From a virus, in the IMG/VR virus record IMGVR_UViG_3300032304_000826, positions 38,348 to 102,347 of that record: a stretch of DNA of 64,000 bases; one strand, written 5' to 3'. The translations under genes and the position numbers were made by a program. This document shows, piece by piece, positions 1-64,000 of this stretch (the first letter of the stretch is position 1; each line of letters opens with the position of its first letter). The notes under the pieces are model-generated. The model saw only the letters and a list, made by a program, of their open reading frames with translations, did no database searches and was not told where the DNA came from.

Positions 1-346
1 CACAGTCAATGATAGAGGAGCCACCGTACAAAGTCGTAGCTGTACCACCATCTATATTTTGAAAGATCGGACCTGTTGGTCCTGTTTCACCGATTGGTCC
101 TGTTGGACCTAACAATCCTTGAGATCCAGTTGGGCCTGTAGGTCCGGTGGGACCTGTAGGGCCGGTTGATCCAGTTAAACCTGTTGGTCCAGTTGGACCT
201 GTAACTGATAGACCTATAGGACCAGTTGGGCCCGTAGCTCCTTGAGCAACTCTAATTCTCCATACAGCGCCATCCCAAACCCATACCTGCTCAGCAGCAG
301 TAAATACCTGGTCAAGGGTAGGGGAGTCTGGAAAGTCAATGGGCAT
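1..346 (-). CDS. Short collagen-like tail fibre protein (partial, C-terminus beyond window)
   Basis: The gene starts with ATG at 346 and stays open to the left edge (115 codons visible). The N-terminus reads [15 protein letters not shown] and contains [10 protein letters not shown]. It is followed by Gly-X-Y triplets of the GPTG type and then a non-collagen segment, [18 protein letters not shown]. The first 30 residues match the start of the gene at 7279-7746 ([16 protein letters not shown]), so the two are paralogues. Proteins of this kind are trimeric phage fibres or appendages; the exact role is inferred. It is the last visible gene of the second fibre cassette. Confidence 0.8.
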
Positions 347-355
347 GTTTGTATT

Positions 356-754
356 TTATTGGTAAAGCCACATATCTTCAGGCTCTACCCATATCTTGTT
401 TAATGCTTTGTAGTACCCAAGTTCTTGCATACGCTTATATACAGCTTTGCCTGCTCCTGGACCATAATAGGTCTCTACCCCATAACCCATAGCTTCTTTC
501 TGATTGCCCACCCTAACCATGTAAAACTCTGCATACGGGCTCCAAGCAGCGTATACGCCGTGTGCTCCGCCCCGTTCTTCAATTAATTCCCATATATCCA
601 CATCTTCTATCTTCATTTCACGGGCATAGTCCCAATTAGTTTTAGGTGGTAGTATCAGCTTGTCAGAATCCATCCAATTAGGATCAAAGACTTCGCCAAA
701 GTCTGTAAAGATATTGGCAGTTGATTTAAATATAGGCATTGGAATAGTATACAT
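356..754 (-). CDS. Hypothetical protein, 132 aa, divergent from carbamoyltransferase
   Basis: I do not recognise this protein. It is soluble, rich in Tyr, Trp and acidic residues, with no signal peptide or membrane segment. A segment reads YGPGAGKAVYKRMQELGYYKA. Its start codon lies 2 bp from the start codon of the rightward carbamoyltransferase, so the promoter and ribosome binding site of each gene must lie inside the other. Together with that gene it forms the extra DNA found in only one of the two fibre cassettes, which suggests the two arrived or act together. Confidence 0.65.
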   Translation of the reverse strand: MYTIPMPIFKSTANIFTDFGEVFDPNWMDSDKLILPPKTNWDYAREMKIEDVDIWELIEERGGAHGVYAAWSPYAEFYMVRVGNQKEAMGYGVETYYGPGAGKAVYKRMQELGYYKALNKIWVEPEDMWLYQ

Positions 755-756
755 CT

Positions 757-2376
757 ATGAACATCTTAGGCATATCACCAAATCATGATAGTTCTGTATG
801 CCTACTCTCTGATGGCCGTATTAAATACTTTTCAAAAGAAGAGCGGCTATCTAGAGTAAAAAGAGCGGCTGACCCTAATTTAGCTACGCAAGAGGCCCTA
901 AAGTTAGGGCCTATAGATCAGGTTGTTTGGTGCCCCCCTACTCAAAATCCCGATTATCGAGATGAGTTTATAGGCGATTACTTTAAAGGCATGGAAGTAA
1001 CTGTTAATGACCTGTCTGATTACCACCACTTAACCCACGCAAGTTTAGGGTTTTACAACAGCGGGTTTACCGAGGCAGCCGTAGTTGTTGTAGACCGCAA
1101 TGGCTCTATCATGGGAAACTCATGTAGAGAGTCAGAGACTATTTTTATGGCCTCTTACCCAGCCACGTTTGATCAAGTATACAAAAGTTTTTGGATATAC
1201 GACAATACCGCACATCAAGAGGCCCTATTGTTTAAAGAAAGAAACCCAAAGTGTGAGGTAGATGTTAGGTCTATGTACGGAGTAGTTAAAGTCTACGAAA
1301 CTGCTACCGCGTTAATTAGACAACATGTTTTAGAAAATGGAAAAGTTATGGGTCTTTCTGCATATGGAAATAAAGATGCAGAGTTTGATCCGTTATTTTT
1401 TAGGGGAAACATACCCAACGATTACTACTTTGGGCATGAAGAAGTAACCAATCGAATTGCTACCCATCAAGAGTTACAGCTATTTGCTACAAATGTAGTA
1501 ACTCCAGAAAACTTTCAAGTATACGCAGACTATGCGTGGCAAGTTCAAAAGCAGACTCAAGACGCAGTCTGTTACCTAATCCAAAAAGCTATAGATAAAA
1601 CAGGTTCTAAGAATGTAGTTATTACTGGTGGCTACGGGATGAATGTAGTTGCCAACCATTATTACCTGACTAAATTCCCAGATATTAACTTTTTCTTTGA
1701 GCCTTTGGCTGATGACAGTGGAAACAGCATAGGTGGCGCTATGTTTATTCACAGGCTTCTTACTGGAGACACCTCTGTAAACCCTTTAAACACAACGTTT
1801 TTTAGTGGCAAACACCACTCATTAAAGAGTATTCATGGGCTACCAACACAAACCAAAGATGTTGCAAAGTTACTTGCCAACGGTAAAAGTATTGCTGTAT
1901 ACCGTGGGTTGGCTGAGGCTGGGCCCAGAGCGTTAGGCAATAGGTCTATCTTGTTTGATCCTAGGAATAAAGATGCCAAAGAGATTGTTAATAAGATTAA
2001 GAGACGCGAGTGGTACCGTCCATTTGCAGCTATGGTTCTAGAAGAAGATGCCCACATGTACTTTGATATGGGAGCAGTAACTTCAAGCCCTTATATGACT
2101 ATCTCATTTCCAGCAAAACAATACGCTGTAGATAACATTCCGGGAGTAATACATGTAGATAATACCTGCAGACTTCAAACAGTCTCTAAGTCAGATGGGT
2201 ATCTCTATGAGTTGTTGTTAGAGTTTAAAGCGCTAACAGGTCACGGAGTTATTCTTAATACAAGCTTTAATTTAGCGGGAGAGCCTTTAGTAGAAACTCC
2301 AGAGGAAGCAATTAAAACATTACGTAATTCAACTTTAAACCATGTATGGTTTGAAGAAAAAAACGTTTTAGTTTAA
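757..2376 (+). CDS. Carbamoyltransferase, NodU/CmcH/TobZ family
   Basis: The 539 aa protein is close to the usual family length and carries both expected domains. The N-terminal Kae1-like ATPase fold shows NHDSSVCLLSDG (9-20), HHLTHASLGFYNSGF, VMGLSAYG, ITGGYGMNVVANH and PLADDSGNSIGGA. The C-terminal YrdC-like part shows AGPRALGNRSILFDPR, WYRPFAAMVLEED and ILNTSFNLAGEPLVETPEEA. Members of the family transfer a carbamoyl group from carbamoyl phosphate, via carbamoyl-adenylate, to hydroxyl groups of sugars or antibiotics. The phage substrate is unknown; a glycan or a modified nucleotide is inference. It is the only rightward gene in the fibre block and overlaps the stop of the convergent Gly-rich gene by 4 bp. 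Confidence 0.93.
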   Translation: MNILGISPNHDSSVCLLSDGRIKYFSKEERLSRVKRAADPNLATQEALKLGPIDQVVWCPPTQNPDYRDEFIGDYFKGMEVTVNDLSDYHHLTHASLGFYNSGFTEAAVVVVDRNGSIMGNSCRESETIFMASYPATFDQVYKSFWIYDNTAHQEALLFKERNPKCEVDVRSMYGVVKVYETATALIRQHVLENGKVMGLSAYGNKDAEFDPLFFRGNIPNDYYFGHEEVTNRIATHQELQLFATNVVTPENFQVYADYAWQVQKQTQDAVCYLIQKAIDKTGSKNVVITGGYGMNVVANHYYLTKFPDINFFFEPLADDSGNSIGGAMFIHRLLTGDTSVNPLNTTFFSGKHHSLKSIHGLPTQTKDVAKLLANGKSIAVYRGLAEAGPRALGNRSILFDPRNKDAKEIVNKIKRREWYRPFAAMVLEEDAHMYFDMGAVTSSPYMTISFPAKQYAVDNIPGVIHVDNTCRLQTVSKSDGYLYELLLEFKALTGHGVILNTSFNLAGEPLVETPEEAIKTLRNSTLNHVWFEEKNVLV

Positions 2377-3314
2377 ATTTGATACCTAACAATTACCACG
2401 CCAGATCCACCGTTTCTACCGTTCGTAGTGTTAGTATTTCCTGCTTCACCAGTTCCGCCGCCACCGCCGCCTAATCCATTAGTTCCTGCAGTTGCTCTTG
2501 CTGAGTTAACGTTGTTAGACCCAAGTCCGCCACCACCAGAACCGCCATTAGGTTCTCGTTGCCCATCCCAAGAAGTTCCTCCACCGCCACCTGCGTAAAA
2601 TGTAGAGTTGCCAGAAATAGAGTACGCACGTCCTGCGCCCCCATCCCCACCACCAACTCCGTTTGCAGCGTTTCCGCCTGCTCCACCTGCTCCGCCTCCG
2701 CCACCAGTTGGGTAACCGTTACCTGAGGCCGCACCAGAGCCACCAGCGTTACCGTAACCTAAGCCACCACCAATATTTCCTTGAGTGGCTGCGCCACCCG
2801 CACCGTTACCGTAGTTTCCGCCGCCTCCAGATCCGCCGGCTAAACCTAGGCTATTTATTGACTCGCCTGACCCGCCACCACCGCCATTAGCAACAATGTC
2901 AGAGATACTTGAATTTCCACCATTCAAACCGTTACCAGCTGAGGTGTTGTCTCCACCATTACCTACAACAACAGAGTACGACGCTACTGGAAGTGATTTT
3001 GCTGAATGATACACAAGTCCACCGGCTCCACCGCCACCGTTGGTGTTGGACTGAGCGCCAGAGTTTCCTCCACCGCCTACAACTAGTATTTCTGCTGTAA
3101 GGGTTAGTGCAGAGTTGAAAAATGTATAGGTTCCGCCAGTTACGGCACCTGTAACAAACGTATGGGTTCTATACCCACCAGCTGTTACAACACTGCCACC
3201 AGTTATAGAAGCAGGATTTTGTCTTAGTGCTTCTGATATGGCAGCACCTACACCCACACCTTTATTTTCAGAGGTTGCACCAAAGGTTCCTCTCACGCTA
3301 CTTACAAAAGGCAT
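2373..3314 (-). CDS. Glycine-rich tail tip/adhesin protein, copy 2
   Basis: The 313 aa protein starts [12 protein letters not shown] and has a beta-rich N-terminal part (GGYRTHTF, ILVVGGGG). About 170 residues of Gly-Gly-Gly runs broken by Asn, Ser and Ala follow, and it ends in SGVVIVRYQI. The same start, the GGYR-HTF motif and the end ([10 protein letters not shown]) occur in the gene at 7746-8609. Gly-rich domains of this type form polyglycine-II bundles in phage adhesins such as T2 gp38; receptor binding is inferred from that. The gene follows the large fibre gene by 10 bp, as the other copy follows its fibre gene by 4 bp. Confidence 0.82.
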   Translation of the reverse strand: MPFVSSVRGTFGATSENKGVGVGAAISEALRQNPASITGGSVVTAGGYRTHTFVTGAVTGGTYTFFNSALTLTAEILVVGGGGNSGAQSNTNGGGGAGGLVYHSAKSLPVASYSVVVGNGGDNTSAGNGLNGGNSSISDIVANGGGGGSGESINSLGLAGGSGGGGNYGNGAGGAATQGNIGGGLGYGNAGGSGAASGNGYPTGGGGGAGGAGGNAANGVGGGDGGAGRAYSISGNSTFYAGGGGGTSWDGQREPNGGSGGGGLGSNNVNSARATAGTNGLGGGGGGTGEAGNTNTTNGRNGGSGVVIVRYQI

Positions 3315-3324
3315 TTACTTCTCC

Positions 3325-6222
3325 TTAGAAGTTGAGGTTAGCAGAACCTAACAAGGTGTATGCAGAAGATCTACGAACTAGTGTAAGAGAAAAAATATCA
3401 ATTTTTCCACTTGAAGACGTAGGAGTTGGGGTAAGTCCAGCTGCCCACTTCATGGTTATAGCAGATCCGTTTACAGTAAATGTTGATGGGACATAACCTG
3501 TTGCGCCTTGAGTTACTAGTACGTTTATGGTAAATACGCGACCATCGGTTGTTGGAGCATTTGTGATATTCCAAGTCATGTTAGCGGAAGGAGTATTTGT
3601 AGTCCAGAAAATGTTACCTGCGCTATAGTCGAGAGTAGCTACGTTTGACGATAGAGTTACGTCTACAACGTCTTCAATCATTTCCTGAACACGAACTCCA
3701 CCAGTAAAGGTTGGGGTTCCAGTAAACGAAGGTGCTCCAGAGAATACTGGGGTACCAGAGAATGTTGGGTTACCAGAGAATGTTGCATCTCCAGCAATCG
3801 TTCCACCAAAGCTGTTTGAAGAACCACTAAGTGTTAAGTTAGCAATGCTGTTAGATCCAGCTGTAGAGGTTAATCCTGTAGATAGGGTAGCTGTAGTAGC
3901 TGTAATTGCTCCAGTACGTATAGCATCATATACAAGTCCAGCGTTTGTAAAGTCAACAGTTGTTCCCGGAGCAACAGTTAGGCCATCAAAGAACTTTGTA
4001 ACGCCGTCAGATGCATCACGAACAATACCGTAGTATCTGCGTTCACGAGTCTTAGTAGCTGTTCCTGCAGGAGATACTGCAGCTGAAGTTACGTTAGCAG
4101 CACCAGTTTTTCTATAGCTAAATGTTGTAGCAGAAGGAATTGCGCTTACAACATAAGTTCCGTTGAATGTAGCGTCCACACTTGTTACTACAACAACGTC
4201 TCCTACAGCATATGTATGGGATGCGGTTGTAGTTAGTGTAGCTACTTCAGAGGCGATTACCTTGTTGCTTACAGAGCGAACTACGTTAGATACGGCAACT
4301 GTGTACTCTGAAACAAGACCTAGATCAATAAGGTCATCAGTGTTGTTAGCAGCTGTACGAACTAATGAGTCTGCAGTTGAAAGTGTGTCAATAACTGTAG
4401 TAGTTCCAGAACCACCAAAGGTTAGGGTACCTACGATTGCAACGTTACCTGCAATATTCATAGCACCTGAAATACCAACGCCACCAACTACGGTAAGAGC
4501 ACCAGTTGTAGGAGAGGTAGAAGGTGTTGGAATTTCTAAGTGAACATTTACACCAGGTGTAATTTCAAGTTGGGTGTCGCCAGAAGCGAAACCACCGGCT
4601 GCAAAAATAATCTTGTTTTGAGTTCCCTTATCGCCAGTAGCAAATACTAGGTTACCTTGTGCGCCATCGTTAAAGGTTACGCTTCCAGCAGGAGATACTG
4701 CTGCAGAGGTTACGTTTGCATTTGTCTTTGCATATCTAAAGGTTGTAGTAGTAGGCACTGCAGTTACGTAGTAAGTGCCGTCAAATGGGGCACCTACGCC
4801 AGTAATAACTGCCTTAGCCCCTACAGAGATGCCGTGTGCAGCTCCTGTTGTAAGAGTAGCAACGTTAGAGGTAAGAGCCTTATTTGTAATAGTTTTTGTT
4901 ACAGTCGCTGGCGCCTCGTGGAAGATATACGCATCGTTTGGACCAGTAATACCGTAGGTTTCTGCATCAAAGTCTGATCCAGTAATACCGAAGGTTGCCC
5001 AGCCACTACCGTCATCTCCGTTGTTAGAGAAAACCTGCATGTCTGCAGAAGAGGTTCGGTCCGTGTTGCGGAATGCTAATTGAGCAAAACCACTTTCTTC
5101 TGCTCCATTGCTAAATTGACGAACTTCTACTGCGTTAGTAAGAGCAGCGTCTGTCTCAAAAGTAGGCGCATCGGTGCCCGCAAAAACTTGATCATTAGCG
5201 GTAAGGGCGTCTACTGTTACGTCAGATACCCAAGTAACCGCAGTTCCATCATTAGATAGGAATTTGCCAGCTTGAGCTGAGTAGTCTGGGAAAGTACCTG
5301 CAGCTAAAACGTCCCAGTTAGCGCCCACTACTGGAGAGTTACCTGTTGTATTTCTCTTAGCAATCCAAGAAGATCCACCAAAAGTAACAATATCGTTTTT
5401 ATTGTAAGTAGTTAAGGCGTTATATGTGCCCTTCCAAGAAATACCTTCAATGAGCACCGCCCAATAAAGAGTATCTGTTGGTGCACTGTTTAATGAGTCT
5501 GCAATAGCTACGTATACAAGACCACCGTAGTTAACCACGTCTCCTGATTGATAACTAGTCAATGAAGACCATGTGCCCTCAAATTGGAAACCTTGGCTAA
5601 ATAATGCCCAGTTAGTTACGTTAGTTGGAACTACTCCAGTAGAAGCGACAATATTAATATACGCTTTACCGCCATAGGAAACGATATCGTTTAGTTTATA
5701 AGTGGTTCCTGAAGCGTAAGCGCCCTTCCATTCAACGCCGTATACAAGAATTTCCCAGTTAGCGTTTCCAGTAGCGGGAATAGAAGCAGAGTTGTTATTA
5801 GAAGCAATCCAAATGTTACCGCCGTGCTTAACTACGTCGCCTTTTTGATAAGAGGTGCCTGAAGCCCAAGTGCCCTCATACTGAATACCGTCAACAAAAA
5901 CAGACCAATCTGAGGTTTCAGTTACAGGGTTATCGGCTAAAGTGTCTCGCAGAGCAATGTAGATCTTTCCACCAAACGAAACTAAATCTGAAATTAAATA
6001 TTGAGTTGATGAAGACCAAATACCTCGGTAGTTAAAACCCTCAACCATTAGATCCCAGAATGAGGTGTCTGTTGGGAGGTTGCCTGCAGTTGCAGTAGAT
6101 AGTTTATAAACATAAACGTTACCACCATAGGTGACCACATCGTTACGCTCATACGTTGTGCCGCTTGCGTAAGATCCGCGATAGTCAAAGCGGAATTTGC
6201 CCAGATCAAGAATCTGTGCCAT
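3325..6222 (-). CDS. Large tail fibre protein with six N-terminal 50-aa repeats, copy 2
   Basis: The protein has 965 aa. It starts MAQILDLGKFRFDYRGSY and has six tandem repeats (about residues 9-308) of the form G-T/S-W/Y-x5-Y-x3-DVV-x-GG-x-Y/W. It then has two copies of a beta module (VATLTT-H-G-AVITGV-F-GTY-TTF-YAKT-N), a block ending GALTVVGGVGI, and a C-terminal domain (VTQGATGYVPS to LLGSANLNF). The same C-terminus and central blocks occur in the protein at 8614-10692. The repeats resemble small carbohydrate-binding-like modules common in phage fibres. The likely role is a virion fibre that contacts the host surface. Confidence 0.85.
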   Translation of the reverse strand: MAQILDLGKFRFDYRGSYASGTTYERNDVVTYGGNVYVYKLSTATAGNLPTDTSFWDLMVEGFNYRGIWSSSTQYLISDLVSFGGKIYIALRDTLADNPVTETSDWSVFVDGIQYEGTWASGTSYQKGDVVKHGGNIWIASNNNSASIPATGNANWEILVYGVEWKGAYASGTTYKLNDIVSYGGKAYINIVASTGVVPTNVTNWALFSQGFQFEGTWSSLTSYQSGDVVNYGGLVYVAIADSLNSAPTDTLYWAVLIEGISWKGTYNALTTYNKNDIVTFGGSSWIAKRNTTGNSPVVGANWDVLAAGTFPDYSAQAGKFLSNDGTAVTWVSDVTVDALTANDQVFAGTDAPTFETDAALTNAVEVRQFSNGAEESGFAQLAFRNTDRTSSADMQVFSNNGDDGSGWATFGITGSDFDAETYGITGPNDAYIFHEAPATVTKTITNKALTSNVATLTTGAAHGISVGAKAVITGVGAPFDGTYYVTAVPTTTTFRYAKTNANVTSAAVSPAGSVTFNDGAQGNLVFATGDKGTQNKIIFAAGGFASGDTQLEITPGVNVHLEIPTPSTSPTTGALTVVGGVGISGAMNIAGNVAIVGTLTFGGSGTTTVIDTLSTADSLVRTAANNTDDLIDLGLVSEYTVAVSNVVRSVSNKVIASEVATLTTTASHTYAVGDVVVVTSVDATFNGTYVVSAIPSATTFSYRKTGAANVTSAAVSPAGTATKTRERRYYGIVRDASDGVTKFFDGLTVAPGTTVDFTNAGLVYDAIRTGAITATTATLSTGLTSTAGSNSIANLTLSGSSNSFGGTIAGDATFSGNPTFSGTPVFSGAPSFTGTPTFTGGVRVQEMIEDVVDVTLSSNVATLDYSAGNIFWTTNTPSANMTWNITNAPTTDGRVFTINVLVTQGATGYVPSTFTVNGSAITMKWAAGLTPTPTSSSGKIDIFSLTLVRRSSAYTLLGSANLNF
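5299..6198 (-). repeat. Six tandem about 150-bp repeats coding the fibre N-terminus
   Basis: Six in-frame repeats of about 50 codons each encode GTW/GTY-SYxxGDVVxYGG-xYxA-xxPTxxxxW-xxxxG units. The homologous fibre gene at 8614-10692 has a single copy (YKGTYSGATTYQLNDVV). The difference points to repeat expansion or contraction that lengthens the fibre. Confidence 0.8.
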
Positions 6223-6500
6223 TAGTAAACCTCCATTAGGATATGACCGGTTGCGTTAACGCTAAACCTCAGTGTATTATTGCTCCACATCCAGTTGAGG
6301 TAGTCATCTGAACGTACAGAGAAAGAGCTATCACCTAGGTTAATAGCAGTTCCACCGGCAATAATATCAATATAAGTCTTGCCTGTATCGATGTCTTGAC
6401 GAGCACCGTAGAATACTTTATCGGCAATATCCTCAAGATCAGAGGTATTTAGGGTGCCTGCCGCCCCGTCAATATTTATAAACTGCGGTACTAGAGGCAC
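6222..6500 (-). CDS. Small fibre-region protein, 92 aa
   Basis: The sequence is hypothetical and beta-rich, starting MPLVPQFINIDGAAG and ending in SVNATGHILMEVY. Its position directly before a large fibre gene and its last residues (ILMEVY versus LIMEVE) match the gene at 10693-10965, so the two are probably divergent positional homologues. The stop and start codons overlap on both sides (6222 and 6500), which suggests translational coupling. A small virion or fibre-attachment protein is inference. Confidence 0.7.
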   Translation of the reverse strand: MPLVPQFINIDGAAGTLNTSDLEDIADKVFYGARQDIDTGKTYIDIIAGGTAINLGDSSFSVRSDDYLNWMWSNNTLRFSVNATGHILMEVY

Positions 6501-6940
6501 TACTTAACTCCTTCTGACAGCTCGATGTGAAGTGTAATAATATCCTCAAATGGGCAGGTAGCGTATAGCTTATCCCCAGTATTAAGGACAAAATCTGGAA
6601 GCACCTTGTTATACCCACTAGAAGTAGGGTTTCCGTCTTCCCCGACTCTGGAATCTCCAGATACCACAGGAAGAACTACAAAGTTATTTTTCAAAACACG
6701 GTTTTTAGCAAGCAAATGCTTGACAGTTGGGTTGCCGCGCCCAACATAAACTTCTACTGGAAGGATTCCAGTGTCGCTTGCCCCAGTATGAATAGCGACA
6801 ATTGAGTTGACGCGAGTCTTAGAGGTAGCGGTAAAAATAGTAGTAGCAGTAGATGCTGCCGTATCAGTGACAAGGAAGCTAATGCTTTTAGCAGTTCCCG
6901 CAGAGGCTACTGCGTCAACTGGATATGCGTATCCTGGCAT
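6500..6940 (-). CDS. Small virion-type beta protein, 146 aa
   Basis: The protein starts MPGYAYPVDAVASAG and has a beta-sandwich-like pattern: STATTIFTATSKTRVNSIV, an exposed loop, then VYVGRGNPTVKHLLAKNRVL. It resembles the proteins at 6949-7278 and 10965-11297 in layout (small hydrophobic strands, VxS/SIV, a Gly-Asp-rich turn, then DxLYAT). It is likely a minor structural protein of the fibre region; no specific family is recognised. Confidence 0.65.
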   Translation of the reverse strand: MPGYAYPVDAVASAGTAKSISFLVTDTAASTATTIFTATSKTRVNSIVAIHTGASDTGILPVEVYVGRGNPTVKHLLAKNRVLKNNFVVLPVVSGDSRVGEDGNPTSSGYNKVLPDFVLNTGDKLYATCPFEDIITLHIELSEGVK

Positions 6941-6948
6941 TTACTCTC

Positions 6949-7278
6949 CTAAGCCGTCTGATCTATTCCCTGGACGTAAAAGGCCATTCCTGCTGGTCCA
7001 GCAACCTTTACTACATCTGTTGGGTTTACGCCAAATCTAAATGTTTCATAGCTATTATACGCAGGCACAATTAACTTATGTGCTATTAACCCATAGCCAG
7101 TTTCTGAGGCTCCTGAAGGAATTACATATACATAGATCTCTGCATCAGCTTCGGTAGTATTAGTAGCTATAACAGAGATTAAATAATAATCTGTAGAGGT
7201 AAACGCGGTAGTTCCAGAAGAACCGTAGGCTACTGCTGAAGATAGGCGTGTTACCGCTAAACGTTCAATGCCTGCCAT
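6949..7278 (-). CDS. Small virion-type beta protein, 109 aa
   Basis: The protein starts MAGIERLAVTRLSSAVAYG. A strand pattern YYLISVIATNTTEADAEIYV is followed by AYNSYETFRFGVNPTDVVKV. This is the same order of elements as in 10965-11297 (ISSIVVVNRGTDGTTFRLSV, then SFGITMDAADVITL). I read the two as homologous small structural proteins, probably stacked in an appendage. Function beyond that is unknown. Confidence 0.65.
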   Translation of the reverse strand: MAGIERLAVTRLSSAVAYGSSGTTAFTSTDYYLISVIATNTTEADAEIYVYVIPSGASETGYGLIAHKLIVPAYNSYETFRFGVNPTDVVKVAGPAGMAFYVQGIDQTA

Positions 7279-7746
7279 TTATATTCCTAACCACCATGAG
7301 ATTGCAGCACTGCCTGCACTTGAAGATCCAGCAGGACCGGTTGGTCCAATTAATCCTTGTGGGCCTGTTGGGCCTACTGATCCAGTAGGACCTGTAGATC
7401 CTTGTGGAGCTGCGCCGGTTTCAACCCAGTATCCATCATAATAAATAAAAATACTGCCTGTATTTGGATCAAACCAAGAATCACCAGCCACTGCATTAGC
7501 AGGTGGCGTTCCGGTTGTTGTTGTCCAACGACCTAAAGATCCAGTTGGTCCAGTAGATCCTGTTGGTCCAGTAGGACCTGTTGCACCAGTATTACCCGTT
7601 AAACCTGTGGGACCAGTTGGACCCGTTGGTCCAACTACAGGTGTACGAATTACGTTCCAAGTAACACCATCCCACTTCCAAGTAGTATTACCAGAAGTAA
7701 ATTCTTGATTGAGTGTAGGTGAATTAGGAAAATCAATAGCTGGCAT
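7279..7746 (-). CDS. Short collagen-like tail fibre protein, copy 1
   Basis: The 155 aa protein has an N-terminal segment [16 protein letters not shown] with WKWDGVTW, shared with the partial gene at 1-346. A GPTG collagen-like stretch follows, then a globular insert with [17 protein letters not shown] and YYDGYWVE, a second collagen stretch, and an end rich in Ser, Ala and Trp. The insert also occurs in the long collagen protein at 11327-13180 ([23 protein letters not shown]). It is likely a trimeric fibre. Its start overlaps the stop of the Gly-rich gene by 1 base. Confidence 0.82.
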
Positions 7747-8609
7747 TAGATTGGGTACCTAATAATCACGATACCAGAGCCGCCCCTACCTCCATCAGAT
7801 AAACCGGATGTACTTCCGCTTCCGCCACCTCCACCGCCAAGACCATTTGTGCCATTGCCACCAGCACCGTTGTTACCGCCAGCTCCGCCCCCACCACTAC
7901 CCCCTGATGATGCAGTTCCACCTGAACGGTTAGCGCCCCCACCGCCACCAGCATAAAAAGTACCAAATACAGAAAGCCCTGCGCCTCCAGAACCAGCGTT
8001 TCCCTCACTAGGAACATATCCTCCAGCAGCTCCTGCGCCACCGCCACCAGCCATACTGCAACAACCTCCAAAGGAACCTCCACCATTATTTCCTTGACCT
8101 GCAACACCTGTTCGTACTGATTGATAAGATGGGTGACCTACCCCACCTCCAGAACCTCCATTTGATGCTGGAGCAGAACCATTACCACCACTTACCTGTT
8201 GTTCTCCAGCACCATAACCTCCACCGAAGGATGTTAAACCAAATGCTGTGCTGTCTCCGCCTTGGGTAGGCATTGAAGAGCCACTTGAACCGTTTCCATA
8301 ATTTCCAACAACAATTGAGTAGTTAGTAATTGATACATTTAAGCTTCCAGTAAGCAGACCTCCCGCACCTCCGCCACCGCCTTGGTACCCACCACCACCG
8401 CCCCCACCACCAGCAACAATTAAGTATTCAACTGGTCCTGATTGATCTGGGGTAAAAGTAGATGTGCCCACAGCAGTAAAAGTATGTATGCGGTAACCAC
8501 CTGCGATTGTAACTGTTCCACCAGTAGAGCCAGTGCCTATACGACCAGTTTGAGTTTTTCGTTTTCCTTGGCTGCCGTAGCTTCCCCGAACAGAGCTAAC
8601 AAAAGGCAT
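7746..8609 (-). CDS. Glycine-rich tail tip/adhesin protein, copy 1
   Basis: The 287 aa protein starts [12 protein letters not shown] and contains [12 protein letters not shown] and [11 protein letters not shown] long Gly-rich section follows and it ends [10 protein letters not shown]. It is a clear paralogue of 2373-3314. A Cys pair ([10 protein letters not shown]) sits inside the Gly-rich part and is absent from the other copy. Gly-rich domains of this type are known as receptor-binding or fibre-tip modules; that role is inferred here. Confidence 0.82.
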
Positions 8610-8613
8610 TTAA

Positions 8614-10692
8614 TTACCCCCAGTTTAAGTTAGCGGAGCCTAGTACGGTCCATGCGCTAGAAATACGAACTAGTGTAAATGTGAATACATCAATACGTCC
8701 AGCAACACTTGTTGGGGTTGGGGCCGCTGCCGCAGTCCATTTAATAGTTTGAGATGTTCCCGCAATAGTTAATGCGCTTGGAATATAGCCAGTTGCACCT
8801 TGGGTAACAAAAACGTTAATGGTCATAATCTTATTGTTATCAGTAGGCACGTTTGTAAGAGCCACTGTAAAGTTTGCAGAAGGTGCGCTAGCAATCCAGT
8901 AGATGTTACCTGTAGACCAATCGCAAGCTGCTGAGTTAGAAGTAATAGTTGTTGCTACTAATGCTTCACGCATTTCTTGAATGTCAACTGTTCCGCTTAG
9001 TGATACTAAACCCGATGCGGTTAGTCCACCAACCTGTAGATCCGCATAAGCAGCCCCAGCTTCCGCAAAGTTTACAGTTGTAGTTGGTTTAGTTGTAGCG
9101 TCCTTAAAGATTTTAAATACGCCATCAGAAGCGTCACGAACTGCACCGCCGTAGTATCTACGGGCAGCTACCGAGCTACTGCCTGACGCAGCAGCTGAAG
9201 ATACGTTTGCATTGGTTTTAGCATATGTAAATGTTGTTGAGGTAGGCACTGCAATAATTGAGTAGGTACCGTTAAATGTAGCATCTACGCCAGTTATAAC
9301 AGCCACATCTCCTGCACGATAGTTATGGCCAGCAGAGGTAGTAAGAGTTGCCACATTTGAAGTTAACGCTTTGTTAGTAATTGTGCTAACTAGCGCTGCA
9401 ATTGTACTTGCGTACTCAACTACTAAGCCTTCGTCAACAGCATCTGCTTGATTGCTTATACCAGAGAAGATCATAGGCGCAACAACTGCTAGGTTATCCG
9501 TAGTAGTAGCTCCTCCACCAAATGTGAGGTTACCAACGATAGACATATTACCTTCTACGTTGACGCTGCCTTGAATACCAACACCACCGACTACTGTTAA
9601 AGCACCTGTTGTAGATGAGGTAGATGGGGTATCAATTTCAATGTGTACGTTTACATCTGGGGTAATTGACATTTGCTCATTGTCAGAAGCTAAGCCTCCA
9701 GCAGCAAAAATAAGCTTGTTCTCACTACCTTTGTCACCAGTAGCAAATACAAGGTTACCCTTACCAGTAGTTCCTACAGGAGCTTCTAGGAAAATGTAGC
9801 CGTCGTTTGCGCCAGTAATTGTAAACTCGGGGTCGTTAAAGTTAGAGGATGTAATACCCATGTCAATGTAGCCAGCAAAGTCTGTACCATTATTTGCATA
9901 AGCAATGTAATCAGTAGATGAGTTTGTACCATTTCCTGAGTTTCTAAATGCAATTTGTGCAAAGTCATCATCTGCATCAATAGCATATACAGCAGCTGCG
10001 TTGGTATATCCAGGAATAGTGGTTATTGTTCCTACAGTTGCTTGTGAAGCAATATTTCCTGCAGTCTTATCAAAAGTAAAGGTATTTAAAGTAGGCGTAG
10101 CGGTAATTTCATATGTGCCATCAAACGCAGCGTCTGCTGGGCTAAGGGCAATAGTTACGAACTGAAACGGGGCAAATCCGTGTGCGGTAGATGTAGTAAT
10201 AGTCGCTACGTTAGAGGTCAAAGATTTTGTTTGAGCAGTCTTAGTAACAGTACCTAAAGTTTCAGCATCTGTACGTGCTCCAGGACCTACGTATAGCTCT
10301 CCCGCAGTTGAGCCAACATCAAGGTCTCCGGTTACTCCAAGAGTTCCAAAAGAGTTAGACCAAGAGGCAGCAGTTCCGTCTGTCTTTAGAAACTTACCGG
10401 CGTTGCCTGTTTGTGTTGGGACTTGGCTTACAGTTGCAAACTGAAATGCAGAGCCAGTTGTCTGTAAGAATTGACCGTTTGTTCCTGCTGTAGGATCTGT
10501 GTACCCATCAATCATCTTAGACCAGTAGGCTGTATCTGTTGGGGCGTTGCCCGCGGTAGCGCCAGTGTTGATATAGGCGTAAAGGTTATTAGTGTACTTA
10601 ACTACATCGTTAAGCTGGTATGTAGTGGCACCGCTATAGGTTCCCTTATAGGTAAAGCGAAGCTTACCTAAGTTAAAAATCTGAGCAGCCAT
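8614..10692 (-). CDS. Large tail fibre protein, copy 1
   Basis: The 692 aa protein starts MAAQIFNLGKLRFTYKGTY with one copy of the 50-aa repeat. It then has the beta module (AHGFAPFQFVTIALSP, later GHNYRAGDVAVITGVD), the shared block NLVFATGDKG to GALTVVGGVGI, and the C-terminal domain VTQGATGYIPS to VLGSANLNWG. It is homologous to 3325-6222 over the centre and C-terminus and is shorter because five N-terminal repeats are missing. It is likely a second fibre in the same appendage system or a receptor variant. Confidence 0.85.
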   Translation of the reverse strand: MAAQIFNLGKLRFTYKGTYSGATTYQLNDVVKYTNNLYAYINTGATAGNAPTDTAYWSKMIDGYTDPTAGTNGQFLQTTGSAFQFATVSQVPTQTGNAGKFLKTDGTAASWSNSFGTLGVTGDLDVGSTAGELYVGPGARTDAETLGTVTKTAQTKSLTSNVATITTSTAHGFAPFQFVTIALSPADAAFDGTYEITATPTLNTFTFDKTAGNIASQATVGTITTIPGYTNAAAVYAIDADDDFAQIAFRNSGNGTNSSTDYIAYANNGTDFAGYIDMGITSSNFNDPEFTITGANDGYIFLEAPVGTTGKGNLVFATGDKGSENKLIFAAGGLASDNEQMSITPDVNVHIEIDTPSTSSTTGALTVVGGVGIQGSVNVEGNMSIVGNLTFGGGATTTDNLAVVAPMIFSGISNQADAVDEGLVVEYASTIAALVSTITNKALTSNVATLTTSAGHNYRAGDVAVITGVDATFNGTYSIIAVPTSTTFTYAKTNANVSSAAASGSSSVAARRYYGGAVRDASDGVFKIFKDATTKPTTTVNFAEAGAAYADLQVGGLTASGLVSLSGTVDIQEMREALVATTITSNSAACDWSTGNIYWIASAPSANFTVALTNVPTDNNKIMTINVFVTQGATGYIPSALTIAGTSQTIKWTAAAAPTPTSVAGRIDVFTFTLVRISSAWTVLGSANLNWG

Positions 10693-10965
10693 CTACTCAA
10701 CCTCCATAATAAGTTGGTCTGTGTTTGTAGTATCCCATGAAAAGTACAGTTCGTAAGGGGTTAGCGCAGTCGTATAATAAGTGTCCTCAAACCGTGCATA
10801 TACTGTCCCGTCATCATTTACCTGTGGAACTACAATTTTAGCTGAAGTATCGCCCCACAAGTACTCTTCTACAGTCAACGTATCCGTTTTTGGATCATAT
10901 TTAAAACCATAGAAATTCTGCTTTGATTTTGTAGAACTACCTGATAAGGATAAGAAACCGGCCAT
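10693..10965 (-). CDS. Small fibre-region protein, 90 aa
   Basis: The protein starts MAGFLSLSGSSTKSKQNFYG and ends in TNTDQLIMEVE. It is beta-rich with no transmembrane segment. It lies immediately upstream (in transcription) of fibre copy 1, as 6222-6500 lies upstream of fibre copy 2, and both end in a similar hydrophobic-acidic tail. It is possibly a fibre base or chaperone protein (inference). Confidence 0.68.
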   Translation of the reverse strand: MAGFLSLSGSSTKSKQNFYGFKYDPKTDTLTVEEYLWGDTSAKIVVPQVNDDGTVYARFEDTYYTTALTPYELYFSWDTTNTDQLIMEVE

Positions 10966-11297
10966 TAGGCTGTGATCTCCGTTCCAAATACGCTTACGCT
11001 GAGGTTGTTATTTGCCCCATTGAGCGTTATTACATCCGCAGCATCCATAGTTATGCCAAAAGAAAGAACAGTGCTGTCATTTCTAGAGATCGGTACGTCA
11101 TAAGCAACATAGTGCTTGCTTTCTACTGTAGCCCCATTAGGACGAACAGATAATCTGAAAGTGGTGCCGTCTGTACCCCTATTAACTACCACAATGCTGC
11201 TAATAATAGCTGTGGTACTTGGGGGTACAGTGTAGACGTTAGTATCAACGCCAGCCGTGGATACGACTTGCCCTAATACTTTATATGTTGTTGGCAC
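10965..11297 (-). CDS. Small virion-type beta protein, 110 aa
   Basis: The protein starts MPTTYKVLGQVVSTAG and continues NVYTVPPSTTAIISSIVVVN and SFGITMDAADVITLNGANN. It resembles 6949-7278 and 6500-6940 in strand order, so this family has three members in the window. A 1-base overlap with the next gene indicates coupled translation. It is likely a minor tail protein. Confidence 0.68.
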   Translation of the reverse strand: MPTTYKVLGQVVSTAGVDTNVYTVPPSTTAIISSIVVVNRGTDGTTFRLSVRPNGATVESKHYVAYDVPISRNDSTVLSFGITMDAADVITLNGANNNLSVSVFGTEITA

Positions 11298-11326
11298 TGT
11301 GTTCCTTCCTAAACTTGATTATTTTA

Positions 11327-13180
11327 CTAAATTGTTCCGAATAAAAATGGGTGTAGCGTATCTATAGCTGGACCAGTAGGCCCAGTTACACCTGCAGGCC
11401 CTGTAGGGCCTGTTGTTCCCGCAGATCCAGTTGGTCCTGTTGGACCAGTAACTGAGGGGCCAGTTGGGCCGGTAGGTCCCGCAACTGTAGAAGCAGCTCC
11501 AGTAGGGCCTGCCTCACCTGCAGGTCCTGTTGATCCTCTAGCGCCAGTAGGTCCCGTTGGACCAGCTACTGTGCTAGCCGCACCAGTTGGTCCTGTAGGA
11601 CCTTCTGATCCTGCTGGACCTGTAGGGCCAGCTACGGTTGATGCTGCACCTGTTGCGCCTTGTGGTCCTGTGGGTCCTGTTGGACCGATATCAGAGTTAG
11701 CCCACTCAACCCAATATGAATCGTAGTAAACATAGTTTCGTGCATTGTTAGAGTTAAACCAAACATCTCCTGGATTTGGAGTAGAGGGTGCAGTTGCTCC
11801 CACATAAAAAATTCCTTGAGGACCAGTAGAGCCTGTAGGTCCTGTTGCTCCAACACTTCCAGTTGGTCCTGTTACACCTTGTGAACCAGTAGGACCCTGA
11901 ATATTTCCAACATTTGTCCAACTAGAAGTTGTTACTGACCAAACATAAAGTTCGCCATTTATTAAGTAACCTTGTCCTACAGAACCTGTTGGCTGAGCAG
12001 CTTGTAGTGCAGCCAGAGATGCGTAAGAACCAAGAATTGTAATTCCTGTTCCTTGTGGGCCAGTCGCACCAGTTGGACCAGTAACACCTTGAGGACCAGT
12101 AGGTCCAAGTAATCCTTGCGGACCAGTAGGTCCAGCCACTGTGCTTGCAGCACCTGTCGCACCGGTAGCACCAGTTGGTCCCGTAGCACCAACTGCACCG
12201 GTAGGGCCAGTTACATTAGATGCAGCGCCAGTTGGTCCGGTAGGTCCTGTTGCTCCAATTGGGCCAGTAGGTCCAGTTACTGTAGACGCAGCACCAGTGG
12301 CGCCCGTAGCTCCAGTGGCACCTGTTGGTCCAATTAATCCTGTAGATCCGGTGGGACCAGTTGATCCAGTAGGGCCCACATTTCCCTGAGCTCCAGTAGG
12401 TCCAGTTGAACCCGTTGGTCCCACGCTTCCTGTATTACCTGTAGGTCCAGTCGCTCCACTTAATCCTGTGCTTCCTGTAGGTCCTGTAGATCCGGTTGGA
12501 CCTTGGACTTGACCTACGTTATCCCAAGTAGCGCCTTCCCAAACATATAGTTGGCCGCCAATTAAATATGCATCACCTTTAACAGGATTTACTATTGCGC
12601 TTAACGCACCTACGTTAGCGAGTGTTCCCTGGATCTCTAGACCAGTTCCCATAGGGCCTGTAGGGCCTGTAGGACCCGCAACAGTCGATGCGGCTCCTGT
12701 AGGACCAGTTGCACCTGTAGGGCCTGTAAAACCCTGAATACCTTGATTACCTTGTGGGCCCGTAGGTCCAGCAACACCGGTAATACCTTGTGCACCTGTG
12801 GCACCAGTTGGTCCAAGAGGACCGGTATCTCCACGAGAACCTGTAGGGCCAGTAGATCCTATAGGGCCGGTAGCACCAGTAGGGCCAGGAACTGTAGAAG
12901 CTGCGCCAGTTGATCCAGTTGGGCCAGTAGCACCGGTTGCGCCTACTGCTCCGCCAGCTCCAGTTGGCCCAGTTGGGCCACGTACTGTAGATGCGGCTCC
13001 CGTAGGTCCGGTAGCTCCCGTAGGTCCGGTAGCACCATTTGTACCTGCAGCACCAGTAGGGCCGGTAGGTCCTGTTGCTCCTGGAGCTCCAGCTGGGCCG
13101 GATCCGCCAGTATTTTCTCCAATGATTACAACAGTTGTGTCATCTGGAGTGATTTCAATAATTTCAATTGGATCAGACAC
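11327..13180 (-). CDS. Long collagen-like fibre protein with three globular inserts
   Basis: The 617 aa protein is built mostly of Gly-X-Y triplets (GPTG and GATG types, with [11 protein letters not shown] cassettes). Three non-collagen inserts interrupt it: [40 protein letters not shown], and [20 protein letters not shown]. The N-terminus ([20 protein letters not shown]) is acidic and beta-like and would attach to the virion. The last residues ([10 protein letters not shown]) are hydrophobic. It is a trimeric fibre, by analogy with other phage collagen-like proteins. Its start overlaps the neck-type gene upstream by 8 bp. Confidence 0.85.
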
Positions 13181-14267
13181 TAAAATCTCCGCGAGTAGTG
13201 CTTACCTGACTTCTTGTAAAGACTTTGCCTTGCAAATAAGTTTTTTCAACTCCTAGGGATGTGGTCATTTGAATATCCCAATACGCAGTTTTTGGTAATC
13301 TAGCGGTCTCTTCTCCAGTTAAAGATAGAGTAAGTGTGTCTACCATTCCACCGGTTACTGAAGCAGACTTTGTAATAGTAAACGTTCCTACAATTACTGG
13401 CCCTACTTGATTTGCAGGGTACGTTGGGAATAAACGAATTTGAGAGAGTGGGGTAAGGGTAGAGATATTAGTGTTGAACTTAAGCTTGATAGCAAAGTCA
13501 TCTCCAGCATACATAGACAGATCTCTTGTAGGGACTGGACTTGGAGGAGTAGCATCCCCGTAATCTGGCATAGGTAGATAAACTCTTTGTGGCATAGACC
13601 CATCGTCGATTTCTTGTGGGCGATAAATAGGTACATAGCGATTAGTACGTCGGCTAATCTTGCGAAGTGTAAAGACCTCAATGCGGTGCATACCAAGACC
13701 AAGCAAAACGCACAGCTCTCGATACTGCTCTTTACGAGCAGTTACTATTTCCATAAGTTGTCTAAAACGTTCAGACCGCGGAATAGACACGCCGTCTGGT
13801 GAAATAATGTCAATGTCAAAAGCTGAGTCAGTAGCTAGGGTGTATAAAGCCATGCTGGCGGCTAATAGTACAAGTGGGTACTCATCAATAACTGGAAGTG
13901 AGGTTAGTGTCGCCCTACTACCATTGGTATCGGTTGTACTACGAGCATGCTCACTAAAGGCAGTATTTACGTAATATTGAATTTCTGTATCTGTAAAGTA
14001 CTTAAATGCGGTTCCTGAGATAGTTATTGTCGCATCTAGTGTTGGGGCGGAAGCTAGCTCTACCATCCCAGTAACTTCTTCAATTATTGCAGTAGAAGAT
14101 ACGTTAGTGCTTCCAACCCTAATTAATAAGGTTGTGCCCTTTACGGGGGCGTATGTAAGTTGAAAACGTTTATTAGAACCGTCTCCTGTAAAGGTCTCTA
14201 CGAAAGAACGACCCATGTCTCCGATTTCGGCACGAAGTCTATCTGAAAGAGCTGAAAGCGTTGCCAC
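13173..14267 (-). CDS. Neck/adaptor-type virion protein, 364 aa
   Basis: The protein starts [19 protein letters not shown]. The N-terminal part (about 1-190) has a small beta domain followed by helices with a [11 protein letters not shown] segment. The C-terminal part starts [17 protein letters not shown] and is beta-rich, like domains that begin fibre-attachment proteins. It lies between the capsid genes and the collagen fibre, so a head-to-tail connector or fibre-anchoring role fits. That role is inferred from position; I do not recognise the family securely. Confidence 0.6.
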
Positions 14268-14339
14268 TAATCCTCCGACTTATCTGTAAATCTAATCATC
14301 CAAGCATTTTGAATGTTAGTCAGTGTAAACAATAAGAAG

Positions 14340-14373
14340 CCCACTCTGACAGGAGGGCGTTAGTCAGAGTGGG
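14340..14373 (-). terminator. Rho-independent terminator after the 121-aa gene
   Basis: An 11-bp stem CCCACTCTGAC / GTCAGAGTGGG has a 12-nt loop. On the minus strand it is followed by the T-rich run GCTTCTTATTGTTT. It follows the stop codon at 14389 and separates the capsid genes from the fibre genes. Confidence 0.75.
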
Positions 14374-14388
14374 CAACCTAGTGGAGGC

Positions 14389-14754
14389 TTAGAGCCTGTC
14401 GTAAAGGTAGCCCTTCTCCTGAAGGTGTTGAGCCACTGCCTTAGACACTTTGTACTTCTGACCGGATTTAAAAGAGTAATGATTACCCACACCGATAGTT
14501 ACAAAGTCCAAATCTTCCGCTACTCGAATAACTGTTGAGTCGTCAGCTGAGGTAACCCCAACATTTTCAACTTCATCAATAACAGTAGGTTCGCCCGGAA
14601 CTGTCAAATCGACAACTTCTGTCTCCATGCGTATTGCATCAACTGCAGTTGCGATGGACATCTCTTCTGATCTCTTTGCTAGAGCTTCAGCATTTTGCTT
14701 AATTAGCTCTTCGCGTTGACGTCCAGTGACGTCTGTTACTTTTGCTTTTGCCAC
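14389..14754 (-). CDS. Hypothetical head-associated protein, 121 aa
   Basis: The gene starts with GTG at 14754, preceded by AGGAG. The N-terminal half is charged and disordered (QREELIKQNAEALAKR). The C-terminal half is compact: VTIGVGNHYSFKSGQKYKVS, then AVAQHLQEKGYLYDRL. Short proteins with this C-terminal pattern follow the capsid gene in many actinophages; a minor head or connector role is inference. A copy of the CAACACAAAC motif lies just upstream of its ribosome binding site. Confidence 0.65.
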   Translation of the reverse strand: MAKAKVTDVTGRQREELIKQNAEALAKRSEEMSIATAVDAIRMETEVVDLTVPGEPTVIDEVENVGVTSADDSTVIRVAEDLDFVTIGVGNHYSFKSGQKYKVSKAVAQHLQEKGYLYDRL

Positions 14755-14782
14755 GATTATTATTCTCCTGTAAGTTTGTGTT

Positions 14783-14808
14783 GGGGGCGGATTTTAAGGC
14801 CCGCCCCC
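14783..14808 (-). terminator. GC-rich hairpin after the major capsid gene
   Basis: The stem GGGGGCGG / CCGCCCCC has a 10-nt loop and lies 12 bp past the capsid stop codon. No clear T-run follows on the minus strand, so it may be a partial terminator or an RNA-stabilising hairpin that uncouples capsid expression from the next gene. Confidence 0.55.
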
Positions 14809-14820
14809 TAACGGGTTAAA

Positions 14821-15897
14821 TTAGTTGGTTTCTGCTAGAACTACAGACTGATCTGTGATTAGACCTAGGCCGTAGATTGCGTACCAAGCAAGCGCATGCT
14901 CACGACCGAAGTCAAGAATACCGCCATCGCGGAGCTCAACTGGTAGAGAGATTGCGTGACCGAATGCATTGTCACCAATAAAGATAGCTGTGTAGCGATC
15001 CTTATTACCGTTACCGGTCTTTGTGATTGGTGTAGTGTAACCTCCACCAGTTGGGTATGCAATGCTGCCAGCAGCAACTGCGGTGTCAGCAGAGTATCCT
15101 GAACCTGCACCGTTTGTTACCTTCTGGATCTGTGTGGTCTCGATAAATACTGTGTCGTATAGACGACCAATTTCACCAAGCATGAAGTTACCTGGAGCTG
15201 CGTACTTTGTTACTTCGATAAACTCTGGGTTGTCGCGAAGCTTACGGCTCTGGTGTGGGTGAATGAATGCAACATATGTCTCACCTAGGCGAGGAATGTT
15301 CTTTGTTGCAAGTGTTTCTACTGCGTCCTTGACAACACCTGTGGTGAGGTCAAATGCGCCAGTTAGAGATGCACGGTTAGTACCAGCGGTACCTGTTCCG
15401 TACCAGTCATTTGCAGCTGTAAGACCTGAGCGGTCGTAGCCGTAGATAACTGAAGATGCGGCCATGAGTGTGTCACGAGCCTGACCATCAAGGTATAGGG
15501 CCATGTTACGGCCGAGTAGACGTGAGGCTGAAGCCATTACGTCATCGAATGATGCGTTGAGTAGGAGTTCAGAAACAGCAATTGCATAACCGTGTTCAGC
15601 AACTGTGATTGAGAATTGCTGAGCTGTTAGTGCCTTAGTTTCCATACGAACGCCTTCAACAAGCGTACCGGCAAAGCCGAGGTTGTTGTAACGCATAAAG
15701 TTAATCTGAAGACCTGGTGCAACTCCTAGTTCTGTCTTCTTAACAGCGAACTGTTCGAAGCGAAGAATAGGCATTGACTGGAAAAGGATTTCCTTTGACC
15801 AGATGGTCTGAATTGCTTGTGTAAGCTGGCTGTTAGCGCCAGAATACGCTGTTGGGGCAGCGGCTAAATTGCCGGTACCAGTTACGGCTGATGCCAT
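14821..15897 (-). CDS. Major capsid protein, N4-gp56 type
   Basis: The 358 aa protein contains IWSKEILFQSMPILRFEQFA (33-52), a GLQINFMRYNNLGFAG segment, LVEGVRMETKAL and AEHGYAIAVSELLLNAS. Later it has AFIHPHQSRKLRDNPEF and a C-terminal GRERALAWYAIYG-like stretch. This is the pattern of the N4-gp56 family of HK97-fold capsid proteins. It follows the scaffold gene and has a good AAGGAG ribosome binding site. It should be the most abundant virion protein. Confidence 0.92.
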   Translation of the reverse strand: MASAVTGTGNLAAAPTAYSGANSQLTQAIQTIWSKEILFQSMPILRFEQFAVKKTELGVAPGLQINFMRYNNLGFAGTLVEGVRMETKALTAQQFSITVAEHGYAIAVSELLLNASFDDVMASASRLLGRNMALYLDGQARDTLMAASSVIYGYDRSGLTAANDWYGTGTAGTNRASLTGAFDLTTGVVKDAVETLATKNIPRLGETYVAFIHPHQSRKLRDNPEFIEVTKYAAPGNFMLGEIGRLYDTVFIETTQIQKVTNGAGSGYSADTAVAAGSIAYPTGGGYTTPITKTGNGNKDRYTAIFIGDNAFGHAISLPVELRDGGILDFGREHALAWYAIYGLGLITDQSVVLAETN

Positions 15898-15915
15898 GTC
15901 GGTGTTACTCCTTAG

Positions 15916-15933
15916 TTAATTAATTAATTAATT
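15916..15933 (-). promoter_or_regulatory. TTAA tandem repeat in the capsid leader
   Basis: Four and a half copies of TTAA lie directly 5' of the AAGGAG site of the capsid gene. An unstructured AU-rich leader of this kind can raise translation (known of other mRNAs). The effect here is inferred. Confidence 0.4.
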
Positions 15934-15953
15934 GGTAGGTAATATCTTTAAAA

Positions 15954-16727
15954 CTATCCGAATATTCCCTTGCCACGATCAGTTGCTGCTTGTCCTAGCA
16001 ACTTACCGCGATATTTTGCGTATTCAGTAACCGACATAGCGGCAATTTGATCCGCTGTGAACTGTTGTTGATCCGAATTAGTGTCGAGGGGTCCGGTTGG
16101 CGGCGCGGTTACCCGGCTGCCTGTCATTTCTTTACGAGCAGACTGCATAGCCTGCTGTGCAGATTCAAGGATACGGGATGACCGATCCTTTAGTCCCGCG
16201 ATGCTTGCTTCAATTTCCTCGGCATTATTGCCTGAAACTAAATCAAGAAGTTCCGGGATTACGTTTTCTCGCTCTTCTTGTAGACGACGATTGCGGTAAT
16301 CAGTTACTTCTGCGTACTCGCGCTCGCGCTCCAAAAGTTTGAAGGCTCTTTCACGTTCTTGCGTTTCTGTCTCAAGACGCTCTGCCCATTCCTTCTCCTT
16401 TGATACAAGGAGTTGACGGACATCCATGTCTTCCTCAGCCTTCTTACGGGCTTCAGTTTCCTGTTCCGCACGAAGCTTCTCAGCTTCCGCCAGACGTTCT
16501 TCGCGCTCCTTCTTCAGAATGTTAAGTTCTTCTTTCAAAGAATCTATCTGAGGATAGAGTTTGGACTTCTCCTGCTCTCTAACCCGACGAAGATCTTCTT
16601 CGGAGTAGGACTTATCAGGAGTTTGAGACTGCATTGGTGTTACAAGAGCTTCTGTTGCTACTGGCACGTCTTGGAAGAATGCTTCCTTGGCTGCCGGTGT
16701 ATCAACAAGGTTTGCTGTTTCTGACAT
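15954..16727 (-). CDS. Scaffolding protein
   Basis: The 257 aa acidic protein has a long coiled coil at about residues 40-150 (REQEKSKLYPQIDSLKEEL, EKLRAEQETEARKKAEED). A flexible linker follows (VTAPPTGPLDTNSDQQ), and the short C-terminal domain QQFTADQIAAMSVTEYAKYR is typical of the capsid-binding end of actinophage scaffolds. It sits between portal and capsid genes, as expected. No protease domain is seen. Confidence 0.85.
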   Translation of the reverse strand: MSETANLVDTPAAKEAFFQDVPVATEALVTPMQSQTPDKSYSEEDLRRVREQEKSKLYPQIDSLKEELNILKKEREERLAEAEKLRAEQETEARKKAEEDMDVRQLLVSKEKEWAERLETETQERERAFKLLEREREYAEVTDYRNRRLQEERENVIPELLDLVSGNNAEEIEASIAGLKDRSSRILESAQQAMQSARKEMTGSRVTAPPTGPLDTNSDQQQFTADQIAAMSVTEYAKYRGKLLGQAATDRGKGIFG

Positions 16728-16797
16728 ATTTATTCCTTAGGTTTAAGAGGTCGTTGTCCGAATAAGTGCCACGATGACCTGCGGATATCGTTTGTAG

Positions 16798-16831
16798 TAG
16801 GTTGACAAATTTCTTAGGTTTTGTCAGCCTA
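16798..16831 (-). other. Intercistronic hairpin between portal and scaffold
   Basis: A 12-bp stem TAGGTTGACAAA / TTTGTCAGCCTA has a 10-nt loop and starts five bases past the portal stop codon. No T-run follows. It may be an RNA-processing or mRNA-stability element. Confidence 0.45.
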
Positions 16832-16835
16832 AACT

Positions 16836-18545
16836 TTAGTTTTCCCCGTATTTCGAGTCTTCTTTACTTCCTCGACGTTGTGGGAGCTTAGTACCATATG
16901 CTTTTGTTACTAAGTCTGCTTGCATCTGCTCAATTGTTTGGGCCTCAAATGGAGTTACTATTCCTGGTTGGCCAGAAGGTCCAGGCCCAATGCCTGCTCC
17001 AGCCTCTTGTCCAGGAGCCATTTCCAGGCCCTGTCCTTCAGGTAGTAGTCCAGTGAGTGATGCAATAGCTGAGTTGATCTGTGACTTGATGAGGTTCAAA
17101 GCTCCATCGGCCTTGGCGTCTTCGATAAGCTCTGTACGAATTTCGTCTAGCTTCTCGTCTGGGAACTCTTCACCTAGGGTACGCAACGCACCTTCTCGGC
17201 TTTCCAAGTTCATGCTCATCTTTGTCTGGATTTCGTTCAAAAGAATTAGCTTGTCTAGTGGGAGAGGCTGTGGGAAGTGCACAGAGGTCTCATACGTTAA
17301 TGGATCATTAGGGTCGCATACCTGCAGTTGATCCGATTTAATTGGGCCGTTAAAGTCTGGGTTGTATACAAATAGCTCTGGTTCCTTAACTGCAAGGGTT
17401 AAAAGAACAAGTTCGTTAATTCGCTTTAAACCTTCGCTATATTGAACGATCTTTTGATTGTATCGGTTCATAAGCGGCTGGTATTGAATAGCCAATGCAA
17501 CACCTGAAGTGTTAGAAATTTGCTGTACTTGACCAAGTGCGGTTTCTGGAACACCAATCATTTCGTGCATAGATGTCTTAATGATCTTTAAGTACTCCAT
17601 AGCACCGACAAGGCCTTGTCCGCCACCTTCTAGGTTGAATACTTGAGCGTCTTTTGGTAGCCCGCCCCAGACCTTTTTAGGTCCCTTTTCTAGGGACGAG
17701 GCCTTAGCACCTGTAATAACAGTAACTGGTGCCGCATGGTAGTTAACAATATCTGAGATATCAGTAGCAATTTCGTTGTAGCTACGGTTTAAAACAATAA
17801 TGTCGTGGCCATCTGAAAGGCCCCATGGAGAACCAGAAACACGTACGTTAGGTATATGAATAACCGGAACAGTTCCTAGTGGGTTTGGCCGTGAATCAAT
17901 AAGCTCATCATTAATATATTCTTCAATACGGTCATCTGTAAGGATTTCAGTGTATGTGTATACCTGGCGTGTTCCTTCAAGGGAAGTACCCCAGAAACGA
18001 TACTTAAGCTTAAATCGTATTAAACGTGAGCGATCGTGTGGGTGAAACTCTGGAAAACAAAATGAAGAGTTAAGCGGAAGTACTCGCACACGTCCTGGAT
18101 GAGTACGGCCTACGCTATCTGTAAACGCTTCTTCATAGGCAACCTTTACGAAACAGTCTCCAGAAACGCCGCCTTGCTGGCCCATTTCCCACATAACGCC
18201 ATGCTTATCGTTATCTGTTTCCCACACTCTTTGTAGGATGTCGGGGATGATTGCTTCTGTTGCGTGAGGGCTACGGAATGAAGCTCCGCGACCAAAACTA
18301 AAATTTACTATGTAATCTGTGAAAGCTCTGTAATAGTTAAATACCATCTGTGCTTCGCCAATTTCACGGCGGTAAGCCCAATGGTGGCCAAGGTACATTG
18401 CCCAGTTAAGGGAGTATCTATTTAGGCGTGGACCATGAACTTCGAACTCTTCGTCAGCAAGTTCTACAAGTCCTAGTGGGGAAATGGAGATTGTTAAGTC
18501 GGATGAGGCTGCCCTGTAACTCGGTGGGCTAAAGTCAATACTCAC
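16836..18545 (-). CDS. Portal protein
   Basis: The 569 aa protein would form the dodecameric DNA channel at the capsid vertex. Visible features are an N-terminal helical and beta part (HHWAYRREIGEAQMVFNYYR), a wing region (VPVIHIPNVRVSGSPWGLSD) and the stem-type helix (TSGVALAIQYQPLMNRYNQK). The C-terminal tail is Gln- and Gly-rich. The length fits tailed-phage portals. It is located after the terminase and before the scaffold. Confidence 0.9.
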   Translation of the reverse strand: MSIDFSPPSYRAASSDLTISISPLGLVELADEEFEVHGPRLNRYSLNWAMYLGHHWAYRREIGEAQMVFNYYRAFTDYIVNFSFGRGASFRSPHATEAIIPDILQRVWETDNDKHGVMWEMGQQGGVSGDCFVKVAYEEAFTDSVGRTHPGRVRVLPLNSSFCFPEFHPHDRSRLIRFKLKYRFWGTSLEGTRQVYTYTEILTDDRIEEYINDELIDSRPNPLGTVPVIHIPNVRVSGSPWGLSDGHDIIVLNRSYNEIATDISDIVNYHAAPVTVITGAKASSLEKGPKKVWGGLPKDAQVFNLEGGGQGLVGAMEYLKIIKTSMHEMIGVPETALGQVQQISNTSGVALAIQYQPLMNRYNQKIVQYSEGLKRINELVLLTLAVKEPELFVYNPDFNGPIKSDQLQVCDPNDPLTYETSVHFPQPLPLDKLILLNEIQTKMSMNLESREGALRTLGEEFPDEKLDEIRTELIEDAKADGALNLIKSQINSAIASLTGLLPEGQGLEMAPGQEAGAGIGPGPSGQPGIVTPFEAQTIEQMQADLVTKAYGTKLPQRRGSKEDSKYGEN

Positions 18546-18587
18546 TTGCCTTCACTCTCCATAAATCTACTTTGCCCTCTCATTTGA

Positions 18588-18857
18588 TTAAACTATGCCC
18601 CGCTCTTTTTTCTCTCTCTTAATCTTTGAAATTTTTGCTTTTTTCTTATCTTCTAATTCTTTTTTAGGATCTCGTAATTTTGGATCTACTTCGTTGATTG
18701 AGCTTACCCAATCGCCGCCTTGTCTAGAATATTCTTGACTAGCCCATTTGTTGGCTGCTCTGTTGGTACCAGCGCCTGGGCGCTTTGTTGGATACTTAGC
18801 TTTCGCTTGTCGCATCAAGCTATTCCATAGCTTTTGATTCGCTGCTACTCTAGCCAT
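18588..18857 (-). CDS. Small basic protein, DUF5872-like
   Basis: The protein has 89 aa and is strongly basic. It has MARVAANQKLWNSLMRQAKA, then PTKRPGAGTNRAANKWASQE, a GGDW motif and a Lys-rich C-terminal helix. The arrangement resembles DUF5872 proteins, which occur in giant and tailed phages. A DNA-binding or head-filling role is possible. The family call is tentative. Confidence 0.65.
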   Translation of the reverse strand: MARVAANQKLWNSLMRQAKAKYPTKRPGAGTNRAANKWASQEYSRQGGDWVSSINEVDPKLRDPKKELEDKKKAKISKIKREKKERGIV

Positions 18858-18876
18858 TTATCTCCTAAATAATTAC

Positions 18877-18917
18877 AGGTGCCCGGCTTCGGAGAAAGAG
18901 TACGAAGCCGGGTACCT
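18877..18917 (-). terminator. Strong hairpin after the 134-aa gene
   Basis: The 15-bp arms AGGTGCCCGGCTTCG / CGAAGCCGGGTACCT pair with one mismatch around an 11-nt loop. The hairpin lies between the stop codon at 18934 and the start at 18857. The T-run on the minus strand is weak, so this is a terminator or processing hairpin. Confidence 0.6.
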
Positions 18918-18933
18918 ATAAAGTATATCTTAT

Positions 18934-19338
18934 TTAGTCAGCAACAGCTGCAGGATTCATGCGTCCATAGCGTGATCCTGAGCGGAATACTTCCTCGATT
19001 TTGGTCTCTGCATAGTCGCTGAAAGTTCCTGTTGAGAACTCTCCAACATATGTAGGTGCCTCTACCCAAGCAGCAGATCCAACGTGAGCGCGAGCTCGCA
19101 TGGTCTCTTCTGGGTATTTTTCCATAACGTTGACGTTATGGTTTGGGCGACCAGCTGGTGTGTCATAACCTTGGTTAAGACCTAGCTGGAAGTCATTTGG
19201 AACGTCTGTATCAGTAGCTACGCCTTCTTCAAAACGAAGTGGACCACGAAGTCCTGCTTGTGCTGCTGACATTTTACGCTCATAGACTGCTCCCGTGCGC
19301 TCTGGGAACGATGGAACTGGCGCAATGTTTTCTGCCAT
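18934..19338 (-). CDS. Hypothetical virion-region protein, 134 aa
   Basis: The protein is soluble and Pro/Gly-rich, with APVPSFPERTGAVYERKMSA, NQGYDTPAGRPNHNVNVM and a C-terminal SRYGRMNPAAVAD. It lies between the terminase and portal genes and is flanked by a hairpin. Short extended segments suggest a virion-associated protein; function is unknown. Confidence 0.6.
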   Translation of the reverse strand: MAENIAPVPSFPERTGAVYERKMSAAQAGLRGPLRFEEGVATDTDVPNDFQLGLNQGYDTPAGRPNHNVNVMEKYPEETMRARAHVGSAAWVEAPTYVGEFSTGTFSDYAETKIEEVFRSGSRYGRMNPAAVAD

Positions 19339-19422
19339 TTATATTTTCTCCTATAGGTTAAGGATCCTTAAGTAAGAGTTTGGTACTAATACTTATACTT
19401 TTCTGCCTAAACTCAAAAATCT

Positions 19423-21060
19423 TTACTTAAAGAAAGGGGATGCGCTTACCTCTACGGTAGGCATAACCATCTCTTGAGTTAAAGAACAAGCTAGGGCCAA
19501 TGCGTCCACAAAGTCGTCGTGAGCATGCGCCTCTTCAGGAGCCGCCACTAAGAAATTAGGACCCTTATATTGTACTTCCGCATCGGTCATTTGTTGGTAG
19601 AAACGCTTCCACATACGTAATCTTCTAGTTTTGGCGTGAGCTGGCCAAGATATCATCTGGCGTTGAATTAGGGCTTGAAGGTGCTTCCAACGCTTTGACT
19701 GCTCTGTAGGGCTAGAAAGGGATGAGATTACCTGCGCCCTAGGTAGCAAAATCCTTAATCTTTGGGCTACGGCATCGCCTACTCCGTTAGAGTCCACAGC
19801 AACAGCCATGACGTCATAATTACCTAAAAAGTTAACTATTTGAAAATACTGTTCTTCCCAGTCATCCCCCTGGATTTCCATCCAGTTTAAGATGCGGTGG
19901 TCGTAGTATCCAAACTCATCTGGACGATCCCAGTCAACCCATACAACTGTAACGACTGTTGAGTCCATTTTTCTAGCTGGGTCAATACCGACTACTACAG
20001 GAGATCTATGCCAGCTTTTGACAACTTCTTGGGAAGTATCGCCAAGGTCATCCATAACAGATGAGGTAACGAACATTCCACGTTCTAGTAGCCATTTGCA
20101 GTTATAGGAGAGCTGGAACTCGTCAGAGTCCTCTCCAATACGCAACATCTCTTTTCTAATGAACTTCTCGTAATTAGGGTTAAATTTAGCTACATCTTTC
20201 CAGTCCCATTGAAAATGGTTCTGTCTAGAGGATCTGCCTGTCTGCCTACGCTTGTTTAGTTGAATAGACCTATAAAAGTTATTCTTATGTGTAGTTGGTG
20301 TTCCTGTCTTAACCATAGTCGCGTTGTAGTACGCGCCCATAGGAGCAATAGACTTAGAGACGATAAAGTCATCTGCTTCTTGACATTCGTCAATAACCAT
20401 CAAATGAAAAGACTTAGACTCAATCTTTGCACGTGGGTTAGCTGTCATCATCATAAGAGATGATCCTGAGTTCTTTAATTTAATATTTCTTGTTACGCCG
20501 GGAGTTTTGACGGTCATGTCATCAATTTCAGCATCCCCTAGAACTTCTAGCGCACGTTCGCTTGTTAAGCGGGATACCGTTCTAGAAAACAAAGTTTCTG
20601 CCTGAGCTTGAATAGGGGCGAACATTCCCACCCATATACCGTCTGCAAACTTACTTAGTAGCTCTGGATACATTCTTGCTAGGCGAGGTAGCAGAACCAT
20701 TAAGGTAGCGACAGTATCGGCTACGGTCTCTGATTTACCTGACTGACGTGAGGCTAAAGCTGTTACCTCTTCGCCATCGTTAACAATTACCGACTCAATA
20801 ATGCGTCTAGCTAAAGGCTTTTGATATGGGTGCAGGTCATGGCCTACTAAGATAACCATAAAATCCATGATCTTATTTACAAGTAGATTAACAAACTCTT
20901 TAGATAACTCATCAAGCTCGTCCTCTTTATGAAGCTTTTCAAACTCTTCTACGTCGTCGTAATCGTAATCTTCATTGGGCGCATGGTCGACTTGATCTAG
21001 ATCTTCGAGTTCACTTTCTTCGTCATCCTCAAAGTCTTCAAAATCAAAATCTTCTTTCAT
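19423..21060 (-). CDS. terL: Terminase large subunit
   Basis: The 545 aa ATP-dependent DNA packaging motor and headful/cos nuclease has a Walker A motif SRQSGKS at 104-110 and a Walker B motif LMVIDECQEAD near 220-230. The nuclease domain shows VVGIDPARKMD (first Asp about 360), AVAVDSNGVGD (about 420) and HDDFVDALALA near the C-terminus. The first 50 residues are unusually acidic. No small terminase is obvious; the short genes just upstream are candidates by position only. Confidence 0.93.
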   Translation of the reverse strand: MKEDFDFEDFEDDEESELEDLDQVDHAPNEDYDYDDVEEFEKLHKEDELDELSKEFVNLLVNKIMDFMVILVGHDLHPYQKPLARRIIESVIVNDGEEVTALASRQSGKSETVADTVATLMVLLPRLARMYPELLSKFADGIWVGMFAPIQAQAETLFSRTVSRLTSERALEVLGDAEIDDMTVKTPGVTRNIKLKNSGSSLMMMTANPRAKIESKSFHLMVIDECQEADDFIVSKSIAPMGAYYNATMVKTGTPTTHKNNFYRSIQLNKRRQTGRSSRQNHFQWDWKDVAKFNPNYEKFIRKEMLRIGEDSDEFQLSYNCKWLLERGMFVTSSVMDDLGDTSQEVVKSWHRSPVVVGIDPARKMDSTVVTVVWVDWDRPDEFGYYDHRILNWMEIQGDDWEEQYFQIVNFLGNYDVMAVAVDSNGVGDAVAQRLRILLPRAQVISSLSSPTEQSKRWKHLQALIQRQMISWPAHAKTRRLRMWKRFYQQMTDAEVQYKGPNFLVAAPEEAHAHDDFVDALALACSLTQEMVMPTVEVSASPFFK

Positions 21061-21284
21061 TGGGCCCTTTCACGTAAGGTATCGATTATCGCTTTAAGGG
21101 CTTCAATACCCACGTTTGCTTCTTCTAGATAGAAAGTGTCCCCACTTTTTTGCCAAGTGGCCAAGTTACGACTAACTGAATAAAGAGCGTTTTCTGACCA
21201 ACCTACTAGTTCAGCACTAGGTAAGCTAGCAACTCTCTTTTCAAGCTTTGTTTTCTCTCTTTGTTCTTTCTTCTTTTTGAACAT
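21057..21284 (-). CDS. Small protein upstream of terminase, 75 aa
   Basis: The protein has a basic N-terminus (MFKKKKEQREKTKLEKR) followed by an alpha-helical body (ELVGWSENALYSVSRNLATW). It overlaps the terL start by 4 bp (ATGA) and the upstream gene by 44 bp. The position and small helical fold would fit a terminase-associated protein, but no family is recognised. Confidence 0.6.
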   Translation of the reverse strand: MFKKKKEQREKTKLEKRVASLPSAELVGWSENALYSVSRNLATWQKSGDTFYLEEANVGIEALKAIIDTLRERAQ

Positions 21285-21576
21285 TTAGTTCGTTCTCCAA
21301 ATCCATAGACCTAATAAAATCCCAATCAACCTCATCCTTTTTCAAACCCCTACCATTTATAGCGTAGGTTAGTGCTTGATTTTCTGAGTAACCGGTTTCT
21401 TTCCAGTGCCCTATAACTATAGCTTTACAGGTAAAGGGTACCCTAATTGCTAACCCATGGCCTCTTCTGAATGGTGCGTCAATCTCCTGCGTATCTGCAG
21501 GTTCCCATAAACCTTTAGGCTTATATGGATAAGTAAGCTCGTGCCAGTAAAAATTACCGAAGTCTCGTGTTCTCAT
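21241..21576 (-). CDS. Hypothetical protein, 111 aa
   Basis: The protein starts MRTRDFGNFYWHELTYPYKP and has RRGHGLAIRVPFTCKAIVIG and a Lys/Glu-rich C-terminal helix. It has no membrane segment. It is coupled by a 4-bp overlap to the gene before it and overlaps the next by 44 bp. Function unknown. Confidence 0.6.
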   Translation of the reverse strand: MRTRDFGNFYWHELTYPYKPKGLWEPADTQEIDAPFRRGHGLAIRVPFTCKAIVIGHWKETGYSENQALTYAINGRGLKKDEVDWDFIRSMDLENELNVQKEERTKRENKA

Positions 21577-22196
21577 GTGTTCTTCTTTATCTGAAGGGCT
21601 CTTGCGCCTCTGTAGGCCAGGTACCGTAGTTTAGGGGGTAGGTCTGAAGTATTGGCAGGTCCTCTAGGTTTAAAGTTTAAATGATCTGATATGTAAGCCC
21701 ACTTACTACTTAAACGTTTAAAGTCTCTCCACTCGTCAATACTAACGTCATAATAGTTATAAATTGTAGAGTCTCTAAATACTAGCGTTAGTACTGATCT
21801 TTCTGGGGAGTAAGACGCCGCAACAGTTCTTGGCCTATCTATCATACTGGTTTGTGTTGGGACCTCTGTAAAATCCTCATCATCAAAAGATGCAGGGCTA
21901 TATGCAGGGTCTTCTTCTGGATAGATAGCAAGGGCATCGTCGCCAGCTTTATAGGGCCCAGTTTGGTCAATGTTGTACCCAGCGCCTCTAGCGTCAATGT
22001 CTTTGTCTATATCCGACCCAAAGGTATCTAAAACCTCTGCGAAGTCATATCGGCCCTTTTCGTAAGCCTTACGAACATTTGCTGGCAAACCGTCTAAATA
22101 CTTTTGCTGGTCTACTTGATTTCTTACACTACCAATCGCAGATCTTGCTTTTCTGGCAGCTATTTGTGCGGGAGTTAGTTTTTTTCTTTCTGCCAC
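21573..22196 (-). CDS. KTSC-domain-like protein, 207 aa
   Basis: The C-terminal half contains AASYSPERSVLTLVFRDSTI, then YNYYDVSIDEWRDFKR. This is the usual KTSC pattern: a Ser-containing strand, L-x-F, a Y-x-Y/F-x-V turn and a helix. The N-terminal part is basic and helical (KKLTPAQIAARKARSAIG). KTSC domains are found in phage and RNA-ligase-associated proteins; the molecular role is not known. Confidence 0.65.
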   Translation of the reverse strand: MAERKKLTPAQIAARKARSAIGSVRNQVDQQKYLDGLPANVRKAYEKGRYDFAEVLDTFGSDIDKDIDARGAGYNIDQTGPYKAGDDALAIYPEEDPAYSPASFDDEDFTEVPTQTSMIDRPRTVAASYSPERSVLTLVFRDSTIYNYYDVSIDEWRDFKRLSSKWAYISDHLNFKPRGPANTSDLPPKLRYLAYRGARALQIKKNT

Positions 22197-22200
22197 TTAA

Positions 22201-22464
22201 TCACTCCTCGCAAATATGCGTCTCAGTTTGAGATTCAGTTAGTACTAGTTGACAAGCGTTACAGCTAAACCATTTTGATTCTTTGAAGTTATTCTGGGCC
22301 GTTCCTTCAACAGGAAGATCTTCTTCCCCGCTATCTGACTGGCGATCATATTCGTATATGATCTTTGGTTCAGCTAATAGCTCAGGTGGGAAAGGGCCCC
22401 TAGGTTGAGTTACCTTACCTGGTACTGGGTGCCCTTGACGAGTTATGATCCGTTCAATTCTCAT
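22201..22464 (-). CDS. Zinc-finger-like small protein, 87 aa
   Basis: The first 60 residues are Pro-rich and extended (PGKVTQPRGPFPPELLAEPK). The C-terminus has WFSCNACQLVLTESQTETHI followed by Cys, a C-x2-C-x(n)-H-x-C zinc-binding arrangement. It overlaps the preceding gene by 4 bp. Function unknown. Confidence 0.62.
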   Translation of the reverse strand: MRIERIITRQGHPVPGKVTQPRGPFPPELLAEPKIIYEYDRQSDSGEEDLPVEGTAQNNFKESKWFSCNACQLVLTESQTETHICEE

Positions 22465-22643
22465 TCAGCTGGCGATGCTTCAGGTTCTGCCTGTGCTTTT
22501 TTCTTTACCGGCTTAACTTCTTCTTCTTTTACTTCCTCTTTAATAGCTTCTTCAATTGAAGGCGCTGGAGGTGGTGTAACTACCGGTAGCTCGCTAACGG
22601 CATTAGTAATAGAGTTTTTATACTCTTCCCAAGATAATTTCAT
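22461..22643 (-). CDS. Small acidic Pro/Lys-rich protein, 60 aa
   Basis: The protein starts MKLSWEEYKNSITNAVSELP and then is low-complexity with Pro, Glu and Lys. It is the first gene of the packaging operon after the divergent intergenic region, with GGAGC before the ATG. The order and overlap support translation. Function unknown. Confidence 0.55.
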   Translation of the reverse strand: MKLSWEEYKNSITNAVSELPVVTPPPAPSIEEAIKEEVKEEEVKPVKKKAQAEPEASPAE

Positions 22644-22874
22644 ATGTAGCTCCTTTTCGACCCTAGTTTACACGTAGTCTATGTTTTTTATCACACTCAA
22701 CGGTTGCGTGACCCCTGTATTTACTGCTACGGTATATCCATGGCCCAGGAGACTGGGCCATCACTAACTACGTAACAAAAGGGTTGCAGTACGAACTTAA
22801 CAGACAGACGTTAAGTTGCCTCATGTGAGTGACACACATAGGGTCAGAACTGGCCTTCTAGCCTAGGAGATAGT
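22644..22874. promoter_or_regulatory. Divergent promoter and leader region
   Basis: The 231-bp region lies between the leftward packaging operon and the rightward lysozyme-like gene. It holds two hairpins on the lysozyme side: TGGCCCAG / CTGGGCCA (22741-22760) and AACTTAAC / GTTAAGTT (22794-22817). AGGAGA precedes the GTG start at 22875. Promoters in both directions are expected, but I see no confident -35/-10 pair. Confidence 0.5.
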
Positions 22875-23402
22875 GTGCAAGGTAATGCAAAACAGAAAAT
22901 TGGAATACTCGTACTATGTGCCGCACTTCCGTGGATCCCTCCAGCTATAGCAGCTGAATCAGACGGATCTACCGTAACTGTGGCCGTGCCAGTAAAAACT
23001 GGCTTAGACCTATACAGAGACGCCACCGAGCTCTCAGACCATAACCTTAAAGACCTACTCAGCCAGGTAGGGTTCGAAGGACAAGCTCTCAGGATTGCCT
23101 GGGCGGTTGCCAAGAAGGAATCTAACGGTCGTCCAAAAGCCCATAACGGAGATACAAGCACTGGAGATAATTCCTATGGAATTTTCCAGATAAACATGCT
23201 TGGTAGCCTAGGGGAAGCTAGGCGGGAGAAATTCAACCTAGAAAGTGACAAGGATCTATTTGATCCGGTTAAGAACGCCGAAATTGCTTACCACATGACA
23301 AATGGTGGCAAAGACTGGTCTTCTTGGAAGATATACCCAGGACAGAATAACGGAGAACGATACGCGGACTTTTTACAAAAGTTCCCTAAAAATCAACTCT
23401 AA
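22875..23402 (+). CDS. Secreted lysozyme-like/transglycosylase protein
   Basis: The 175 aa protein starts with GTG after AGGAGATA. The N-terminus is a signal peptide (KIGILVLCAALPWIPPAIAA, cut after AIA). The catalytic-type region shows AWAVAKKESNGRPKAHN and DNSYGIFQINM, the E-S...YGxxQIN pattern of SLT/goose-type lysozymes, with Glu about residue 78. Unlike the surrounding late genes it runs rightward with its own terminator. It may assist lysis or entry, or be a moron expressed separately. Confidence 0.82.
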   Translation: MQGNAKQKIGILVLCAALPWIPPAIAAESDGSTVTVAVPVKTGLDLYRDATELSDHNLKDLLSQVGFEGQALRIAWAVAKKESNGRPKAHNGDTSTGDNSYGIFQINMLGSLGEARREKFNLESDKDLFDPVKNAEIAYHMTNGGKDWSSWKIYPGQNNGERYADFLQKFPKNQL

Positions 23403-23410
23403 ATAAAGAA

Positions 23411-23440
23411 CCCCCGGCTAATAACCGGGGGTTTTTTATT
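23411..23440. terminator. Bidirectional rho-independent terminator
   Basis: CCCCCGG / CCGGGGG stems flank CTAATAA (23411-23431), followed by TTTTTTATT on the plus strand and TTCTTTATTT on the minus strand. It ends the rightward lysozyme-like gene and the leftward lysis cassette. Confidence 0.9.
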
Positions 23441-23531
23441 AACGATTGGCCCACCAATCTCCAATAATTACTGTTGCGAGTATTGAGGCAATAAATATTC
23501 CTTGGAAAGTGACGTGAGTTAGGTAATACAT
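23439..23531 (-). CDS. Single-span membrane micropeptide (holin-like candidate), 30 aa
   Basis: A small gene starts on the last base of the CHAP endolysin stop codon (TAATG) and ends at the terminator. It encodes MYYLTHVTFQGIFIASILAT followed by VIIGDWWANR: one hydrophobic segment of about 15-18 residues with a polar C-terminal tail containing two Trp. The overlap and the position as last gene of the lysis cassette suggest it is translated. Single-span pinholin- or antiholin-like function is inference. Confidence 0.5.
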   Translation of the reverse strand: MYYLTHVTFQGIFIASILATVIIGDWWANR

Positions 23532-24079
23532 TACTTACCGCAAGTTGGGCACTTAGCTGCTGCTGGAGCTGATCCAGCGGCTTTAAACTTTGGGCGACCA
23601 AAGCCTACGATTGAAATCATTTCACCGGCCTTGTTTTTCTTGAAAGCACGAAGTTTCTTAGATACTTGACCGCCATTGCGTTGTGAGCCCTTTTTATCTG
23701 GGCTAGTGTTTCCTTCAATGCACCAAACAGTCCCATCTTCATTATCTTTAACAACAATGCCTACGTGACTAATGCGATCTACACCATCTGATGGAAAATC
23801 AAAATAAACGACATCCCCTGGTTCTGGATCTGCGATGTCTCCATCAATCCATGACCCAGCTTTCTTAAATGCCTGTGCTCCACCTGGAGTGTAGACAGTG
23901 TTAGGAATCTTTACTCCAGCTTCGTTAGCACACCAGTTTACGAAAGATCCGCACCATGGTTGAAAGTTAGCTTTTGTATAAGCTCCGTACTTTGTTTCGT
24001 TGTCCTTAGGACCTTCGATAGTACCTAGCTCTGCTGTAGCAACTTCAATAAGACGAGCCGCTGTTCCTTGATCTGCCAT
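23531..24079 (-). CDS. CHAP-domain endolysin
   Basis: The 182 aa protein has the CHAP pattern: catalytic Cys in QPWCGSFVNWC (C43), His in DRISHVGIVV (H105), and an acidic/Asn element in WCIEGNTS. It would cleave peptidoglycan as an amidase or endopeptidase. The C-terminus ends AAAKCPTCGK, a possible zinc knuckle. It overlaps the upstream two-span membrane gene by 1 base, forming a lysis cassette. Confidence 0.88.
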   Translation of the reverse strand: MADQGTAARLIEVATAELGTIEGPKDNETKYGAYTKANFQPWCGSFVNWCANEAGVKIPNTVYTPGGAQAFKKAGSWIDGDIADPEPGDVVYFDFPSDGVDRISHVGIVVKDNEDGTVWCIEGNTSPDKKGSQRNGGQVSKKLRAFKKNKAGEMISIVGFGRPKFKAAGSAPAAAKCPTCGK

Positions 24080-24489
24080 TATTCTTTATCCCAATCTGTA
24101 TCAACTGGCTGTGCTTCTGGCATTGCGCCATCTGGCTTTGCTGCCAAACGTGCTGCTGTAGCATCAATCTCTGCTTCAAGCTTCTTATCAGCCTGTGTGT
24201 TCTTAGCGTCCATCTCTTTGTTCTGTAGTTGAGCTGCCATAACGTCTTTAGCTCCAGAAGAACCAATAAGAATGCCCGCGAGGGTTCCTGTAATAAAAGT
24301 AGCGATGCTGCCTAGAACATTGAAGAACATCTTGTCATTTTCTGACTGTGCTCCAATTGGCTGTGTTACAAACAAAAGGCCATAAAGAATGCCGAGTGAT
24401 GTGCATAGCAAGATTGTTCCTAGTGTGATACCTAGAATAAACTTTAATCTAGCATCTAGATCTTGTGGTGTTAGCTTTTCTTTAGCCAT
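24079..24489 (-). CDS. Two-span membrane protein, probable holin
   Basis: The 136 aa protein has hydrophobic segments at about 16-42 (FILGITLGTILLCTSLGILY) and about 55-77 (NVLGSIATFITGTLAGILIG), followed by a charged, Ala/Lys-rich C-terminal tail. It lies directly upstream of the CHAP endolysin with overlapping codons. Size and topology fit a class II-like holin. The long tail is unusual. Confidence 0.65.
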   Translation of the reverse strand: MAKEKLTPQDLDARLKFILGITLGTILLCTSLGILYGLLFVTQPIGAQSENDKMFFNVLGSIATFITGTLAGILIGSSGAKDVMAAQLQNKEMDAKNTQADKKLEAEIDATAARLAAKPDGAMPEAQPVDTDWDKE

Positions 24490-24688
24490 TTGGTGTTCCT
24501 TCTGGTTGAGGGGTCTTAACTAAGTCTACAGGACAACTTCCTGAAGCAGTGCAAATAGGGGGCTTACATTCTGCGGTTTCCCAGTTTTTTGGGTCTTGGC
24601 AAGGATATCTATAGAAACCTTGATAGCTGCAGCTAGTTAATGAGCTAGCCAATAGCAAAGCAGCTAAAGCATAGCCAATTTTTTTCAT
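24482..24688 (-). CDS. Small lipoprotein, 68 aa
   Basis: The signal sequence [20 protein letters not shown] ends in a lipobox (LTSC), so a lipid-modified Cys would anchor the mature 49 aa peptide. The mature part is Cys- and Pro-rich (YRYPCQDPKNWETAECKPP, CTASGSCPVDL). Similar small lipoproteins with this YRYPCQ pattern occur beside lysis genes in T4-like phages. It may act like a spanin or superinfection-exclusion factor. Confidence 0.72.
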   Translation of the reverse strand: MKKIGYALAALLLASSLTSCSYQGFYRYPCQDPKNWETAECKPPICTASGSCPVDLVKTPQPEGTPNG

Positions 24689-24855
24689 TCTTCATCCTTT
24701 GGGTTACGTAGCCGGTAAGTAACCGCCCACGCAAATAGTGTTCCAACAATCGCATATCCTACAATGGTTTTAGCTGACCCGTCTAGAACAACCCAGGCAA
24801 TAAACATGCCTAGTAGTGTCCATAGCTGGTCGATCATATCTCTAAGTACTTTCAC
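24685..24855 (-). CDS. Small two-span membrane protein, 56 aa
   Basis: The gene starts with GTG at 24855, overlapping the stop of the upstream 839-aa gene (GTGA), and its stop overlaps the lipoprotein start (ATGA). It encodes [20 protein letters not shown] then [36 protein letters not shown]: two hydrophobic spans separated by a short polar turn with a charged C-terminus. This is a classic small-holin layout. The overlapping codons on both sides make it a credible gene. Confidence 0.62.
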
Positions 24856-27371
24856 GGCTTACGTCTCCTAACGCCTTTAGATTCTCCAGAAGCGCCACCG
24901 CCACCAGAACTTCCGCCCCCACTACTTCCTCCTGTTGATCCTCCAGCAGCTCCAGCAGCCGCACCTACGGCATTCATAGCAGCTCCAGCAGCAACAACAG
25001 TTGCAACAACCATATCGGTTGCTTCTTTACGTTCTTCTTCGGACATATCAGCACCGATACTTCCAAGTGCTTGTAGGGCTTCGCCCGGATCGCTAAATAA
25101 TTCACCGATTAATTCCGCAGGGTTCTCTAGTAATACAAGGGCTGCAGCAACGTCTGCTGTAATTATAACTTCATTGCCGTTTTCATCCTGCCTAACCTCA
25201 ACAGGGGTCTCTGGAGGTAGGTCCTGATAAACAATGCCCGCGTCTTGAATTTGCTCTTTAGTAAGAGTCTCACCTGGGGCTACGGACTCAATAAGCGCTT
25301 CTGCAACCAATTCTTTTTCAGCAGTAGTTAATTTACCGTCAGCAGCTAGCGCTTCAGATAGGGCGCCTACTTCTTCCGCAGTAACTTCTCCGTCTGCATT
25401 TAAAGCATCCATAACAGCCTCAGCATCGGCAGCCGAAAGCTTGCCGTCAGATAGGACATCTTCTACGGCAGATGTAACCTCTTCAGTTTCTGTGATAGGC
25501 TCTGGTTCTGGCTCTGGAGCAGGTTCCGGAGCAGTTTCTTCAATAGGAGGTTCTAATGGTTCTGTGGACGGATTTTCTGGCTCTGGCTCTGGTGTCACTG
25601 GTTCTGGTGCTGGTTCCTCGGGTGTGGAAGGTTCCTGAGGCTCCTCAGGCGCTACGGGTGGTTCTTCGGGCTCTACCGGTTCTGGTAGGGGCTCTGTGGG
25701 TAGCTCTGGCTCTTCTGTGGAGGGCTCAGTAGGTGTTGGCTCAGGATCAGGTATTGCGACAGGTGGTTCAGGCTCTACAGGAGGCTCAGGAACGGGTTCT
25801 GGAGTTGGCTCAGGAACAGGTACGGGTTCTGGGTCTGGCTGTGGCTCAGGTTGAGGCGTTGGTTCAGGCTCAGAAGGTTGCACTGGAGTGGGATCTACAG
25901 GGGGCACGGGCGTTGGTTCGGGCTGAGGAACAGGTTGAGGTTCTGGAACCGTGGGAGAAACCACAGGTGGTTCGGGAATTGGAGTTGGGGTAGGTGTCGG
26001 AGTTGGTTCTGGGACTGGTGTTGGGGTTGGCTCTGGCTGCGGTGCTGGTGTTGGCTCTGGCGCTGGTTGTGGTGTGGGTGTGGGAATCGGAGTGGGCTGA
26101 GGCTCGGGAGCGGGCGCAGGCGGAACATAAGCCTGAATAGCAGTAACTGCAGTAGCTACAGTAGCTGTAGCAGTGTCTGCTAATTGATTTGCTACAGCAA
26201 TAGTAGCTGTTGCGCTATCTGTAAGAGTAATTAATGTAGCAACTTCAACCGCTTTAACTTCTGTTTTATCGTTTACAACTTCTTGAGCAGCAGCAATAGT
26301 TTCAGTGCTTACCTCAGTCATTGGTTTTACAGGTTGTCCTGCAGTTTCACGGACACCTATGCGTGGGCCATTGTGAAGCTGTGTTGTATTTCCTGCAACT
26401 GTTCCAATACCTGTCCATTCACCGGTTGTTGGGTTGACAGTCATTTTCCAATTAACATTTGTAATAGGGCTATTTGGTTGTGCAAATTTGTGTAAATTCC
26501 AGTCAACTTCTAAAGTAGTTTCGGTAGTTTTTACAACAGTTGAAGAGCCATTTGCATTATCGTTCATAAAGTCGCTGCCAAAGACTGAGATATGCGCTCC
26601 TGCTGGAAAATCCCACCAGTTATAGTCGCCATTGCCAAAGGTAATCGTTGCTTTTGAGGTTACGTAAATTTGGCTGTTTGTTCCTTGGCCTTCATACACA
26701 GTCTCACCCATCTTGATATCAAATGGGGTGCTGATCTTTGTAAACCCGTCATACATGACTGGCAATGTAGTTGTGGTAACTGTTGGGGTTTCAGGGGCGA
26801 CAGGGGCTACATATCCCTCTGTCGTATAAACTTTAGTGTTTTCTGTTGCGGTTGTTAGTACCTCTAAAGTGGTTTGCGCGGTAGCTAAGTTTGTAGTTGC
26901 TGTAGCGACAACAGCTGTTTGAGAATCTACAGCTTGTACGGCCACAATAGCTACGGCAGTGGCGCTATCAGCAGCTGCAATGGCTGTAGTGGCAGCGGCA
27001 ACTTCAGGAGCTGCCGAAGAAACTGCTTCAGGAGTTGCGGCTTGTACCGCCGTTGTCAATGTTACAGTTGCGCTTTCAACCTTACTTGTAACGGAGGTAA
27101 CTGTTGGTGGATCATTTTGTATCGGGGGCAGGACAGGAGCTACCACGGGCGACAACGTGGAAACAGTACTTGTATCAGAAGTCGATAAAACAACTGGAAC
27201 AAGAGGCTGAGTTGAACCGGGAATCGGATCGACAACAGGCTGAGAAGGTTCGGTGGCAGGACTAACTACCACCGTGTTAACGGTAGGTTCTTCTGCTTGA
27301 GCCGAATCTTGTCCCAATATAAAGAGGAATAGTGCAAGGATTAGTGCTGCGAATAAGCGCAGTGGCGTCAT
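24852..27371 (-). CDS. Large secreted modular protein with Pro-rich stalk, 839 aa
   Basis: An N-terminal signal peptide ([20 protein letters not shown], about 1-26) is followed by a Thr/Val/Ala-rich region and a beta domain at about 205-345 ([40 protein letters not shown]). Next come an Ala/Thr region, about 180 residues of Pro-Glu/Pro-Thr repeats, and an EF-hand-like helical part ([38 protein letters not shown]). A Gly/Ser tail ends in VRRRKP. It starts the lysis-type cassette. A surface or cell-wall-spanning role is inferred; the exact function is unknown. Confidence 0.75.
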
Positions 27372-27406
27372 TTGTAAATAAAATATATCACCTTAAAATG
27401 CAAAAA

Positions 27407-27425
27407 GCCCGCCAAACTGGCGGGC
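27407..27425 (-). terminator. Rho-independent terminator after the PASTA virion gene
   Basis: The stem GCCCGCC / GGCGGGC has an AAACT loop and is followed on the minus strand by TTTTTGCATTTT. A copy of the CAACACAAAC motif (27431-27440, minus) lies between the gene's stop codon and the hairpin. Confidence 0.85.
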
Positions 27426-27446
27426 CTTTTGTTTGTGTTGGAAAGC

Positions 27447-28490
27447 TTATGAAGCTGTTGCCCAAGGTGTAATTGTGATTGTAGCTGCTGAAGTAACTGA
27501 AGCTGTTCCAGCTGCAACTGACTGAGCCTTGATTGTTCCAGCAACTGCCACGACTGCACCTGTAATAGCTGAAAGAGCCAATACTGTGGTTGCTGTGGTT
27601 GTAACTGTGAATGTGTTGTCTGTAAGGCGTGTAACTGTGTATGTACCATTAACAGTTGAGTCAACGCTTGAAAGCGTAACCTGGTTACCAGTAACAAATC
27701 CGTGTGATGAATCTGTAATCGTTGTAACGCCAGAACCTGCTGTACGAGCTGCTGCTGTTACTACGCCTGCAGCGTTTGTAGCTGCTGTAGCTGTAGTGAT
27801 GTTAGCTGCTTCGTAACCGGCATCCTTAAGTGTGTCAAGGGCTACTGCTGTAGTGTTACCGATTACGTTAGGTACTACGATGTAACCAATTCCAGCACCA
27901 TCTGCTGCTGTTAGGGCAGTAGTTGACTGAACCTTGCCGTACCACTGTCCGGTGATTTCACCAGCGTTAGCTGCGTTAGTTACTGTGAACTTCAACTTGT
28001 CTGCCGAAGCAACTGTTGCTGAAGAAAGATTGTAGGCGCTTGCTGTAAGGCCAGTGATGTTTACAACATCCCCAGCTGCAAGCTCATTCTGTGATGTGTA
28101 TGTAACTGTTGTGCCGTTACCTGAAGCAGCTGTAATCATGTAGTTACCTGCTCCTGGCGTAAATGTTGGGAAACCTGACCATTCAGCCTCAATAGCATCG
28201 TGATTAGCTAAAGCTGGATTTAGACGAGCAGAGTTAATTGTGCTCTTAGTTGTCCATTGACCGTTCTGTGAGGCTCCATATGTTTCGGTAGCTGTTGGAG
28301 TTCCATCAGCACGCTCATCATTTGGTTTTGCAGGGATGTTGCCCCATACAAAATCGACCTGTAGGTTTCCTGCTGAGTCTGTGAGATTACCATTGTTGTT
28401 AACTGTGGCGGCCGTGTTTCCAATAGCTATGGATTCTGCTCCAGTAGCGTTATCAGACCCAACTGCTGCGGGTAGGTTATAGCTTGACAT
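27447..28490 (-). CDS. Virion-type protein with beta modules and a PASTA-like domain
   Basis: The 347 aa protein is Ala/Thr/Val-rich. Two copies of the beta module also seen in the fibre proteins occur at about 127-180 (LAAGDVVNITGLTAS) and 253-300 (SHGFVTGNQVTLSSVDSTVN). Between them, residues 204-233 read VVPNVIGNTTAVALDTLKDA then GYEAANIT, the PASTA pattern. PASTA domains bind peptidoglycan in actinobacterial kinases. It is a monocistronic-looking gene with a strong terminator, so probably abundant. A decoration or wall-binding virion protein is inferred. Confidence 0.72.
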   Translation of the reverse strand: MSSYNLPAAVGSDNATGAESIAIGNTAATVNNNGNLTDSAGNLQVDFVWGNIPAKPNDERADGTPTATETYGASQNGQWTTKSTINSARLNPALANHDAIEAEWSGFPTFTPGAGNYMITAASGNGTTVTYTSQNELAAGDVVNITGLTASAYNLSSATVASADKLKFTVTNAANAGEITGQWYGKVQSTTALTAADGAGIGYIVVPNVIGNTTAVALDTLKDAGYEAANITTATAATNAAGVVTAAARTAGSGVTTITDSSHGFVTGNQVTLSSVDSTVNGTYTVTRLTDNTFTVTTTATTVLALSAITGAVVAVAGTIKAQSVAAGTASVTSAATITITPWATAS

Positions 28491-28552
28491 TATGTCCTTT
28501 TTCTCTAGAGGGGTTTACAGTACCTGATCGGGGCACCTAGATTAAGTATCTC

Positions 28553-28816
28553 TTAGCAATCCCAGGCTCGTCTGGCTTTATTCAAACGACTATTTGGATC
28601 TTTAGCTGCCTTAGGAAACATCTTTGCTTGACCTGCGGATCTGGCACAGTACGATTTACGACGTGCAGCAGACTTCTTTGATTTAGCGGCCTCTTCTTTT
28701 TTTACCGGAGGCTTTAGATTATGGCCTTCTTTTTTAGCAGAAGCGCGACCTTTAGCATTAAGGCCGCCATTTGGGTTTTGGCCCTCTTTACGAGTCCATG
28801 CTGGTGACTTAGGCAT
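28553..28816 (-). CDS. Basic DUF6321-like protein, 87 aa
   Basis: The Lys-rich protein starts MPKSPAWTRKEGQNPNGGLN followed by AKGRASAKKEG, then RRKSYCARSAGQ and a C-terminal SRLNKARRAWDC. The SPAWTRKEG-NP-GGLN-KGR signature matches DUF6321 proteins found in phages and large viruses. DNA binding is likely from composition but unproven. Confidence 0.78.
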   Translation of the reverse strand: MPKSPAWTRKEGQNPNGGLNAKGRASAKKEGHNLKPPVKKEEAAKSKKSAARRKSYCARSAGQAKMFPKAAKDPNSRLNKARRAWDC

Positions 28817-28964
28817 AAGGGTCTATGTCCTCCTGTTTCTCGATCTTCTTCTTACTCTTCTTCAAATCTTTTCTTGCTGCCGCTTCAAATGAAGACCAGT
28901 CTATTTTACCGTTCTTTTTAGGTAAATTGTCTAGGTCATCGAACATACCTGGCTGTGGCTTCAT
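28809..28964 (-). CDS. Small charged protein, 51 aa
   Basis: The gene starts with ATG overlapping the stop of the HNH gene (ATGA) and ends 8 bp inside the next gene. It encodes MKPQPGMFDDLDNLPKKNGK, IDWSSFEAAARKDLKKSKKK and a short acidic end. The overlaps at both ends and its helix-forming, amphipathic composition support a real gene. Function unknown. Confidence 0.62.
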   Translation of the reverse strand: MKPQPGMFDDLDNLPKKNGKIDWSSFEAAARKDLKKSKKKIEKQEDIDPYA

Positions 28965-29245
28965 TTAGACTTCTTTCCAGCTCTGCGCTTGTTCTCTTTG
29001 CCTACGTTCTTGCTGTGAGACATAGCACGTAGGTTGCCCTTTGAGTCATTCTTCTTATTATTATCTTTATGGTCAACGTCAGTATCTCGAGGTAGCTTTC
29101 CGTTTTTTGATTCGTAATCAGCACGGGCTTTGTTCTTAGATGTAGTAACCCACTTACCGCCTACCTTTTTCTTGTAGACGTAGATAGGGCGACCGCCATT
29201 AGCGTCAGAGCCCTTGTAAGGACCAAACTTCTTTGTCTCAGACAT
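28961..29245 (-). CDS. Small HNH endonuclease
   Basis: In this 94 aa protein the HNH motif reads DVDHKDNNKKNDSKGNLRAM followed by SHSKNVGKENKRR, with the D-H pair, central Asn residues and a closing Asn. The N-terminal half is basic and beta-like (RPIYVYKKKVGGKWVTTSKN). It could be a free-standing homing-type nuclease or a packaging-associated HNH protein. It overlaps neighbours by 1-4 bp, so it is integrated in the operon. Confidence 0.82.
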   Translation of the reverse strand: MSETKKFGPYKGSDANGGRPIYVYKKKVGGKWVTTSKNKARADYESKNGKLPRDTDVDHKDNNKKNDSKGNLRAMSHSKNVGKENKRRAGKKSK

Positions 29246-29493
29246 TAAAAGAGTAGCCCCTGTTCACCGTGGTTATGATTACCATCTTTACGAGCTACGT
29301 TACAGCCAGGGCCATCGCAGGATATGCGATCGTCTGGATGCAGTATCTTTTTGCTAATAAGGGCGTTTTCGTACTTCTGTACGTCAGACATGCTTTTAAA
29401 CCCACGGATTCCATAAGTCTGCCCAGCAACAAGCACATTGTGCTCATTCCATGGGCGAGCCTCTTTAGAGTTCCTAGGTATATTAGCTGGATC
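29245..29493 (-). CDS. Hypothetical Cys/His protein, 82 aa
   Basis: I choose the internal ATG at 29493 (MHPDPANIPRNSKEARPWNE) because the longer start at 29577 would overlap the upstream gene by 74 bp and lacks a ribosome binding site. The C-terminus has ISCDGPGCNVARKDGNHNHG, a possible C-x4-C/H-x-H metal site. The middle (SMSDVQKYENALISKKILHP) is helical. Function unknown. Confidence 0.55.
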   Translation of the reverse strand, partial: DPANIPRNSKEARPWNEHNVLVAGQTYGIRGFKSMSDVQKYENALISKKILHPDDRISCDGPGCNVARKDGNHNHGEQGLLF

Positions 29494-29503
29494 TGGATGC
29501 ATC

Positions 29504-31321
29504 TTATATAGGCCTACGTGGGGACCTAACAGAAGTAAATCCTGCTTTTTTGTATACTGTTGGTGTTGCGTCTGCATTTTCAGCTATTGCAACAGAGCCA
29601 CCGCTTCCCTTAGGAGGAACAAAGCCTTTAGACTTTGCTTTAGGCTTGCTAACTTTTTGAACGCTATTGCTAACCTTCTTGTAATCAAAAGTCTCTCCTT
29701 CAGCGGTATGCACTGAAACAGCTCCATGAGTCATTACATCGCTAACTAGTGAGTCGGTAATTGGGTGAGAACCACGTTTACGAGAAGTCTTTTGACTTGG
29801 GCTTTCATCTGCGTAGTTAGCGATTTGAAGTTTAACGTAGTCTTGATGTGGCATGCTTCCCTTAGGACCTTTTTTAGGGGTCTTTACAGTAACTGTCCGA
29901 TTCTCAAGACCTTTACGACGTCGTGCACGAACAGCGCCGCTCTTACGTGAAGAGACTGGTGAATAAGGATTTGCTGCATCACCTGTAGGTGTCCAATGAG
30001 TTAGCTCACCTTCTCCACGAATATTAGAAATAACCTTATCTCTAAACTCTTTCATGCCGCCAGGAACTTTTTCTTTTACATAATTATGGATTAATGATGC
30101 AGGATGACCTAAGTGATTAGATAATTCATGCGCCATAGCTAGGTCGCTGCCTACATACTTATCTGTAGTAGGAACTAAACGGTCTGCTGCATAATCAGCA
30201 CTAATGTGCATAGCATCAGTCTCTGTAATATGCCCAGCTTTTAATGCCGCTTCTGTATCTGCCTTAGATCCTTGTATACCAATTTTTGGCATACCAGCAA
30301 CTTTAGGGTTGTCTAGTAAGTCTTTAGCTTCAGACTTCTTTATTTTCTTAGCCTTTAGTGCCGCTTCAACATCTTTTGGATTAGCAGCCTTACTAGTTCC
30401 TGCTCTTTTAACAGCTTCTTGAATCTGTCGATTTTCTATATTAGAAGAAACATTCTGCACCTCAGACTCACGAGCCTTCATTCCATAGTAGATATGGCGT
30501 TCAGAGGCAGTCTCTGGTACATCTGCATAAGGTCTAGCAGTTTTGCTGTCACCTTCGTATGCTCCGCCAGCTCTTTCTTGAGCGGTAGGTATCTGAGAGG
30601 AAGTTAACTTAGTAAACCTACGTGATCCACGTTTACGTGTGTCTGTAGATGTAGCCGTTCCTACAAGTGATGAGGAAGGTAGAGCACGACGATCAGATCT
30701 TGATCTTCCTGCAGTTACTGCACCACGTCGGCCTTTAGCAGCCCTACGATCTTGTGAAATTTCATTACGGTCACGGATCTCAATCATATCTCCAGATCCA
30801 GCTGAATCTGGTGCGCCTACTGAACCTCGACCCTTACGTGTCTTACGTACCTTTACTAGTTTTCCAGGTGCTGTAGAAACTACAGGTGATGGTGCAGAAC
30901 CAGCGCCAGTTCCTGAAACAGGAACACTTGCACTAGCAACTCCGGCAGCTAATGCTCCAGGAGTGGAAGGTTGGCGCATAACAACAGTCTGTGCACCAGG
31001 TAGTTCTTTAATTTGCTTAGCTCGTCTTGAGCGACCAGCTACACGTGCCGCAGTTTGATCTGCAGTTTCTTCTGTAACCTTAGTCTTTTTTCCACGAGTC
31101 TCTTTAATTATGCGGGGGACTGAACCAATTTCATCTGTTTGCTGTGCAGCAAAGGTATCTTGTGCGGTAGCACGTGCTTCATCTACAGCTTTAGTAGTAG
31201 AAGGTTTAGATACGCCACCCTCATTAACCATACGCACGCCACCCTTATTTGTTTTGCGGTCAGCTTTTACAGCTACACGATTAGGTCTAGGAGCAACTTT
31301 ACGACTTTTAGTCTTTGCCAT
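29504..31321 (-). CDS. Long basic protein of unknown function, 605 aa
   Basis: The protein is strongly basic and low-complexity in the N-terminal half (Arg/Lys/Ala/Ser; KSRKVAPRPNRVAVKADRKT). A more ordered middle follows (ISADYAADRLVPTTDKYVG, MAHELSNHLGHPASLIHNYV), then a disordered tail (KPKAKSKGFVPPKGSGGSVA). There is no catalytic motif I can name. The size, charge and late position suggest an internal virion or DNA-associated protein; this is inference only. Confidence 0.6.
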   Translation of the reverse strand: MAKTKSRKVAPRPNRVAVKADRKTNKGGVRMVNEGGVSKPSTTKAVDEARATAQDTFAAQQTDEIGSVPRIIKETRGKKTKVTEETADQTAARVAGRSRRAKQIKELPGAQTVVMRQPSTPGALAAGVASASVPVSGTGAGSAPSPVVSTAPGKLVKVRKTRKGRGSVGAPDSAGSGDMIEIRDRNEISQDRRAAKGRRGAVTAGRSRSDRRALPSSSLVGTATSTDTRKRGSRRFTKLTSSQIPTAQERAGGAYEGDSKTARPYADVPETASERHIYYGMKARESEVQNVSSNIENRQIQEAVKRAGTSKAANPKDVEAALKAKKIKKSEAKDLLDNPKVAGMPKIGIQGSKADTEAALKAGHITETDAMHISADYAADRLVPTTDKYVGSDLAMAHELSNHLGHPASLIHNYVKEKVPGGMKEFRDKVISNIRGEGELTHWTPTGDAANPYSPVSSRKSGAVRARRRKGLENRTVTVKTPKKGPKGSMPHQDYVKLQIANYADESPSQKTSRKRGSHPITDSLVSDVMTHGAVSVHTAEGETFDYKKVSNSVQKVSKPKAKSKGFVPPKGSGGSVAIAENADATPTVYKKAGFTSVRSPRRPI

Positions 31322-31995
31322 TATTTCTTATTTCCGTTTCCGCCGTCATTTGGATTAGGGTTATTCTTTGCTGCTTTTGCAGCAGCTTTTCTACCAAGCT
31401 TTGCTGCATATCTAGGCGAAGAGTCTGCAACAGTTTCTTGGTCAATACCTAAATTTTCAGCAGGATCTTTAACAGTTCTGCTCTTACCAGTAGTGGTGTC
31501 TGTAATTTCATAAGTGTCACTAAGTTGCTGAGATTTCTTAGGCTTACGTCCACCAACGCCCTTGCTTAGTTTAAGAGCTTCTTCAGCTTCTCCAACACCA
31601 ACTTGCTTCATCTGCCCTGGCTTTCCGCCTTTTCCACCTTTTGGTGGTGTACCAGTCTTAGTTTTATCTGGGTTAGGTGTTGGTTTGTAATCAGACTTGT
31701 AACGAACCCCAAATGCTTGTTCAATACCACTTCCTGATGCACGACGTCGATCTAAATCATTTAACACATTTGTTTGGTGTTCAAAAGTATTGTCTTTACG
31801 TGTTTTATCTCCAGCAGAACGAATAATTTCTCGTTGGTATTCCATTGCTAGTTGATTTTGTGATTTTAAAGTTTGAGTGTACGCACCAGAAACCATGGCA
31901 CCTAGTTTTGCCATAAATCCTCCGCCACCACCGCCACCACCGTTTTTAGCTTGTGGTACAACGCGGCCCGAGCCTTGTGGTTGATCAAGATTCAT
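31321..31995 (-). CDS. Hypothetical Gly/Lys-rich protein, 224 aa
   Basis: The protein starts MNLDQPQGSGRVVPQAKN with eight consecutive Gly, then a helix LAMEYQREIIRSAGDKTRK. A Pro/Gly/Lys linker follows and the tail is Lys/Asn-rich. It is coupled by a 1-base overlap to the 605-aa gene. It is likely virion- or DNA-associated, from composition and position. Confidence 0.58.
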   Translation of the reverse strand: MNLDQPQGSGRVVPQAKNGGGGGGGGFMAKLGAMVSGAYTQTLKSQNQLAMEYQREIIRSAGDKTRKDNTFEHQTNVLNDLDRRRASGSGIEQAFGVRYKSDYKPTPNPDKTKTGTPPKGGKGGKPGQMKQVGVGEAEEALKLSKGVGGRKPKKSQQLSDTYEITDTTTGKSRTVKDPAENLGIDQETVADSSPRYAAKLGRKAAAKAAKNNPNPNDGGNGNKK

Positions 31996-32210
31996 AATGT
32001 TATAGTTCCTGTCTCGACCAGGGGAGTTGATACTGCGCCCTTATCGTCTAGTGCCTTAGCAAGTTTATTGTAGTGATGCAGGCAGAAATATAAAGTGCCA
32101 AAGCCAAAAGAAGATTGGAATAAAGCTCTTACTCCGCAGGAATCACACAATTGCCCCTGCTGAGGCGTCTCCTCCAGCTGCTGCTTCTCCGGTGCCTGTA
32201 CTTGCGCCAT
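31992..32210 (-). CDS. DUF7455-like zinc protein, 72 aa
   Basis: The ATG at 32210 is preferred because GAAAGGA lies at the right distance. The core CDSCGVRALFQSSFGFGTLY followed by FCLHHYNKL gives a C-x2-C ... C-x2-H zinc ribbon. This pattern is typical of small proteins common in Actinobacteria and their phages (DUF7455). The role is unknown. It overlaps the preceding gene by 68 bp. Confidence 0.7.
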   Translation of the reverse strand: MAQVQAPEKQQLEETPQQGQLCDSCGVRALFQSSFGFGTLYFCLHHYNKLAKALDDKGAVSTPLVETGTITL

Positions 32211-32397
32211 CAGTATCCTTTCCAAAATCATTCTGGGCAGTTTGGTTTTGTCCGCCTGGAGTTCCGTAAGGGGCCATCATATTAGTACCCCCGTACCACA
32301 GATAATAGTAGGGTAAAACATATGGGGGGAGCGCAACACCACCTGTTACATAGTTGCGTGGTCCTGGAGCAGCCAGCTGGTGTTTCTTTTTATGCAT
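32143..32397 (-). CDS. Hypothetical Gly/Ala/Tyr-rich protein, 84 aa
   Basis: The protein has a basic N-terminus (MHKKKHQLAAPGPRNYVTGG), a Tyr/Pro-rich segment (LPPYVLPYYYLWYGG) and a Gly/Ala/Ser C-terminus. It overlaps the DUF7455-like gene. Low complexity limits interpretation; a virion-associated peptide is possible. Confidence 0.5.
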   Translation of the reverse strand: MHKKKHQLAAPGPRNYVTGGVALPPYVLPYYYLWYGGTNMMAPYGTPGGQNQTAQNDFGKDTDGASTGTGEAAAGGDASAGAIV

Positions 32398-32457
32398 AAC
32401 TAATACTCTCAGAATATGAAATATTAATACTAGTCAAAACCGGCGGGAATTTTGTAA

Positions 32458-33024
32458 TTACGCCTCTTGTATGTATGTGTGGATCTCTCCACCTGAATAG
32501 ATGTCGTGCTTTATAGATATTTCAATTGCACGCTGCAAAGCCTTTTCGGCGGCCTGGGGTGTACTGATCTTTGAATAGTTGAGGGCCTCGAGGGCTCCAA
32601 GTGCGATATCGCCACCACTACCAGCGTAGTAGACTCGACGGGCTTCTCTATCCCAAGAGTAATCATTAAAGATCGGGTAGATAGTTCCTCTTATAGATAC
32701 AATGAGGTTAGAGTCTTGGAATGCTGCATCGCCGTCTTCTTTACCTTCATAGCCTGCTTCTTGAAAAGCTTTACGCATGCTAGGTATAAACTTCTTAGTC
32801 ATGAAGACATCTAGCTCTTCTGCGCTGCGAGGCTTAGGTGGCTTCCAACCAAACTGTGTAATGTTTCCACCGCGGGATGCTCCGGATACTGCAATGAGTA
32901 CTCCGTTGTTGTTGACAACTTTAGATGTAGCAAGTTCCATATAACGTCCGTCTTCATCGGATGCACGAGAGTCGCAACCAATTACTGACCAACCATCTCC
33001 TTGTATTGCTACAAGTGTTGTCAT
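32458..33024 (-). CDS. Ntn hydrolase of the proteasome beta/HslV type
   Basis: The 188 aa protein starts MTTLVAIQGDGWSVIGCDSR. Removal of Met would expose Thr as the N-terminal nucleophile, with Asp18 and Lys35 in the places of proteasome Asp17 and Lys33. A later YYAGSGGDIALGALEAL matches the conserved Gly-Ser-Gly turn. AAGGGAGAG precedes the ATG. Host Actinobacteria have 20S proteasomes, so it might act as a phage protease, a capsid-maturation enzyme or a decoy subunit; these are inferences. It lies beside Hsp20. Confidence 0.85.
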   Translation of the reverse strand: MTTLVAIQGDGWSVIGCDSRASDEDGRYMELATSKVVNNNGVLIAVSGASRGGNITQFGWKPPKPRSAEELDVFMTKKFIPSMRKAFQEAGYEGKEDGDAAFQDSNLIVSIRGTIYPIFNDYSWDREARRVYYAGSGGDIALGALEALNYSKISTPQAAEKALQRAIEISIKHDIYSGGEIHTYIQEA

Positions 33025-33143
33025 GTGCTCTCCCTTAAGTTGTAGATGCCCGTCGCGTAATGCGGCCCAAGAGACTAACAGAAGGACTTATTAGCAAGTA
33101 CCACGGGCTTTCAGCATATCCCACGCTGAAGGTAAGCCTTAGT

Positions 33144-33698
33144 CTACAGTATATCTTTATCTTTTTTAGTACGTGTGATAGTGGTGTTGTATTCGTGCTG
33201 ATGAGGCTTGGTAGTCCAATCCTTCTCAGGGAACTGCTTCTTGACCGTCAGTGGGGGTGTATCGCCCTTAATGGTGATCTTCTTGACCCTCTGCTCCTCA
33301 GGAAGCTCCCTGGAGAGTGATACCGTCAAGATACCGTCCTTGAATGATGCTCCGTCTACAACCACATACTCTGCTAATGCGAAGTTCTGCTTGAATGCCC
33401 GTCCACCGATTCCTCGATGTAGGAACTCATTATTAGTCTCTTCCCCACGATTTCCCTCGATTACCAGGGTTGACGGTGGTTGGACCTCGACTGTTATGTC
33501 TTTTAGTGTAAATCCAGCTAGAGCGACCTCAATTTTAAAATTATCTTCATTTACCTTGATAATGTTATATGGAGGATAGCTAGTAGCTCTTCCGCTCATA
33601 TTCTCGAGCATTTCCATTTGTCGATCAAAACCGACCATCCACGCCCTAAATGGGAATAGATCCTTGTTATTACTTGTATTTCCGGCATAGGCCATCAT
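33144..33698 (-). CDS. Hsp20 small heat-shock protein
   Basis: The protein has 184 aa from the ATG at 33698, which has AAGGAGAAG in front; an upstream in-frame start lacks a ribosome binding site. The alpha-crystallin domain shows YNIIKVNEDNFKIEVALAGF, KDITVEVQPPSTLVIEGNRG, RGIGGRAFKQNFALAEYV and FKDGILTVSLSREL. It resembles bacterial IbpA and the Hsp20 proteins of T4-like cyanophages. It binds unfolding proteins as an ATP-independent chaperone, perhaps during virion assembly. It is the first gene of the leftward late block. Confidence 0.92.
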   Translation of the reverse strand: MMAYAGNTSNNKDLFPFRAWMVGFDRQMEMLENMSGRATSYPPYNIIKVNEDNFKIEVALAGFTLKDITVEVQPPSTLVIEGNRGEETNNEFLHRGIGGRAFKQNFALAEYVVVDGASFKDGILTVSLSRELPEEQRVKKITIKGDTPPLTVKKQFPEKDWTTKPHQHEYNTTITRTKKDKDIL

Positions 33699-33977
33699 TG
33701 TACTTCTCCTTAGTTTCAGCGAGTTAAAAGCACTCCCTATCGGCAAGTGCTCCCAAAGTGTAGCAGCCACTGCCAAAGATTTTGTAATCTAAGTATTCCC
33801 CGATTTTTCCTCCCAAAATAACGAATTGTGACATGCAGCACACAGGCCGGGCCACTGCCTAGCTCAATATGGTCTTGGTAGTCAGTCTCACCTGGCGGCC
33901 AACTGAGGCAAAAAGGCTTAAAGGTGCGGGGGGGTCAAAAGAAGCACTGAACTGAATTTAGTTAGAATTAATGTGAG

Positions 33978-34049
33978 CGAGTGGTCGTGCCACTCGTAAG
34001 AAATGAGTAGGGCGGTAGCCTGTCTGTCAGACAGTCTATCGCCTTTTTT
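33978..34049 (+). ncRNA. Candidate small RNA ending in a terminator
   Basis: A 7-bp hairpin CGAGTGG / CCACTCG (33978-33996) is followed by a terminator. Its stem is GGCGGTAG (34011-34018) with CTATCGCC (34036-34043), with an inner pair CTGTC / GACAG and then TTTTTT. No rightward gene precedes it, so the plus-strand terminator implies a short transcript. A TAGAAT hexamer at 33964 may be a -10 element; I see no good -35. The function may be a leader or sRNA. Confidence 0.5.
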
Positions 34050-34070
34050 CGTGCCTTCTTCGTGATGTGG

Positions 34071-34142
34071 ATAGGGCAGGGTCAAACCTGCCCTATTCGC
34101 CATGCCTATAACAATGGGCAGTCGGGAGATAACTGTCTCCCG
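34071..34142 (+). promoter_or_regulatory. Two hairpins in the leader of the first early gene
   Basis: ATAGGGCAGG / CCTGCCCTAT forms a perfect 10-bp hairpin at 34071-34096, and CGGGAGA / TCTCCCG a 7-bp hairpin at 34123-34142. AAAGGA and the ATG at 34162 follow. They belong to the structured early-gene leaders of this phage. Confidence 0.6.
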
Positions 34143-34161
34143 TGTAACGAAAGGAAACCAA

Positions 34162-34710
34162 ATGACTACTCAGTCATTGTTCGACCAGTCCGTAGTGGCT
34201 GCTGCTAATGTCCGTGGTGCTCGTGGCGAGGAGCGTGAAATTGAGCGCCTTGCCAATGAGGCCATAGCCAATGGGTGGGGTGCGCCTATCCCTGCCAGTA
34301 TCTACAGCGACCTTGCTGTAGTTGCCAAGAAGGATGGGACAGAAGTGGTGGAAGTATCACCACTTCAGTTTGCCCACGCCTTCTACTTGGTTCGTACCTA
34401 CGGGTACAAGCCTCGTGATGCCCGCCGTATCGCCAAGCGATTCGGTATGGAGTTGGATGGTGTGTATACATCCGACACAGCACAGGTGGTTCGTGCCATC
34501 ACCACTATGGAAGAGCAATTCGTTGACGATAAGGAATCAGTCCTTATCCCAACCAGCATTGCTGCCATCAAGTCCCGTGTCGCTACGCTTAAGAAGCGTA
34601 TGAAAGACGGGGCTGTATCAGATGCCGACCTTCAACAGTTGGCATCTATAAGCGAAGAGATCCGTGATCTCTCCGTTGCCACCACCCCATCACTGGTGGT
34701 AAGCGCGTAA
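34162..34710 (+). CDS. Hypothetical early protein, 182 aa
   Basis: The ATG at 34162 has AAAGGA at the proper distance, so the longer upstream start is rejected. The N-terminal region is helical (NVRGARGEEREIERLANEAI). A central segment has FAHAFYLVRTYGYKPRDARR and a VTS/DTAQ loop. The C-terminal half is a predicted coiled coil (AAIKSRVATLKKRMKDGAVS). It is the first gene of the rightward block. No family is recognised. Confidence 0.68.
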   Translation: MTTQSLFDQSVVAAANVRGARGEEREIERLANEAIANGWGAPIPASIYSDLAVVAKKDGTEVVEVSPLQFAHAFYLVRTYGYKPRDARRIAKRFGMELDGVYTSDTAQVVRAITTMEEQFVDDKESVLIPTSIAAIKSRVATLKKRMKDGAVSDADLQQLASISEEIRDLSVATTPSLVVSA

Positions 34711-35083
34711 TACTCTCTCGGCTACTGCCTTCCTAGCCGCATAGCCTGTGTCAGTCCGACCAGGTTATCGGCTAGGGGGTAGTGCTGTTATCAGGGTATT
34801 AGGGGAAGTCAAGGGCTAAGCCAATAGTCCTTGGCCTCTCAACTCTACACGGTGCTACCTTCCCCGTACCGTGTAGGGCTGAGGGGTTCATACCCCTTAC
34901 ATCAGAAGATACGGCGATACCTGTGGGAATCAGGAGACTGTTAGGCAATCCCGAAGTACACCCTAACCGCTAATGGCACGAAGATAACTACTCTGTTCTG
35001 CCTTCCACAATGGGGGGTGGGTATGCCTATGTGTACCAACACAAACCGTATGCCTGCCCCCCATTTCTCCACCCAGTTAGTCT
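34711..35083 (+). ncRNA. Long structured non-coding leader
   Basis: No convincing coding frame is present in about 370 bases. Several stems are visible: CGGCTA / TAGCCG (34719-34739), whose 3' arm CTAGCCG can instead pair with CGGCTAG at 34769; CTACACGGT / ACCGTGTAG around 34845-34877; a GGGG / CCCC hairpin near 34884; and the long hairpin at 35010-35064. The density of stems suggests a structured RNA that precedes the next element and gene. Confidence 0.55.
35010..35064 (+). ncRNA. 17-bp hairpin with a CAACACAAAC motif in the loop
   Basis: The 5' arm ATGGGGGGTGGGTATGC pairs with GTATGCCTGCCCCCCAT over all 17 positions (four of them G-U). The 21-nt loop contains the conserved 10-mer CAACACAAAC (35037-35046). 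An inner GTGT / ACAC pairing is also possible. The wobble pairs only make sense in RNA on the plus strand. Confidence 0.7.
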
Positions 35084-35175
35084 GTGAAAGGCGCATCTGT
35101 TCATCTGTAGGGAGGGTCCTTATAGATCATTGAGTGCTATCAAGCAGGTGCGCCTCTCACTCTCTACCTGAGAGT
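35084..35175 (+). promoter_or_regulatory. Structured leader element, copy A
   Basis: The closing stem pairs GTGAAAGGCGCATCTG (35084-35099) with CAGGTGCGCCTCTCAC (35145-35160): 14 Watson-Crick pairs, one wobble and one A-C mismatch. A 6-bp hairpin ACTCTC-TACCT-GAGAGT (35159-35175) follows, then AGGAGG and the ATG at 35194. The same layout with compensatory changes occurs at 35599-35795. It is probably a translation or processing control element. Confidence 0.72.
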
Positions 35176-35193
35176 ATGAACTAGGAGGTTGCT

Positions 35194-35382
35194 ATGTCCC
35201 ACATAGTTTCAGACGATACAACAGCCCGCCTTATTCCGGGCACAATCGGTACGAAGACAGTCACCATTCCTACCGAAACTTTCTACGAGGTAGTCAATGC
35301 TCTCCGCGATGGTTGCGGATGTGCTAAGTGCTTGGACAATGCCAACACTCTCCTTGTCCACGGGTATACACCTAGGAGGTAA
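35194..35382 (+). CDS. Small Cys-containing early protein, 62 aa
   Basis: The start is set by CTAGGAGG. The sequence has TARLIPGTIGTKTVTIPTET and then EVVNALRDGCGCAKCLDNAN, a C-x-C-x2-C cluster. It has no membrane segment and no recognised family. It is the first gene behind structured leader A. Confidence 0.6.
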   Translation: MSHIVSDDTTARLIPGTIGTKTVTIPTETFYEVVNALRDGCGCAKCLDNANTLLVHGYTPRR

Positions 35383-35384
35383 CT

Positions 35385-35591
35385 ATGGACTGTACCGTCT
35401 GTGGTAACCCCGTCCTACCTGGCAGATGGGATGCTGGTTATCACTATTGCTTTGATCCAAACTGTGCCCACGAATTGCGTGAGCGACAGAAGAAATACGC
35501 CCTGATTCTTATGCCCAAGCAGGGCTTTACCTATGTAGAGGTTGATAGTCCTCACCTGTTAGATGGCAAGTCATCAGGTAGGTCATCTTAG
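35385..35591 (+). CDS. Small zinc-finger-like protein, 68 aa
   Basis: MDCTVCGNPVLPGRWDAGYH followed by YCFDPNCAHELR gives a C-x2-C ... C-x4-C zinc site. The rest is short and basic to neutral. AGGAGG precedes the ATG by a few bases, within the preceding stop region. The likely role is nucleic-acid or protein binding; unknown. Confidence 0.6.
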   Translation: MDCTVCGNPVLPGRWDAGYHYCFDPNCAHELRERQKKYALILMPKQGFTYVEVDSPHLLDGKSSGRSS

Positions 35592-35598
35592 ATAGATA

Positions 35599-35795
35599 GT
35601 GGAAGGCACATCAAGCACGGACACCATCCAGTTGGTAAGTATTGTTAGAGGCATTTGATGTGGTCTCGTCTAACTTCCGCTTGGCGCAGTTATGTATGTA
35701 ATATTCACATCTGCATACATTGATTTACTCGTCCCCCTGAAAACGGCCGTATAAAGTCCCTCGCTTGGTGTGCCTCTCACCCTCTATCTGAGGGT
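35599..35795 (+). promoter_or_regulatory. Structured leader element, copy B
   Basis: GTGGAAGGCACATCAAGC (35599-35616) pairs with GCTTGGTGTGCCTCTCAC (35763-35780) and encloses 146 nt. The hairpin ACCCTC-TATCT-GAGGGT follows at 35779-35795, then CTAGGAGG and the ATG at 35815. Relative to copy A there are four double, pair-preserving changes. The 5' arm (CACATCAA, 35607-35614) can also pair with TTGATGTG at 35655-35662, so two exclusive folds exist. An inverted repeat ATGTATG / CATACAT (35692-35720) lies inside. Confidence 0.75.
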
Positions 35796-35814
35796 AATAA
35801 CTAGGAGGAAGAAG

Positions 35815-35976
35815 ATGGAAAAAGAATGTGCAGTAATCCATTGCACCAATACCAATCTCGTCTATAGCGGTACTGATGCATTCCAGTTAGGCGGTATCCC
35901 CACCGAAATGTATTGCCGTCCTTGTGCGATCGCTTACTATGTGATCAGCGAAACAATGAAGGCCATCAATGCCTGA
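35815..35976 (+). CDS. Small Cys-rich early protein, 53 aa
   Basis: The ATG at 35815 follows CTAGGAGGAAGAAG. The sequence MEKECAVIHCTNTNLVYSGT, with YCRPCAIAYYVIS later, gives C-x4-C ... C-x2-C, likely one zinc site. Its stop overlaps the start of the BldD-like gene, so the two are co-translated. Confidence 0.6.
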   Translation: MEKECAVIHCTNTNLVYSGTDAFQLGGIPTEMYCRPCAIAYYVISETMKAINA

Positions 35977-36274
35977 GCGTGCCAACACAAACACGCCCAC
36001 CTACGCCAACATCTGCGCTAGGTTGCGCTATGTACGCCAACTCAAGGGCTGGACGCTTGATGAGGCCGCACAAAAGTCTAATGGCAAGCACAAAGCCAAT
36101 GTAATCGGTTCCTATGAACGCGGACAGCGGTCAATCTCAGTCAAGAAACTCATTGAGCTGGCCCGCCTGTATGACGTACCTGTTACCGATTTCTTTGGCA
36201 TCCCCGATCAAAATGAAAAGTCACAGGCACTCATTGACCTGTTGATTGACCGCCTACACGCACAGAAGGGATAA
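35969..36274 (+). CDS. BldD-like helix-turn-helix regulator
   Basis: The 101 aa protein has an XRE-type HTH (RLRYVRQLKGWTLDEAAQKS) followed by NVIGSYERGQRSISVKKLIE and LARLYDVPVTDFFGIP. The GSYERG...V-K-L-ELA-Y-VPV run is characteristic of the N-terminal DNA-binding domain of actinobacterial BldD. It lacks the c-di-GMP-binding C-terminal domain. It probably controls phage or host promoters. A CAACACAAAC copy lies in its first codons. Confidence 0.85.
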   Translation: MPERANTNTPTYANICARLRYVRQLKGWTLDEAAQKSNGKHKANVIGSYERGQRSISVKKLIELARLYDVPVTDFFGIPDQNEKSQALIDLLIDRLHAQKG

Positions 36275-36276
36275 CA

Positions 36277-36525
36277 ATGGACAGACCAATACCGATTGGC
36301 AAAGATCAAGTCAATCATTACTACATCTCCACCGTATTTCTAGGTGAGGACTACAAGCCCCGCGCATACGAGACCATGGTCTTTGAGAATGACGAGGCTA
36401 TCTACGAAGCCCGCTATGAACTTGAATGGGAAGCAAAGATTGGACACATGCACGCTATACATCTAGCGCGTAATGACAAGTTCCTTCCCCGCGAGTCTGC
36501 GCCTCCAACAGCGCAACAACTTTAA
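36277..36525 (+). CDS. Hypothetical early protein, 82 aa
   Basis: The protein starts MDRPIPIGKDQVNHYYISTV. It is acidic, with YEARYELEWEAKIGHMHAIH and a Pro-rich end (LPRESAPPTAQQL). It begins 3 bp after the BldD-like gene, so it lies in the same operon. No family is recognised. Confidence 0.6.
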   Translation: MDRPIPIGKDQVNHYYISTVFLGEDYKPRAYETMVFENDEAIYEARYELEWEAKIGHMHAIHLARNDKFLPRESAPPTAQQL

Positions 36526-36534
36526 ATGGATGGA

Positions 36535-36773
36535 GGAAGGCAGAGATAGGGTCTGAGCATCTCTACCTGATTCTGCAAGCTGCGCTTCAGGTTCTCCGCC
36601 ACGTATGTATCAAATGGAGAGTGAGCCCCGTGGGCAAATGTTAGAGAGAATGTGCCTACTTGTGCGTGTGACTCCATGAGAAGATTTCTGCAGTGCATTG
36701 CAGCACGCTTCTTTGGTACGTGAAACTGATTCGTTACAGCCTATCTCTGTCTTCCCCTGCCCATTTGGACAGG
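36535..36773 (+). promoter_or_regulatory. Structured leader element, copy C (related layout)
   Basis: GGAAGGCAGAGATAGG (36535-36550) pairs with CCTATCTCTGTCTTCC (36740-36755) over 16 bp (one G-U) and encloses 189 nt of non-coding sequence. A small hairpin CCTG ... CAGG (36756-36773) follows, then AGGGAGG and the ATG at 36792. The 5' arm AGAGAT can also pair locally with ATCTCT (36559-36564). The layout equals copies A and B, but the sequence is more distant. Confidence 0.62.
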
Positions 36774-36791
36774 ACAACAAGGGAGGATAAA

Positions 36792-37019
36792 ATGAAAACA
36801 GAAACCTTAACGATTACCATCGCTAAGACTGTTCTCTATAAGCATGAGGATACTCATGTAAAGACAGACGGCAAGTACAGTTGGATCCGCTTCAACAATA
36901 CATCTAGTTGCCCGTTCTGTATCGCAAAGGCAATCCCAATGATTGAGGATAAGCAAGACACCCTCTCATTGGCCCACTACATCAGTGCTAATGCAAAAGC
37001 ATTAGTCGCTGCTAACTAA
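36792..37019 (+). CDS. Hypothetical early protein, 75 aa
   Basis: The start at 36792 has AGGGAGGATAAA in front. It encodes MKTETLTITIAKTVLYKHED, then NTSSCPFCIAKAIPMI with a C-x2-C motif, and an Ala-rich helix at the end. The C-P-F-C motif recalls thioredoxin-like or zinc sites but the context is too short to assign. Confidence 0.6.
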   Translation: MKTETLTITIAKTVLYKHEDTHVKTDGKYSWIRFNNTSSCPFCIAKAIPMIEDKQDTLSLAHYISANAKALVAAN

Positions 37020-37030
37020 GGAGGCAAATC

Positions 37031-37291
37031 ATGGAAGGTGAGATCATCTTCTACAACGGGTTCAACCTATTGGTTGACCTTATCATCGCGGGTGCTGTGT
37101 TCTACTTCACCCGTCGCTTTATGTACCGAGCAGGTTGGCACGATGGATACAGCGATGGCTTGTCTGATGTTCAAGACGGCCTTGTATACCTGGAAGAACG
37201 AGATGGTGTGCTTGAATGGATACCAAACATCGCTCCAACACAAACAACCACCGACCGCCCCGCTTTATTCGTAGTGCCTGAGGCTAACTAA
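37031..37291 (+). CDS. Small membrane protein, 86 aa
   Basis: One hydrophobic segment near the N-terminus (FNLLVDLIIAGAVFYFTRRF, residues about 11-30) is followed by a cytosolic acidic tail (DGYSDGLSDVQDGLVYLEER). AAGGAGG precedes the start. It could be an early membrane-located factor such as a superinfection-exclusion protein (inference). A CAACACAAAC copy encodes its APTQT segment. Confidence 0.62.
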   Translation: MEGEIIFYNGFNLLVDLIIAGAVFYFTRRFMYRAGWHDGYSDGLSDVQDGLVYLEERDGVLEWIPNIAPTQTTTDRPALFVVPEAN

Positions 37292-37533
37292 TGATTAGCA
37301 AGAATGGCATACCCGATGATGAGCTGTATGTCATCAAAGTGTACGAAGACGGTACCAACGGCAAGGCAGGCTATTTCGAGTATAACAATGCTCTAGATGC
37401 AGTCAATGCGTTCAATAAGTTCGTTGATCTTGGCGATGCCAAAGAGACACGGGCTGTGTATTTAATCGAGCCCAATGAAAAGATTCACACACGTATGTTC
37501 ATGCGTGGTGAGAAGGGAGTACTGACATCATGA
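37291..37533 (+). CDS. Hypothetical early protein, 80 aa
   Basis: The start overlaps the previous stop (TAATG). MISKNGIPDDELYVIKVYED begins a small alpha/beta sequence with FEYNNALDAVNAFNKFVDLG and a C-terminal FMRGEKGVLTS. Function unknown. Confidence 0.6.
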   Translation: MISKNGIPDDELYVIKVYEDGTNGKAGYFEYNNALDAVNAFNKFVDLGDAKETRAVYLIEPNEKIHTRMFMRGEKGVLTS

Positions 37534-37751
37534 AACGAAAAACAGTCCTAGTTAGTATCTATTATCGTGGAGAAGAGCCTGAGATTGAGGGTCTTGACAC
37601 ATTCTATCTATCTAACGCAATTGAAAGGGCAGTTAAATTAAACAACAAGACAAGTGATGTCTTTGATGTAGCCATAGATGAGACAAAGCCGTGGCTATTC
37701 TCAAATAGTCGTTGGTATACCAAGTACGTATTTAAATTAGCACGCTTATGA
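37530..37751 (+). CDS. Hypothetical early protein, 73 aa
   Basis: The ATGA overlap with the previous gene supports the start. MKRKTVLVSIYYRGEEPEIE is a basic N-terminus with a beta strand; the middle has DTFYLSNAIERAVKLNNKTS and the C-terminal half ends KYVFKLARL. Similar in size to its neighbours; unknown. Confidence 0.58.
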   Translation: MKRKTVLVSIYYRGEEPEIEGLDTFYLSNAIERAVKLNNKTSDVFDVAIDETKPWLFSNSRWYTKYVFKLARL

Positions 37752-38002
37752 CTATGCAACGCATCGGTCGTTATGAATTTAACGACAAAGGCACAGCAGT
37801 GTGGGTAGAGACAGATATAGATGTACCAGAGGGGCAAATCATTGTATTTGATGAGTTTCCAACAGGTGCTTGGGCTGACCCTAAGTTCTTATCTAACATA
37901 CTAGACATAATGAATAAGGCGTGCAATGAAAACAAAGACGATATCGAAGACATCCTTATGGATATAGAACTAGAAAAACTTATCTACGATACCAAGAACT
38001 AG
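37748..38002 (+). CDS. Hypothetical acidic early protein, 84 aa
   Basis: Overlaps the previous stop by 4 bp. MTMQRIGRYEFNDKGTAVWV is followed by VPEGQIIVFDEFPTGAWADP and an acidic helical C-terminus (NENKDDIEDILMDIELEKLI). It ends 5 bp before the tRNA, so the mRNA probably reads through the tRNA. Confidence 0.6.
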   Translation: MTMQRIGRYEFNDKGTAVWVETDIDVPEGQIIVFDEFPTGAWADPKFLSNILDIMNKACNENKDDIEDILMDIELEKLIYDTKN

Positions 38003-38007
38003 GTAAG

Positions 38008-38081
38008 GCGCTGTTAGCTCAGTTGGTTAGAGCCCCGAACTCATAATTCGGTCGTCGTAGGTTCAAGTCCTACACAGCGCA
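38008..38081 (+). tRNA. tRNA with CAT anticodon (Met, or Ile if lysidine-modified)
   Basis: The acceptor stem GCGCTGT / ACAGCGC has a discriminator A and no encoded CCA. The D-arm starts GCTC ... GAGC. The anticodon stem CCGAA / TTCGG has loop CTCATAA, with anticodon CAT at 38042-38044. The T-arm is GTAGG-TTCAAGT-CCTAC. All four arms pair without mismatch. It is the only canonical tRNA in the window. Confidence 0.95.
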
Positions 38082-38234
38082 CGGCACACTTCAAGAGGAG
38101 GGAGTGTCTTTGGTCTGACAAGACCTAAGGTAAAACATGGCCCGTGAGCATCGGGGTATACCTGCTACCTGTCCTGAGCATGACAAGGCTAAACGGCTCA
38201 ACACAAACAAACCCGACACACAGAAAGGCAAACC
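38082..38234 (+). promoter_or_regulatory. Leader between tRNA and the 165-aa gene
   Basis: The non-coding stretch of 153 bases has small hairpins (ACACTTC / GGAGTGT around 38085-38107 and GGTCT / AGACC near 38112-38126) and a CAACACAAAC copy at 38199-38208. AAAGGCA lies before the ATG at 38235. No clear promoter is seen. Confidence 0.45.
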
Positions 38235-38732
38235 ATGGGAGCAAAAACAAACTCTCTCAAAATCAGGCGACTTGACCTCCTTGAAGCACTTGAGGAACGC
38301 TATGCCGCGTTGACAAAACAAAAAGATGAGTATGAAAAGTTAGACAAAGAGTATAACCTCGCATCTACTAAATACGACAAAGATGTGAAAGCATACGAAA
38401 AGCGAATGGATGACTTCTTACGTGGCTGCACAGTTGGCGGAGAAGTTCATTGGTCTTCAAGCAGTCGTAGATGGGGTAGTGACGAACAGTATTACAGAGT
38501 AGTTTCTGAGGTGCATGTTCCCCACAAAGCTGTGGTTAAAGCTATTGGACCTGAACCTGAACGTCCAACAAGCACACCTACTCCTTACTTTCTACGATCA
38601 CGCATGGGTAGAGGCTATGCAGTAGAGCCTTCAGTCTATGAGTCTGTTTACCAAGCAATCCAGTTGCTACATATGTCAGATGATGAGACCGTCTCAGCAT
38701 CTATGTATCAATTAGCATTGGAAGTATTGTAA
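38235..38732 (+). CDS. Coiled-coil early protein, 165 aa
   Basis: The N-terminal half is a coiled coil (LLEALEERYAALTKQKDEYE, KLDKEYNLASTKYDKDVKAY). The C-terminal half is beta-rich with GCTVGGEVHWSSSSRRWGSD and RSRMGRGYAVEPSVYESVYQ. It overlaps the next gene by 1 base. No family is recognised; a scaffold or DNA/protein-binding role is possible. Confidence 0.62.
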   Translation: MGAKTNSLKIRRLDLLEALEERYAALTKQKDEYEKLDKEYNLASTKYDKDVKAYEKRMDDFLRGCTVGGEVHWSSSSRRWGSDEQYYRVVSEVHVPHKAVVKAIGPEPERPTSTPTPYFLRSRMGRGYAVEPSVYESVYQAIQLLHMSDDETVSASMYQLALEVL

Positions 38733-39274
38733 TGGAAATAGACTTAGATGGTGTTCGTTGCTATTCTAGCCTCAGCTTAACCTTAACGTTTAAGAAGTGG
38801 GTAATAGTAGGCAAGCATAAGAATGAAGACAGACCATTCCGTGTAGATAGACTAGATGTTCATTGGGATCCCTCTGTAGATCTAGCATACATCCCACCAC
38901 ACATTGGCATTCAAGGCGTGTGGGCTCAAAAAGGTGGTTACAAATGGGGGACACGAGGTAGTAGTTTCCCAGGTTGGCACGGTGGTGGTGGCCAAGAGTC
39001 AATGTCATTTGAGACATTGCCTTCAAGCATTAAGGTGTTCATTTACAACACAGTTATAAATGAAACATTAACATTTGCTGGTGCTTTAGCCCAACAACTA
39101 TCATTACTAACTACAAACAAAGAGTTTATAGTTAACCCAGACCACGTAACAGCTGCAGTAAATGGTGGCGGAGCATTCCTCCCATCTATAAAGCCATCAT
39201 CATTGTATGCACCGTCTAAATGGGAGAATATGGATGTATCTAGATGGTCAGTAGCACGAAAAGAAATAAAATAA
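38732..39274 (+). CDS. Hypothetical early protein, 180 aa
   Basis: The TAATG overlap supports coupled translation with the coiled-coil gene. The sequence is beta-rich with VDRLDVHWDPSVDLAYIPPH, GTRGSSFPGWHGGGGQESMS and a hydrophobic middle (FIYNTVINETLTFAGALAQQ). No signal peptide. Function unknown. Confidence 0.6.
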   Translation: MEIDLDGVRCYSSLSLTLTFKKWVIVGKHKNEDRPFRVDRLDVHWDPSVDLAYIPPHIGIQGVWAQKGGYKWGTRGSSFPGWHGGGGQESMSFETLPSSIKVFIYNTVINETLTFAGALAQQLSLLTTNKEFIVNPDHVTAAVNGGGAFLPSIKPSSLYAPSKWENMDVSRWSVARKEIK

Positions 39275-39309
39275 TTCCCCCTCCGTTGAATACGACGGGG
39301 ATACCCAAA

Positions 39310-39404
39310 GTTCATATGTGATTGGCCGGTGGGGCCTTGTTATATAGGTCCGGTAACGGAGCATGCTATACGAGTGTGCCTTGAGAAACGTAGCGCATAT
39401 GAAC
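39310..39404 (+). ncRNA. 11-bp closed RNA domain next to the tRNA-like element
   Basis: GTTCATATGTG (39310-39320) pairs with CGCATATGAAC (39394-39404), enclosing 73 nt with internal GGCC-type stems. It ends 2 bases before the tRNA-like element, so the two helices could stack. No coding frame of note is present on the plus strand in this 430-base gap (39275-39704). Confidence 0.55.
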
Positions 39405-39406
39405 CT

Positions 39407-39505
39407 GCCTGTGGAAGGACCAAGAAGTACACGATAGGTATACCGTTCGACGAACCATGCAACTTATCCTCGTAATTCTGGAGGGTGCAAATCCCTTCAC
39501 AGGCG
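39407..39505 (+). ncRNA. tRNA-like RNA, non-canonical
   Basis: A perfect 7-bp acceptor-type stem GCCTGTG / CACAGGC and an adjoining T-arm GAGGG-TGCAAAT-CCCTT have exactly tRNA geometry (5-bp stem, 7-nt loop, no gap), with a following G. The 67 interior nucleotides do not give a normal D-arm or a 5-bp/7-nt anticodon arm. They can fold as one extended stem, GATAGG / CTTATC, capped by GTTC-GAC-GAAC. It is either a degenerate tRNA or a tRNA mimic. Confidence 0.5.
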
Positions 39506-39704
39506 CGTTGGGGCAGAGACATAATGATTGGCCAATGTGCGTGGGTATCCTATGTGGACACTATTCCCACTCAGTAACTAATCAAAACACATGAGACTAA
39601 ATGCAATTAAAGCGACACCTCGGGGCAACCCACGTGCGTGCAGGATACCGTTAAACGTGGTATCTCTGTCCCAACACAAACATTCACACAACATAGGAGG
39701 TTAT

Positions 39705-39998
39705 ATGCCAGTACCAGCAGCGTTACCTAAACCAATCATGGATAACTGGAAATGGCAAGAGGAAGGCCTGTGTCGCTTTGAAAGCCCCGACCTTTTCTTT
39801 TACGATGACAATGAACGCGGTGAAACAAGATCCGCGAGAGATGCATTAGCCGTATCAATTTGTAATAGATGTCCAGTAGTAAATACCTGTCTTGAACACG
39901 CTATCACAGTGCCAGAACGACACGGCATCTGGGGCGGTAAGACACAGAACGAACTAGAGATATTGATTCGTAAACGGAAACGTTCAGCGAATCGATAG
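39705..39998 (+). CDS. whiB: WhiB-family iron-sulfur regulator
   Basis: The 97 aa protein starts at the ATG at 39705 after ATAGGAGG (the longer frame upstream is rejected). It has the four WhiB cysteines: EEGLCRFESPDLFF, then CNRCPVVNTC with C-x2-C-x5-C, and the GIWGGKT turn, followed by a basic C-terminal tail (LIRKRKRSANR). WhiB proteins are confined to Actinobacteria and their phages, bind a 4Fe-4S cluster and act with the main sigma factor. It probably alters host or phage transcription. Confidence 0.95.
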   Translation: MPVPAALPKPIMDNWKWQEEGLCRFESPDLFFYDDNERGETRSARDALAVSICNRCPVVNTCLEHAITVPERHGIWGGKTQNELEILIRKRKRSANR

Positions 39999-40400
39999 TA
40001 AACACGGGAGTGGGAGTTACTAGGTAACGAAAAGTCCCCTCGTTTGCTTGAGGCACGGCAGAATGCAGTAGGTTTATTATTTGACCTCTATATTGCTGTA
40101 ACTTAATAGAAAAAGTACTATCACTGTGCGTTATGTGATCTTCTTGTTCAGAGTTATATAAGTGAAACGAAAGTGCACGCTAGCGTAAGCCAAAAAACGT
40201 TTTAAGTATATATACACCTGTCCGAAGATGGACGACAATACCATATTGGAAATTTTGAGGGTCCTAGATGTATATCGATGTGCATCGACGCGTATATGTT
40301 CTATTCAATAAATAACTGTGTTCTGTTCTCAAACCCTCAGGCCATAGCATGTCAGACTAACGGTGCTATGGCTTGAGGGCTCATAACTATAGGAGGAACA
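39999..40400 (+). promoter_or_regulatory. AT-rich regulatory region with dyads and a 16-bp hairpin
   Basis: The gene-free 400 bases are AT-rich in the middle. TCGATG / CATCGA (40275-40288) is an operator-like dyad. CCCTCAGGCCATAGCA (40334-40349) pairs with TGCTATGGCTTGAGGG (40364-40379) over 16 bp with one G-U, immediately before AGGAGG and the ATG at 40401. No T-run follows, so it is a leader hairpin rather than a terminator. A promoter is likely here, but no hexamer pair is convincing. Confidence 0.6.
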
Positions 40401-40592
40401 ATGTCAGACCCATTTGAAGAAGCCGAAAAAATCAAGTACATTGAAGAACAATGTGATGCAGCAAAACTAGTAATAGAAGCAGCAACGGAAGATGATGTGT
40501 TATACGAACTTATATCTGAGTGGACTAAAAACAAAATAGCTTCTTACGAGATGACAATCATAGCCCGTAATAAGTATCTAGACGAAGACTAA
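40401..40592 (+). CDS. Small acidic early protein, 63 aa
   Basis: AGGAGG precedes the ATG. The protein is all-helical and acidic (DPFEEAEKIKYIEEQCDAAK, LVIEAATEDDVLYELISEWT). It ends just before a tRNA-like remnant. It may be a small anti-host or regulatory factor; no family is recognised. Confidence 0.6.
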   Translation: MSDPFEEAEKIKYIEEQCDAAKLVIEAATEDDVLYELISEWTKNKIASYEMTIIARNKYLDED

Positions 40593-40600
40593 CCTCCCCG

Positions 40601-40641
40601 GCGTGAGTGGCACACTTTGAGGTTCGAGTCCTCTACACGCA
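40601..40641 (+). pseudogene. tRNA remnant or minimal tRNA-like RNA
   Basis: A 5' GCGTG can pair with CACGC near the 3' end (40636-40640). Between them is a T-arm-like GAGG-TTCGAGT-CCTC with the conserved TTCGA loop, followed by TACACGCA. The D- and anticodon arms are missing; only about 15 nt lie in their place. It is likely the relic of a tRNA gene reduced by deletion. Confidence 0.55.
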
Positions 40642-40699
40642 CGGCGGGCGACTACATTGGGTAGTTGCCTTAGCTGCAAAGAAAGTGGAAGGACAGATT

Positions 40700-42109
40700 A
40701 TGAAAATAGCTGTTTTCGTAGAAACGTATACGCCGACTATGGGAGCTGATCATCGTCAAGTAATGATGATTCCTCATAACGACACAGTCCGTGTCTTTTC
40801 TCGTTTGAGCGATGGCAATAAAGGTTATGGCAATCGCTGGGATGAATCAGACATAGAAACTGTAGTGAACGCTATGGACTCAAGTGAAACCATCACTTGT
40901 ATTCCATCAGGTGTTCGACTCACTGCTAAAGATATTGAGGCGCTTGACCTTAAAGGTTATGCACCAGTCCTCATGACTAAAGCGGTCAACGCACACCTTA
41001 AGTCACTACCGTTTGATGAAGAGACAGACGCTGCAGAGCGTATCTGTGCTCTTTATCAAGACGTATCTGTTCAGAGTTCTAGCCTTGAAGATCTAATCAT
41101 TGATCTTCGTAGCCAGGCTCCGGCATCACCGTTCCTTCCGCAGTCTGCTTCAACACAAACATCCACGGCCAATAACCTTGATGAACTACCTCGTGTAGCA
41201 CTCGCAAGTATCCCCCCAATGGATCGCGCTAAAGCCTATATCAGTCGTGACATCGTAGGTATTCAAGACCTCGAAGTTTACGACAAGGCTCGCGCTAACA
41301 AGTTTGATGTGCTTATCTACGGGCCAACCGGTCCAGGTAAGACATCATCCGTAGTTGCATGGGCTGCATCACGGAAGCTACGTATGGCAACTGTATCTGG
41401 TAACGCTGCACTCGAACCAAGCCAACTCATCGGTAAGTATATTCCCGATGGCAAAGGTGGCTTTGTATGGATTGACGGCCCAGTAACAGACGTTGTACGT
41501 AATGGCGGTGTTCTATGTCTTGATGAGGTTAACTTCATCAGTCCTAAGATCTATACCGTCTTGTATTCGTTGCTTGATGACCGCCGTTGTTTAATTCTTC
41601 TCGACCATATGGGCGAGACTGTAGAGGCTCATCCAGACCTCACAATCTTTGCGACTATGAATCCAAACTACATTGGCACTACGCCTTTGAACTTTGCATT
41701 CCGCAATCGCTATGTCGTACAAATCCCTTGGGACTATGACGATAAGGTCGAAGACAAGCTTGTGAAGTCACAGGCACTCAAGATTCTAAAGAATCAATTG
41801 CGTGCTGAGGCTAACAAGGGTGAGTTCGAGACACCAATCTCAACTAACATGCTGATGGAGTTCGAAAAGCTCGTCAAGGTGTTCAGCTTTGAGTTTGCAG
41901 TTGAGAACTTCATTGCCCACTTCGAACTAGAAGAACAAGACAAGGTGCGCCTTGTATTCACTACACATGAATACAATCTGAAGTCTGATTTTGAACTAGT
42001 TGAAATACTAGATCAAGATAAGGGTGAAGATAGTGCTGGCCTCGGAGAAGGCATTATTGCCGAGGTTGAGAACTGGTTGACATCAAACAACACTCCAACT
42101 AATCCATAA
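40700..42109 (+). CDS. MoxR/CobS-type AAA+ ATPase
   Basis: The protein has 469 aa from the ATG at 40700, which has GGAAGGA before it; the upstream frame runs through the tRNA remnant and is rejected. The first 190 residues are phage-specific. The AAA+ domain has Walker A GPTGPGKT (208-215), SGNAALEPSQLIGKYIPDGK, Walker B GVLCLDEVNF (about 267-276), and the sensor region TIFATMNPNYIGTTPLNFAF with RNR. CobS/NorQ/MoxR ATPases work with a VWA partner to insert metals or remodel proteins; that partner is the next gene. Confidence 0.88.
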   Translation: MKIAVFVETYTPTMGADHRQVMMIPHNDTVRVFSRLSDGNKGYGNRWDESDIETVVNAMDSSETITCIPSGVRLTAKDIEALDLKGYAPVLMTKAVNAHLKSLPFDEETDAAERICALYQDVSVQSSSLEDLIIDLRSQAPASPFLPQSASTQTSTANNLDELPRVALASIPPMDRAKAYISRDIVGIQDLEVYDKARANKFDVLIYGPTGPGKTSSVVAWAASRKLRMATVSGNAALEPSQLIGKYIPDGKGGFVWIDGPVTDVVRNGGVLCLDEVNFISPKIYTVLYSLLDDRRCLILLDHMGETVEAHPDLTIFATMNPNYIGTTPLNFAFRNRYVVQIPWDYDDKVEDKLVKSQALKILKNQLRAEANKGEFETPISTNMLMEFEKLVKVFSFEFAVENFIAHFELEEQDKVRLVFTTHEYNLKSDFELVEILDQDKGEDSAGLGEGIIAEVENWLTSNNTPTNP

Positions 42110-42118
42110 GGAGTAATC

Positions 42119-44080
42119 ATGGGATACCACGATGAGATAGACACTGGGTATCACGGTGAGACTCGAACAGAAGAGAAACAAAAGCGGGCTCTACGTCTAG
42201 GCACACTTGCAAGAGTGTATCAAGGCGCAGACCGAATTCTTACTGGCGATCCACTAGTGGTAAACATAGTTGACAGCGGACCAGCACCTGCTTGGTCCGA
42301 TGGCGCATCCATAACTCTCAATGCTGAATACATCAATGAGATGGACTTGGAAACGCTAGTACAAATTAACGGCCTCAATTACCATGAGCTAGCCCATCAT
42401 TTGTACACACCACGTAAAGGTACTCCGTTAGTACAGTGGGTTATCGAGAATGATCTATTCCAATCGTTCAATATATTGGAAGATCAACGTATCGATACCT
42501 TGCTGTGTGCACGTTATCCATCAATCATGCCATTCTTGGAAGCTACAGTCTTACGGTATCTAGCCGATAAGCCTGAAGAAGCCATTGGTAATTACTTGGT
42601 GGTGCGTGGTCGTAAGTATCTACCAGTTGAGGTACGGCAAGGCTTTAGAGATATCTTTATAAGGCCTGACCTAATACCAGCCATCTGCAGAATAGTTGAT
42701 GAGTATCGAGTGCTCGCATTCCCTAGGGATTATGCGCGAGCGCAAGAACTTATCAAACAACTGCAAGATGAAGTATTAGTTCACTTGCCTATCCCTTGTT
42801 CAGGCGGCATATCACAATGCGGCCATAGGTCTCCTATACAAAAAGGCAGACCAGAACCTGGCAAGATGCAGGAGTATGACTCAAAGAGAGCTAAAGGAAT
42901 GGGCGTCAGTGAAGACGAGTACGTACCTAGAACCTCTCAAGAGAAGCAACAGCTTGATGAATTGCTAGATGAAGTAGACAGAATGTCAACTGCTCCCGGC
43001 AATGTTAATGACAATGAAGATGGAGAAGATCCTTTAGGTAAAGATCCTCTTGCTGATCTAAACAATCAGATTAAAACATCTCAAGATGCGTTAGCCAAGC
43101 GTGAGGCTTCAATATACTCAACACCATCTGTTGGTCAAGGACATATAGATAGTGTGGGAGGAATCCCAGATGATCTACAAATTACGCTAAACAATGCCCT
43201 GAACAAGGTGCATGAGCGTAAGGATGTTCTAGCCGATGTTAAGCGCAAGCAAAGCATTGTAATCGGTGGTGATGATAAAGGCGGAGAAACTGGTAGGCCT
43301 GGCAAGTTTGATAAGGCAGACGTACCTAGTGCCGCAATGGTTGCTTATCGTAAGTTCGCACACGAACTTCAAAAGCTTCGTGATGACGCAGAACCATTCT
43401 GGGTTAAGGAGATGCCTTCCGGCAAACTCAATGTACCTAGACTTATGCGTGGCGAGGTTGAGGTAGGCAAAGCCTTTGACCGCTGGACTGAACAAGACGA
43501 CAGCACAGATATCGAAGCAATCATCTGCGTTGACCGTTCAGGCTCAATGGGCAGTGGCAATAACGATCAGATGGCATCCATTGCCTGCTGGACTATCAAG
43601 CGTGCCTTAGAGCATATAGATTGTCCAGTAACAGTGTATGCATTTGACGACAAGACTGAGGTGGCTTACTCTCGTACAGAGAAAGCAGACAAGACTCAGT
43701 TTAAATTCATCTATGGCAGCGGTGGTACAGAACCATACGAGTCTCTAATCCTAGCGGAAAAGACTCTTATGTCCTCTACCCGTAGCAATAAGATGTTGTT
43801 CATCATTACTGATGGTGTGTTCAACACAAACAAAAATGATGAAGTCATAGCGCGTATGGCAAAACGAGGAATCCTAACCTCTCTTGTACTAATCATGAGA
43901 ACCAAGGACTACTTAGATGCTAAACGATCCAATGAGGAGGCCATTGCCGAAGGCAGGTCTGCACGTTGGGAGCTAAGACATGGGGCAGAAATATTCGGTA
44001 ACGTTAATAGCGCTGCCGATCTAGTCCCCCTAGCCCGTGCAATCGTAACCGGAGCAATCCGCAAGAAATCAAGGAGGTAG
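42119..44080 (+). CDS. VWA-domain protein, CobT-like partner of the ATPase
   Basis: The 653 aa protein has an HELAHH motif at residues 89-94 in an otherwise helical N-terminal region, with NILEDQRID downstream, recalling zinc peptidases. A charged middle region (DELLDEVDRMSTAPGNVNDN) leads to the C-terminal VWA domain with the MIDAS motif DRSGSMGSG (about 472-480), a conserved Thr/Gly element (YGSGGTEPYESL) and IITDGVFNTN. The gap to the ATPase gene is 9 bp. The pair resembles CobS-CobT or MoxR-VWA systems. Confidence 0.87.
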   Translation: MGYHDEIDTGYHGETRTEEKQKRALRLGTLARVYQGADRILTGDPLVVNIVDSGPAPAWSDGASITLNAEYINEMDLETLVQINGLNYHELAHHLYTPRKGTPLVQWVIENDLFQSFNILEDQRIDTLLCARYPSIMPFLEATVLRYLADKPEEAIGNYLVVRGRKYLPVEVRQGFRDIFIRPDLIPAICRIVDEYRVLAFPRDYARAQELIKQLQDEVLVHLPIPCSGGISQCGHRSPIQKGRPEPGKMQEYDSKRAKGMGVSEDEYVPRTSQEKQQLDELLDEVDRMSTAPGNVNDNEDGEDPLGKDPLADLNNQIKTSQDALAKREASIYSTPSVGQGHIDSVGGIPDDLQITLNNALNKVHERKDVLADVKRKQSIVIGGDDKGGETGRPGKFDKADVPSAAMVAYRKFAHELQKLRDDAEPFWVKEMPSGKLNVPRLMRGEVEVGKAFDRWTEQDDSTDIEAIICVDRSGSMGSGNNDQMASIACWTIKRALEHIDCPVTVYAFDDKTEVAYSRTEKADKTQFKFIYGSGGTEPYESLILAEKTLMSSTRSNKMLFIITDGVFNTNKNDEVIARMAKRGILTSLVLIMRTKDYLDAKRSNEEAIAEGRSARWELRHGAEIFGNVNSAADLVPLARAIVTGAIRKKSRR

Positions 44081-44084
44081 AATC

Positions 44085-44543
44085 ATGGCATACTCTAAAC
44101 TCATACTGGACGCATTAGTGCACAACCCAGATGACAAAGATGTATCACGCATGGTAGTGATTATAAACGAAAGCGCTGTCTATCAAGACTTCGCTGACTT
44201 TCATAAGCATGACCCAGAATGGTGGGAAGCTCTTGCTAACAAAATATATGAGACATCTGCATATCCAAAGATGGCGTTAGCCCCACTTACAATAGCCGCA
44301 AGTCAATACCTCTGCGATCCAGAGCATGAACTTGAGGATAAAATCGTTCCCCTAATATCAAAAGCAATGGCGATAAATGACGATCATCAACCGACTCAAC
44401 GCCTCGCTAAAATCACTCTAGCACTCAAGATGGGTGGAATGGAAAGACCAGATGTTAAAGACATCCGGGATAACGTTCTACCTAAAGTCCTCTCCCTGGT
44501 TAAGCAACTAGACAAAAAGTTAGCGTTAGCTCAGGAGGAATAA
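44085..44543 (+). CDS. Helical protein after the VWA gene, 152 aa
   Basis: The start is 4 bp after the VWA stop with AAGGAGG. It is all-helical with MVVIINESAVYQDFADFHKH, LAPLTIAASQYLCDPEHELE and LKMGGMERPDVKDIRDNVLP. It is probably a third component or adaptor of the ATPase-VWA module because of its tight spacing. No family is recognised. Confidence 0.62.
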   Translation: MAYSKLILDALVHNPDDKDVSRMVVIINESAVYQDFADFHKHDPEWWEALANKIYETSAYPKMALAPLTIAASQYLCDPEHELEDKIVPLISKAMAINDDHQPTQRLAKITLALKMGGMERPDVKDIRDNVLPKVLSLVKQLDKKLALAQEE

Positions 44544-45268
44544 TGCAAGAGTACAAAGAAACACCTGTGTTTTATCGTAGGTGGGCTCGTGTACGTAACT
44601 GGCAAGAAGCAGCGAAGTGGATAGGGGGCGGACGAAGTTCTATAGACCGTCCCCTGTATCACCACAGCTTAGGCATAGCTTACGTAGACCCCGCAAATAA
44701 AAATTCAGACATAGTATTAAACTATCGCTGGAGACAATTACACCGCAAGTTCCAACAACCTGGCGAATACATAGTCAGGTTTACAAAAGATGGTAGAACT
44801 TTTATAAGCGCATCTGTAGGATACAGCAGAGCACAGAGACGCATTATGGAAGAATACGCTAATCTAGTTGACGTTAGATGGGATTACTATAATAAGGCCC
44901 TAGTCATACGACAACCAGATGACCCAATAAACAGCAGCAAAGGATTACGAAAATGCCGCAGATGTGATGGGTCCAAGAAAGAAATCTATACCTGTTCAAT
45001 GGGTTTTTGGACTAGACCAGACCCACAAATGCCCTCACATAATATATCTCGTGAGTGCGGTCATTACGAAGTAGGTGATCTACGTCGTGATGCCCCACAC
45101 CTTATTACAACAGCCTGTGTACGTTGTGAAGGTAAGGGAAAAACAGTACCTCTATCAAGAATACAAAGCTTTAAGTGGCGTCCGAATGAGCACGGTGCTT
45201 TTAAACCGTTAGAGGTAAACCCATCAACCAGCAAGTTAATACTAGAGGAGGAACTATGTACGTCGTAA
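44543..45268 (+). CDS. Zinc-binding protein with two Cys clusters, 241 aa
   Basis: The TAATG overlap couples it to the previous gene. The first 125 residues are basic and globular (YRRWARVRNWQEAAKWIGGG). The C-terminal part has KCRRCDGSKKEIYTCS and TACVRCEGKGKTVPLS, both C-x2-C-(D/E)-G units like DnaJ zinc repeats, with CGHYE between. It may bind nucleic acid or chaperone clients; function unknown. Confidence 0.65.
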   Translation: MQEYKETPVFYRRWARVRNWQEAAKWIGGGRSSIDRPLYHHSLGIAYVDPANKNSDIVLNYRWRQLHRKFQQPGEYIVRFTKDGRTFISASVGYSRAQRRIMEEYANLVDVRWDYYNKALVIRQPDDPINSSKGLRKCRRCDGSKKEIYTCSMGFWTRPDPQMPSHNISRECGHYEVGDLRRDAPHLITTACVRCEGKGKTVPLSRIQSFKWRPNEHGAFKPLEVNPSTSKLILEEELCTS

Positions 45269-45462
45269 TAGATGTGATAACGTCTACATTAATAGGGCCA
45301 TTTGACGAAGAGCAAGAAGCTGTTGACTTTCAGCTTCATGCCTCTGACTTACTGGCTGATGTAGATGCTGGCTCAGAGCTAGAGATACACGAGCTATTCA
45401 CCCCACAAGACTGGGCATTCCAGAACCTTGATGAGGAGATAGCTTCTACCGCATCAATCTAG
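45256..45462 (+). CDS. Small acidic protein, 68 aa
   Basis: The start follows GAGGAGG inside the end of the previous gene (13-bp overlap). MYVVIDVITSTLIGPFDEEQ then EAVDFQLHASDLLADVDAGS forms a small alpha/beta, highly acidic protein. Function unknown. Confidence 0.6.
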   Translation: MYVVIDVITSTLIGPFDEEQEAVDFQLHASDLLADVDAGSELEIHELFTPQDWAFQNLDEEIASTASI

Positions 45463-45507
45463 GATAGGCATCAACACAAACAACCGCAAACAAACAGGGA
45501 GGCAAAT

Positions 45508-46134
45508 ATGGAAAAAGTATGTAGAAACATAGTAACTATGTACTCTTCTGTTGAACGGATCAACGAAATCGTAGACTCACTTAAGACTGAGGATAGAGTT
45601 GTATCTTTCAACAAGCTTCTACCCACTCCACCAGAGTTAGTAGAAGCAGCTAAAACATTAACCTTAACGCCGTCATTAGTTGAGCGTTTTGGTGCTATGG
45701 ACGTAGGCAGCTGGCGTTTGAAGAACTGGGGCTGTCCCATAGACACAATGACTTCTGCGATAGTAGACGAAGCTGAGCTTGACTTTGCTTCTAAGCTTCC
45801 GCCAAAGTTATTAGATAAGCTAAGCGAAGAAGATAAGGCAGAAGCAAGATCATTTGAAAAGGCAGTTGCAATCTCGTTTGAAACAACCGAGACTCCAAAT
45901 GCTTTTGTATTAGCCCTATCAGAAAAGTTTCCGGACATGCGTATGCACTACTCGTACGATAGTGATTCGGAAGATGTCTCGGGATGGCTCGTCGCCTCAA
46001 ACGGCGAAGTGCATACTCACGAGCATTACAATAATTGCCTAACGGTGATTAAGCTACACATCGAGTCATTTAGCAGAGATCACAGCAGCCGGCTGACGAC
46101 TCTGTTAACTGAGGAAGATGAAGACTCAAACTAG
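45508..46134 (+). CDS. Hypothetical protein, 208 aa
   Basis: AGGGAGG precedes the ATG. The N-terminal region VSFNKLLPTPPELVEAAKTL and later SWRLKNWGCPIDTMTSAIVD resemble phage proteins annotated as DUF1281/Api92-like, which share a fold with ferredoxin-like proteins. The C-terminal half has MRMHYSYDSDSEDVSGWLVA. The family call is weak. A CAACACAAAC copy lies in the leader. Confidence 0.6.
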   Translation: MEKVCRNIVTMYSSVERINEIVDSLKTEDRVVSFNKLLPTPPELVEAAKTLTLTPSLVERFGAMDVGSWRLKNWGCPIDTMTSAIVDEAELDFASKLPPKLLDKLSEEDKAEARSFEKAVAISFETTETPNAFVLALSEKFPDMRMHYSYDSDSEDVSGWLVASNGEVHTHEHYNNCLTVIKLHIESFSRDHSSRLTTLLTEEDEDSN

Positions 46135-46152
46135 TAGAAGGGGAAGTAACAA

Positions 46153-46356
46153 ATGTCACAGCAAGACCCTTTCATCTCAATCCAGGTAACGTTCGAATGT
46201 CGCCTGTATCACGGCAGATTAAAAACTCCACTAAGCCTGGAGAATAACTTTCTGCTATACATACGCGACCAATTCACTACAGGCTGGCTTGACAGAAACC
46301 AATTGCGACCCGGGGAAGATATTTGCATTATAGATGCAAAGATTATTTCCGAATAG
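46153..46356 (+). CDS. Hypothetical protein, 67 aa
   Basis: AAGGGGAAG precedes the ATG. The small alpha/beta protein reads SIQVTFECRLYHGRLKTPLS, then LLYIRDQFTTGWLDRNQLRP. No motif is recognised. Confidence 0.55.
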   Translation: MSQQDPFISIQVTFECRLYHGRLKTPLSLENNFLLYIRDQFTTGWLDRNQLRPGEDICIIDAKIISE

Positions 46357-46372
46357 TTTGACACTTGACGGG

Positions 46373-46409
46373 CCCCTAGGCAATGCAGCCGTGCCGTATT
46401 GCCTAGGGG
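46373..46409 (+). promoter_or_regulatory. Perfect 12-bp hairpin before the glycosylase gene
   Basis: CCCCTAGGCAAT (46373-46384) pairs with ATTGCCTAGGGG (46398-46409) around a 13-nt loop. No T-run follows. It resembles the leader hairpins at 40334 and 35159 in lying shortly before a gene start. Confidence 0.6.
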
Positions 46410-46453
46410 ACTTAAGAACCCTAGTAGAGGAAGGAGTTCAAAGAAAGTATATC

Positions 46454-46975
46454 ATGGTGAATACATTCCTGCCTTATGCCGATGAAGTAAAGACAGCAAG
46501 GGCACTAGACGATAAACGCTTGGGTAAGCAACGTGTAGAGAGTCTACAAATATTAAAAGCTAACCTAGGTATGACACTCGGGTGGAGAAACCACCCAGCT
46601 GCAATAATGTGGAGAGGTCATGAGGGCCTCCTTTGCGTATACAATTTACGTATATGCGAAGAGTGGAAAGATCGTGGGTACCAAGATACGGTCTCAACAC
46701 AAACACAAGACATCATGAACACCTTAGGACCAACAGCCTTTAGACGGCCTTGGTGGTGGGGTAATCTTGATTTCCATAGAAGTCATCAATCAAACCTGAA
46801 CAGAAAAGATCCTCATCATTACAACTTTGATGTTCCTGATGACCTGCCATACCTATGGCCAAAAGAAAAAGGAATACTACTAACGAAGGAAGAATCACAT
46901 GCGATCAAAGCTCAATTACTCATTCAAGCTCGCAAAAAATCAAGAGAAGAGCGGAGCTTGGCTGGCAACGGTTGA
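46454..46975 (+). CDS. Pyrimidine-dimer DNA glycosylase-like protein
   Basis: The 173 aa protein starts MVNTFLPYADEVKTARALDD then KRLGKQRVESLQILKA, and GWRNHPAAIMWRGHEGLLCV. This is the signature of the MSMEG_6728/Pyr_excise family related to T4 endonuclease V, which removes UV-induced dimers. The C-terminal part (RRPWWWGNLDFHRSHQSNLN) is also typical. It should protect phage DNA in sunlit water, a habitat inference. Confidence 0.85.
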   Translation: MVNTFLPYADEVKTARALDDKRLGKQRVESLQILKANLGMTLGWRNHPAAIMWRGHEGLLCVYNLRICEEWKDRGYQDTVSTQTQDIMNTLGPTAFRRPWWWGNLDFHRSHQSNLNRKDPHHYNFDVPDDLPYLWPKEKGILLTKEESHAIKAQLLIQARKKSREERSLAGNG

Positions 46976-47147
46976 GATAACTGGAGACTCAGATGCAGTA
47001 CCTGAGGAATCAGTTATTCAATCTGCTTGGACAAGCGTCGCCCCAGCAAAGCGCTGGTGTGCTCAGATGGTTAATCGTAAGTCTATCCGCTGGACAGCTG
47101 ATGAAGAAAGCAAAGTCTTTACAGCTGATGTAGAGGTTAAACTATGA
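46899..47147 (+). CDS. Hypothetical protein, 82 aa
   Basis: The start at 46899 has AGGAAG before it and overlaps the glycosylase end by 77 bp in another frame. The C-terminal part reads AWTSVAPAKRWCAQMVNRKS then IRWTADEESKVFTADVEVKL. The downstream gene starts on its stop (ATGA), which supports it. Function unknown. Confidence 0.55.
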   Translation: MRSKLNYSFKLAKNQEKSGAWLATVEITGDSDAVPEESVIQSAWTSVAPAKRWCAQMVNRKSIRWTADEESKVFTADVEVKL

Positions 47148-47278
47148 AGACTATCTGGCAGTCAAGTGTAACGTCTGAAATGGTCAAAGATCTTGACCCT
47201 AACGAAATAGAAATCCTGATAGCTGACCTCGATGATGCTGTAATGCTTGTATGCCAGGACTTCAACATAGAGGGCTAA
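47144..47278 (+). CDS. Small acidic protein, 44 aa
   Basis: The ATG overlaps the previous stop (ATGA) and its own stop overlaps the next start (TAATG). It encodes MKTIWQSSVTSEMVKDLDPN, EIEILIADLDDAVMLVCQDF and NIEG, an amphipathic acidic peptide. The double coupling is good evidence that it is translated. Confidence 0.6.
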   Translation: MKTIWQSSVTSEMVKDLDPNEIEILIADLDDAVMLVCQDFNIEG

Positions 47279-47445
47279 TGTCAACTAGCAAAGACGATAT
47301 ACAAAAACAAGCAAACGAAGCTATGGATCGAATACGAGACATAGTACAAATAGAGAAGGAGTACATGCATGAGTTCTATCGAGAGGGAGATCTTGATCCA
47401 GAGTCAGATCCTGGAACACATGAACTTGACTATCTCAAGGATTAA
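47278..47445 (+). CDS. Small acidic helical protein, 55 aa
   Basis: Its start sits on the last base of the preceding stop. It encodes MSTSKDDIQKQANEAMDRIR then a Glu/Asp-rich tail (EFYREGDLDPESDPGTHELD). The next gene begins inside it. Function unknown. Confidence 0.58.
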   Translation: MSTSKDDIQKQANEAMDRIRDIVQIEKEYMHEFYREGDLDPESDPGTHELDYLKD

Positions 47446-47590
47446 TCAACGCTTTAATGATTACCTTGAGCGCCAAACAAAAATAACCGAATGCGCCTTA
47501 TGTTACGGGCAAGGAGTTATCTATTACGGCAATGAGGATGATTATACGATTGAATCTTGCCCTGACTGCAACTACAAAGAAGAGAAATAA
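47369..47590 (+). CDS. Zinc-ribbon-like protein, 73 aa
   Basis: The C-terminal half reads TECALCYGQGVIYYGNEDDY followed by TIESCPDCNYK, two C-x2-C knuckles of a zinc ribbon. The N-terminal half is helical. It overlaps the previous gene by 77 bp. It is the last gene of the rightward block, 6 bp before the terminator. Confidence 0.6.
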   Translation: MSSIEREILIQSQILEHMNLTISRINQRFNDYLERQTKITECALCYGQGVIYYGNEDDYTIESCPDCNYKEEK

Positions 47591-47596
47591 AAAACT

Positions 47597-47640
47597 AATC
47601 CCAGGTTAGAGACCAATTGGCTGGTTTCTAACCTGGGATT
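47597..47640. terminator. Strong bidirectional hairpin between convergent blocks
   Basis: AATCCCAGGTTAGAGACC pairs with GGTTTCTAACCTGGGATT over 18 bp with one G-U. On the minus strand TTAGTTTTTTATTT follows, which makes it a terminator for leftward transcripts; the plus-strand tail is weaker. GTTTGTGTCG, one mismatch from the 10-mer motif, adjoins it. Confidence 0.88.
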
Positions 47641-47673
47641 GTTTGTGTCGGGACCGGGACCGGTGACGTGTGA

Positions 47674-47841
47674 TTAGACGCAGGTGCAGTCGTTATCGCA
47701 ATCGCAGGGGGTGTCCCCCATACCGTCATCAATATCCTCATCTTCTAGGACATAGTCTTCTAATTCTTCAAATTCTTCATCATCTAACTCTTCCAATATA
47801 GCGTCATCTATATCTTCATCGATGAATGTCTCTTCTGTCAT
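47674..47841 (-). CDS. Acidic Cys-tailed small protein, 55 aa
   Basis: GAGGAATACCA before the ATG is a good ribosome binding site, and the start is 14 bp past the RNR stop. The protein has about 45 mostly acidic residues (DEEFEELEDYVLEDEDIDDG) and ends in four Cys (TPCDCDNDCTCV). It could be a metal-binding or redox partner of the reductase; this is inference. Confidence 0.6.
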   Translation of the reverse strand: MTEETFIDEDIDDAILEELDDEEFEELEDYVLEDEDIDDGMGDTPCDCDNDCTCV

Positions 47842-47855
47842 TGGTATTCCTCTCT

Positions 47856-49874
47856 TTAGGCGAACTTAATTTCACACACATCAGTTGTACAGTATTCCTC
47901 ACCAGCAGCATCTAACGCATTTCCATTATAGATAGGCGATAGGTCTATTGGCTTAAGTTTACCGACGTAATTATTATACTCTTCTTCGCTAATTTCAGTG
48001 TATGGTTGCTGAGGATATACGTCGTTACCCTTTGGTAAAAATGAGACGGTCTTCAGACGTCCTTCGTACATGTGTAGGATTGTCCCGATATGTTGGGACT
48101 CCGTATCGGTATTAAATGAGAGAGTAACTGAGACTGAGTTGTCCGCCCAGTATGCTTGGGCTAAAGCTGCCAAGTTAGCCTTCTCAAAGATAGATACAGA
48201 TTGCTCTGGGCGTACCGGAACCGACTTAATTGGGAAGTACACGACTGCCGTATTATTAGGATCCGTGACGGAGTCCTCTACTAGGTATTTAGCCTTTGTA
48301 AAGAGTTTTAACATTGGGTCAGACTTAGCAAATCTAATTGAGCGTAGGATGTATTGACCACCGATAGGCCAGTGAACTCCAGGAGTTTCTCCTGCCAGGA
48401 TTGACACAGTGCCGGAAGGCTTAATACTTGTAGTTTTGATTGACTCTCTGATACATAGCCATTCTGAGTACATCTTGTCCCACTTCTGGACTTCAGCGTA
48501 GCCAGTGTCTAACCACTCACGTAACTTAGGCAATCCCTGGGTATCAGCAAAGGCTGCTAATCCAGAGGCTGAACAACCGATACGGCGGTTACGCTGCATG
48601 ATTGCGTTAGTGTTTGGCCAGTGAGTAGGGATGAGTGTGACTGTCTTTGCGTAGAGATAGGCAAATTTGAGTGTACGCATATAGTCTTTAAGGTCTGTAT
48701 GGCGGTTGATATAGGTCTCAACGAGAGTACAACATTCGTAAGACTCCAAAGTCTGCTCCGCACATGGGTTGTAACCTGCAGCTCTGTAATCTTTATTATT
48801 CTCCGGATCGACCAGACGGCCGTACTTCCTTGAAACATCTAGCCAGATAAATCCAGGCTCACCGTTTAGGGCAATCGCCTCTACGAATGGGCTGTAATCC
48901 ATACCTACGGTTGCCTCTAAAGAGTTATTTGACATCCATCCCCAACCCGGCTTCTCTGGGTCATAGGAGTTTCTTTCAGGGAATACTGATGAATTCTTTA
49001 AGTCTACAAAGTCTTTATCGTCAGGTTGACCCAAGGCAAGTTCTGCTGAGCGGCGGACGTTTCCAGATACTACGCATACGCCAATAAGGTTTGCGATATC
49101 TACTATGTCCTTTGTACTTATTTTCTCTCCGGCTCGTCCCTTAAAGAGATTTGTAAGGGCCGTGTGGAGTCTCTCAAGTGGTTCGGATCCAGCTGCGGTT
49201 CCGCCGAACGTTTTGATTGGCGTGCCTGCTGGACGGATCTCTTTGTAATCAAATACTGGAGTCTTCGAATCTGGTCGTAGGTAGGCATTGATGACAAGGG
49301 AGACTGACTCAACCCACCCTTCTCTGGTATCTGGGACGACATATGCTTGCTCACCTTCTGGCTTATAAATTGTGAATTCTTTATTGACACCCTTGGTATC
49401 AAACCCTACCCCGACACCTAGCATTGACGCTTCCATCAAAAATGTAAACGGTGTGGATGGGTCGTTCTTGCTCATATCTGAAGTGCTTACAAAAGCACAG
49501 TTCTGTAGAGCGGCTGAGTTCTTGCCTTCCATTACGAAAGGGGTTCCCATCATCCAAAGTCCTCGGCCTGGCGGAGTCCACTTAAGATTGAACATACGGT
49601 CAAAAGCTTCTTGAGCTGAAGCCTGGGCTTGCTGACCATTCCAGGGAAGTCGATTAGTTTTACAGTGATCCTTCTGAATAGAATACATGCCCTCGATTAC
49701 TCGCTGGCAAACATCTACCCAAGTTTCTTTAGTGCCATCTTCTTTTAATCGTGAGTAAGTTCTCATAAAAGTAATTTCGCCTACCGAGTTTCCTCCGGCA
49801 TCTGTGTACCCCCAAGGTACTTTCTTATCCTTATACGATGCGACAAAATCTTCACTTAAATGAAACGAGAACAC
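47856..49874 (-). CDS. nrdJ: Class II (adenosylcobalamin-dependent) ribonucleoside-triphosphate reductase
   Basis: The protein has 672 aa from GTG at 49874, preceded by GGAG; a TTG 15 bp upstream is the alternative. The monomeric RTPR type is shown by RTYSRL, QNCAFVST (reducible Cys), NPCAEQTLESYECCTLVE (radical Cys about 370 and its pair), IKPSGTVSIL and the C-terminal redox pair CTTDVC. It makes dNTPs from NTPs with B12 as radical source and needs a thioredoxin-like reductant; one is encoded at 56988. Confidence 0.93.
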   Translation of the reverse strand: MFSFHLSEDFVASYKDKKVPWGYTDAGGNSVGEITFMRTYSRLKEDGTKETWVDVCQRVIEGMYSIQKDHCKTNRLPWNGQQAQASAQEAFDRMFNLKWTPPGRGLWMMGTPFVMEGKNSAALQNCAFVSTSDMSKNDPSTPFTFLMEASMLGVGVGFDTKGVNKEFTIYKPEGEQAYVVPDTREGWVESVSLVINAYLRPDSKTPVFDYKEIRPAGTPIKTFGGTAAGSEPLERLHTALTNLFKGRAGEKISTKDIVDIANLIGVCVVSGNVRRSAELALGQPDDKDFVDLKNSSVFPERNSYDPEKPGWGWMSNNSLEATVGMDYSPFVEAIALNGEPGFIWLDVSRKYGRLVDPENNKDYRAAGYNPCAEQTLESYECCTLVETYINRHTDLKDYMRTLKFAYLYAKTVTLIPTHWPNTNAIMQRNRRIGCSASGLAAFADTQGLPKLREWLDTGYAEVQKWDKMYSEWLCIRESIKTTSIKPSGTVSILAGETPGVHWPIGGQYILRSIRFAKSDPMLKLFTKAKYLVEDSVTDPNNTAVVYFPIKSVPVRPEQSVSIFEKANLAALAQAYWADNSVSVTLSFNTDTESQHIGTILHMYEGRLKTVSFLPKGNDVYPQQPYTEISEEEYNNYVGKLKPIDLSPIYNGNALDAAGEEYCTTDVCEIKFA

Positions 49875-49898
49875 ACAGACTCCAATCAAAGGGTAATA

Positions 49899-49919
49899 GC
49901 ACTGTTATCAGATAACAGC
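49899..49919. promoter_or_regulatory. Dyad-symmetric site upstream of the reductase gene
   Basis: CTGTTATCAGATAACAG is a 17-base perfect inverted repeat with one central base. A 20-of-21 match to GCACTGTTATCAGATAACAG recurs at 50568-50588 inside the next gene. The first copy lies between the two genes. It could be an operator controlling nrdJ. Confidence 0.5.
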
Positions 49920-49924
49920 GCAGG

Positions 49925-51418
49925 TTAGTTTTCTAGATTATCAGAGAGTATTCTAGTGGTATCTTCCTCAGAAAGCCCATCATTTGGTAGCTGTCTTAAG
50001 GTACTAGCACGGTCTCCGAACAAAGCTGACATTACACCACCAGAGGTTTGACGCTCTACAGTCATTCGAACAAACTCTTTATTTTCTTCAAGTTCTTTTA
50101 GTTGCTTGATGATTTTAAACAATCTGTCTATCTCCTGTCCGGTATTTGGATCAGGGTAACCACCATTTAACTCTTCCGCAAATCGTGCAAAAGCGACTCT
50201 AGAGCCCTGCATTTCGATAATTGCGTTTAAAAGAGCCTTTAATTGTTCCTTAGTCTTAACCTCAAGTGGAAGGTTAAAAGCACAGGCTGAATCGGGTTTC
50301 ATTGCCGGACAATTTGCAGCAACGAAGCATGTGTTACATTGACGAAGAGAAACACCGCTTGTAGATAAGACTGGTGCTTCCTGTATGACGTCTCTTCCTT
50401 CAGCATCTCTCTCAATTATTGACTTTGTACTTACAGAAAATACTGGTAAGGTACGCATTTCTTCAGGGGTTCTTCCCTTAATTACTTCAGAATCTTTCCG
50501 CACTTCTAGGGTCCTATTATCAGGTTCCACACTACCTGTTTCCGCAGAACCAGGATCATCCTTGTATGCACTCTTATCAGATAACAGTGGCACTCTATTC
50601 TTATTTAAGGAAGTTTCTAGTTGTAGGTACGACCAAATCGCTAACTTAGTAACTTCGTTACTATCATCTTCCATAATCAAATCAAAATCTAATCCGGCCT
50701 TCTCTATTACAGCCTTGTATCTTGGTCGGGCTTGGTCTTTCATCTTCTTCTGGTATCTAACCAGGCGAGAGCCGTCCCAGACTATAGTCTCTCCGCGCAT
50801 CATAGGCGAGAGCCAGGATAGGGTGCTAGCCGTGCTCAGAGGCACCTGTCGCAGGTTTGCAGGGTTAGCGCAAGCTAATCCGTGGAAGGAAGTATCAAAC
50901 TGTGACTTCAATGCTCGTGTGCGTGCTGAGAGTGTTAAATCGGTATCTAGGGTCTCTCCAAGGATAGCTACGTGCTCGTAACCTTGAGACAAGCTCATTA
51001 AAGCTGGGTGTCCTAGAGCGCCATTCCAAACTGCCATAAATCGGTCAGTTCCAAAGTCTTCCCAGAAGGATTTTCGTTGTTCATTGATCCAAGCTGGTCC
51101 AAGGGCTCTGGCATCGATTTCTGTAGCCATAAAGATTTTATCTTCATTCGTAACTACCCAATCTTGATACTCTCCCGCGTATTCTTCGAGTTCTCCCACA
51201 GATAGAGACTCTTTATTAACCTGATATCCGCCCCCATCTACATAGATGCGGACATCATCTGGGTACTTTTCGGACAAAAGGTATTCTTTGGTTTTGGGTA
51301 GGCCTCGCTTTACCAGGCGCCAGTAGTTGATGCCAATATGCTTTACCCCGGCCTCAATTAGAAGTTTACGGTGTGACGGGACTTCTCCACCTAGAAATAC
51401 TAGATCCATCATTCCCAC
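49925..51418 (-). CDS. TGT/DpdA-like protein with Cys-rich C-terminal region
   Basis: In the 497 aa protein the N-terminal 240 residues look like the (beta/alpha)8 tRNA-guanine transglycosylase fold: DLVFLGGEVPSH, VRIYVDGGGYQV (compare DSGGFQ), EIDARALGPAW, HGLACANPANLRQV and TASTLSWLSPMMRG. Later CNTCFVAANCPAMKPDSAC forms a Cys cluster, followed by a helical tail. DpdA proteins place 7-deazaguanines in phage or genomic DNA; the exact reaction here is unproven. It overlaps the HAD-like gene by 10 bp. Confidence 0.7.
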   Translation of the reverse strand: MGMMDLVFLGGEVPSHRKLLIEAGVKHIGINYWRLVKRGLPKTKEYLLSEKYPDDVRIYVDGGGYQVNKESLSVGELEEYAGEYQDWVVTNEDKIFMATEIDARALGPAWINEQRKSFWEDFGTDRFMAVWNGALGHPALMSLSQGYEHVAILGETLDTDLTLSARTRALKSQFDTSFHGLACANPANLRQVPLSTASTLSWLSPMMRGETIVWDGSRLVRYQKKMKDQARPRYKAVIEKAGLDFDLIMEDDSNEVTKLAIWSYLQLETSLNKNRVPLLSDKSAYKDDPGSAETGSVEPDNRTLEVRKDSEVIKGRTPEEMRTLPVFSVSTKSIIERDAEGRDVIQEAPVLSTSGVSLRQCNTCFVAANCPAMKPDSACAFNLPLEVKTKEQLKALLNAIIEMQGSRVAFARFAEELNGGYPDPNTGQEIDRLFKIIKQLKELEENKEFVRMTVERQTSGGVMSALFGDRASTLRQLPNDGLSEEDTTRILSDNLEN

Positions 51419-51873
51419 CTTCTTAGAGCGCTATCGGTCATCATTTGAATAGTCAATTCTCTTTGAGCTTTTACTTCTTCTTTAAGCTCTTCCCAAGGAC
51501 GAACAGGGCGCTTTCTACGAACAAACGTTGGGGATAAGAATAACATAGTGGGTACCCCAGCATTCATAGCCGCGGCAGACCTATCTACATCGCAGTCTAT
51601 AAAGAGCTCAACTTCACCTTGAGACCTAGCATAAGCTAGATGACGCATACGTAGATCTTGACCCTCAAAAGCTATCCTATTATCATACAAATCTGCGTAA
51701 CCTAAAATCATATTAGCTCTGCACCAATGCTCAGCTTCTTCGATTGTTCCATCAGTAGCTAGGACAACGCGATAGTGCTCGTTCATTACGCGGAATAACT
51801 TTATGCCAGCGTGTATTGGGTCGCCAGTTTCTGTTCTAAGTACGCCGTCTAGTGAAATGAGTGCTGTTGCCAT
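51409..51873 (-). CDS. HAD-like protein with altered nucleophile position
   Basis: The 154 aa protein has the HAD core: motif I is ALISLDGVL instead of the expected DxDG, so the nucleophilic Asp is Ser. The motif II strand is VVLATDGT, and motif IV is FIDCDVDRSAAAMNAGVP. It ends with a charged helix. With the Asp missing it may be inactive as a phosphatase or have changed chemistry. It forms a three-gene unit with the flanking genes. Confidence 0.72.
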   Translation of the reverse strand: MATALISLDGVLRTETGDPIHAGIKLFRVMNEHYRVVLATDGTIEEAEHWCRANMILGYADLYDNRIAFEGQDLRMRHLAYARSQGEVELFIDCDVDRSAAAMNAGVPTMLFLSPTFVRRKRPVRPWEELKEEVKAQRELTIQMMTDSALRRWE

Positions 51874-52791
51874 TTATGGTCTCCGATGTGTAGCGGCTCT
51901 CCTAATCAAGGTTTCCGTATCAGGTAAAACCATTCCGTAAGTCTCTAATTCTTTTTCTTCTTTTGAGCCGTCTCTATAATCTTTTATTGCTTTCAACGCA
52001 TGTATTGCGCCAGACTGCTTTCCAGCTTGCCAACGATAGTTGTTGAAGTCTTCGTATCCAGAGCCTATGCTGCTAAAGGCAACTTTTCTACCTTCATGGA
52101 TACTATTGTAGAAAGCAACAGCTTGGTCTACAACATCTTCTAATCGTCTTTGGGCGTTTAACCTGTAGGCCGGATTAGTTGTAGCTTGAACTTCGTTTAA
52201 AGCTTGAGAGTACCGATTGACTAACTCAAGAGCTGTCTCGTAATCTCTTTCCACCTTGTTTTCCCAAGCTCTTGGATCTGGTTTAGATCTAGGATTACGG
52301 TTAGGCTCTACTGTCCAAGAGTCTGAAGTTAAGTTATATGCTGCATACGGATTGATGTCTCGTATATCAGATTGAGGATTCACATAATACGTGAGCTCGT
52401 AGCCTTCCCAATTTCTGGTATTAGGCATTAAATCAGTATTAAAGTCTTTATTAAACATATGGGCAATTTCATCATTAGACAAGCCCAGATAGTCATTGTT
52501 GTATTTTCTAAAGGTTATGTAGTCAACGCCTACTAAACAATCTAAATCTGCAGGATCTCGTGTTGCAGACCATTGATAAGATACTCCGGATCCAGCTAAC
52601 CAGACCGTAGTCCAAGATTCTGCATTCATGTACCGCACTCTTAAGTGCTCGTAAAGAAGTCTCTGAATGCCATTACGCACCCAAGGACGAAGATGAGTAC
52701 CTATAAATAATCTAGGGTCAAGCTCTGTTTCAGGCTTGCTGAAGTAGGAGGTATCGCTAGGGGATACGCTTACTTCTGAAAATCTCTCCAT
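51874..52791 (-). CDS. Nucleotidyltransferase-like protein
   Basis: The 305 aa protein has the pol-beta-type signature VWLAGSGVSYQWSATRDPAD followed by LDCLVGV (G-S ... D-x-D). The C-terminal half is helical (YRLNAQRRLEDVVDQAVAFY). It directly abuts the HAD-like gene. Nucleotidyltransferases of this kind can modify RNA or proteins. The substrate is unknown. Confidence 0.7.
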   Translation of the reverse strand: MERFSEVSVSPSDTSYFSKPETELDPRLFIGTHLRPWVRNGIQRLLYEHLRVRYMNAESWTTVWLAGSGVSYQWSATRDPADLDCLVGVDYITFRKYNNDYLGLSNDEIAHMFNKDFNTDLMPNTRNWEGYELTYYVNPQSDIRDINPYAAYNLTSDSWTVEPNRNPRSKPDPRAWENKVERDYETALELVNRYSQALNEVQATTNPAYRLNAQRRLEDVVDQAVAFYNSIHEGRKVAFSSIGSGYEDFNNYRWQAGKQSGAIHALKAIKDYRDGSKEEKELETYGMVLPDTETLIRRAATHRRP

Positions 52792-52809
52792 AGGTACTAT
52801 TCTTCATCC

Positions 52810-52959
52810 TCAATAGGTGTATGTCTCAGTTAACCCTTTAACAATGAACTTAGAAAACCCAGAAATGTTAAAAATCGGGGTCCCTTGTTCGTTAAGTACA
52901 AACCAGGTTTGTTTGCTTTCTAGGAATTGTTTCAAGGCGCCCTTTATAAAGGCCTCCAT
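52810..52959 (-). CDS. Small basic protein, 49 aa
   Basis: The ATG is 3 bp after the preceding stop codon. It encodes MEAFIKGALKQFLESKQTWF, VLNEQGTPIFNISGFSKFIV and KGLTETYTY. The operon spacing and the fact that the frame fills an otherwise empty 170-bp gap support it. Function unknown. Confidence 0.5.
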   Translation of the reverse strand: MEAFIKGALKQFLESKQTWFVLNEQGTPIFNISGFSKFIVKGLTETYTY

Positions 52960-52962
52960 GAT

Positions 52963-53223
52963 TTAATCCGTTTCGGCAGATACTTCAAAAGCTTCAGAAG
53001 CTTTTTGATTTGCTGAAGCTAACTTCACAAGAGTGTACTCTGCCGCAGACTGAGCGTTAATGTCCATTAACAATTCAGATGTGTAACGTCGTACTTCTCG
53101 CAGAGTTGCGGGGCGTGCTACCTCAGCGGAAAATGCTTCTGGGTTAGTCTCTAAATATGCGTTTCCTTCTGCGTCTAGCAGTAGGGCAAATCCAAGAACA
53201 AAGGTCTTTTTTTCTTCAGTCAT
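52963..53223 (-). CDS. Hypothetical protein, 86 aa
   Basis: MTEEKKTFVLGFALLLDAEG then NAYLETNPEAFSAEVARPAT and a helical C-terminus (TLREVRRYTSELLMDINAQS). It is acidic overall, with no membrane span. Similar short proteins are common in actinophages, but I cannot name a function. Confidence 0.6.
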   Translation of the reverse strand: MTEEKKTFVLGFALLLDAEGNAYLETNPEAFSAEVARPATLREVRRYTSELLMDINAQSAAEYTLVKLASANQKASEAFEVSAETD

Positions 53224-53232
53224 TTTTTATTC

Positions 53233-53817
53233 CTATTCGTTGTACATTCCGGTTTTTTTACGCTGTTGCGTAACTACATGAGTTTTTACTGGGCAGAAGT
53301 CGCAAAGAAATACGTCGGTACCTGCGGACTGTGCTGGCATAGGAAGTCCTGCTTCCTTACGTTCAGCATGAGTCTTAGGAATAAGTCGCTTCTTTGAATC
53401 TCTCCAGTCAGGGCATCCGCCTGTAGGGCGGAGATGATCAGAGTAACACTTCATAGCATCCTCATAAAAAGTAGCCTTAGTAGTGTAGTAATCTGGATCA
53501 ATATCAGCTAATCCTCCACCTACGCGATTTCGGATATTTTTTATAATTTCTTTTCTAAACTTCTCTTGTCCCCAGAGTTTTACGCCGATACGAGATAGAA
53601 AACCTGTGTGAGGTATCCCAGCACTATTATGCTTTTCAACAGCTAGCTCTAAGAAAATATCATCGTCTGAGTTGCCCTCAAAATCAGGCAGCTCTTCGAT
53701 TGATTTACAGTTGTAACAGTAGAGTAGCCTAATCTTAGGCCCTTCATCGCGGACCTCTACGTACTCTCCATTTTGATCAGCAGGCAGACCGCCTTGACCT
53801 AAAATTGGTACTCCCAT
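53233..53817 (-). CDS. Zinc-cluster protein, 194 aa
   Basis: The protein has an N-terminal LYCYNCKSIEELPDF and a C-terminal FLCDFCPVKTHVV, plus CYSDH and GGCPDWRD in between, enough for two zinc sites. A basic middle (KFRKEIIKNIRNRVGGGLAD) may bind nucleic acid. Function unknown. Confidence 0.62.
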   Translation of the reverse strand: MGVPILGQGGLPADQNGEYVEVRDEGPKIRLLYCYNCKSIEELPDFEGNSDDDIFLELAVEKHNSAGIPHTGFLSRIGVKLWGQEKFRKEIIKNIRNRVGGGLADIDPDYYTTKATFYEDAMKCYSDHLRPTGGCPDWRDSKKRLIPKTHAERKEAGLPMPAQSAGTDVFLCDFCPVKTHVVTQQRKKTGMYNE

Positions 53818-53849
53818 AATATTCCTCTCTATAGGAGGAACATCTTACC

Positions 53850-54284
53850 CTATCCTCCGGCTTTTCCTTCTTTCCTGTTACGGAAAGTGCCACGTACATC
53901 AGCCTTTTTACGTGCCGCCTCTAATTGTGCGGGCGTGTAATCAGGTAACCTAGTGACTTTATAGGTACGCCCATTTCTAACTTCTTCAGTAACCGCTATA
54001 CCACTTGACTTAGGAGTCTTTTTTCTAACCCTTTTACCAACCGGTTCAGAATGTTTAGGGTTTAAAAAGTCTGCTTCTTGTGCAGTTATATGGCCGCCCT
54101 TTAATGCAACTCTAACGCTAGAAGCGGTAGGAGTTATTCCCGATTTACGGTCTACAAGAGCTTTTTTTTCTTTTTTAGGCCGATCAGATAACTTTGGGTG
54201 CCGGGTTAAAAGTCCTGCATCCATGCGCTCTTGCCGTTTTGGTCCAGCGCCTATAAAACGATATATTCTATCTGGACGCTTCAT
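53850..54284 (-). CDS. Basic Arg/Lys-rich protein, 144 aa
   Basis: MKRPDRIYRFIGAGPKRQER then long basic stretches (PKLSDRPKKEKKALVDRKSG). Central HITAQEADFLNPKHSEP and C-terminal KVTRLPDYTPAQLEAARKKA are more ordered. It could be DNA-binding or virion-associated. The stop codon of the upstream gene overlaps its start (ATGA). Confidence 0.58.
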   Translation of the reverse strand: MKRPDRIYRFIGAGPKRQERMDAGLLTRHPKLSDRPKKEKKALVDRKSGITPTASSVRVALKGGHITAQEADFLNPKHSEPVGKRVRKKTPKSSGIAVTEEVRNGRTYKVTRLPDYTPAQLEAARKKADVRGTFRNRKEGKAGG

Positions 54285-55081
54285 TTAACTAATCCGGTGT
54301 CTAGCTCTCCTCTGCGACCCTTTGCTTCAAACAAAGCTCGATTTTTATACGCAGGAGATTCTGTAGCAGATCTTGGATGAGCAACAGTTTCTATGTCAAG
54401 TTGATTTCTAGTAACATTGCCCTCTCCAGGTATTTGAGCAATTCGATGTCCTATTACGCCTATCATTGCCGCAGTTTTATCAGGATCCATAGCTTGAACT
54501 ACAGCATTTACAATACTAACGCCTGGACGTCCGGTTCCGGAAGAAGATTTAAACTTACTAGGGGTTTTCTTAACCCGTTCTCTCATAGGCGTACTTTGTA
54601 CAACTTGACGAGGAACTGAATCTTCAGAGTCTCTATCTTGAACATCAAACATATCGGCTACTTGAGAAGTCATAGGAGTGCTTGTAGGCACAGGTAAGCC
54701 ACGCTTTTTAGCATTCTTAATTGCCGTCTCTTTACAGTCATAGCACATTGGAGCAAAGTGAGTGCCCTTGTCATGAGGAATAGAAACTAAATTTGTACCC
54801 TTTTGTTCGCACTTATTCCCAAAGCAAGCATAACGATCTCTTTGAGCTCCGCCTGTAGTTAACCCTGAACCTTGTGCGGTTTTATTGCCCTTGTTGCCGC
54901 GTTTACCGCGTTGTTTAGGCGCAACATAGGTAGGGCCTTCAAACCCAATTCCCGCACCAAAAGAATCGTCTGACTCTTTAGAGGTCGCAAAACTTTCTAT
55001 AACTGAGTCTAATGCGGATGAACGCTCTCGTCCACCAACGGTTTCGGTCATTAACTCCGAAAACTTAGTATCGTCAGCCAT
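54281..55081 (-). CDS. Zinc-containing low-complexity protein, 266 aa
   Basis: A disordered N-terminal region leads to YACFGNKCEQKGTNLVSIPH and APMCYDCKETAIKNAKK, a treble-clef-like C-x4-C ... C-x2-C site. A small helical part (NAVVQAMDPDKTAAMIGVIG) follows, then a basic tail. Function unknown. Confidence 0.58.
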   Translation of the reverse strand: MADDTKFSELMTETVGGRERSSALDSVIESFATSKESDDSFGAGIGFEGPTYVAPKQRGKRGNKGNKTAQGSGLTTGGAQRDRYACFGNKCEQKGTNLVSIPHDKGTHFAPMCYDCKETAIKNAKKRGLPVPTSTPMTSQVADMFDVQDRDSEDSVPRQVVQSTPMRERVKKTPSKFKSSSGTGRPGVSIVNAVVQAMDPDKTAAMIGVIGHRIAQIPGEGNVTRNQLDIETVAHPRSATESPAYKNRALFEAKGRRGELDTGLVK

Positions 55082-55256
55082 TTTTCTTCTTCCGTTGTTT
55101 AAAGTTAACTTTAACTACATTGTTGACGTGCTCAGTAGAGCCTTCTAAAAAAGCTACTGGCTCCGCTCGGAGTCTACGCATACGCAAAGCTGGATGTTCC
55201 GGAGTTTCCTCAGCCATCTCTTTCTTTGTATACTTATCGTCCGGCTTCCAAGCCAT
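55074..55256 (-). CDS. Small basic protein, 60 aa
   Basis: MAWKPDDKYTKKEMAEETPE then HPALRMRRLRAEPVAFLEGS and a Lys-rich end. It overlaps the next gene by 8 bp. No family is recognised. Confidence 0.55.
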   Translation of the reverse strand: MAWKPDDKYTKKEMAEETPEHPALRMRRLRAEPVAFLEGSTEHVNNVVKVNFKQRKKKNG

Positions 55257-55261
55257 TACTA

Positions 55262-55534
55262 CTAGTCCGTAGCGAGAGTTTGGTTATAAGTATTATCGAC
55301 CATAGGGCGGCGACCTAAAGCAGCTTCTGCCTTAAGTGGGTTTACCTTTGTTGGTGACTCAGAATCAATGAAGTCATAGTTCCAGTAAGGATTCAAGCCG
55401 CGACGGTTTGCAAGCATGATCTCGTCACCTGTGCCTGGGGCAACAGTTGTGTTAGGACGAACCTTGCGGTACTTGCCGTCTGTTGCGCCCTCATCCATAG
55501 ACTTATTGAGTGAGCGTGATTCGTTAGTTGCCAT
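55262..55534 (-). CDS. Hypothetical protein, 90 aa
   Basis: The soluble, extended sequence reads SRSLNKSMDEGATDGKYRKV then ANRRGLNPYWNYDFIDSESP. The Asn/Pro-rich style resembles the proteins at 57251 and 58676. They may be related virion-associated proteins. Confidence 0.55.
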   Translation of the reverse strand: MATNESRSLNKSMDEGATDGKYRKVRPNTTVAPGTGDEIMLANRRGLNPYWNYDFIDSESPTKVNPLKAEAALGRRPMVDNTYNQTLATD

Positions 55535-55537
55535 TAT

Positions 55538-55879
55538 TTATCCTTTTCTTTTTTCATAATCAGATTTAATCTGTATTTCAAGTTTTTCTTGTGCCGCTTC
55601 ACCTTGAGTTATTAAGCCCTTGCTTCGTTGCTTGTCTACTTTACTTGCACGTGAAGTTGTAAGGCGTACTGATTCTGGGCGCGTATGAAGAACAACGCTT
55701 GGATAGGATTCTTTGCTTGAGGTCATCCCAGTTCCAGAGGAATTAGGGTGTTGGATAGTCGAGGATAGATTTCCTGGACGTCCACCCATAGAAGCAGCGC
55801 CATAAGCTGCCATAGTCTCTTGATGTGTACGAATAGACTTAGCTACTCGTCGGGCATCTCTTGCTCTATTTTTTGCCAT
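55538..55879 (-). CDS. Basic hypothetical protein, 113 aa
   Basis: MAKNRARDARRVAKSIRTHQ starts a helical basic region; a Gly/Ser/Pro middle and a basic C-terminal helix (SKVDKQRSKGLITQGEAAQE) follow. Possible nucleic-acid binding. Overlaps the upstream start by 1 base. Confidence 0.55.
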   Translation of the reverse strand: MAKNRARDARRVAKSIRTHQETMAAYGAASMGGRPGNLSSTIQHPNSSGTGMTSSKESYPSVVLHTRPESVRLTTSRASKVDKQRSKGLITQGEAAQEKLEIQIKSDYEKRKG

Positions 55880-56145
55880 TAATCTATGTCATTTCTATAA
55901 GAGGTGGCTACTTTTTCAGGAATAACTTTTGCTTTAGGCTTTGCTGCAGACTCTGCGTTACTTGCCGTTTTGCGCTCTCGTTCTACTTGATCTGCAGGTT
56001 TATTACCTCGCACTGTTTTAGGGCTTATATTTGAGTCTTTGTCTCCCCAAGGATCAGAGTCATTGTAACTACCGCCAGAGGATGGGGTAGACTTTTTTCC
56101 AAAACTAAAAGGTTTACGTGAGCCGTCACGACGAGGCACTTTCAT
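55879..56145 (-). CDS. Basic low-complexity protein, 88 aa
   Basis: MKVPRRDGSRKPFSFGKKST then Ser/Gly/Asp-rich and Lys-rich segments. No ordered domain is visible. Overlaps neighbours by 1-4 bp, indicating co-translation. Confidence 0.52.
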   Translation of the reverse strand: MKVPRRDGSRKPFSFGKKSTPSSGGSYNDSDPWGDKDSNISPKTVRGNKPADQVERERKTASNAESAAKPKAKVIPEKVATSYRNDID

Positions 56146-56477
56146 TTCTTTTTCGCTTTCTTATTCTCATTAGTATTCTTGCCCTTAAGCTTTTCTTTTG
56201 CTTTAGCTTTTTGACGTTCTTGATCCGCAATAGTTTTTTCCTTTAAAGGAACAACCTTCATCTTGTTATTAAGCTTTGGTCCCTTTGGAGGGTTAGCTCC
56301 TCCGGCAGCATAGGCTTTTTTAGGCTTTTCTTTTTCTCTCTTAAAATGACCGTAATCATCATTATTTTCTTTATCTGGCTTAAGACCATAGGTGCCCTTG
56401 CTAGGCTTTTTAGGCAGGCCAACACCAAACTTCTTCTTTGGGCCCTCGTCATCTGCTGAGGCTACGGCGGTCTTCAT
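56142..56477 (-). CDS. Lysine-rich protein, 111 aa
   Basis: About one third of the residues are Lys (KKFGVGLPKKPSKGTYGLKP, AKAKEKLKGKNTNENKKAKK). There are no hydrophobic segments. Histone-like or DNA-neutralising action is possible (inference from composition). Confidence 0.55.
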   Translation of the reverse strand: MKTAVASADDEGPKKKFGVGLPKKPSKGTYGLKPDKENNDDYGHFKREKEKPKKAYAAGGANPPKGPKLNNKMKVVPLKEKTIADQERQKAKAKEKLKGKNTNENKKAKKK

Positions 56478-56497
56478 AGGTATAGTTTCCCTTATTC

Positions 56498-56818
56498 TTA
56501 CTGTTCTGGCGCCTTAAACTTTTTACGAACTTTGGCAATTCTAGGTCGTATGACCTTTTTGCTTCTAGCTACAAACTTCTCACTGTGACGGTACTTGGAG
56601 ATAGCCGCAGGGGACCCTGGGTTTATAGCCATAGATTGTTTGGCTACCCAAGGAGCTCGACGTGCTTGCTTTGACCAACCGCTGCTCATAGACCCAACGG
56701 ATGCACCGCCGGGAGATAATCTAGCTTTTGCTTTTGGTGTCTGAGAAGCTCTGCTACCGCCTATTGCCTTAGGTGGTGCTTTAGGCTTAGGAGGTTTAGG
56801 GGCATTACCTTTCGCCAC
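56498..56818 (-). CDS. Basic Pro/Lys-rich protein, 106 aa
   Basis: The GTG at 56818 is preferred because AGGAGG lies five bases upstream; a longer frame would overlap more of the previous gene. The protein starts MAKGNAPKPPKPKAPPKAIG and ends with RPRIAKVRKKFKAPEQ. It is probably nucleic-acid associated. Confidence 0.55.
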   Translation of the reverse strand: MAKGNAPKPPKPKAPPKAIGGSRASQTPKAKARLSPGGASVGSMSSGWSKQARRAPWVAKQSMAINPGSPAAISKYRHSEKFVARSKKVIRPRIAKVRKKFKAPEQ

Positions 56819-56987
56819 GAGATCCTCCTCCCATTGCAGACTTAGCATGCTTCTTGTACATAAGGTTTCGGCATTCTACGCATAGCCCAGTATCCCCAGA
56901 GTAAAGAACCTCAAGGGGAGTCATTAAATCATTGCATTGTGGGCAAAACTCTGACCCAGAATATACAGACTCGGTAGCGTAATCCAC
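56805..56987 (-). CDS. Zinc-finger-like protein, 60 aa
   Basis: SEFCPQCNDLMTPLEVLYSG then DTGLCVECRNLMYKKH: two C-x2-C knuckles spaced about 20 residues apart. The C-terminal GGGSRGER is basic. It starts 1 bp after the thioredoxin stop. Confidence 0.62.
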   Translation of the reverse strand: MDYATESVYSGSEFCPQCNDLMTPLEVLYSGDTGLCVECRNLMYKKHAKSAMGGGSRGER

Positions 56988-57254
56988 TTAAACCTTCTGT
57001 CCAGCAAAGATCTCGTCAATCTTTTCTACATCAAAGGCACCGTCTATGCGGTTAACCATGTTTCCTTTATTAAAAAATACAAAAGTAGGCACAGCCTCAA
57101 CTTTATTTTGATCTGCTGCGTCTTTATCTTCGTCAATGTCTATTTTTATATATTCAACTGTTGGGTTAGCTGCTAAATATTCCTCTATAAGAGGCTTCAT
57201 CTGCTTACAAAATACACACCATTCAGCTGTGAAGTGCCATAACTCTTTCATCAC
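56988..57254 (-). CDS. Thioredoxin-like protein
   Basis: The 88 aa protein has active site WCVFCKQMKPLIEEY with C-x2-C, then VEYIKIDIDEDKDAADQNKV and the cis-Pro loop VEAVPTFVFF. It is short for thioredoxin but complete in its core. It could donate electrons to the class II RNR, a known pairing. It lies 7 kb upstream of nrdJ in the same transcription direction. Confidence 0.9.
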   Translation of the reverse strand: MMKELWHFTAEWCVFCKQMKPLIEEYLAANPTVEYIKIDIDEDKDAADQNKVEAVPTFVFFNKGNMVNRIDGAFDVEKIDEIFAGQKV

Positions 57255-57619
57255 CAGAATCCTTGGTCTTGTGCGTTACGCAGGGTTCCTTGGTAGCCTG
57301 CTTGGGATGCAGTAAAGTCTACCCTAGTTGGCTGGAAGGTTTCATCCACATTCATAACGTCGCGTATACCAAGAGCTCGGGTACGGTATCCAAATCTAGG
57401 TGGAAGCATTTGTATAGTAGGTATAGTTGGCCGGACCAGCTGCTGTAGAGCATGGCCAGGCATAGTTACAGAGTTTAGCGCTTGCGAAATAAGCTGCTCT
57501 TGCTTATTAGCAAAAGGGCCCATATAGTCATAACGAATACCAAGATCTTCTTCTTCATTGCGAGTTCCTACAATTTGTCGGGGTTTAGTGTGGTCATAGA
57601 TGGAGTCTTGTGAGTTCAT
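57251..57619 (-). CDS. Hypothetical virion-region protein, 122 aa
   Basis: The ATG at 57619 overlaps the stop of the ART-like gene (ATGA) and so is preferred to an earlier one. The protein has RYDYMGPFANKQEQLISQAL, then PTIPTIQMLPPRFGYRTRAL and an Asn/Gln-rich end. Function unknown. Confidence 0.58.
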   Translation of the reverse strand: MNSQDSIYDHTKPRQIVGTRNEEEDLGIRYDYMGPFANKQEQLISQALNSVTMPGHALQQLVRPTIPTIQMLPPRFGYRTRALGIRDVMNVDETFQPTRVDFTASQAGYQGTLRNAQDQGFW

Positions 57620-58410
57620 AGATTTTCTGTCCTCCATATATCTTGGTTTCGTGACTTGTCTACGCTATCGTAAAAATGTACGGCTCTAGCCTTAAATATA
57701 GCGGGATATCCACGAAGATTGGGCCTTAACAAAACCCCATATTGAGAGTCTTTGTCGTCCCAAAGAGGGTCATGAGAAGTAATGTGCATGTAATCATGGC
57801 CACCCCTAAGTTGTATATTAGCTGCTGCCCTATGGCCCCCAGTAATAATAGTATTATTTCTAATCGTAGGCATGGGCATACCTCTTCCGGGTACTGAGAA
57901 GGTGTCGTTTCCTTTATCAGAAAAGGTATGTTGAAAAGAGTCCGACATTTCAGTAAAATTTTTGGTTTGCCTAACCATTTCTCTATCATCAGAAGTAAGA
58001 TCTTTTATAATGTTTGACGAATGAATGACATGGCTATACTTTGGGTTTTTACGTTGAATGCCCTGCACTAAGCTTTCAGAAGATTTTGATATGCCAATAT
58101 CATCAAACTCATCTTGAGTTAAGTGAATTGGGTTGCTAGGCTTTACGCGCCCTTCTACAACAGCCGCACCAGTATCTCCGTCAGCTTTTGCGTACTCTAC
58201 GGCGTCATGCATTTTATCTGTAAGGTAAAGCCCAGGGCCAAATCTTTTTGGGTAATCTCTATCTTTAGTCCCACCTACATTAAAAGAAGTGCGAAGCACT
58301 GGCTCTTGTTTTGGAGCATTTTCTGGGCGTAATCCAGATATTAAACGTGCAGTTCCTACTCGAGTCCCGTGAAACATAGGCCCAACAAGGTAGGATGGGT
58401 CATTAGCCAC
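57616..58410 (-). CDS. ADP-ribosyltransferase-like protein, 264 aa
   Basis: The N-terminal domain has PMFHGTRVGTARLISGLRPE and later RFGPGLYLTDKMHDAVEYAK, matching the H-G-T and G-x-GLYL(T/S)-x-Y elements of the diphtheria/PARP-like ART fold. Asp or Glu in the VHLTQDEFDD-like segment could complete the triad. The C-terminal half is phage-specific. ADP-ribosylation of host proteins early in infection is known from T4 Alt/Mod. The class call is tentative. Confidence 0.62.
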   Translation of the reverse strand: MANDPSYLVGPMFHGTRVGTARLISGLRPENAPKQEPVLRTSFNVGGTKDRDYPKRFGPGLYLTDKMHDAVEYAKADGDTGAAVVEGRVKPSNPIHLTQDEFDDIGISKSSESLVQGIQRKNPKYSHVIHSSNIIKDLTSDDREMVRQTKNFTEMSDSFQHTFSDKGNDTFSVPGRGMPMPTIRNNTIITGGHRAAANIQLRGGHDYMHITSHDPLWDDKDSQYGVLLRPNLRGYPAIFKARAVHFYDSVDKSRNQDIWRTENL

Positions 58411-58674
58411 TTACTTACTGCTTCCGCCCTCAAAGTTATCCGTGTCGTTCTTTCGTGCACGGGTAGACTTTTTTCTAGGAGCTAGTGGTATACCGGCATT
58501 TAGCTGGCCTAGTACGCTTTCAATCTCTGACTGAGAGAATCTTTTATGCCCTCCAGGACTTACACCTACGCCCTTTAGATTTTCAGCATGGCGACGCATG
58601 GTCTTTGGGCTAACACGCCACTTTTTTGCGGCTTCTCGTGAAGTGTAAAATGGTTCGTCGTTTTCTAATCCCAT
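58411..58674 (-). CDS. MerR/excisionase-type HTH protein
   Basis: The 87 aa protein starts at ATG 58674, one base after the preceding stop. The HTH reads YTSREAAKKWRVSPKTMRRH, then GVGVSPGGHKRFSQSEIESV, the typical MerR-like wing (G-G-H-R-F/Y). A basic tail (LAPRKKSTRARKNDTDNFEG) follows. It is a DNA-binding regulator or terminase-type binder. No integrase is visible nearby, so it is not clearly an excisionase. Confidence 0.8.
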   Translation of the reverse strand: MGLENDEPFYTSREAAKKWRVSPKTMRRHAENLKGVGVSPGGHKRFSQSEIESVLGQLNAGIPLAPRKKSTRARKNDTDNFEGGSSK

Positions 58675-58675
58675 A

Positions 58676-59221
58676 TCAATTCCAATGTGGTCGTAGGTGA
58701 GAGAACTGCTGAGCAAGTCTAGGATTAAACTCGGCAGGTACATTTGAGGAAATGTTTGCTTTACCATCGTTTACCAATTTAGGTGCTGGAGCTAGGTTCT
58801 GATTTGGGGTGTATCGAGGGATGGTCATAGTAACCGCGCCCTCATTTTCAACCATAGAGTAAAGATTTTGCTTTACTCTACGATCTGGGCGTAAGTTTTC
58901 TGGCCACATATACTGACCAGGATCAATGCGCTCACCTTTGTGAACTCCACGTTGGTAAGCGCGTTGATTTGTCCTGTTCTTTAAAGAATCTAATACTGTA
59001 TCTGATACAGCGTAAGGCTTGCCCTTATCATCACGGCGTGAACGTATAGTGCCTAAGTATCCATCTGGATACTCAGCTTGTGGAACACGTCCAATACCTA
59101 AGCGCTGGTAGTCAAGGTCGCTTCGTGGTACCACTGGGGTACCATTTCCACCTGTGGTGGTGTAAGCGCCCTGGTAGCCGTTAGCGCCAAGGTATTGCCA
59201 GTTTTGATGTGATTGAGGCAT
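58676..59221 (-). CDS. Hypothetical Asn/Pro/Arg-rich protein, 181 aa
   Basis: The extended soluble sequence includes PQSHQNWQYLGANGYQGAYT, SRRDDKGKPYAVSDTVLDSL, IDPGQYMWPENLRPDRRVKQ and QFSHLRPHWN. Similar low-helix style to 55262 and 57251. A virion or scaffolding role is possible; unknown. Confidence 0.55.
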   Translation of the reverse strand: MPQSHQNWQYLGANGYQGAYTTTGGNGTPVVPRSDLDYQRLGIGRVPQAEYPDGYLGTIRSRRDDKGKPYAVSDTVLDSLKNRTNQRAYQRGVHKGERIDPGQYMWPENLRPDRRVKQNLYSMVENEGAVTMTIPRYTPNQNLAPAPKLVNDGKANISSNVPAEFNPRLAQQFSHLRPHWN

Positions 59222-59239
59222 ACCCTAAGTTTACGTCTT

Positions 59240-59515
59240 CTACTTAGCTTTGGCTTTCTTAGCTGCCTTCTTATTTGAGCTTGCCAAAACAGCGGCCAAT
59301 TGCTTCTCAACTTCAGGCAAAGCGAGCTTTATGAGACCAAATGCTGGGTCCTTTGGGTTTACGGCGCGAATTGCTACTGGCAGGATTGCTGCTAGTCCGG
59401 CTGCGATGAGTCCCTTTGGGTCAGTGTTTCCGGTGCTCCATAGAGCTACAGCTGCTGCAAGAAATGAGCGACCGTATGATGCGAGGATTGCGGTGATTTT
59501 TGGGTCTAGCTTCAT
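59240..59515 (-). CDS. Small two-span membrane protein, holin-like
   Basis: Residues about 6-25 (KITAILASYGRSFLAAAVAL) and about 35-53 (GLIAAGLAAILPVAIRAVNP) are hydrophobic, and the C-terminus is Lys/Ala-rich. Similar proteins are called holins in actinophages. It lies 36 kb from the CHAP endolysin, so it may serve another membrane function. Confidence 0.6.
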   Translation of the reverse strand: MKLDPKITAILASYGRSFLAAAVALWSTGNTDPKGLIAAGLAAILPVAIRAVNPKDPAFGLIKLALPEVEKQLAAVLASSNKKAAKKAKAK

Positions 59516-59517
59516 AG

Positions 59518-59760
59518 TTATTCCTTATCTGTTTTCTTTACTAGTATAGTAAAGAGATCATCTAATCTTTTTGATTGAGCTTCTTGACTTTTTTCTAAAC
59601 GATTAACTGAGTCTTTAACTGAACTGCCCCCGTTTGGTTTTAATTCTGAAAGGTAATCACTAACAAGTCTTTTTACCATTCTACCAACCCTCAACTCTAG
59701 TATTCCAAGAATTGTAAAGGTTCCAATAACTGCGGTAAAAGCGAACTCAACATTAGACAT
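59518..59760 (-). CDS. Small membrane protein with coiled coil, DUF2746-like
   Basis: The 80 aa protein has an N-terminal hydrophobic segment EFAFTAVIGTFTILGILELR and then a coiled coil (KDSVNRLEKSQEAQSKRLDD). The layout fits DUF2746 holin-associated proteins of mycobacteriophages. It begins 2 bp from the next membrane gene, so the two are paired. Confidence 0.6.
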   Translation of the reverse strand: MSNVEFAFTAVIGTFTILGILELRVGRMVKRLVSDYLSELKPNGGSSVKDSVNRLEKSQEAQSKRLDDLFTILVKKTDKE

Positions 59761-59786
59761 TAAGTTATCCTAAAAGTAAGGGGCAG

Positions 59787-59812
59787 GTGTACTGGCCTAT
59801 CATGCAGTACAC
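59787..59812 (-). other. Intergenic hairpin
   Basis: GTGTACTG pairs with CAGTACAC (8 bp, 10-nt loop) between the metallophosphoesterase stop (59835) and the membrane gene start (59760). No T-run is present. It is possibly an RNA-processing site. Confidence 0.4.
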
Positions 59813-59834
59813 GTGGTCAGTACGTCACGCTAAA

Positions 59835-60998
59835 CTAGGTAAGAACTATTAATTCTCTTCTAGGATCGACGCCGTCTCCTACAACCATAGACACTATTCC
59901 CGGAGCGCTTTCTAGCCCAGATTTATCTCTAAACCAGGCAGATCCGTTATCCATTGCAGGGTTTTGTACAAATAACCTAGGTCCAACGCTTTGTGCGTGG
60001 TAATGGTGGTAGTGTCCAACATTTAAGATGTCAGCTTGCGCTACAGCACATCGACCCATAGCTTGGCCGCCCCACCATTTAATCATGTCACGGGCTTGAT
60101 GGCCATGGGCCATGCCGTACATAACGCCACTTAGGTTTACAGCTATAGTCATGTCATCTGCTGCTGGGTAACGGAACTCTACGCGATCTCGTAAGAAATC
60201 ATTCTCTTTACAGATATCCTCAACTTGAGAAACTACTTCGATCTGCCAAGAGTCTTCTGGCCTGCCTAATAAAAATCTTTGGACTTCATCATGGTTTCCT
60301 GGAACAACAGGAATAATAAGTTTTGGTGCTAAAGGTGCGAGCGCTTTAACTTGAGCTAGTAACATTCTACGACCAACTCGTACTTGCTCTGATACGCCAA
60401 TATCATGTCGACCCATTACTTTACCTTTTTGACTTGTCATACCTTCGATACAGTCACCTAATTGAGGTAAAGCTATCTGCCCTATTGAATATTTCTTTGC
60501 TAAATACTTATGGTGATCTACTGCAGAATCAAAAGACTTTAATACTCTATCTATAATTGCTGGGGTATCGTCTTTTCCATATTGCGTATCACCTATGCTG
60601 TATACAGCTGTTAAATCTCCTGAAGCGGAAACAACTTTACTTGGAGACCATTTAGTTATCCCAGTTAACAGTTGTTCTAAATCATAATCAGGTTTGGTGT
60701 TTACTCTTGAAGGAACTACATTAACTCTAAATGATTCTAACCAATCACCGTTAAACGTTTGCCAACGTGATCTACGGTGAGAAACTACTACCCACTCTGC
60801 TGGATCTAATTTTGCCTCTATTAATATCTCTTCTGCGCCAGGAGTATTACCATCTGGTCTTGGTGTTGAGATAACAAAGCCGCCCTCTGTACCTATTTCA
60901 GAACGTGGTCTCCACGCCTCTGGAATATTTTTATTGGCTTTATCTGAACCTTGATTACCAGCTTGAATTATCGAATCATAATCATCTGCTAAAGACAT
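59835..60998 (-). CDS. Metallophosphoesterase, SbcD/MRE11-like fold
   Basis: The 387 aa protein starts at ATG 60998 with AAGGAG. The N-terminal 100 residues are a phage-specific domain (WVVVSHRRSRWQTFNGDWLE). Catalytic motifs are IGDTQYGKD, LGDCIEG, VPGNHDE, YGMAHGHQARD and NVGHYHHYH, the five binuclear metal motifs of calcineurin-like phosphoesterases. It may act on DNA ends, but the substrate is not shown. It overlaps the upstream gene by 10 bp. Confidence 0.87.
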   Translation of the reverse strand: MSLADDYDSIIQAGNQGSDKANKNIPEAWRPRSEIGTEGGFVISTPRPDGNTPGAEEILIEAKLDPAEWVVVSHRRSRWQTFNGDWLESFRVNVVPSRVNTKPDYDLEQLLTGITKWSPSKVVSASGDLTAVYSIGDTQYGKDDTPAIIDRVLKSFDSAVDHHKYLAKKYSIGQIALPQLGDCIEGMTSQKGKVMGRHDIGVSEQVRVGRRMLLAQVKALAPLAPKLIIPVVPGNHDEVQRFLLGRPEDSWQIEVVSQVEDICKENDFLRDRVEFRYPAADDMTIAVNLSGVMYGMAHGHQARDMIKWWGGQAMGRCAVAQADILNVGHYHHYHAQSVGPRLFVQNPAMDNGSAWFRDKSGLESAPGIVSMVVGDGVDPRRELIVLT

Positions 60999-61222
60999 AC
61001 ACAATCTCCTTGTCGGTGGTCACGAACAGCGGTTTTACCAAACGTGCCGCCAGCACGACGGAGCAATAGAAATAGATCTTTTGTACTTAGGTCGTCATCT
61101 TCCATAGCGACGTCTAATGCTTTTTTATCTTCTTCAGAAAGGGTAGCTGCCCATTGCCCTACAATACAGGCTTTTAAAGTGTTCATTGTTTTTACTTCTG
61201 CGTACAGATCTTGCAATGACAT
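60989..61222 (-). CDS. Small helical protein, 77 aa
   Basis: The start at 61222 has GGAGGAAGAT. The sequence MSLQDLYAEVKTMNTLKACI, then LSEEDKKALDVAMEDDDLST and LLLRRAGGTFGKTAVRDHRQ, is helical with a conserved basic C-terminus. Proteins of this pattern are common in actinophages near nuclease or recombination genes. The role is unknown. Confidence 0.62.
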   Translation of the reverse strand: MSLQDLYAEVKTMNTLKACIVGQWAATLSEEDKKALDVAMEDDDLSTKDLFLLLRRAGGTFGKTAVRDHRQGDCVCL

Positions 61223-61253
61223 ATCTTCCTCCAAATTTAGTCCAATTGCAGTA

Positions 61254-61284
61254 CTAGGTCCTAGAGGAGTCCTCTAAGACCTAG
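61254..61284 (-). other. Hairpin before the 77-aa gene
   Basis: CTAGGTC / GACCTAG and TAGAGG / CCTCTA form a stem of about 13 bp with one mismatch. It lies 32 bases upstream of the start at 61222 and after the stop at 61302. It is either a terminator without T-run or a leader structure. Confidence 0.5.
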
Positions 61285-61301
61285 CACTAGCATACAACGA
61301 A

Positions 61302-61670
61302 TTAGTAAGAAGTGCTAGCTCCATCGCTGAAGTTAGGATTAGTACGCATTGTTGCAGATTTAAAGATTCGACCATTAGCTTGAGTCATGCCGGCCTCAGG
61401 AGAGGTCTGCTTCATGTAGTTAGAGCTAATACGGTACTGAGCTCCGTTACGGTCTGCGTGAGACGCTGGGACGTTACTGCGGATACCCATAGGTTGTGCG
61501 TATGGATCTCCTGCCTGTGCGCCTTTCTTTGGAATAAGTGTGCCAGCCGCTGGTGACGCAGAAGGAGAAGTAAACTTAATTCCATCTTTGTTCATAGGCT
61601 TGCGTGGTGCTCCAGTCTTTGCCATTCCGGCTAAAGATTCCTCTGGGCTAGGGTTTGATGATTTGGCCAT
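61302..61670 (-). CDS. Hypothetical low-complexity protein, 122 aa
   Basis: MAKSSNPSPEESLAGMAKTG then a Ser/Pro/Gly-rich stretch, with GIRSNVPASHADRNGAQYRI and ATMRTNPNFSDGASTSY at the end. The N-rich extended style resembles other putative virion-associated proteins of this phage. Function unknown. Confidence 0.52.
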   Translation of the reverse strand: MAKSSNPSPEESLAGMAKTGAPRKPMNKDGIKFTSPSASPAAGTLIPKKGAQAGDPYAQPMGIRSNVPASHADRNGAQYRISSNYMKQTSPEAGMTQANGRIFKSATMRTNPNFSDGASTSY

Positions 61671-61707
61671 ATCTACTTCCTTTAAGGTTGAGTTGAGATC
61701 TCAGAAG

Positions 61708-61989
61708 CTAGTTTACGCTAATTGTGAAAACTATGGCGCTAATCTGTCCGTCTCTTGAATCTACCGTAGTAAATCCTGGGCGGCAAGTTAGGTCAAGGCC
61801 TCTAGGGGCAACGTAACCCCGGGCAATAGCAATTGCTTTAACAGCTTGGTTTACTGCAGAAGCGCCAACAGCACGTAGTTTTACAGTTGGGTTTTCATAC
61901 AGGGCGTGGGCTATAGCTGACCCCACAGATTGGGCGTTAGATCCTGCGCTTACACGCAAGAACTTCTCTTCGTCTTTTTGATCTATCAC
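61708..61989 (-). CDS. SpoVS-like protein (Alba-type fold)
   Basis: The 93 aa protein reads FLRVSAGSNAQSVGSAIAHA, KLRAVGASAVNQAVKAIAIA, RGYVAPRGLDLTCRPGFTTV and ISAIVFTISV. It aligns by eye along its whole length with stage V sporulation protein S (VSA-SN-SVA, A-GA-A-NQA-KA-AIARG-VAP-G-DL). SpoVS has an Alba-like nucleic-acid-binding fold. The phage role is unknown. Confidence 0.85.
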   Translation of the reverse strand: MIDQKDEEKFLRVSAGSNAQSVGSAIAHALYENPTVKLRAVGASAVNQAVKAIAIARGYVAPRGLDLTCRPGFTTVDSRDGQISAIVFTISVN

Positions 61990-62038
61990 AAGTAGTGTTC
62001 CTTTGGTATCGATTAGTAATCGCCCTCAGGAACAAGTA

Positions 62039-62638
62039 TTAAGGCTTTTCTCTATATTTGGGGTCTAAAACGTTTTTTATTATCTGCTTTTCATAGGCCA
62101 GATCAGCTTCCCCCGCCGCTAGTCTAGCTAGGGAATAAGAGTCTGCAGCATTGTCATCCATGAACTCAACCCCCCACTTCTTGTATACATTGAGGAGAAT
62201 CTGGTTTTTTTGTACTCCGGTTCCTTTACCGGTTACATACTTCTTAAGAACTGATGGGGGAATTATTAAAGGGTATTTAGCGTCGTCTACATTATAGAAC
62301 CAGCACTTTAGCTCTAACTTGACCATACCGCCAAGTTCTCCCGCCATATGGGCCATCTGAGCTCCGTAGGAGTATCCCTCCATGGCCGCACCCTTTACAT
62401 TAATAACCCGATCTCCCAGGAAATCACCAACGAAAGCCTGTATTGAGGATAGGCGTTCTACGCCACGCCCCTGTCCCTGGAACACCTCGGTGTAATAAGC
62501 TCCGTCTTTTGAATAAGCGGTTATAGCGAATCCACTATATGACTGATCTATACCTATGTACTTATCGCACGGATGGTCTAATGGTAACCCACCGTCGATT
62601 ATCTTAGGATTCTGTTTTGGCACGACGCTCGCGCTCAT
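62039..62638 (-). CDS. RuvC-like Holliday junction resolvase
   Basis: The 199 aa protein has an RNase-H fold with KYIGIDQSYSGFAITAYSKD (first Asp), a central AAMEGYSYGAQMAHMAGELG (Glu) and FMDDNAADSYSLARLA (Asp pair). PPSVLKKYVTGKGTGVQKNQ is the RuvC-type connection. It resolves branched DNA before packaging in other phages. It overlaps the upstream gene by 35 bp. Confidence 0.87.
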   Translation of the reverse strand: MSASVVPKQNPKIIDGGLPLDHPCDKYIGIDQSYSGFAITAYSKDGAYYTEVFQGQGRGVERLSSIQAFVGDFLGDRVINVKGAAMEGYSYGAQMAHMAGELGGMVKLELKCWFYNVDDAKYPLIIPPSVLKKYVTGKGTGVQKNQILLNVYKKWGVEFMDDNAADSYSLARLAAGEADLAYEKQIIKNVLDPKYREKP

Positions 62639-62978
62639 CTATAACCATCTGCACTGTGCCAAAGTATCCGGCACCATCTACAAGGTTATCTCGCTTAGGT
62701 AAATAAGATTCCCTAGCTAACTTTACTCCGACCATACAGAGTCCGACTTGTTCAGGGGTGACTTCTCGCCCCAGTACAACAGACCAGATAGCAGCAATGC
62801 GGCTGAAATTATCCAAAGGGTGGTCGTAGCTAGAGTTACGATCACTAGTGATGAGGCGTTGGGCTTCTTCAAGGATAGTCTCATGGGGTGAATTTTCTAG
62901 CACGAGATCTAAACCCTCCTCCATCTGAAGTGCGTCGTGTAAGTTCTCTTGATACAACTTGCGAATCTCTTTCAACAT
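62604..62978 (-). CDS. DUF6378-like helical protein, 124 aa
   Basis: The helical protein has ILEEAQRLITSDRNSSYDHP, DNFSRIAAIWSVVLGREVTP, EQVGLCMVGVKLARESYLPK and a C-terminal DGAGYFGTV. The E-A-x2-L-x3-DR-x-YG-like and NF-x2-IA-x-W patterns match DUF6378 proteins of phages, which look like all-alpha NTP pyrophosphohydrolases. Nucleotide-pool function is inferred. The start could lie 54 bp further in. Confidence 0.7.
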   Translation of the reverse strand: MLKEIRKLYQENLHDALQMEEGLDLVLENSPHETILEEAQRLITSDRNSSYDHPLDNFSRIAAIWSVVLGREVTPEQVGLCMVGVKLARESYLPKRDNLVDGAGYFGTVQMVIDERERRAKTES

Positions 62979-63363
62979 TTTCCGCCCTTGTCTCTAGTAG
63001 CTTCCTAAATGCGTACTTAATATCTAAGTCATGTTTAAGTTTTTCAACTTCTGGGTCAACAATAATGGTTGCTTTAGCAACAGCAACTCTGTCATTTTTT
63101 CCGCCTTGCCAATTATTGATCATGCACCTAGCTTCAATAGAGTCTACAGACCGCTCGGCCTCTCGCTCATTTATTACTGCTATTGCTCTAGCTCCAGATA
63201 GGTGATCATTCCATTGAGTGAATTGAACAAAAAGATCCATAAGACCTTCGTCATCTAGCTCTGTTATATCTCTGGGCAAATTTGGTATTTCAAAATCTGG
63301 CTTTGCTGAAAGCGTTATCCCTAATTCAGATAACGACTCTAATACTTTTCTACTGATGCTCAT
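62881..63363 (-). CDS. Helical protein beside the Cas4-like nuclease, 160 aa
   Basis: MSISRKVLESLSELGITLSA then DEGLMDLFVQFTQWNDHLSG, ARAIAVINEREAERSVDSIE and a basic C-terminal tail (TRRTSDGGGFRSRARKFTP). Proteins like this lie next to RecB/Cas4-type nucleases in many actinophages and may assist recombination. It overlaps the nuclease stop by 4 bp. Confidence 0.65.
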   Translation of the reverse strand: MSISRKVLESLSELGITLSAKPDFEIPNLPRDITELDDEGLMDLFVQFTQWNDHLSGARAIAVINEREAERSVDSIEARCMINNWQGGKNDRVAVAKATIIVDPEVEKLKHDLDIKYAFRKLLETRAENVERDSQVVSRELTRRTSDGGGFRSRARKFTP

Positions 63364-64000
63364 TTATCCCCCTTAAATGGCTCACAACGTTTGCAGCCCT
63401 TTGTTGCGTCAATACTACACACTGGTGGTCGATTATTCTCTACGGCCCAGACTACGTCAAGTGCGTTATCAAATATCTCTTTTACATACTCAGGGTTGTA
63501 AGCAACTGAAAACTCTTTATAGTCTTGATTTGACTTTAGCTCGTAGATAAAAACTATCTCGTCTGGTGCAGATTCTAGGGTTCCCTCTTCAACCATAAGG
63601 TGAGTTAAGTGTAGGTATACCTGTCCCTGTAAAATGTGGGATCTAAAAGGCTGCCTAATATTTTTCCAAGCAGCGTCTAGATCAGCGCCACCATTAAATA
63701 GCGCTGGCATCTCCATACGAATTGTTCCCGGACCTACTGACTTAATCTCTATAAGAAAGTCTTCCCCGAGTCCCTTTACCCAACCATCAGAATGGCCTGA
63801 AATTCTGTGCTTTGGACTAGATAAAGGGACTTCTCGATACTCATAAATACTTGGTCCAAGGTTAACCTCGTCAGAGACACCCCACACATAAGTATTATCA
63901 GTCTCGCAATACCATTTTCCATAAAGGACGCCCATATCGTTTAGCCAACCCTGCCACTTAGCGTGAACAGAATGACCAACACTGAATATAGAACTAAGTC
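63360..64000 (-). CDS. PD-(D/E)XK nuclease, Cas4/RecB-like (partial, N-terminus beyond window)
   Basis: The frame is open to the right edge (about 213 codons), so the internal Met at 63935 is not the start. It has VGHSVHAKWQGWLNDMGVLY, GKWYC, then HRISGHSDGWVKGLGEDFLI with EIKSVG (D...E-x-K), and the motif QPFRSHILQGQVYLHLTHLM. The end has three Cys (PPVCSIDATKGCKRCEPFKG) that may bind an iron-sulfur cluster. It is a probable exonuclease or recombinase partner. Confidence 0.82.
   Translation of the reverse strand, partial: LSSIFSVGHSVHAKWQGWLNDMGVLYGKWYCETDNTYVWGVSDEVNLGPSIYEYREVPLSSPKHRISGHSDGWVKGLGEDFLIEIKSVGPGTIRMEMPALFNGGADLDAAWKNIRQPFRSHILQGQVYLHLTHLMVEEGTLESAPDEIVFIYELKSNQDYKEFSVAYNPEYVKEIFDNALDVVWAVENNRPPVCSIDATKGCKRCEPFKGDK

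Follow-up and report, generated by a model that had tools for sequence, protein, structure and literature searches.

In Cluster K mycobacteriophages, SAS/ESAS elements combine a 13-bp start-associated sequence (SAS) with 17-bp imperfect inverted repeats that enclose a spacer of 4-14 bp; according to Pope et al. (2011), departures in the ESAS arms do not support RNA base-pairing (PMC3203893). A later reading found SigA-like promoters within the ESAS of Adephagia (PMC11373665), and similarly placed SAS/ESAS-like motifs occur in Cluster EF Microbacterium phages (PMC7302621). Of the published layouts, that of the Cluster K ESAS comes closest to the element described here, and the predicted phage RNAs of large surveys may include it without a name. 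The element, which we call the frame, consists of a closing stem (P1), whose two arms lie on either side of an interior, and a hairpin (P2) at its 3' end. Like ESAS, it belongs to a probable actinophage, lies in several copies in the early/non-structural region and has small genes of unknown function downstream; its 17-bp arms likewise flank a variable spacer and are followed by CTAGGAGG or another Shine-Dalgarno stretch and a start codon. Unlike ESAS, it lacks the 13-bp SAS GGGATAGGAGCCC, in place of which the window has CTAGGAGGTTGCT / CTAGGAGGAAGAA and other phages have other Shine-Dalgarno stretches; its interiors measure 24-235 nt and are of many unrelated kinds; its arms covary (18 of 23 pairs with changes on both sides); it has a constant second hairpin, P2; and the sequences are unrelated. 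Moreover, a consensus scan, which divergent promoters could escape, found neither an intrinsic terminator nor a sigma-70-like (SigA-like) promoter in either copy in the window. Because three ESAS features, namely the short spacer, the non-compensating arms and the sequence, failed here, we do not class the frame as an ESAS.

Three other described systems resemble the frame in part. RNase III processing stalks, such as the sites in the early mRNA of phage T7 and the flanking stems of bacterial 16S and 23S rRNA, are also long helices formed from distant arms within a polycistronic transcript, and they enclose or separate an RNA unit; in contrast to these, the outer sequence of the frame is conserved and includes a fixed A.C mismatch, its interiors are exchangeable, and we infer its processing from helix length, position and analogy. 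Y RNAs, the ligands of Ro60/Rsr, are closed by a conserved, flawed stem between their 5' and 3' ends and have variable loops, a plan that recurs in the frame; the frame differs in its location in mRNA gaps, in interiors that are unrelated in sequence, in the absence of a TROVE protein from nine phage records and in having no Rfam match. Integron attC sites and MITEs share with the frame imperfect inverted repeats, a variable middle and the exchange of units between genomes, but the frame occupies one locus per phage in one orientation, shows RNA-type covariation and a wobble bias, and has no associated integrase that we could find. The frame also differs from a riboswitch, in that its interiors swap freely upstream of one gene family, no terminator follows P2 and the Shine-Dalgarno sequence is uncovered.

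The locus and its two frames

The window, i.e., the whole stretch of 64,000 nucleotides that was analysed, runs from base 38348 to base 102347 of a virus record that is 102,347 bases long, and the phages that carry frames have genomes of approximately 100 kb. Domain searches identified genes for a terminase, an SPP1-type portal, a capsid protein, a class II-like ribonucleotide reductase, WhiB, Hsp20 and a proteasome-like protein. Among isolates, the closest terminases are those of Streptomyces phages, e.g., BRock (52% identical); because of this relationship and the WhiB gene, the host of the frame-bearing phages is likely an actinobacterium. The two copies in the window, A and B, sit shortly past the start of a rightward gene block, among small ORFs with unusually long structured gaps. 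Their features are as follows.

35084-35100, +, copy A, P1 5' arm GTGAAAGGCGCATCTGT; 16 of 17 bases paired with 35144-35160
35101-35143, +, copy A, interior of type 1, 43 nt; an 11-bp internal hairpin, then ATTGAGTGC
35144-35160, +, copy A, P1 3' arm GCAGGTGCGCCTCTCAC; pairs with 35084-35100
35159-35175, +, copy A, hairpin P2, ACTCTC-TACCT-GAGAGT; 2 nt in common with P1; P2 pairs covary among 27 frames
35181-35188, +, copy A, Shine-Dalgarno-like CTAGGAGG, serving the ORF 3' of copy A
35194-35382, +, ORF for a 62-aa Cys-containing protein (GCGCAKC) downstream of copy A; start codon at 35194
35599-35615, +, copy B, P1 5' arm GTGGAAGGCACATCAAG; 16 of 17 bases paired with 35764-35780
35616-35763, +, copy B, interior of type 2, 148 nt; 85% identical to the interior of L010+8230, in another gene context
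35764-35780, +, copy B, P1 3' arm CTTGGTGTGCCTCTCAC; pairs with 35599-35615
35779-35795, +, copy B, hairpin P2, ACCCTC-TATCT-GAGGGT; L004 and L005 have an identical P2 at this locus, with different interiors
35801-35808, +, copy B, Shine-Dalgarno-like CTAGGAGG, serving the ORF 3' of copy B
35815-35976, +, 53-aa Cys-rich protein downstream of copy B, with homologues in L004, L005 and L017; start codon at 35815

P1 is 17 bp long in both copies, with 16 standard pairs in each; in both, bp 5 is an A.C mismatch and bp 13 is U.G. Between A and B, both sides change at bp 10 (G-C to A-U), bp 15 (U-A to A-U), bp 16 (G-C to A-U) and bp 17, and one P2 pair changes from U-A to C-G. The preliminary description of this DNA had noted the common plan of closing stem, 6-bp hairpin and start codon, the mismatch and the U-G pair kept at the same places, and double changes at three stem pairs and one hairpin pair; all of this can be read directly from the two copies, with bp 17 as a further doubly changed pair. 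It had also given the enclosed loops as 45 and 146 nt; the difference in size stands, with the lengths becoming 43 and 148 nt once the stem is counted as 17 bp. Its view of A and B as two versions of one leader RNA does not hold, as only P1 and P2 are common to them and the interiors are unrelated and exchangeable. In every instance in which P2 is defined, it starts 2 nt inside the end of P1 (the common 'AC'), so that the two outermost pairs of P1 compete with the two pairs at the base of P2. On the sense strand, copy A has a predicted fold of -43.1 kcal/mol (z = -5.1), versus -32.4 kcal/mol on the antisense strand, and that of copy B has -61.9 kcal/mol (z = -2.6).

Relatives of the frame and controls for chance

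Relatives were gathered by protein searches with the neighbouring genes, by a DNA pattern of the 3' arm and hairpin and by a DNA pattern of both arms. A loose descriptor (three mismatches per arm) gave 68 matches in reversed sequence and, being too permissive, was dropped for a tight set. The curated family, part of which was gathered using a pairing criterion, comprises 31 copies (27 distinct frames) on 18 phage contigs, here given L numbers; one further contig is identical to L010 at the frame locus. The structure first seen in two copies therefore has further homologues, in which the pairing is kept. Each record holds one to three copies, all at one locus and all in gene orientation.

Two controls bear on chance. 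A 12-base pattern of the 3' arm matched 15 of 16 whole records, once or twice each (25 matches in total, versus 1 with the reversed pattern), and its matches in phage records always fell at the frame locus. The partner test, which selects on the 3' arm alone and not on the 5' arm and is thus an unbiased control, found the upstream arm for all 27 independent 3'-arm matches in phage loci, with 14-16 of 17 positions paired; with shuffled upstream sequence, this score was reached in 0 of 200 trials for 26 of the matches and in 1.5% of trials for the remaining one. Outside this group, a search of 84,980 prokaryote genomes yielded no relative of the frame: its one match to the 3' arm and hairpin fell within a gene of an archaeon and lacked the partner arm (0.73), and we rejected it as a cellular frame and attribute it to chance. 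By DNA similarity, INPHARED contained no relative of the element among isolated phages, and Streptomyces phage BRock had no convincing frame (8 loose matches, versus 2-3 in shuffles). At the gathering threshold, Rfam 15 matched a single tRNA in the window and only tRNAs in nine related loci, and the element region gave no match at E<=5; these searches excluded a known RNA family for the frame, in agreement with the earlier impression that no such family had been described.

Covariation and strand

Covariation was assessed on a tree of the 27 distinct frames with a purpose-written, R-scape-like test, in which 2000 simulated null alignments keep each column's own number and kind of substitutions. 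Mean pairing was 0.934 versus 0.72 in the null (maximum 0.816), the number of cells with changes on both sides was 81 versus a null mean of 20 (maximum 50), and 18 of 23 base pairs showed such changes versus a null mean of 10 (maximum 16). The null maximum is thus exceeded on all three measures, and together with the partner test this rules out chance pairing of the arms. Taken singly, the strongest pairs in P1 are bp 9, 14, 15 and 17 and those in P2, when counted inward, the fourth and fifth. The outer part of P1 is nearly invariant (GUGRAAG / CUCUCAC), and its inner part covaries (RYRCAY NNN); bp 5 is A.C in 24 of 27 frames, and bp 7 and 12 are invariant. With bp 4, 5 and 17 left out, G.U pairs outnumber A.C pairs by 27 to 4 (p = 3e-5), which indicates selection on RNA of the coding strand rather than on double-stranded DNA or the other strand. 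Judged by these substitution patterns, the frame is a selected RNA structure, as the preliminary description had concluded from A and B.

Exchange of the interiors

The frames enclose about 20 types of interior, 24-235 nt in length, that have no detectable similarity to one another and assort independently of the downstream gene. Seven copies before gene family 3 hold six interior types, and four copies before gene family 1 hold four. Conversely, the same type recurs in differing contexts with an identity of 0.76-0.98, versus mostly 0.55-0.65 for the flanks: the 148-nt interior of copy B is found in L010 before a different gene (85% identity), a 156-nt type is common to L024 and L029 (76%) and a 36-nt type to L005 and L028 (83%). 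The type 1 interior of copy A is also framed in L004 and L007 (the first copy of each) and in L005 (the second copy).

The window, L004 and L005 represent the three closest phages. Between the window and L005 at locus 1, the upstream 150 nt are identical at 0.95 and the downstream sequence at 0.97, whereas the interiors reach 0.49, against a shuffled expectation of 0.52. The corresponding values for L004 versus L005 at locus 2 are 0.89 upstream, 0.46 in the interior and 0.90 downstream, and L008 and L009 have 0.93 upstream and 0.40 in the interior. The inner half of the P1 arms moves with the interior, whereas the outer GTGRAAG/CTCTCAC, P2 and the gene stay unchanged. Since near-identical phages differ solely within P1, the exchange unit is bounded by P1; on this comparison of sequences, P1 delimits an exchangeable RNA cassette that is swapped as a unit at fixed genomic positions.

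Certain interiors carry structure of their own. The hairpin of type 3 varies across phages by compensatory changes (GCGG/CCGC, GCTG/CAGC, GCAA/TTGC, CCTG/CAGG) and keeps a constant tail, GTAAAGATARTCC; the same module of hairpin and GTAAAGATARTCC also occurs by itself in several other closing stems (L006:7885-7925, L008:7940-7980 and the minus strand of L029 at about 3720-3650). The z-scores for folding of the interior alone are mixed, and the free energy of several interiors is no better than that of shuffled sequence, so that some may not be independent folded RNAs. A search of the viral collection found the copy B interior only within frames, and the two interiors that were sought free-standing outside frames were not found there.

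Two observations concern the arrangement of frames. On the minus strand of L029 (positions 9039-9712 of the reverse complement), three frames stand in a row, with interiors of 157, 45 and 41 nt, and two of them abut directly. In L007, L008, L009, L010, L017 and L024, a CCCCGCG(A)ATTTT-like stretch lies past the preceding stop codon, just 5' of the frames or of a ~280-nt RNA described below; this stretch is a possible exchange boundary.

Downstream genes

P1 and the start codon are 27-40 nt apart in most copies, and a Shine-Dalgarno sequence directly follows P2. The downstream proteins are small, mostly Cys-rich and fall into at least 13 families. The 62-aa protein after copy A matched no Pfam or PHROGs family. 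Each homologue of the 53-aa protein in L004, L005 and L017 is preceded by the frame, and the interiors are all different. The description as a leader RNA before small Cys-rich proteins is borne out in most copies; in L006, L008 and L029, however, a second RNA module stands between the frame and the start codon, and the second copy of L010 is followed by the ~280-nt RNA and has no ORF for 399 nt. Because these copies precede another structured RNA, 'leader' is usually, not always, the right word, and the element is a module of an RNA-rich intergenic locus. P2 leaves the Shine-Dalgarno sequence uncovered and is followed by no U-tract, so that there is no obvious switch. A riboswitch reading was rejected, as neither a conserved aptamer tied to one gene class nor a switching expression platform was found.

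Proposed role of the frame and alternative explanations

We tentatively favour the reading that the constant frame of P1 and P2 is a processing or insulation scaffold for the exchangeable RNA modules, which would be released as cargo by cleavage of the RNase III type, although we rate this reading as somewhat short of probable. In the polycistronic transcript, P1 would fold as a near-perfect double helix and insulate the module from the mRNA. P1 would also probably be cleaved by a host enzyme of the RNase III type, which is specific for double strands. The interior would thereby become a small structured RNA in its own right, and the downstream mRNA would begin with P2, a hairpin protecting its 5' end just ahead of the ribosome-binding site. 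The frame-bearing phages have no RNase III gene, so a host enzyme would be needed. The invariant outer part of P1 and the fixed A.C mismatch exceed the needs of a generic RNase III substrate and could equally constitute a protein-binding site. The modules would be variable cargo, perhaps directed against host or competitor functions, which would explain the rapid exchange of interiors.

A simpler alternative, which we consider rather unlikely yet the strongest competitor, is a purely cis-acting leader, in which P1 and P2 tune the translation or stability of the mRNA for the downstream small protein, as a 5' stabilising hairpin, a ribosome standby site or the binding site of a phage protein, possibly one of the small zinc-ribbon-like proteins, and in which the interior is a tolerated spacer or sensor domain. 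The distance of 27-40 nt from P1 to the start codon in most copies, the good Shine-Dalgarno sequence, the small and Cys-rich character of most downstream proteins, the invariance of the outer P1 and the retention of P2 at the downstream locus when the interior swaps are all consistent with such a leader. A spacer would not be expected to have covarying hairpins of its own, however, nor to be conserved between distant phages as the 148-nt (85%) and 156-nt (76%) interiors are; frame and interior are tied to no single gene among at least 13 downstream families, copies in L006, L008, L029 and L010 precede another RNA module instead of a start codon, and P2 neither hides the Shine-Dalgarno sequence nor precedes a U-tract. 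The clean swap of P1-bounded units between otherwise near-identical loci, the outer 7 bp invariant at both ends and the gene-cassette-like surroundings would also suit a mobile DNA cassette that moves as DNA, the arms being terminal inverted repeats (MITE-like) or recombination half-sites (attC-like). We regard this as unlikely, since arms that vary with matching changes would not be needed if a single enzyme recognised the repeat in trans; the wobble pairs fit the sense RNA (27 versus 4), P2 covaries though it lies outside the exchanged unit, and the one to three copies per genome are confined to this locus in gene orientation rather than dispersed in either orientation. No recombinase is linked to the element, and ordinary phage recombination over short conserved arms would give the same picture.

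Two further explanations carry much less weight. In a Y-RNA-like scaffold, an RNA-binding protein, of the Ro/TROVE type or another, might dock on P1 with its fixed mismatch, and the interior might be an effector domain; Y RNAs pair their ends around just such a conserved flawed stem with variable loops, and the remote relative BRock (terminase 52% identical) encodes a TROVE-domain protein. Nevertheless, the TROVE domain (PF05731) was found in none of the nine frame-bearing phage records searched, in a search that matched the control and BRock, and BRock itself is without a clear frame, which makes this explanation improbable. Least probable, to a degree that we hardly entertain it, are operator or promoter repeats acting in DNA, as in ESAS of Cluster K mycobacteriophages, which have a similar layout of about 17-bp inverted repeats 5' of a start-associated sequence in the early region (PMC3203893, PMC12699233): here, the interiors of 24-235 nt and the compensating arms stand against the 4-14 bp and non-compensating arms of ESAS (PMC3203893), and the absence of a sigma-70-like promoter from A and B stands against the SigA-like promoters in the Adephagia ESAS (PMC11373665).

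Taken further, the scaffold reading might make the locus an RNA-cassette system, the equivalent in RNA of gene-cassette exchange, in which the frame carries a constantly changing stock of unrelated structured RNAs that are released from the early transcript as effectors, e.g., decoys or inhibitors against the host or rival phages; we hold this with less confidence than the scaffold itself. The discovery of structured RNAs usually relies on a conserved core; here, the core varies and the frame alone is kept, so that standard motif finding would tend to miss such elements. Were the interiors released as effectors, the locus would supply about 20 new small phage RNAs, and the exchange of cassettes at the RNA level could be tested on it. 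Should the frame serve the downstream mRNA alone, it would still be an RNA element backed by covariation, to set beside the start-associated inverted repeats of actinophages, which are as yet unexplained.

Other structured RNAs and genes near the frames

Immediately before copy A, a 360-nt intergenic stretch (window 34721-35080; -160 kcal/mol) contains several long hairpins and is 96-97% identical in L004 and L005. Within it, 34838-34900 holds a 17-bp stem and an adjacent hairpin on the same plan as P1 and P2, and this hairpin, GGGGTTCATACCCC, resembles a tRNA T-arm. Further downstream, a 243-nt intergenic RNA (window 36524-36766) has 27-nt closing arms that are 81% complementary, a predicted fold of -85.7 kcal/mol and 89-90% conservation in L004 and L005; the inner arms, GGAAGGCAGAGATAGG/CCTATCTCTGTCTTCC, look like those of a divergent frame.

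The ~280-nt RNA occurs at L006:8402-8681, L007:8519-8800, L008:8243-8521, L009:8244-8522, L010:8441-8721 and L019:2984-3272, and it is conserved and structured: RNAalifold predicts 69 pairs, 28 of them changed on both sides, a count made without a null comparison. In L019, this RNA is enclosed by a true frame; it has no Rfam match.

Among the protein-coding genes, an HTH_3 regulator (PF01381; window 35969-36274) directly follows the copy B gene and overlaps its end by a few bases. A proteasome-subunit-like protein (PF00227, E 8e-7) is encoded on the minus strand at window 32458-33024 and adjoins the Hsp20 gene (33144-33776). In the record of Streptomyces phage BRock, L061:1751-3322 corresponds to gp191, the TROVE (Ro60-type) protein. 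Finally, window 40607-44080 encodes an AAA_5 (MoxR-like) ATPase followed by a VWA-domain protein, a pairing as in chelatase-like pairs.

Follow-up and report, generated by a model that had tools for sequence, protein, structure and literature searches.

An intergenic long-range stem in an uncultivated virus and its place in a family of stem elements of related viruses

Location and structure of element C

Record IMGVR_UViG_3300032304_000826 is an uncultivated virus of bacteria with 102,347 bp, and a stretch of 64,000 nucleotides of it (positions 38,348 to 102,347), referred to below as the window, was analyzed. The genes of the window include a WhiB-like gene and an ATPase gene, and the named-phage matches of the latter include Gordonia and Brevibacterium phages. 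Long GGNCC-rich repeats, collagen-like in look, occupy window positions 7300-13000 and give rise to many spurious inverted repeats.

The element considered here, designated C, is intergenic (36523-36797, + strand) and is flanked by a gene of 82 aa on its 5' side and a gene of 75 aa on its 3' side. Its features are given below in window positions, with the outer helix (P0) placed in the register of the family model.

36523-36529, + strand: 5' strand of P0 (TAAATGG), overlapping the TAA stop of the upstream gene (36523-36525) and pairing with 36761-36767
36533-36550, + strand: 5' arm of the inner helix, P1 (GAGGAAGGCAGAGATAGG), pairing with 36740-36757 except for A.C at 36534/36756
36551-36739, + strand: insert of 189 nt, noncoding and predicted to fold
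36740-36757, + strand: 3' arm of P1 (CCTATCTCTGTCTTCCCC)
36756-36773, + strand: local hairpin CCTGCCC-ATTT-GGACAGG, sharing its first 2 nt with the end of P1 and covering the 3' strand of P0
36761-36767, + strand: 3' strand of P0 (CCATTTG)
36780-36786, + strand: Shine-Dalgarno (SD) sequence AGGGAGG
36792-37019, + strand: downstream gene, 75 aa

The core stem is formed by 36535-36550 (GGAAGGCAGAGATAGG) and 36740-36755 (CCTATCTCTGTCTTCC). It had been described in the first-pass annotation as a perfect long-range stem of 16 bp; all 16 positions pair, but 15 of the pairs are Watson-Crick and one (36540-36750) is G-U. The short hairpin and AGGGAGG that the same annotation placed after the stem are both present, with the ATG following at 36792. 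Because the hairpin covers the 3' strand of P0, these two structures cannot coexist. In a repeat search the stem was found to reach outward, to arms of 27 nt (36524-36550 and 36740-36766) that are 81% complementary. Within 30-42 kb of the window, C and another element, B, form the two best stems on the + strand (scores 54 and 53), while 60 dinucleotide shuffles of the same region gave a maximum of 50 and a mean of 35.5. In the complete 102,347-bp record, GGAAGGCA has two + strand occurrences, one in the 5' arm of B and one in that of C. Folding of the entire C region gave an unremarkable stability (z -1.31; 20 of 200 shuffles equally stable).

Both flanking genes and C itself are retained in two close contigs, L003 and L004, with 88-91% identity over 268 nt; the search with the downstream gene and the search with the exact arm pattern each returned these two contigs only. 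Loss of the stem in relatives that keep the flanking genes, which the first-pass annotation had suggested looking for, was thus seen in neither of the two. The claim that the enclosed 189 nt hold no gene also stood: four single-base indel columns were found when the window was compared with L003 and L004, and none of the + strand reading frames stays long in all three, so that a coding insert was rejected. Compared with L003 and L004, the arms of C differ at 1-2 of 63 positions and the insert at 18-26 of about 186, i.e., the arms vary 4 to 7 times less. The 5' strand of P0 is identical in both contigs; between P0 and P1, two pairs show a one-sided change with pairing retained, and a hairpin of the insert (ACCTGA/TCAGGT in the window, ACCTAG/CTGGGT in L004) contains two double-compensatory pairs. 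The 16-bp core stem is invariant across the only three copies of C found, and hence C itself provides no two-sided covariation in P1.

No significant match of the 75-aa downstream gene was found in Pfam or PHROG. The single promoter-like match in C lies over the start codon and scores below the shuffle mean; a + strand scan of 34690-36820 for terminator-like sites was negative. One segment of the insert (36578-36607) resembles positions 1501-1531 of L002, at another place in the genome and on the other strand (30 nt, 87%, E 6e-4); the target lies in apparent coding sequence, and the match is probably due to chance.

A family of stems with a competing hairpin

Two further elements upstream of C, copies A and B, provided the reference for the family.

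35074-35188, + strand: copy A (P0, P1, insert, P1, hairpin, SD)
35589-35808, + strand: copy B

Related loci were collected by a search with the ATPase gene (25 loci) and by a hairpin-pattern search (21 stretches); among ten new stretches from the latter that were inspected, two looked like chance matches and one was unclear. In total 31 A/B-type candidates from 29 loci were obtained, and 30 rows (28 distinct) were left after removal of L016, which has no P0 and a poor hairpin. Candidates were selected for at least 14 of the 16 P1 pairs, with neither P0 nor the hairpin as a criterion, although the pattern through which eight of the 29 loci were retrieved fixed the 5' side of the hairpin and part of P0.

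All main parts follow a common register: an outer 7-bp helix (P0), a 3x3 internal loop, the inner helix (P1) and the local hairpin. Analysis of the arms revealed that: (i) 95.8% of the cells of P0 and P1 are paired as against 28-57% in slid controls, the pairing of P1 being partly due to the selection; (ii) two-sided changes are present at 13 of 22 pairs, and none of 500 shuffles reached any of the covariation measures; (iii) in P0, which was not used in row collection, 88.3% of the cells are paired and four of seven pairs show two-sided changes. The local hairpin was found in all 30 elements, starting 2 or 3 nt inside the end of P1, and its sequences vary on both sides (ACTCTC/GAGAGT, ACCCTC/GAGGGT, ACTATC/GATAGT, ATTGGT/ACCAAT). 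P0 and the hairpin share the same bases and are therefore mutually exclusive. An SD sequence and a start codon lie directly 3' in 27 of the 30 elements. An unpaired position 5 of P1, mostly A.C, is constant in nearly all of them, a strand-specific G-U/A.C pattern is kept, and the helix length is near 27 bp in several classes of elements.

The A/B-type arm pattern matched 10 viral stretches and none of the bacterial and archaeal genomes searched. Rfam gave one tRNA only for the window, no match up to E 5 for 34690-36800, and tRNAs only for nine relative loci. No such stem family appears in the available text of the full-text literature covered (PMC3203893, PMC12699233, PMC9378689, PMC5371410, PMC2936110, PMC3014915, PMC7302621), a scope that mostly excludes subscription papers. 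The family is apparently widespread in related viruses and undescribed.

For assignment of C, a pair model was built from 21 A/B-type rows, with the window phage, L003 and L004 left out and the second L050 row dropped, and was run over the whole 102-kb genome with insert lengths of 15-300 nt. On the + strand B (63.3 bits), A (62.8) and C (35.2) ranked first, followed by a site with 7.7 bits, and the maximum in 12 locally shuffled genomes was 10.1. A chance origin of the C stem was rejected on the basis of this genome-wide ranking together with the shuffle maxima. The orthologues of C scored 33.9 (L003) and 31.0 (L004). When single loci were left out, 16 of 20 relative loci were matched at a score of at least 14, with near relatives of the omitted locus staying in the training set. 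For the cultured relatives Cantare and Hanem, a 24.8-kb stretch of each was scanned; stems are present, with model scores not exceeding 1.9. The opposite strand gave 38.0, 30.9 and 23.9 bits for B, A and C, respectively, and these lower values favor an element acting as RNA.

In the register of the model C has P0 (TAAATGG/CCATTTG), the 3x3 loop, P1 and a hairpin starting from the last 2 nt of P1; relative to the end of P1 (36757) and to P0, this hairpin is placed as in the A/B-type elements. The unpaired position 5 is absent from C, which has A-U there and its A.C at position 2, and for this reason C was filed as a divergent member of a wider family and not as a typical A/B copy. Of the two readings offered by the first-pass annotation, a third member of the RNA family of A and B or an independent element of the same operon type, the former is thus supported, and the plan that it considered equal in all three copies is shared with respect to the P0/3x3/P1/hairpin register, whereas the enclosed RNA is common to neither A nor B. 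A further correction concerns position, C being located between genes and not at the head of an operon.

The elements are repeated along the operon. Counting a weak candidate, D, five of the seven + strand gene gaps longer than 90 nt within 34.1-47.6 kb hold an element.

39507-39675, + strand: looser relative E (GTTGGGGCAGAGAC.. / ..CTCTGTCCCAAC), upstream of the whiB-like gene
40057-40327, + strand: weak candidate D, resembling the class with an insert of ~230 nt and followed by a hairpin (40334-40379) and AGGAGG-ATG

The best stem of E has similar, compensating arms in the window, L003, L004, L007, L011 and L025, and exceeds its 60 shuffles in the window and L007 only; no E-like arms were found in six other loci matching the whiB-like gene. 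In a narrow search with the model of the ~230-nt RNA, D scored 5.7 bits (E 0.021 for 751 bases), and the orthologous places in L003 and L004 scored 9.8 and 10.6 bits.

This ~230-nt RNA, conserved and structured, forms inserts of 223-237 nt inside long arms in 16 loci.

First eight loci: L008 4540, L009 4223, L012 3990, L014 1090, L015 2910, L017 5061, L018 3717, L019 5182
Other eight loci: L022 3719, L024 3085, L026 3322, L029 3475, L034 2976, L045 (minus), L050 (minus), L051 (minus)

Rfam gave no match to it in the loci scanned. Its model, R1, found six matches among 19 records, all from its own training set (128-236 bits), and none at E 1 in the genome of the window phage. The insert of C matches neither the HMM nor the covariance model (1.2 bits for the latter, local piece only) and shares with this RNA only a short CCCxGUGGG..UGUUA resemblance, so that its identity with the ~230-nt RNA was rejected. 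In the A/B pair model the long-insert arms of L034 (48.3) and L018 (15.6) stand above most others, which score below 14; part of this class thus shares the A/B frame clearly and part only loosely.

Comparison between loci revealed two kinds of exchange. P1 and insert of copy B (35600-35779) are 87% identical to positions 3114-3290 of L026, a distant phage, while the surrounding P0 and hairpin are unrelated; P1 plus insert can thus move as a unit. In distant L007 a homologue of the 86-aa gene (44% over 48 aa) sits after a gene resembling the 75-aa one, and no element lies directly upstream of this pair, which resembles the two genes downstream of C. The elements are thus not bound to particular genes. 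In L035, an A/B-type element lies upstream of an ORF that looks like a counterpart of the 86-aa gene. L007 and L035 together indicate that the elements are exchanged among genes.

Possible roles of the element

The C stem probably marks a site where a shared mRNA is cut or controlled. Our preferred reading, to which we give a little under even confidence, is that C serves as intercistronic RNA punctuation, with a stem cut in the manner of RNase III and a 3' part that refolds into a 5' hairpin. If the region is transcribed as a single unit, the arms of C would pair in the polycistronic transcript into an interrupted helix of ~27 bp (P0, 3x3 loop, P1) and thereby enclose, between the two genes, a noncoding RNA of 189 nt. 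This helix would be cut by an RNase specific for double strands, most likely RNase III of the host, and the enclosed RNA would be freed. The leftover 3' arm could then form the local hairpin just 5' of the SD sequence, and this hairpin may provide a structured, protected 5' end for the next mRNA. According to the available part of PMC2936110, mRNA is cut by Streptomyces RNase III.

Processing by a double-strand-specific RNase would account for the irregular helix of ~27 bp, for the free length of the insert and for the hairpin that replaces the helix. Also counting for this reading are the family assignment of C, the covariation of the A/B-type arms, the constant placement of the hairpin, the smaller variability of the C arms than of the insert, the presence of elements in most large gaps, and the exchange of P1 plus insert as a block. 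The conservation of sequence in the A/B-type P1 arms, which RNase III does not require, counts against it, as do the unremarkable fold of the whole region, the invariant core stem of C and its lack of the unpaired position 5.

A translational switch, in which the long stem leaves the SD free (ON) and occupation of the 5' arm makes the CU-rich 3' arm pair with the SD around the hairpin (OFF), seems unlikely. The mutual exclusion of P0 and hairpin would suit such a switch; the predicted accessibility of the SD of C decreases from 0.89 to 0.07 when the 5' arm is blocked, and in 45 of the 51 elements given it falls by more than 0.2 in 24 and rises in two. However, composition-shuffled 3' arms hide the SD as well or better (mean 0.35 for real and 0.29 for shuffled arms, with the real value lower in 11 of 39; 0.08 versus 0.07 for C itself), and a conserved anti-SD or selected SD sequestration was accordingly rejected, the effect in C being no better than with shuffled arms. 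Moreover, six of 51 elements, three of them long-insert (3 of the 8 long-insert elements, arms present), lack an SD with a start codon within reach, an observation more in line with processing than with control of translation.

A different possibility is related to the head of the operon.

34715-35060, + strand: operon-leader RNA, conserved and noncoding

This region is 96-97% identical in L003 and L004, its fold is much more stable than those of shuffled sequences (z -6.4; reached by 0 of 100), and Rfam gave no match. At the same place the relatives hold other multi-hairpin regions. Within it, stretches complementary to 5' arms lie at 34996-35006 (TTCTGCCTTCC, for C) and at 34999-35008 (TGCCTTCCAC, for B). 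It could be hypothesized, as the boldest of the leads, that this RNA captures several downstream 5' arms, flipping or protecting them, so that the 3' arms refold to hairpins, with the leader stretch and the arms coevolving in each lineage; we regard this as distinctly unlikely. An upstream complement of 10-17 nt to the 5' arm tested (of C or of a long-insert element) exists in 10 of 11 genomes, the exception being L034, and two lineages use different sequences. In eight genomes helices of 12-17 bp with G-U pairs were reached by 0 of 60 shuffles, but arms are near-identical in most of these genomes, so that few independent events are represented. For the window and L025 the 10 Watson-Crick pairs were reached by 0 of 60 shuffles each, whereas with G-U pairs counted the helix length was reached by 2 of 60 and 14 of 60, respectively. 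In the window, the duplex of lowest energy is located elsewhere, and with its energy attained by 10 of 60 shuffles the energy test lacks significance. Complements of the A/B-type 5' arm were found as motif matches in only a few of the upstream regions listed; a positive test was obtained solely for the arms of C and of the long-insert elements. Each 5' arm has a complement in its own 3' arm, so that the upstream match may have arisen as a copied 3' arm. If such a circuit does exist, a single phage RNA would control numerous small genes at the level of processing or translation.

That C is a DNA-level inverted repeat, i.e., a recombination boundary or a mobile cassette in which the RNA fold is incidental, is improbable. 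The P1 and insert shared by B and L026 within unrelated flanks would agree with a cassette, but the arms are not mirror images, the G-U/A.C pattern of the A/B type is strand-specific, the pair model scores the coding strand higher for B, A and C, and an SD with a start follows the stem in 35 of 65 cases on the scored + strand versus 9 of 58. An antiterminator acting in the nascent RNA on RNA polymerase, like put of HK022, is hardly credible: an irregular stem with a second hairpin at once after it in a long operon recalls put RNAs as they are presented in the available part of PMC9378689, but those are ~70 nt long and lie downstream of early promoters, whereas in the present family inserts of up to about 250 nt occur, outer helix and second hairpin are competing structures, the elements recur at many gaps and the + strand around A, B and C (34690-36820) holds no terminator-like site.

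The preferred reading, punctuation between cistrons, can be approached experimentally. The family offers covariation-supported RNAs with two exclusive folds, natural swaps of inserts and, in some members, the ~230-nt RNA, which makes the punctuation of long phage operons directly testable by reporters and 5'-end mapping.

Comparison with known systems

The early mRNA of phage T7 is a polycistronic RNA with RNase III processing stems, and stems of this kind often contain an internal loop. The elements described here resemble them in their long intercistronic double strand, in their repetition along the operon and in the RNA enclosed by the arms. They differ in the strict P0/3x3/P1 register, in the conserved arm sequence of many members and in the overlapping alternative hairpin; in our family, cleavage is presumed. 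The stems flanking bacterial rRNA are a further parallel, and E. coli RNase III sites in them are listed in the part of PMC5371410 available.

Repeated inverted repeats located just 5' of start codons in actinophages are also a feature of the SAS/ESAS elements of cluster K mycobacteriophages (available text of PMC3203893), with analogues in the Microbacterium phages EF and EG (PMC7302621, likewise in part). The role of such repeats, SAS/ESAS and others, has been open since 2011. As given in the same part of PMC3203893, ESAS have 17-bp arms of shared sequence with spacers mostly of 4-13 bp and accompany a 13-bp SAS. In contrast, our family has covarying arms, inserts of 26-250 nt and no SAS; C in particular has AAGGGAGGATAAA before the start and a spacer of 189 nt.

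Like put of HK022, an RNA of ~70 nt that consists of two stem-loops and follows an early promoter (PMC9378689, text available in part), the family consists of phage RNAs of two adjacent stems. Unlike put, it has a variable insert and two competing structures, and it differs in size and position, C being about 250 nt long and intergenic. In the descriptions available to us, the P0/3x3/P1 register is seen in none of these systems, namely SAS/ESAS, the Microbacterium repeats, RNase III stems and put.
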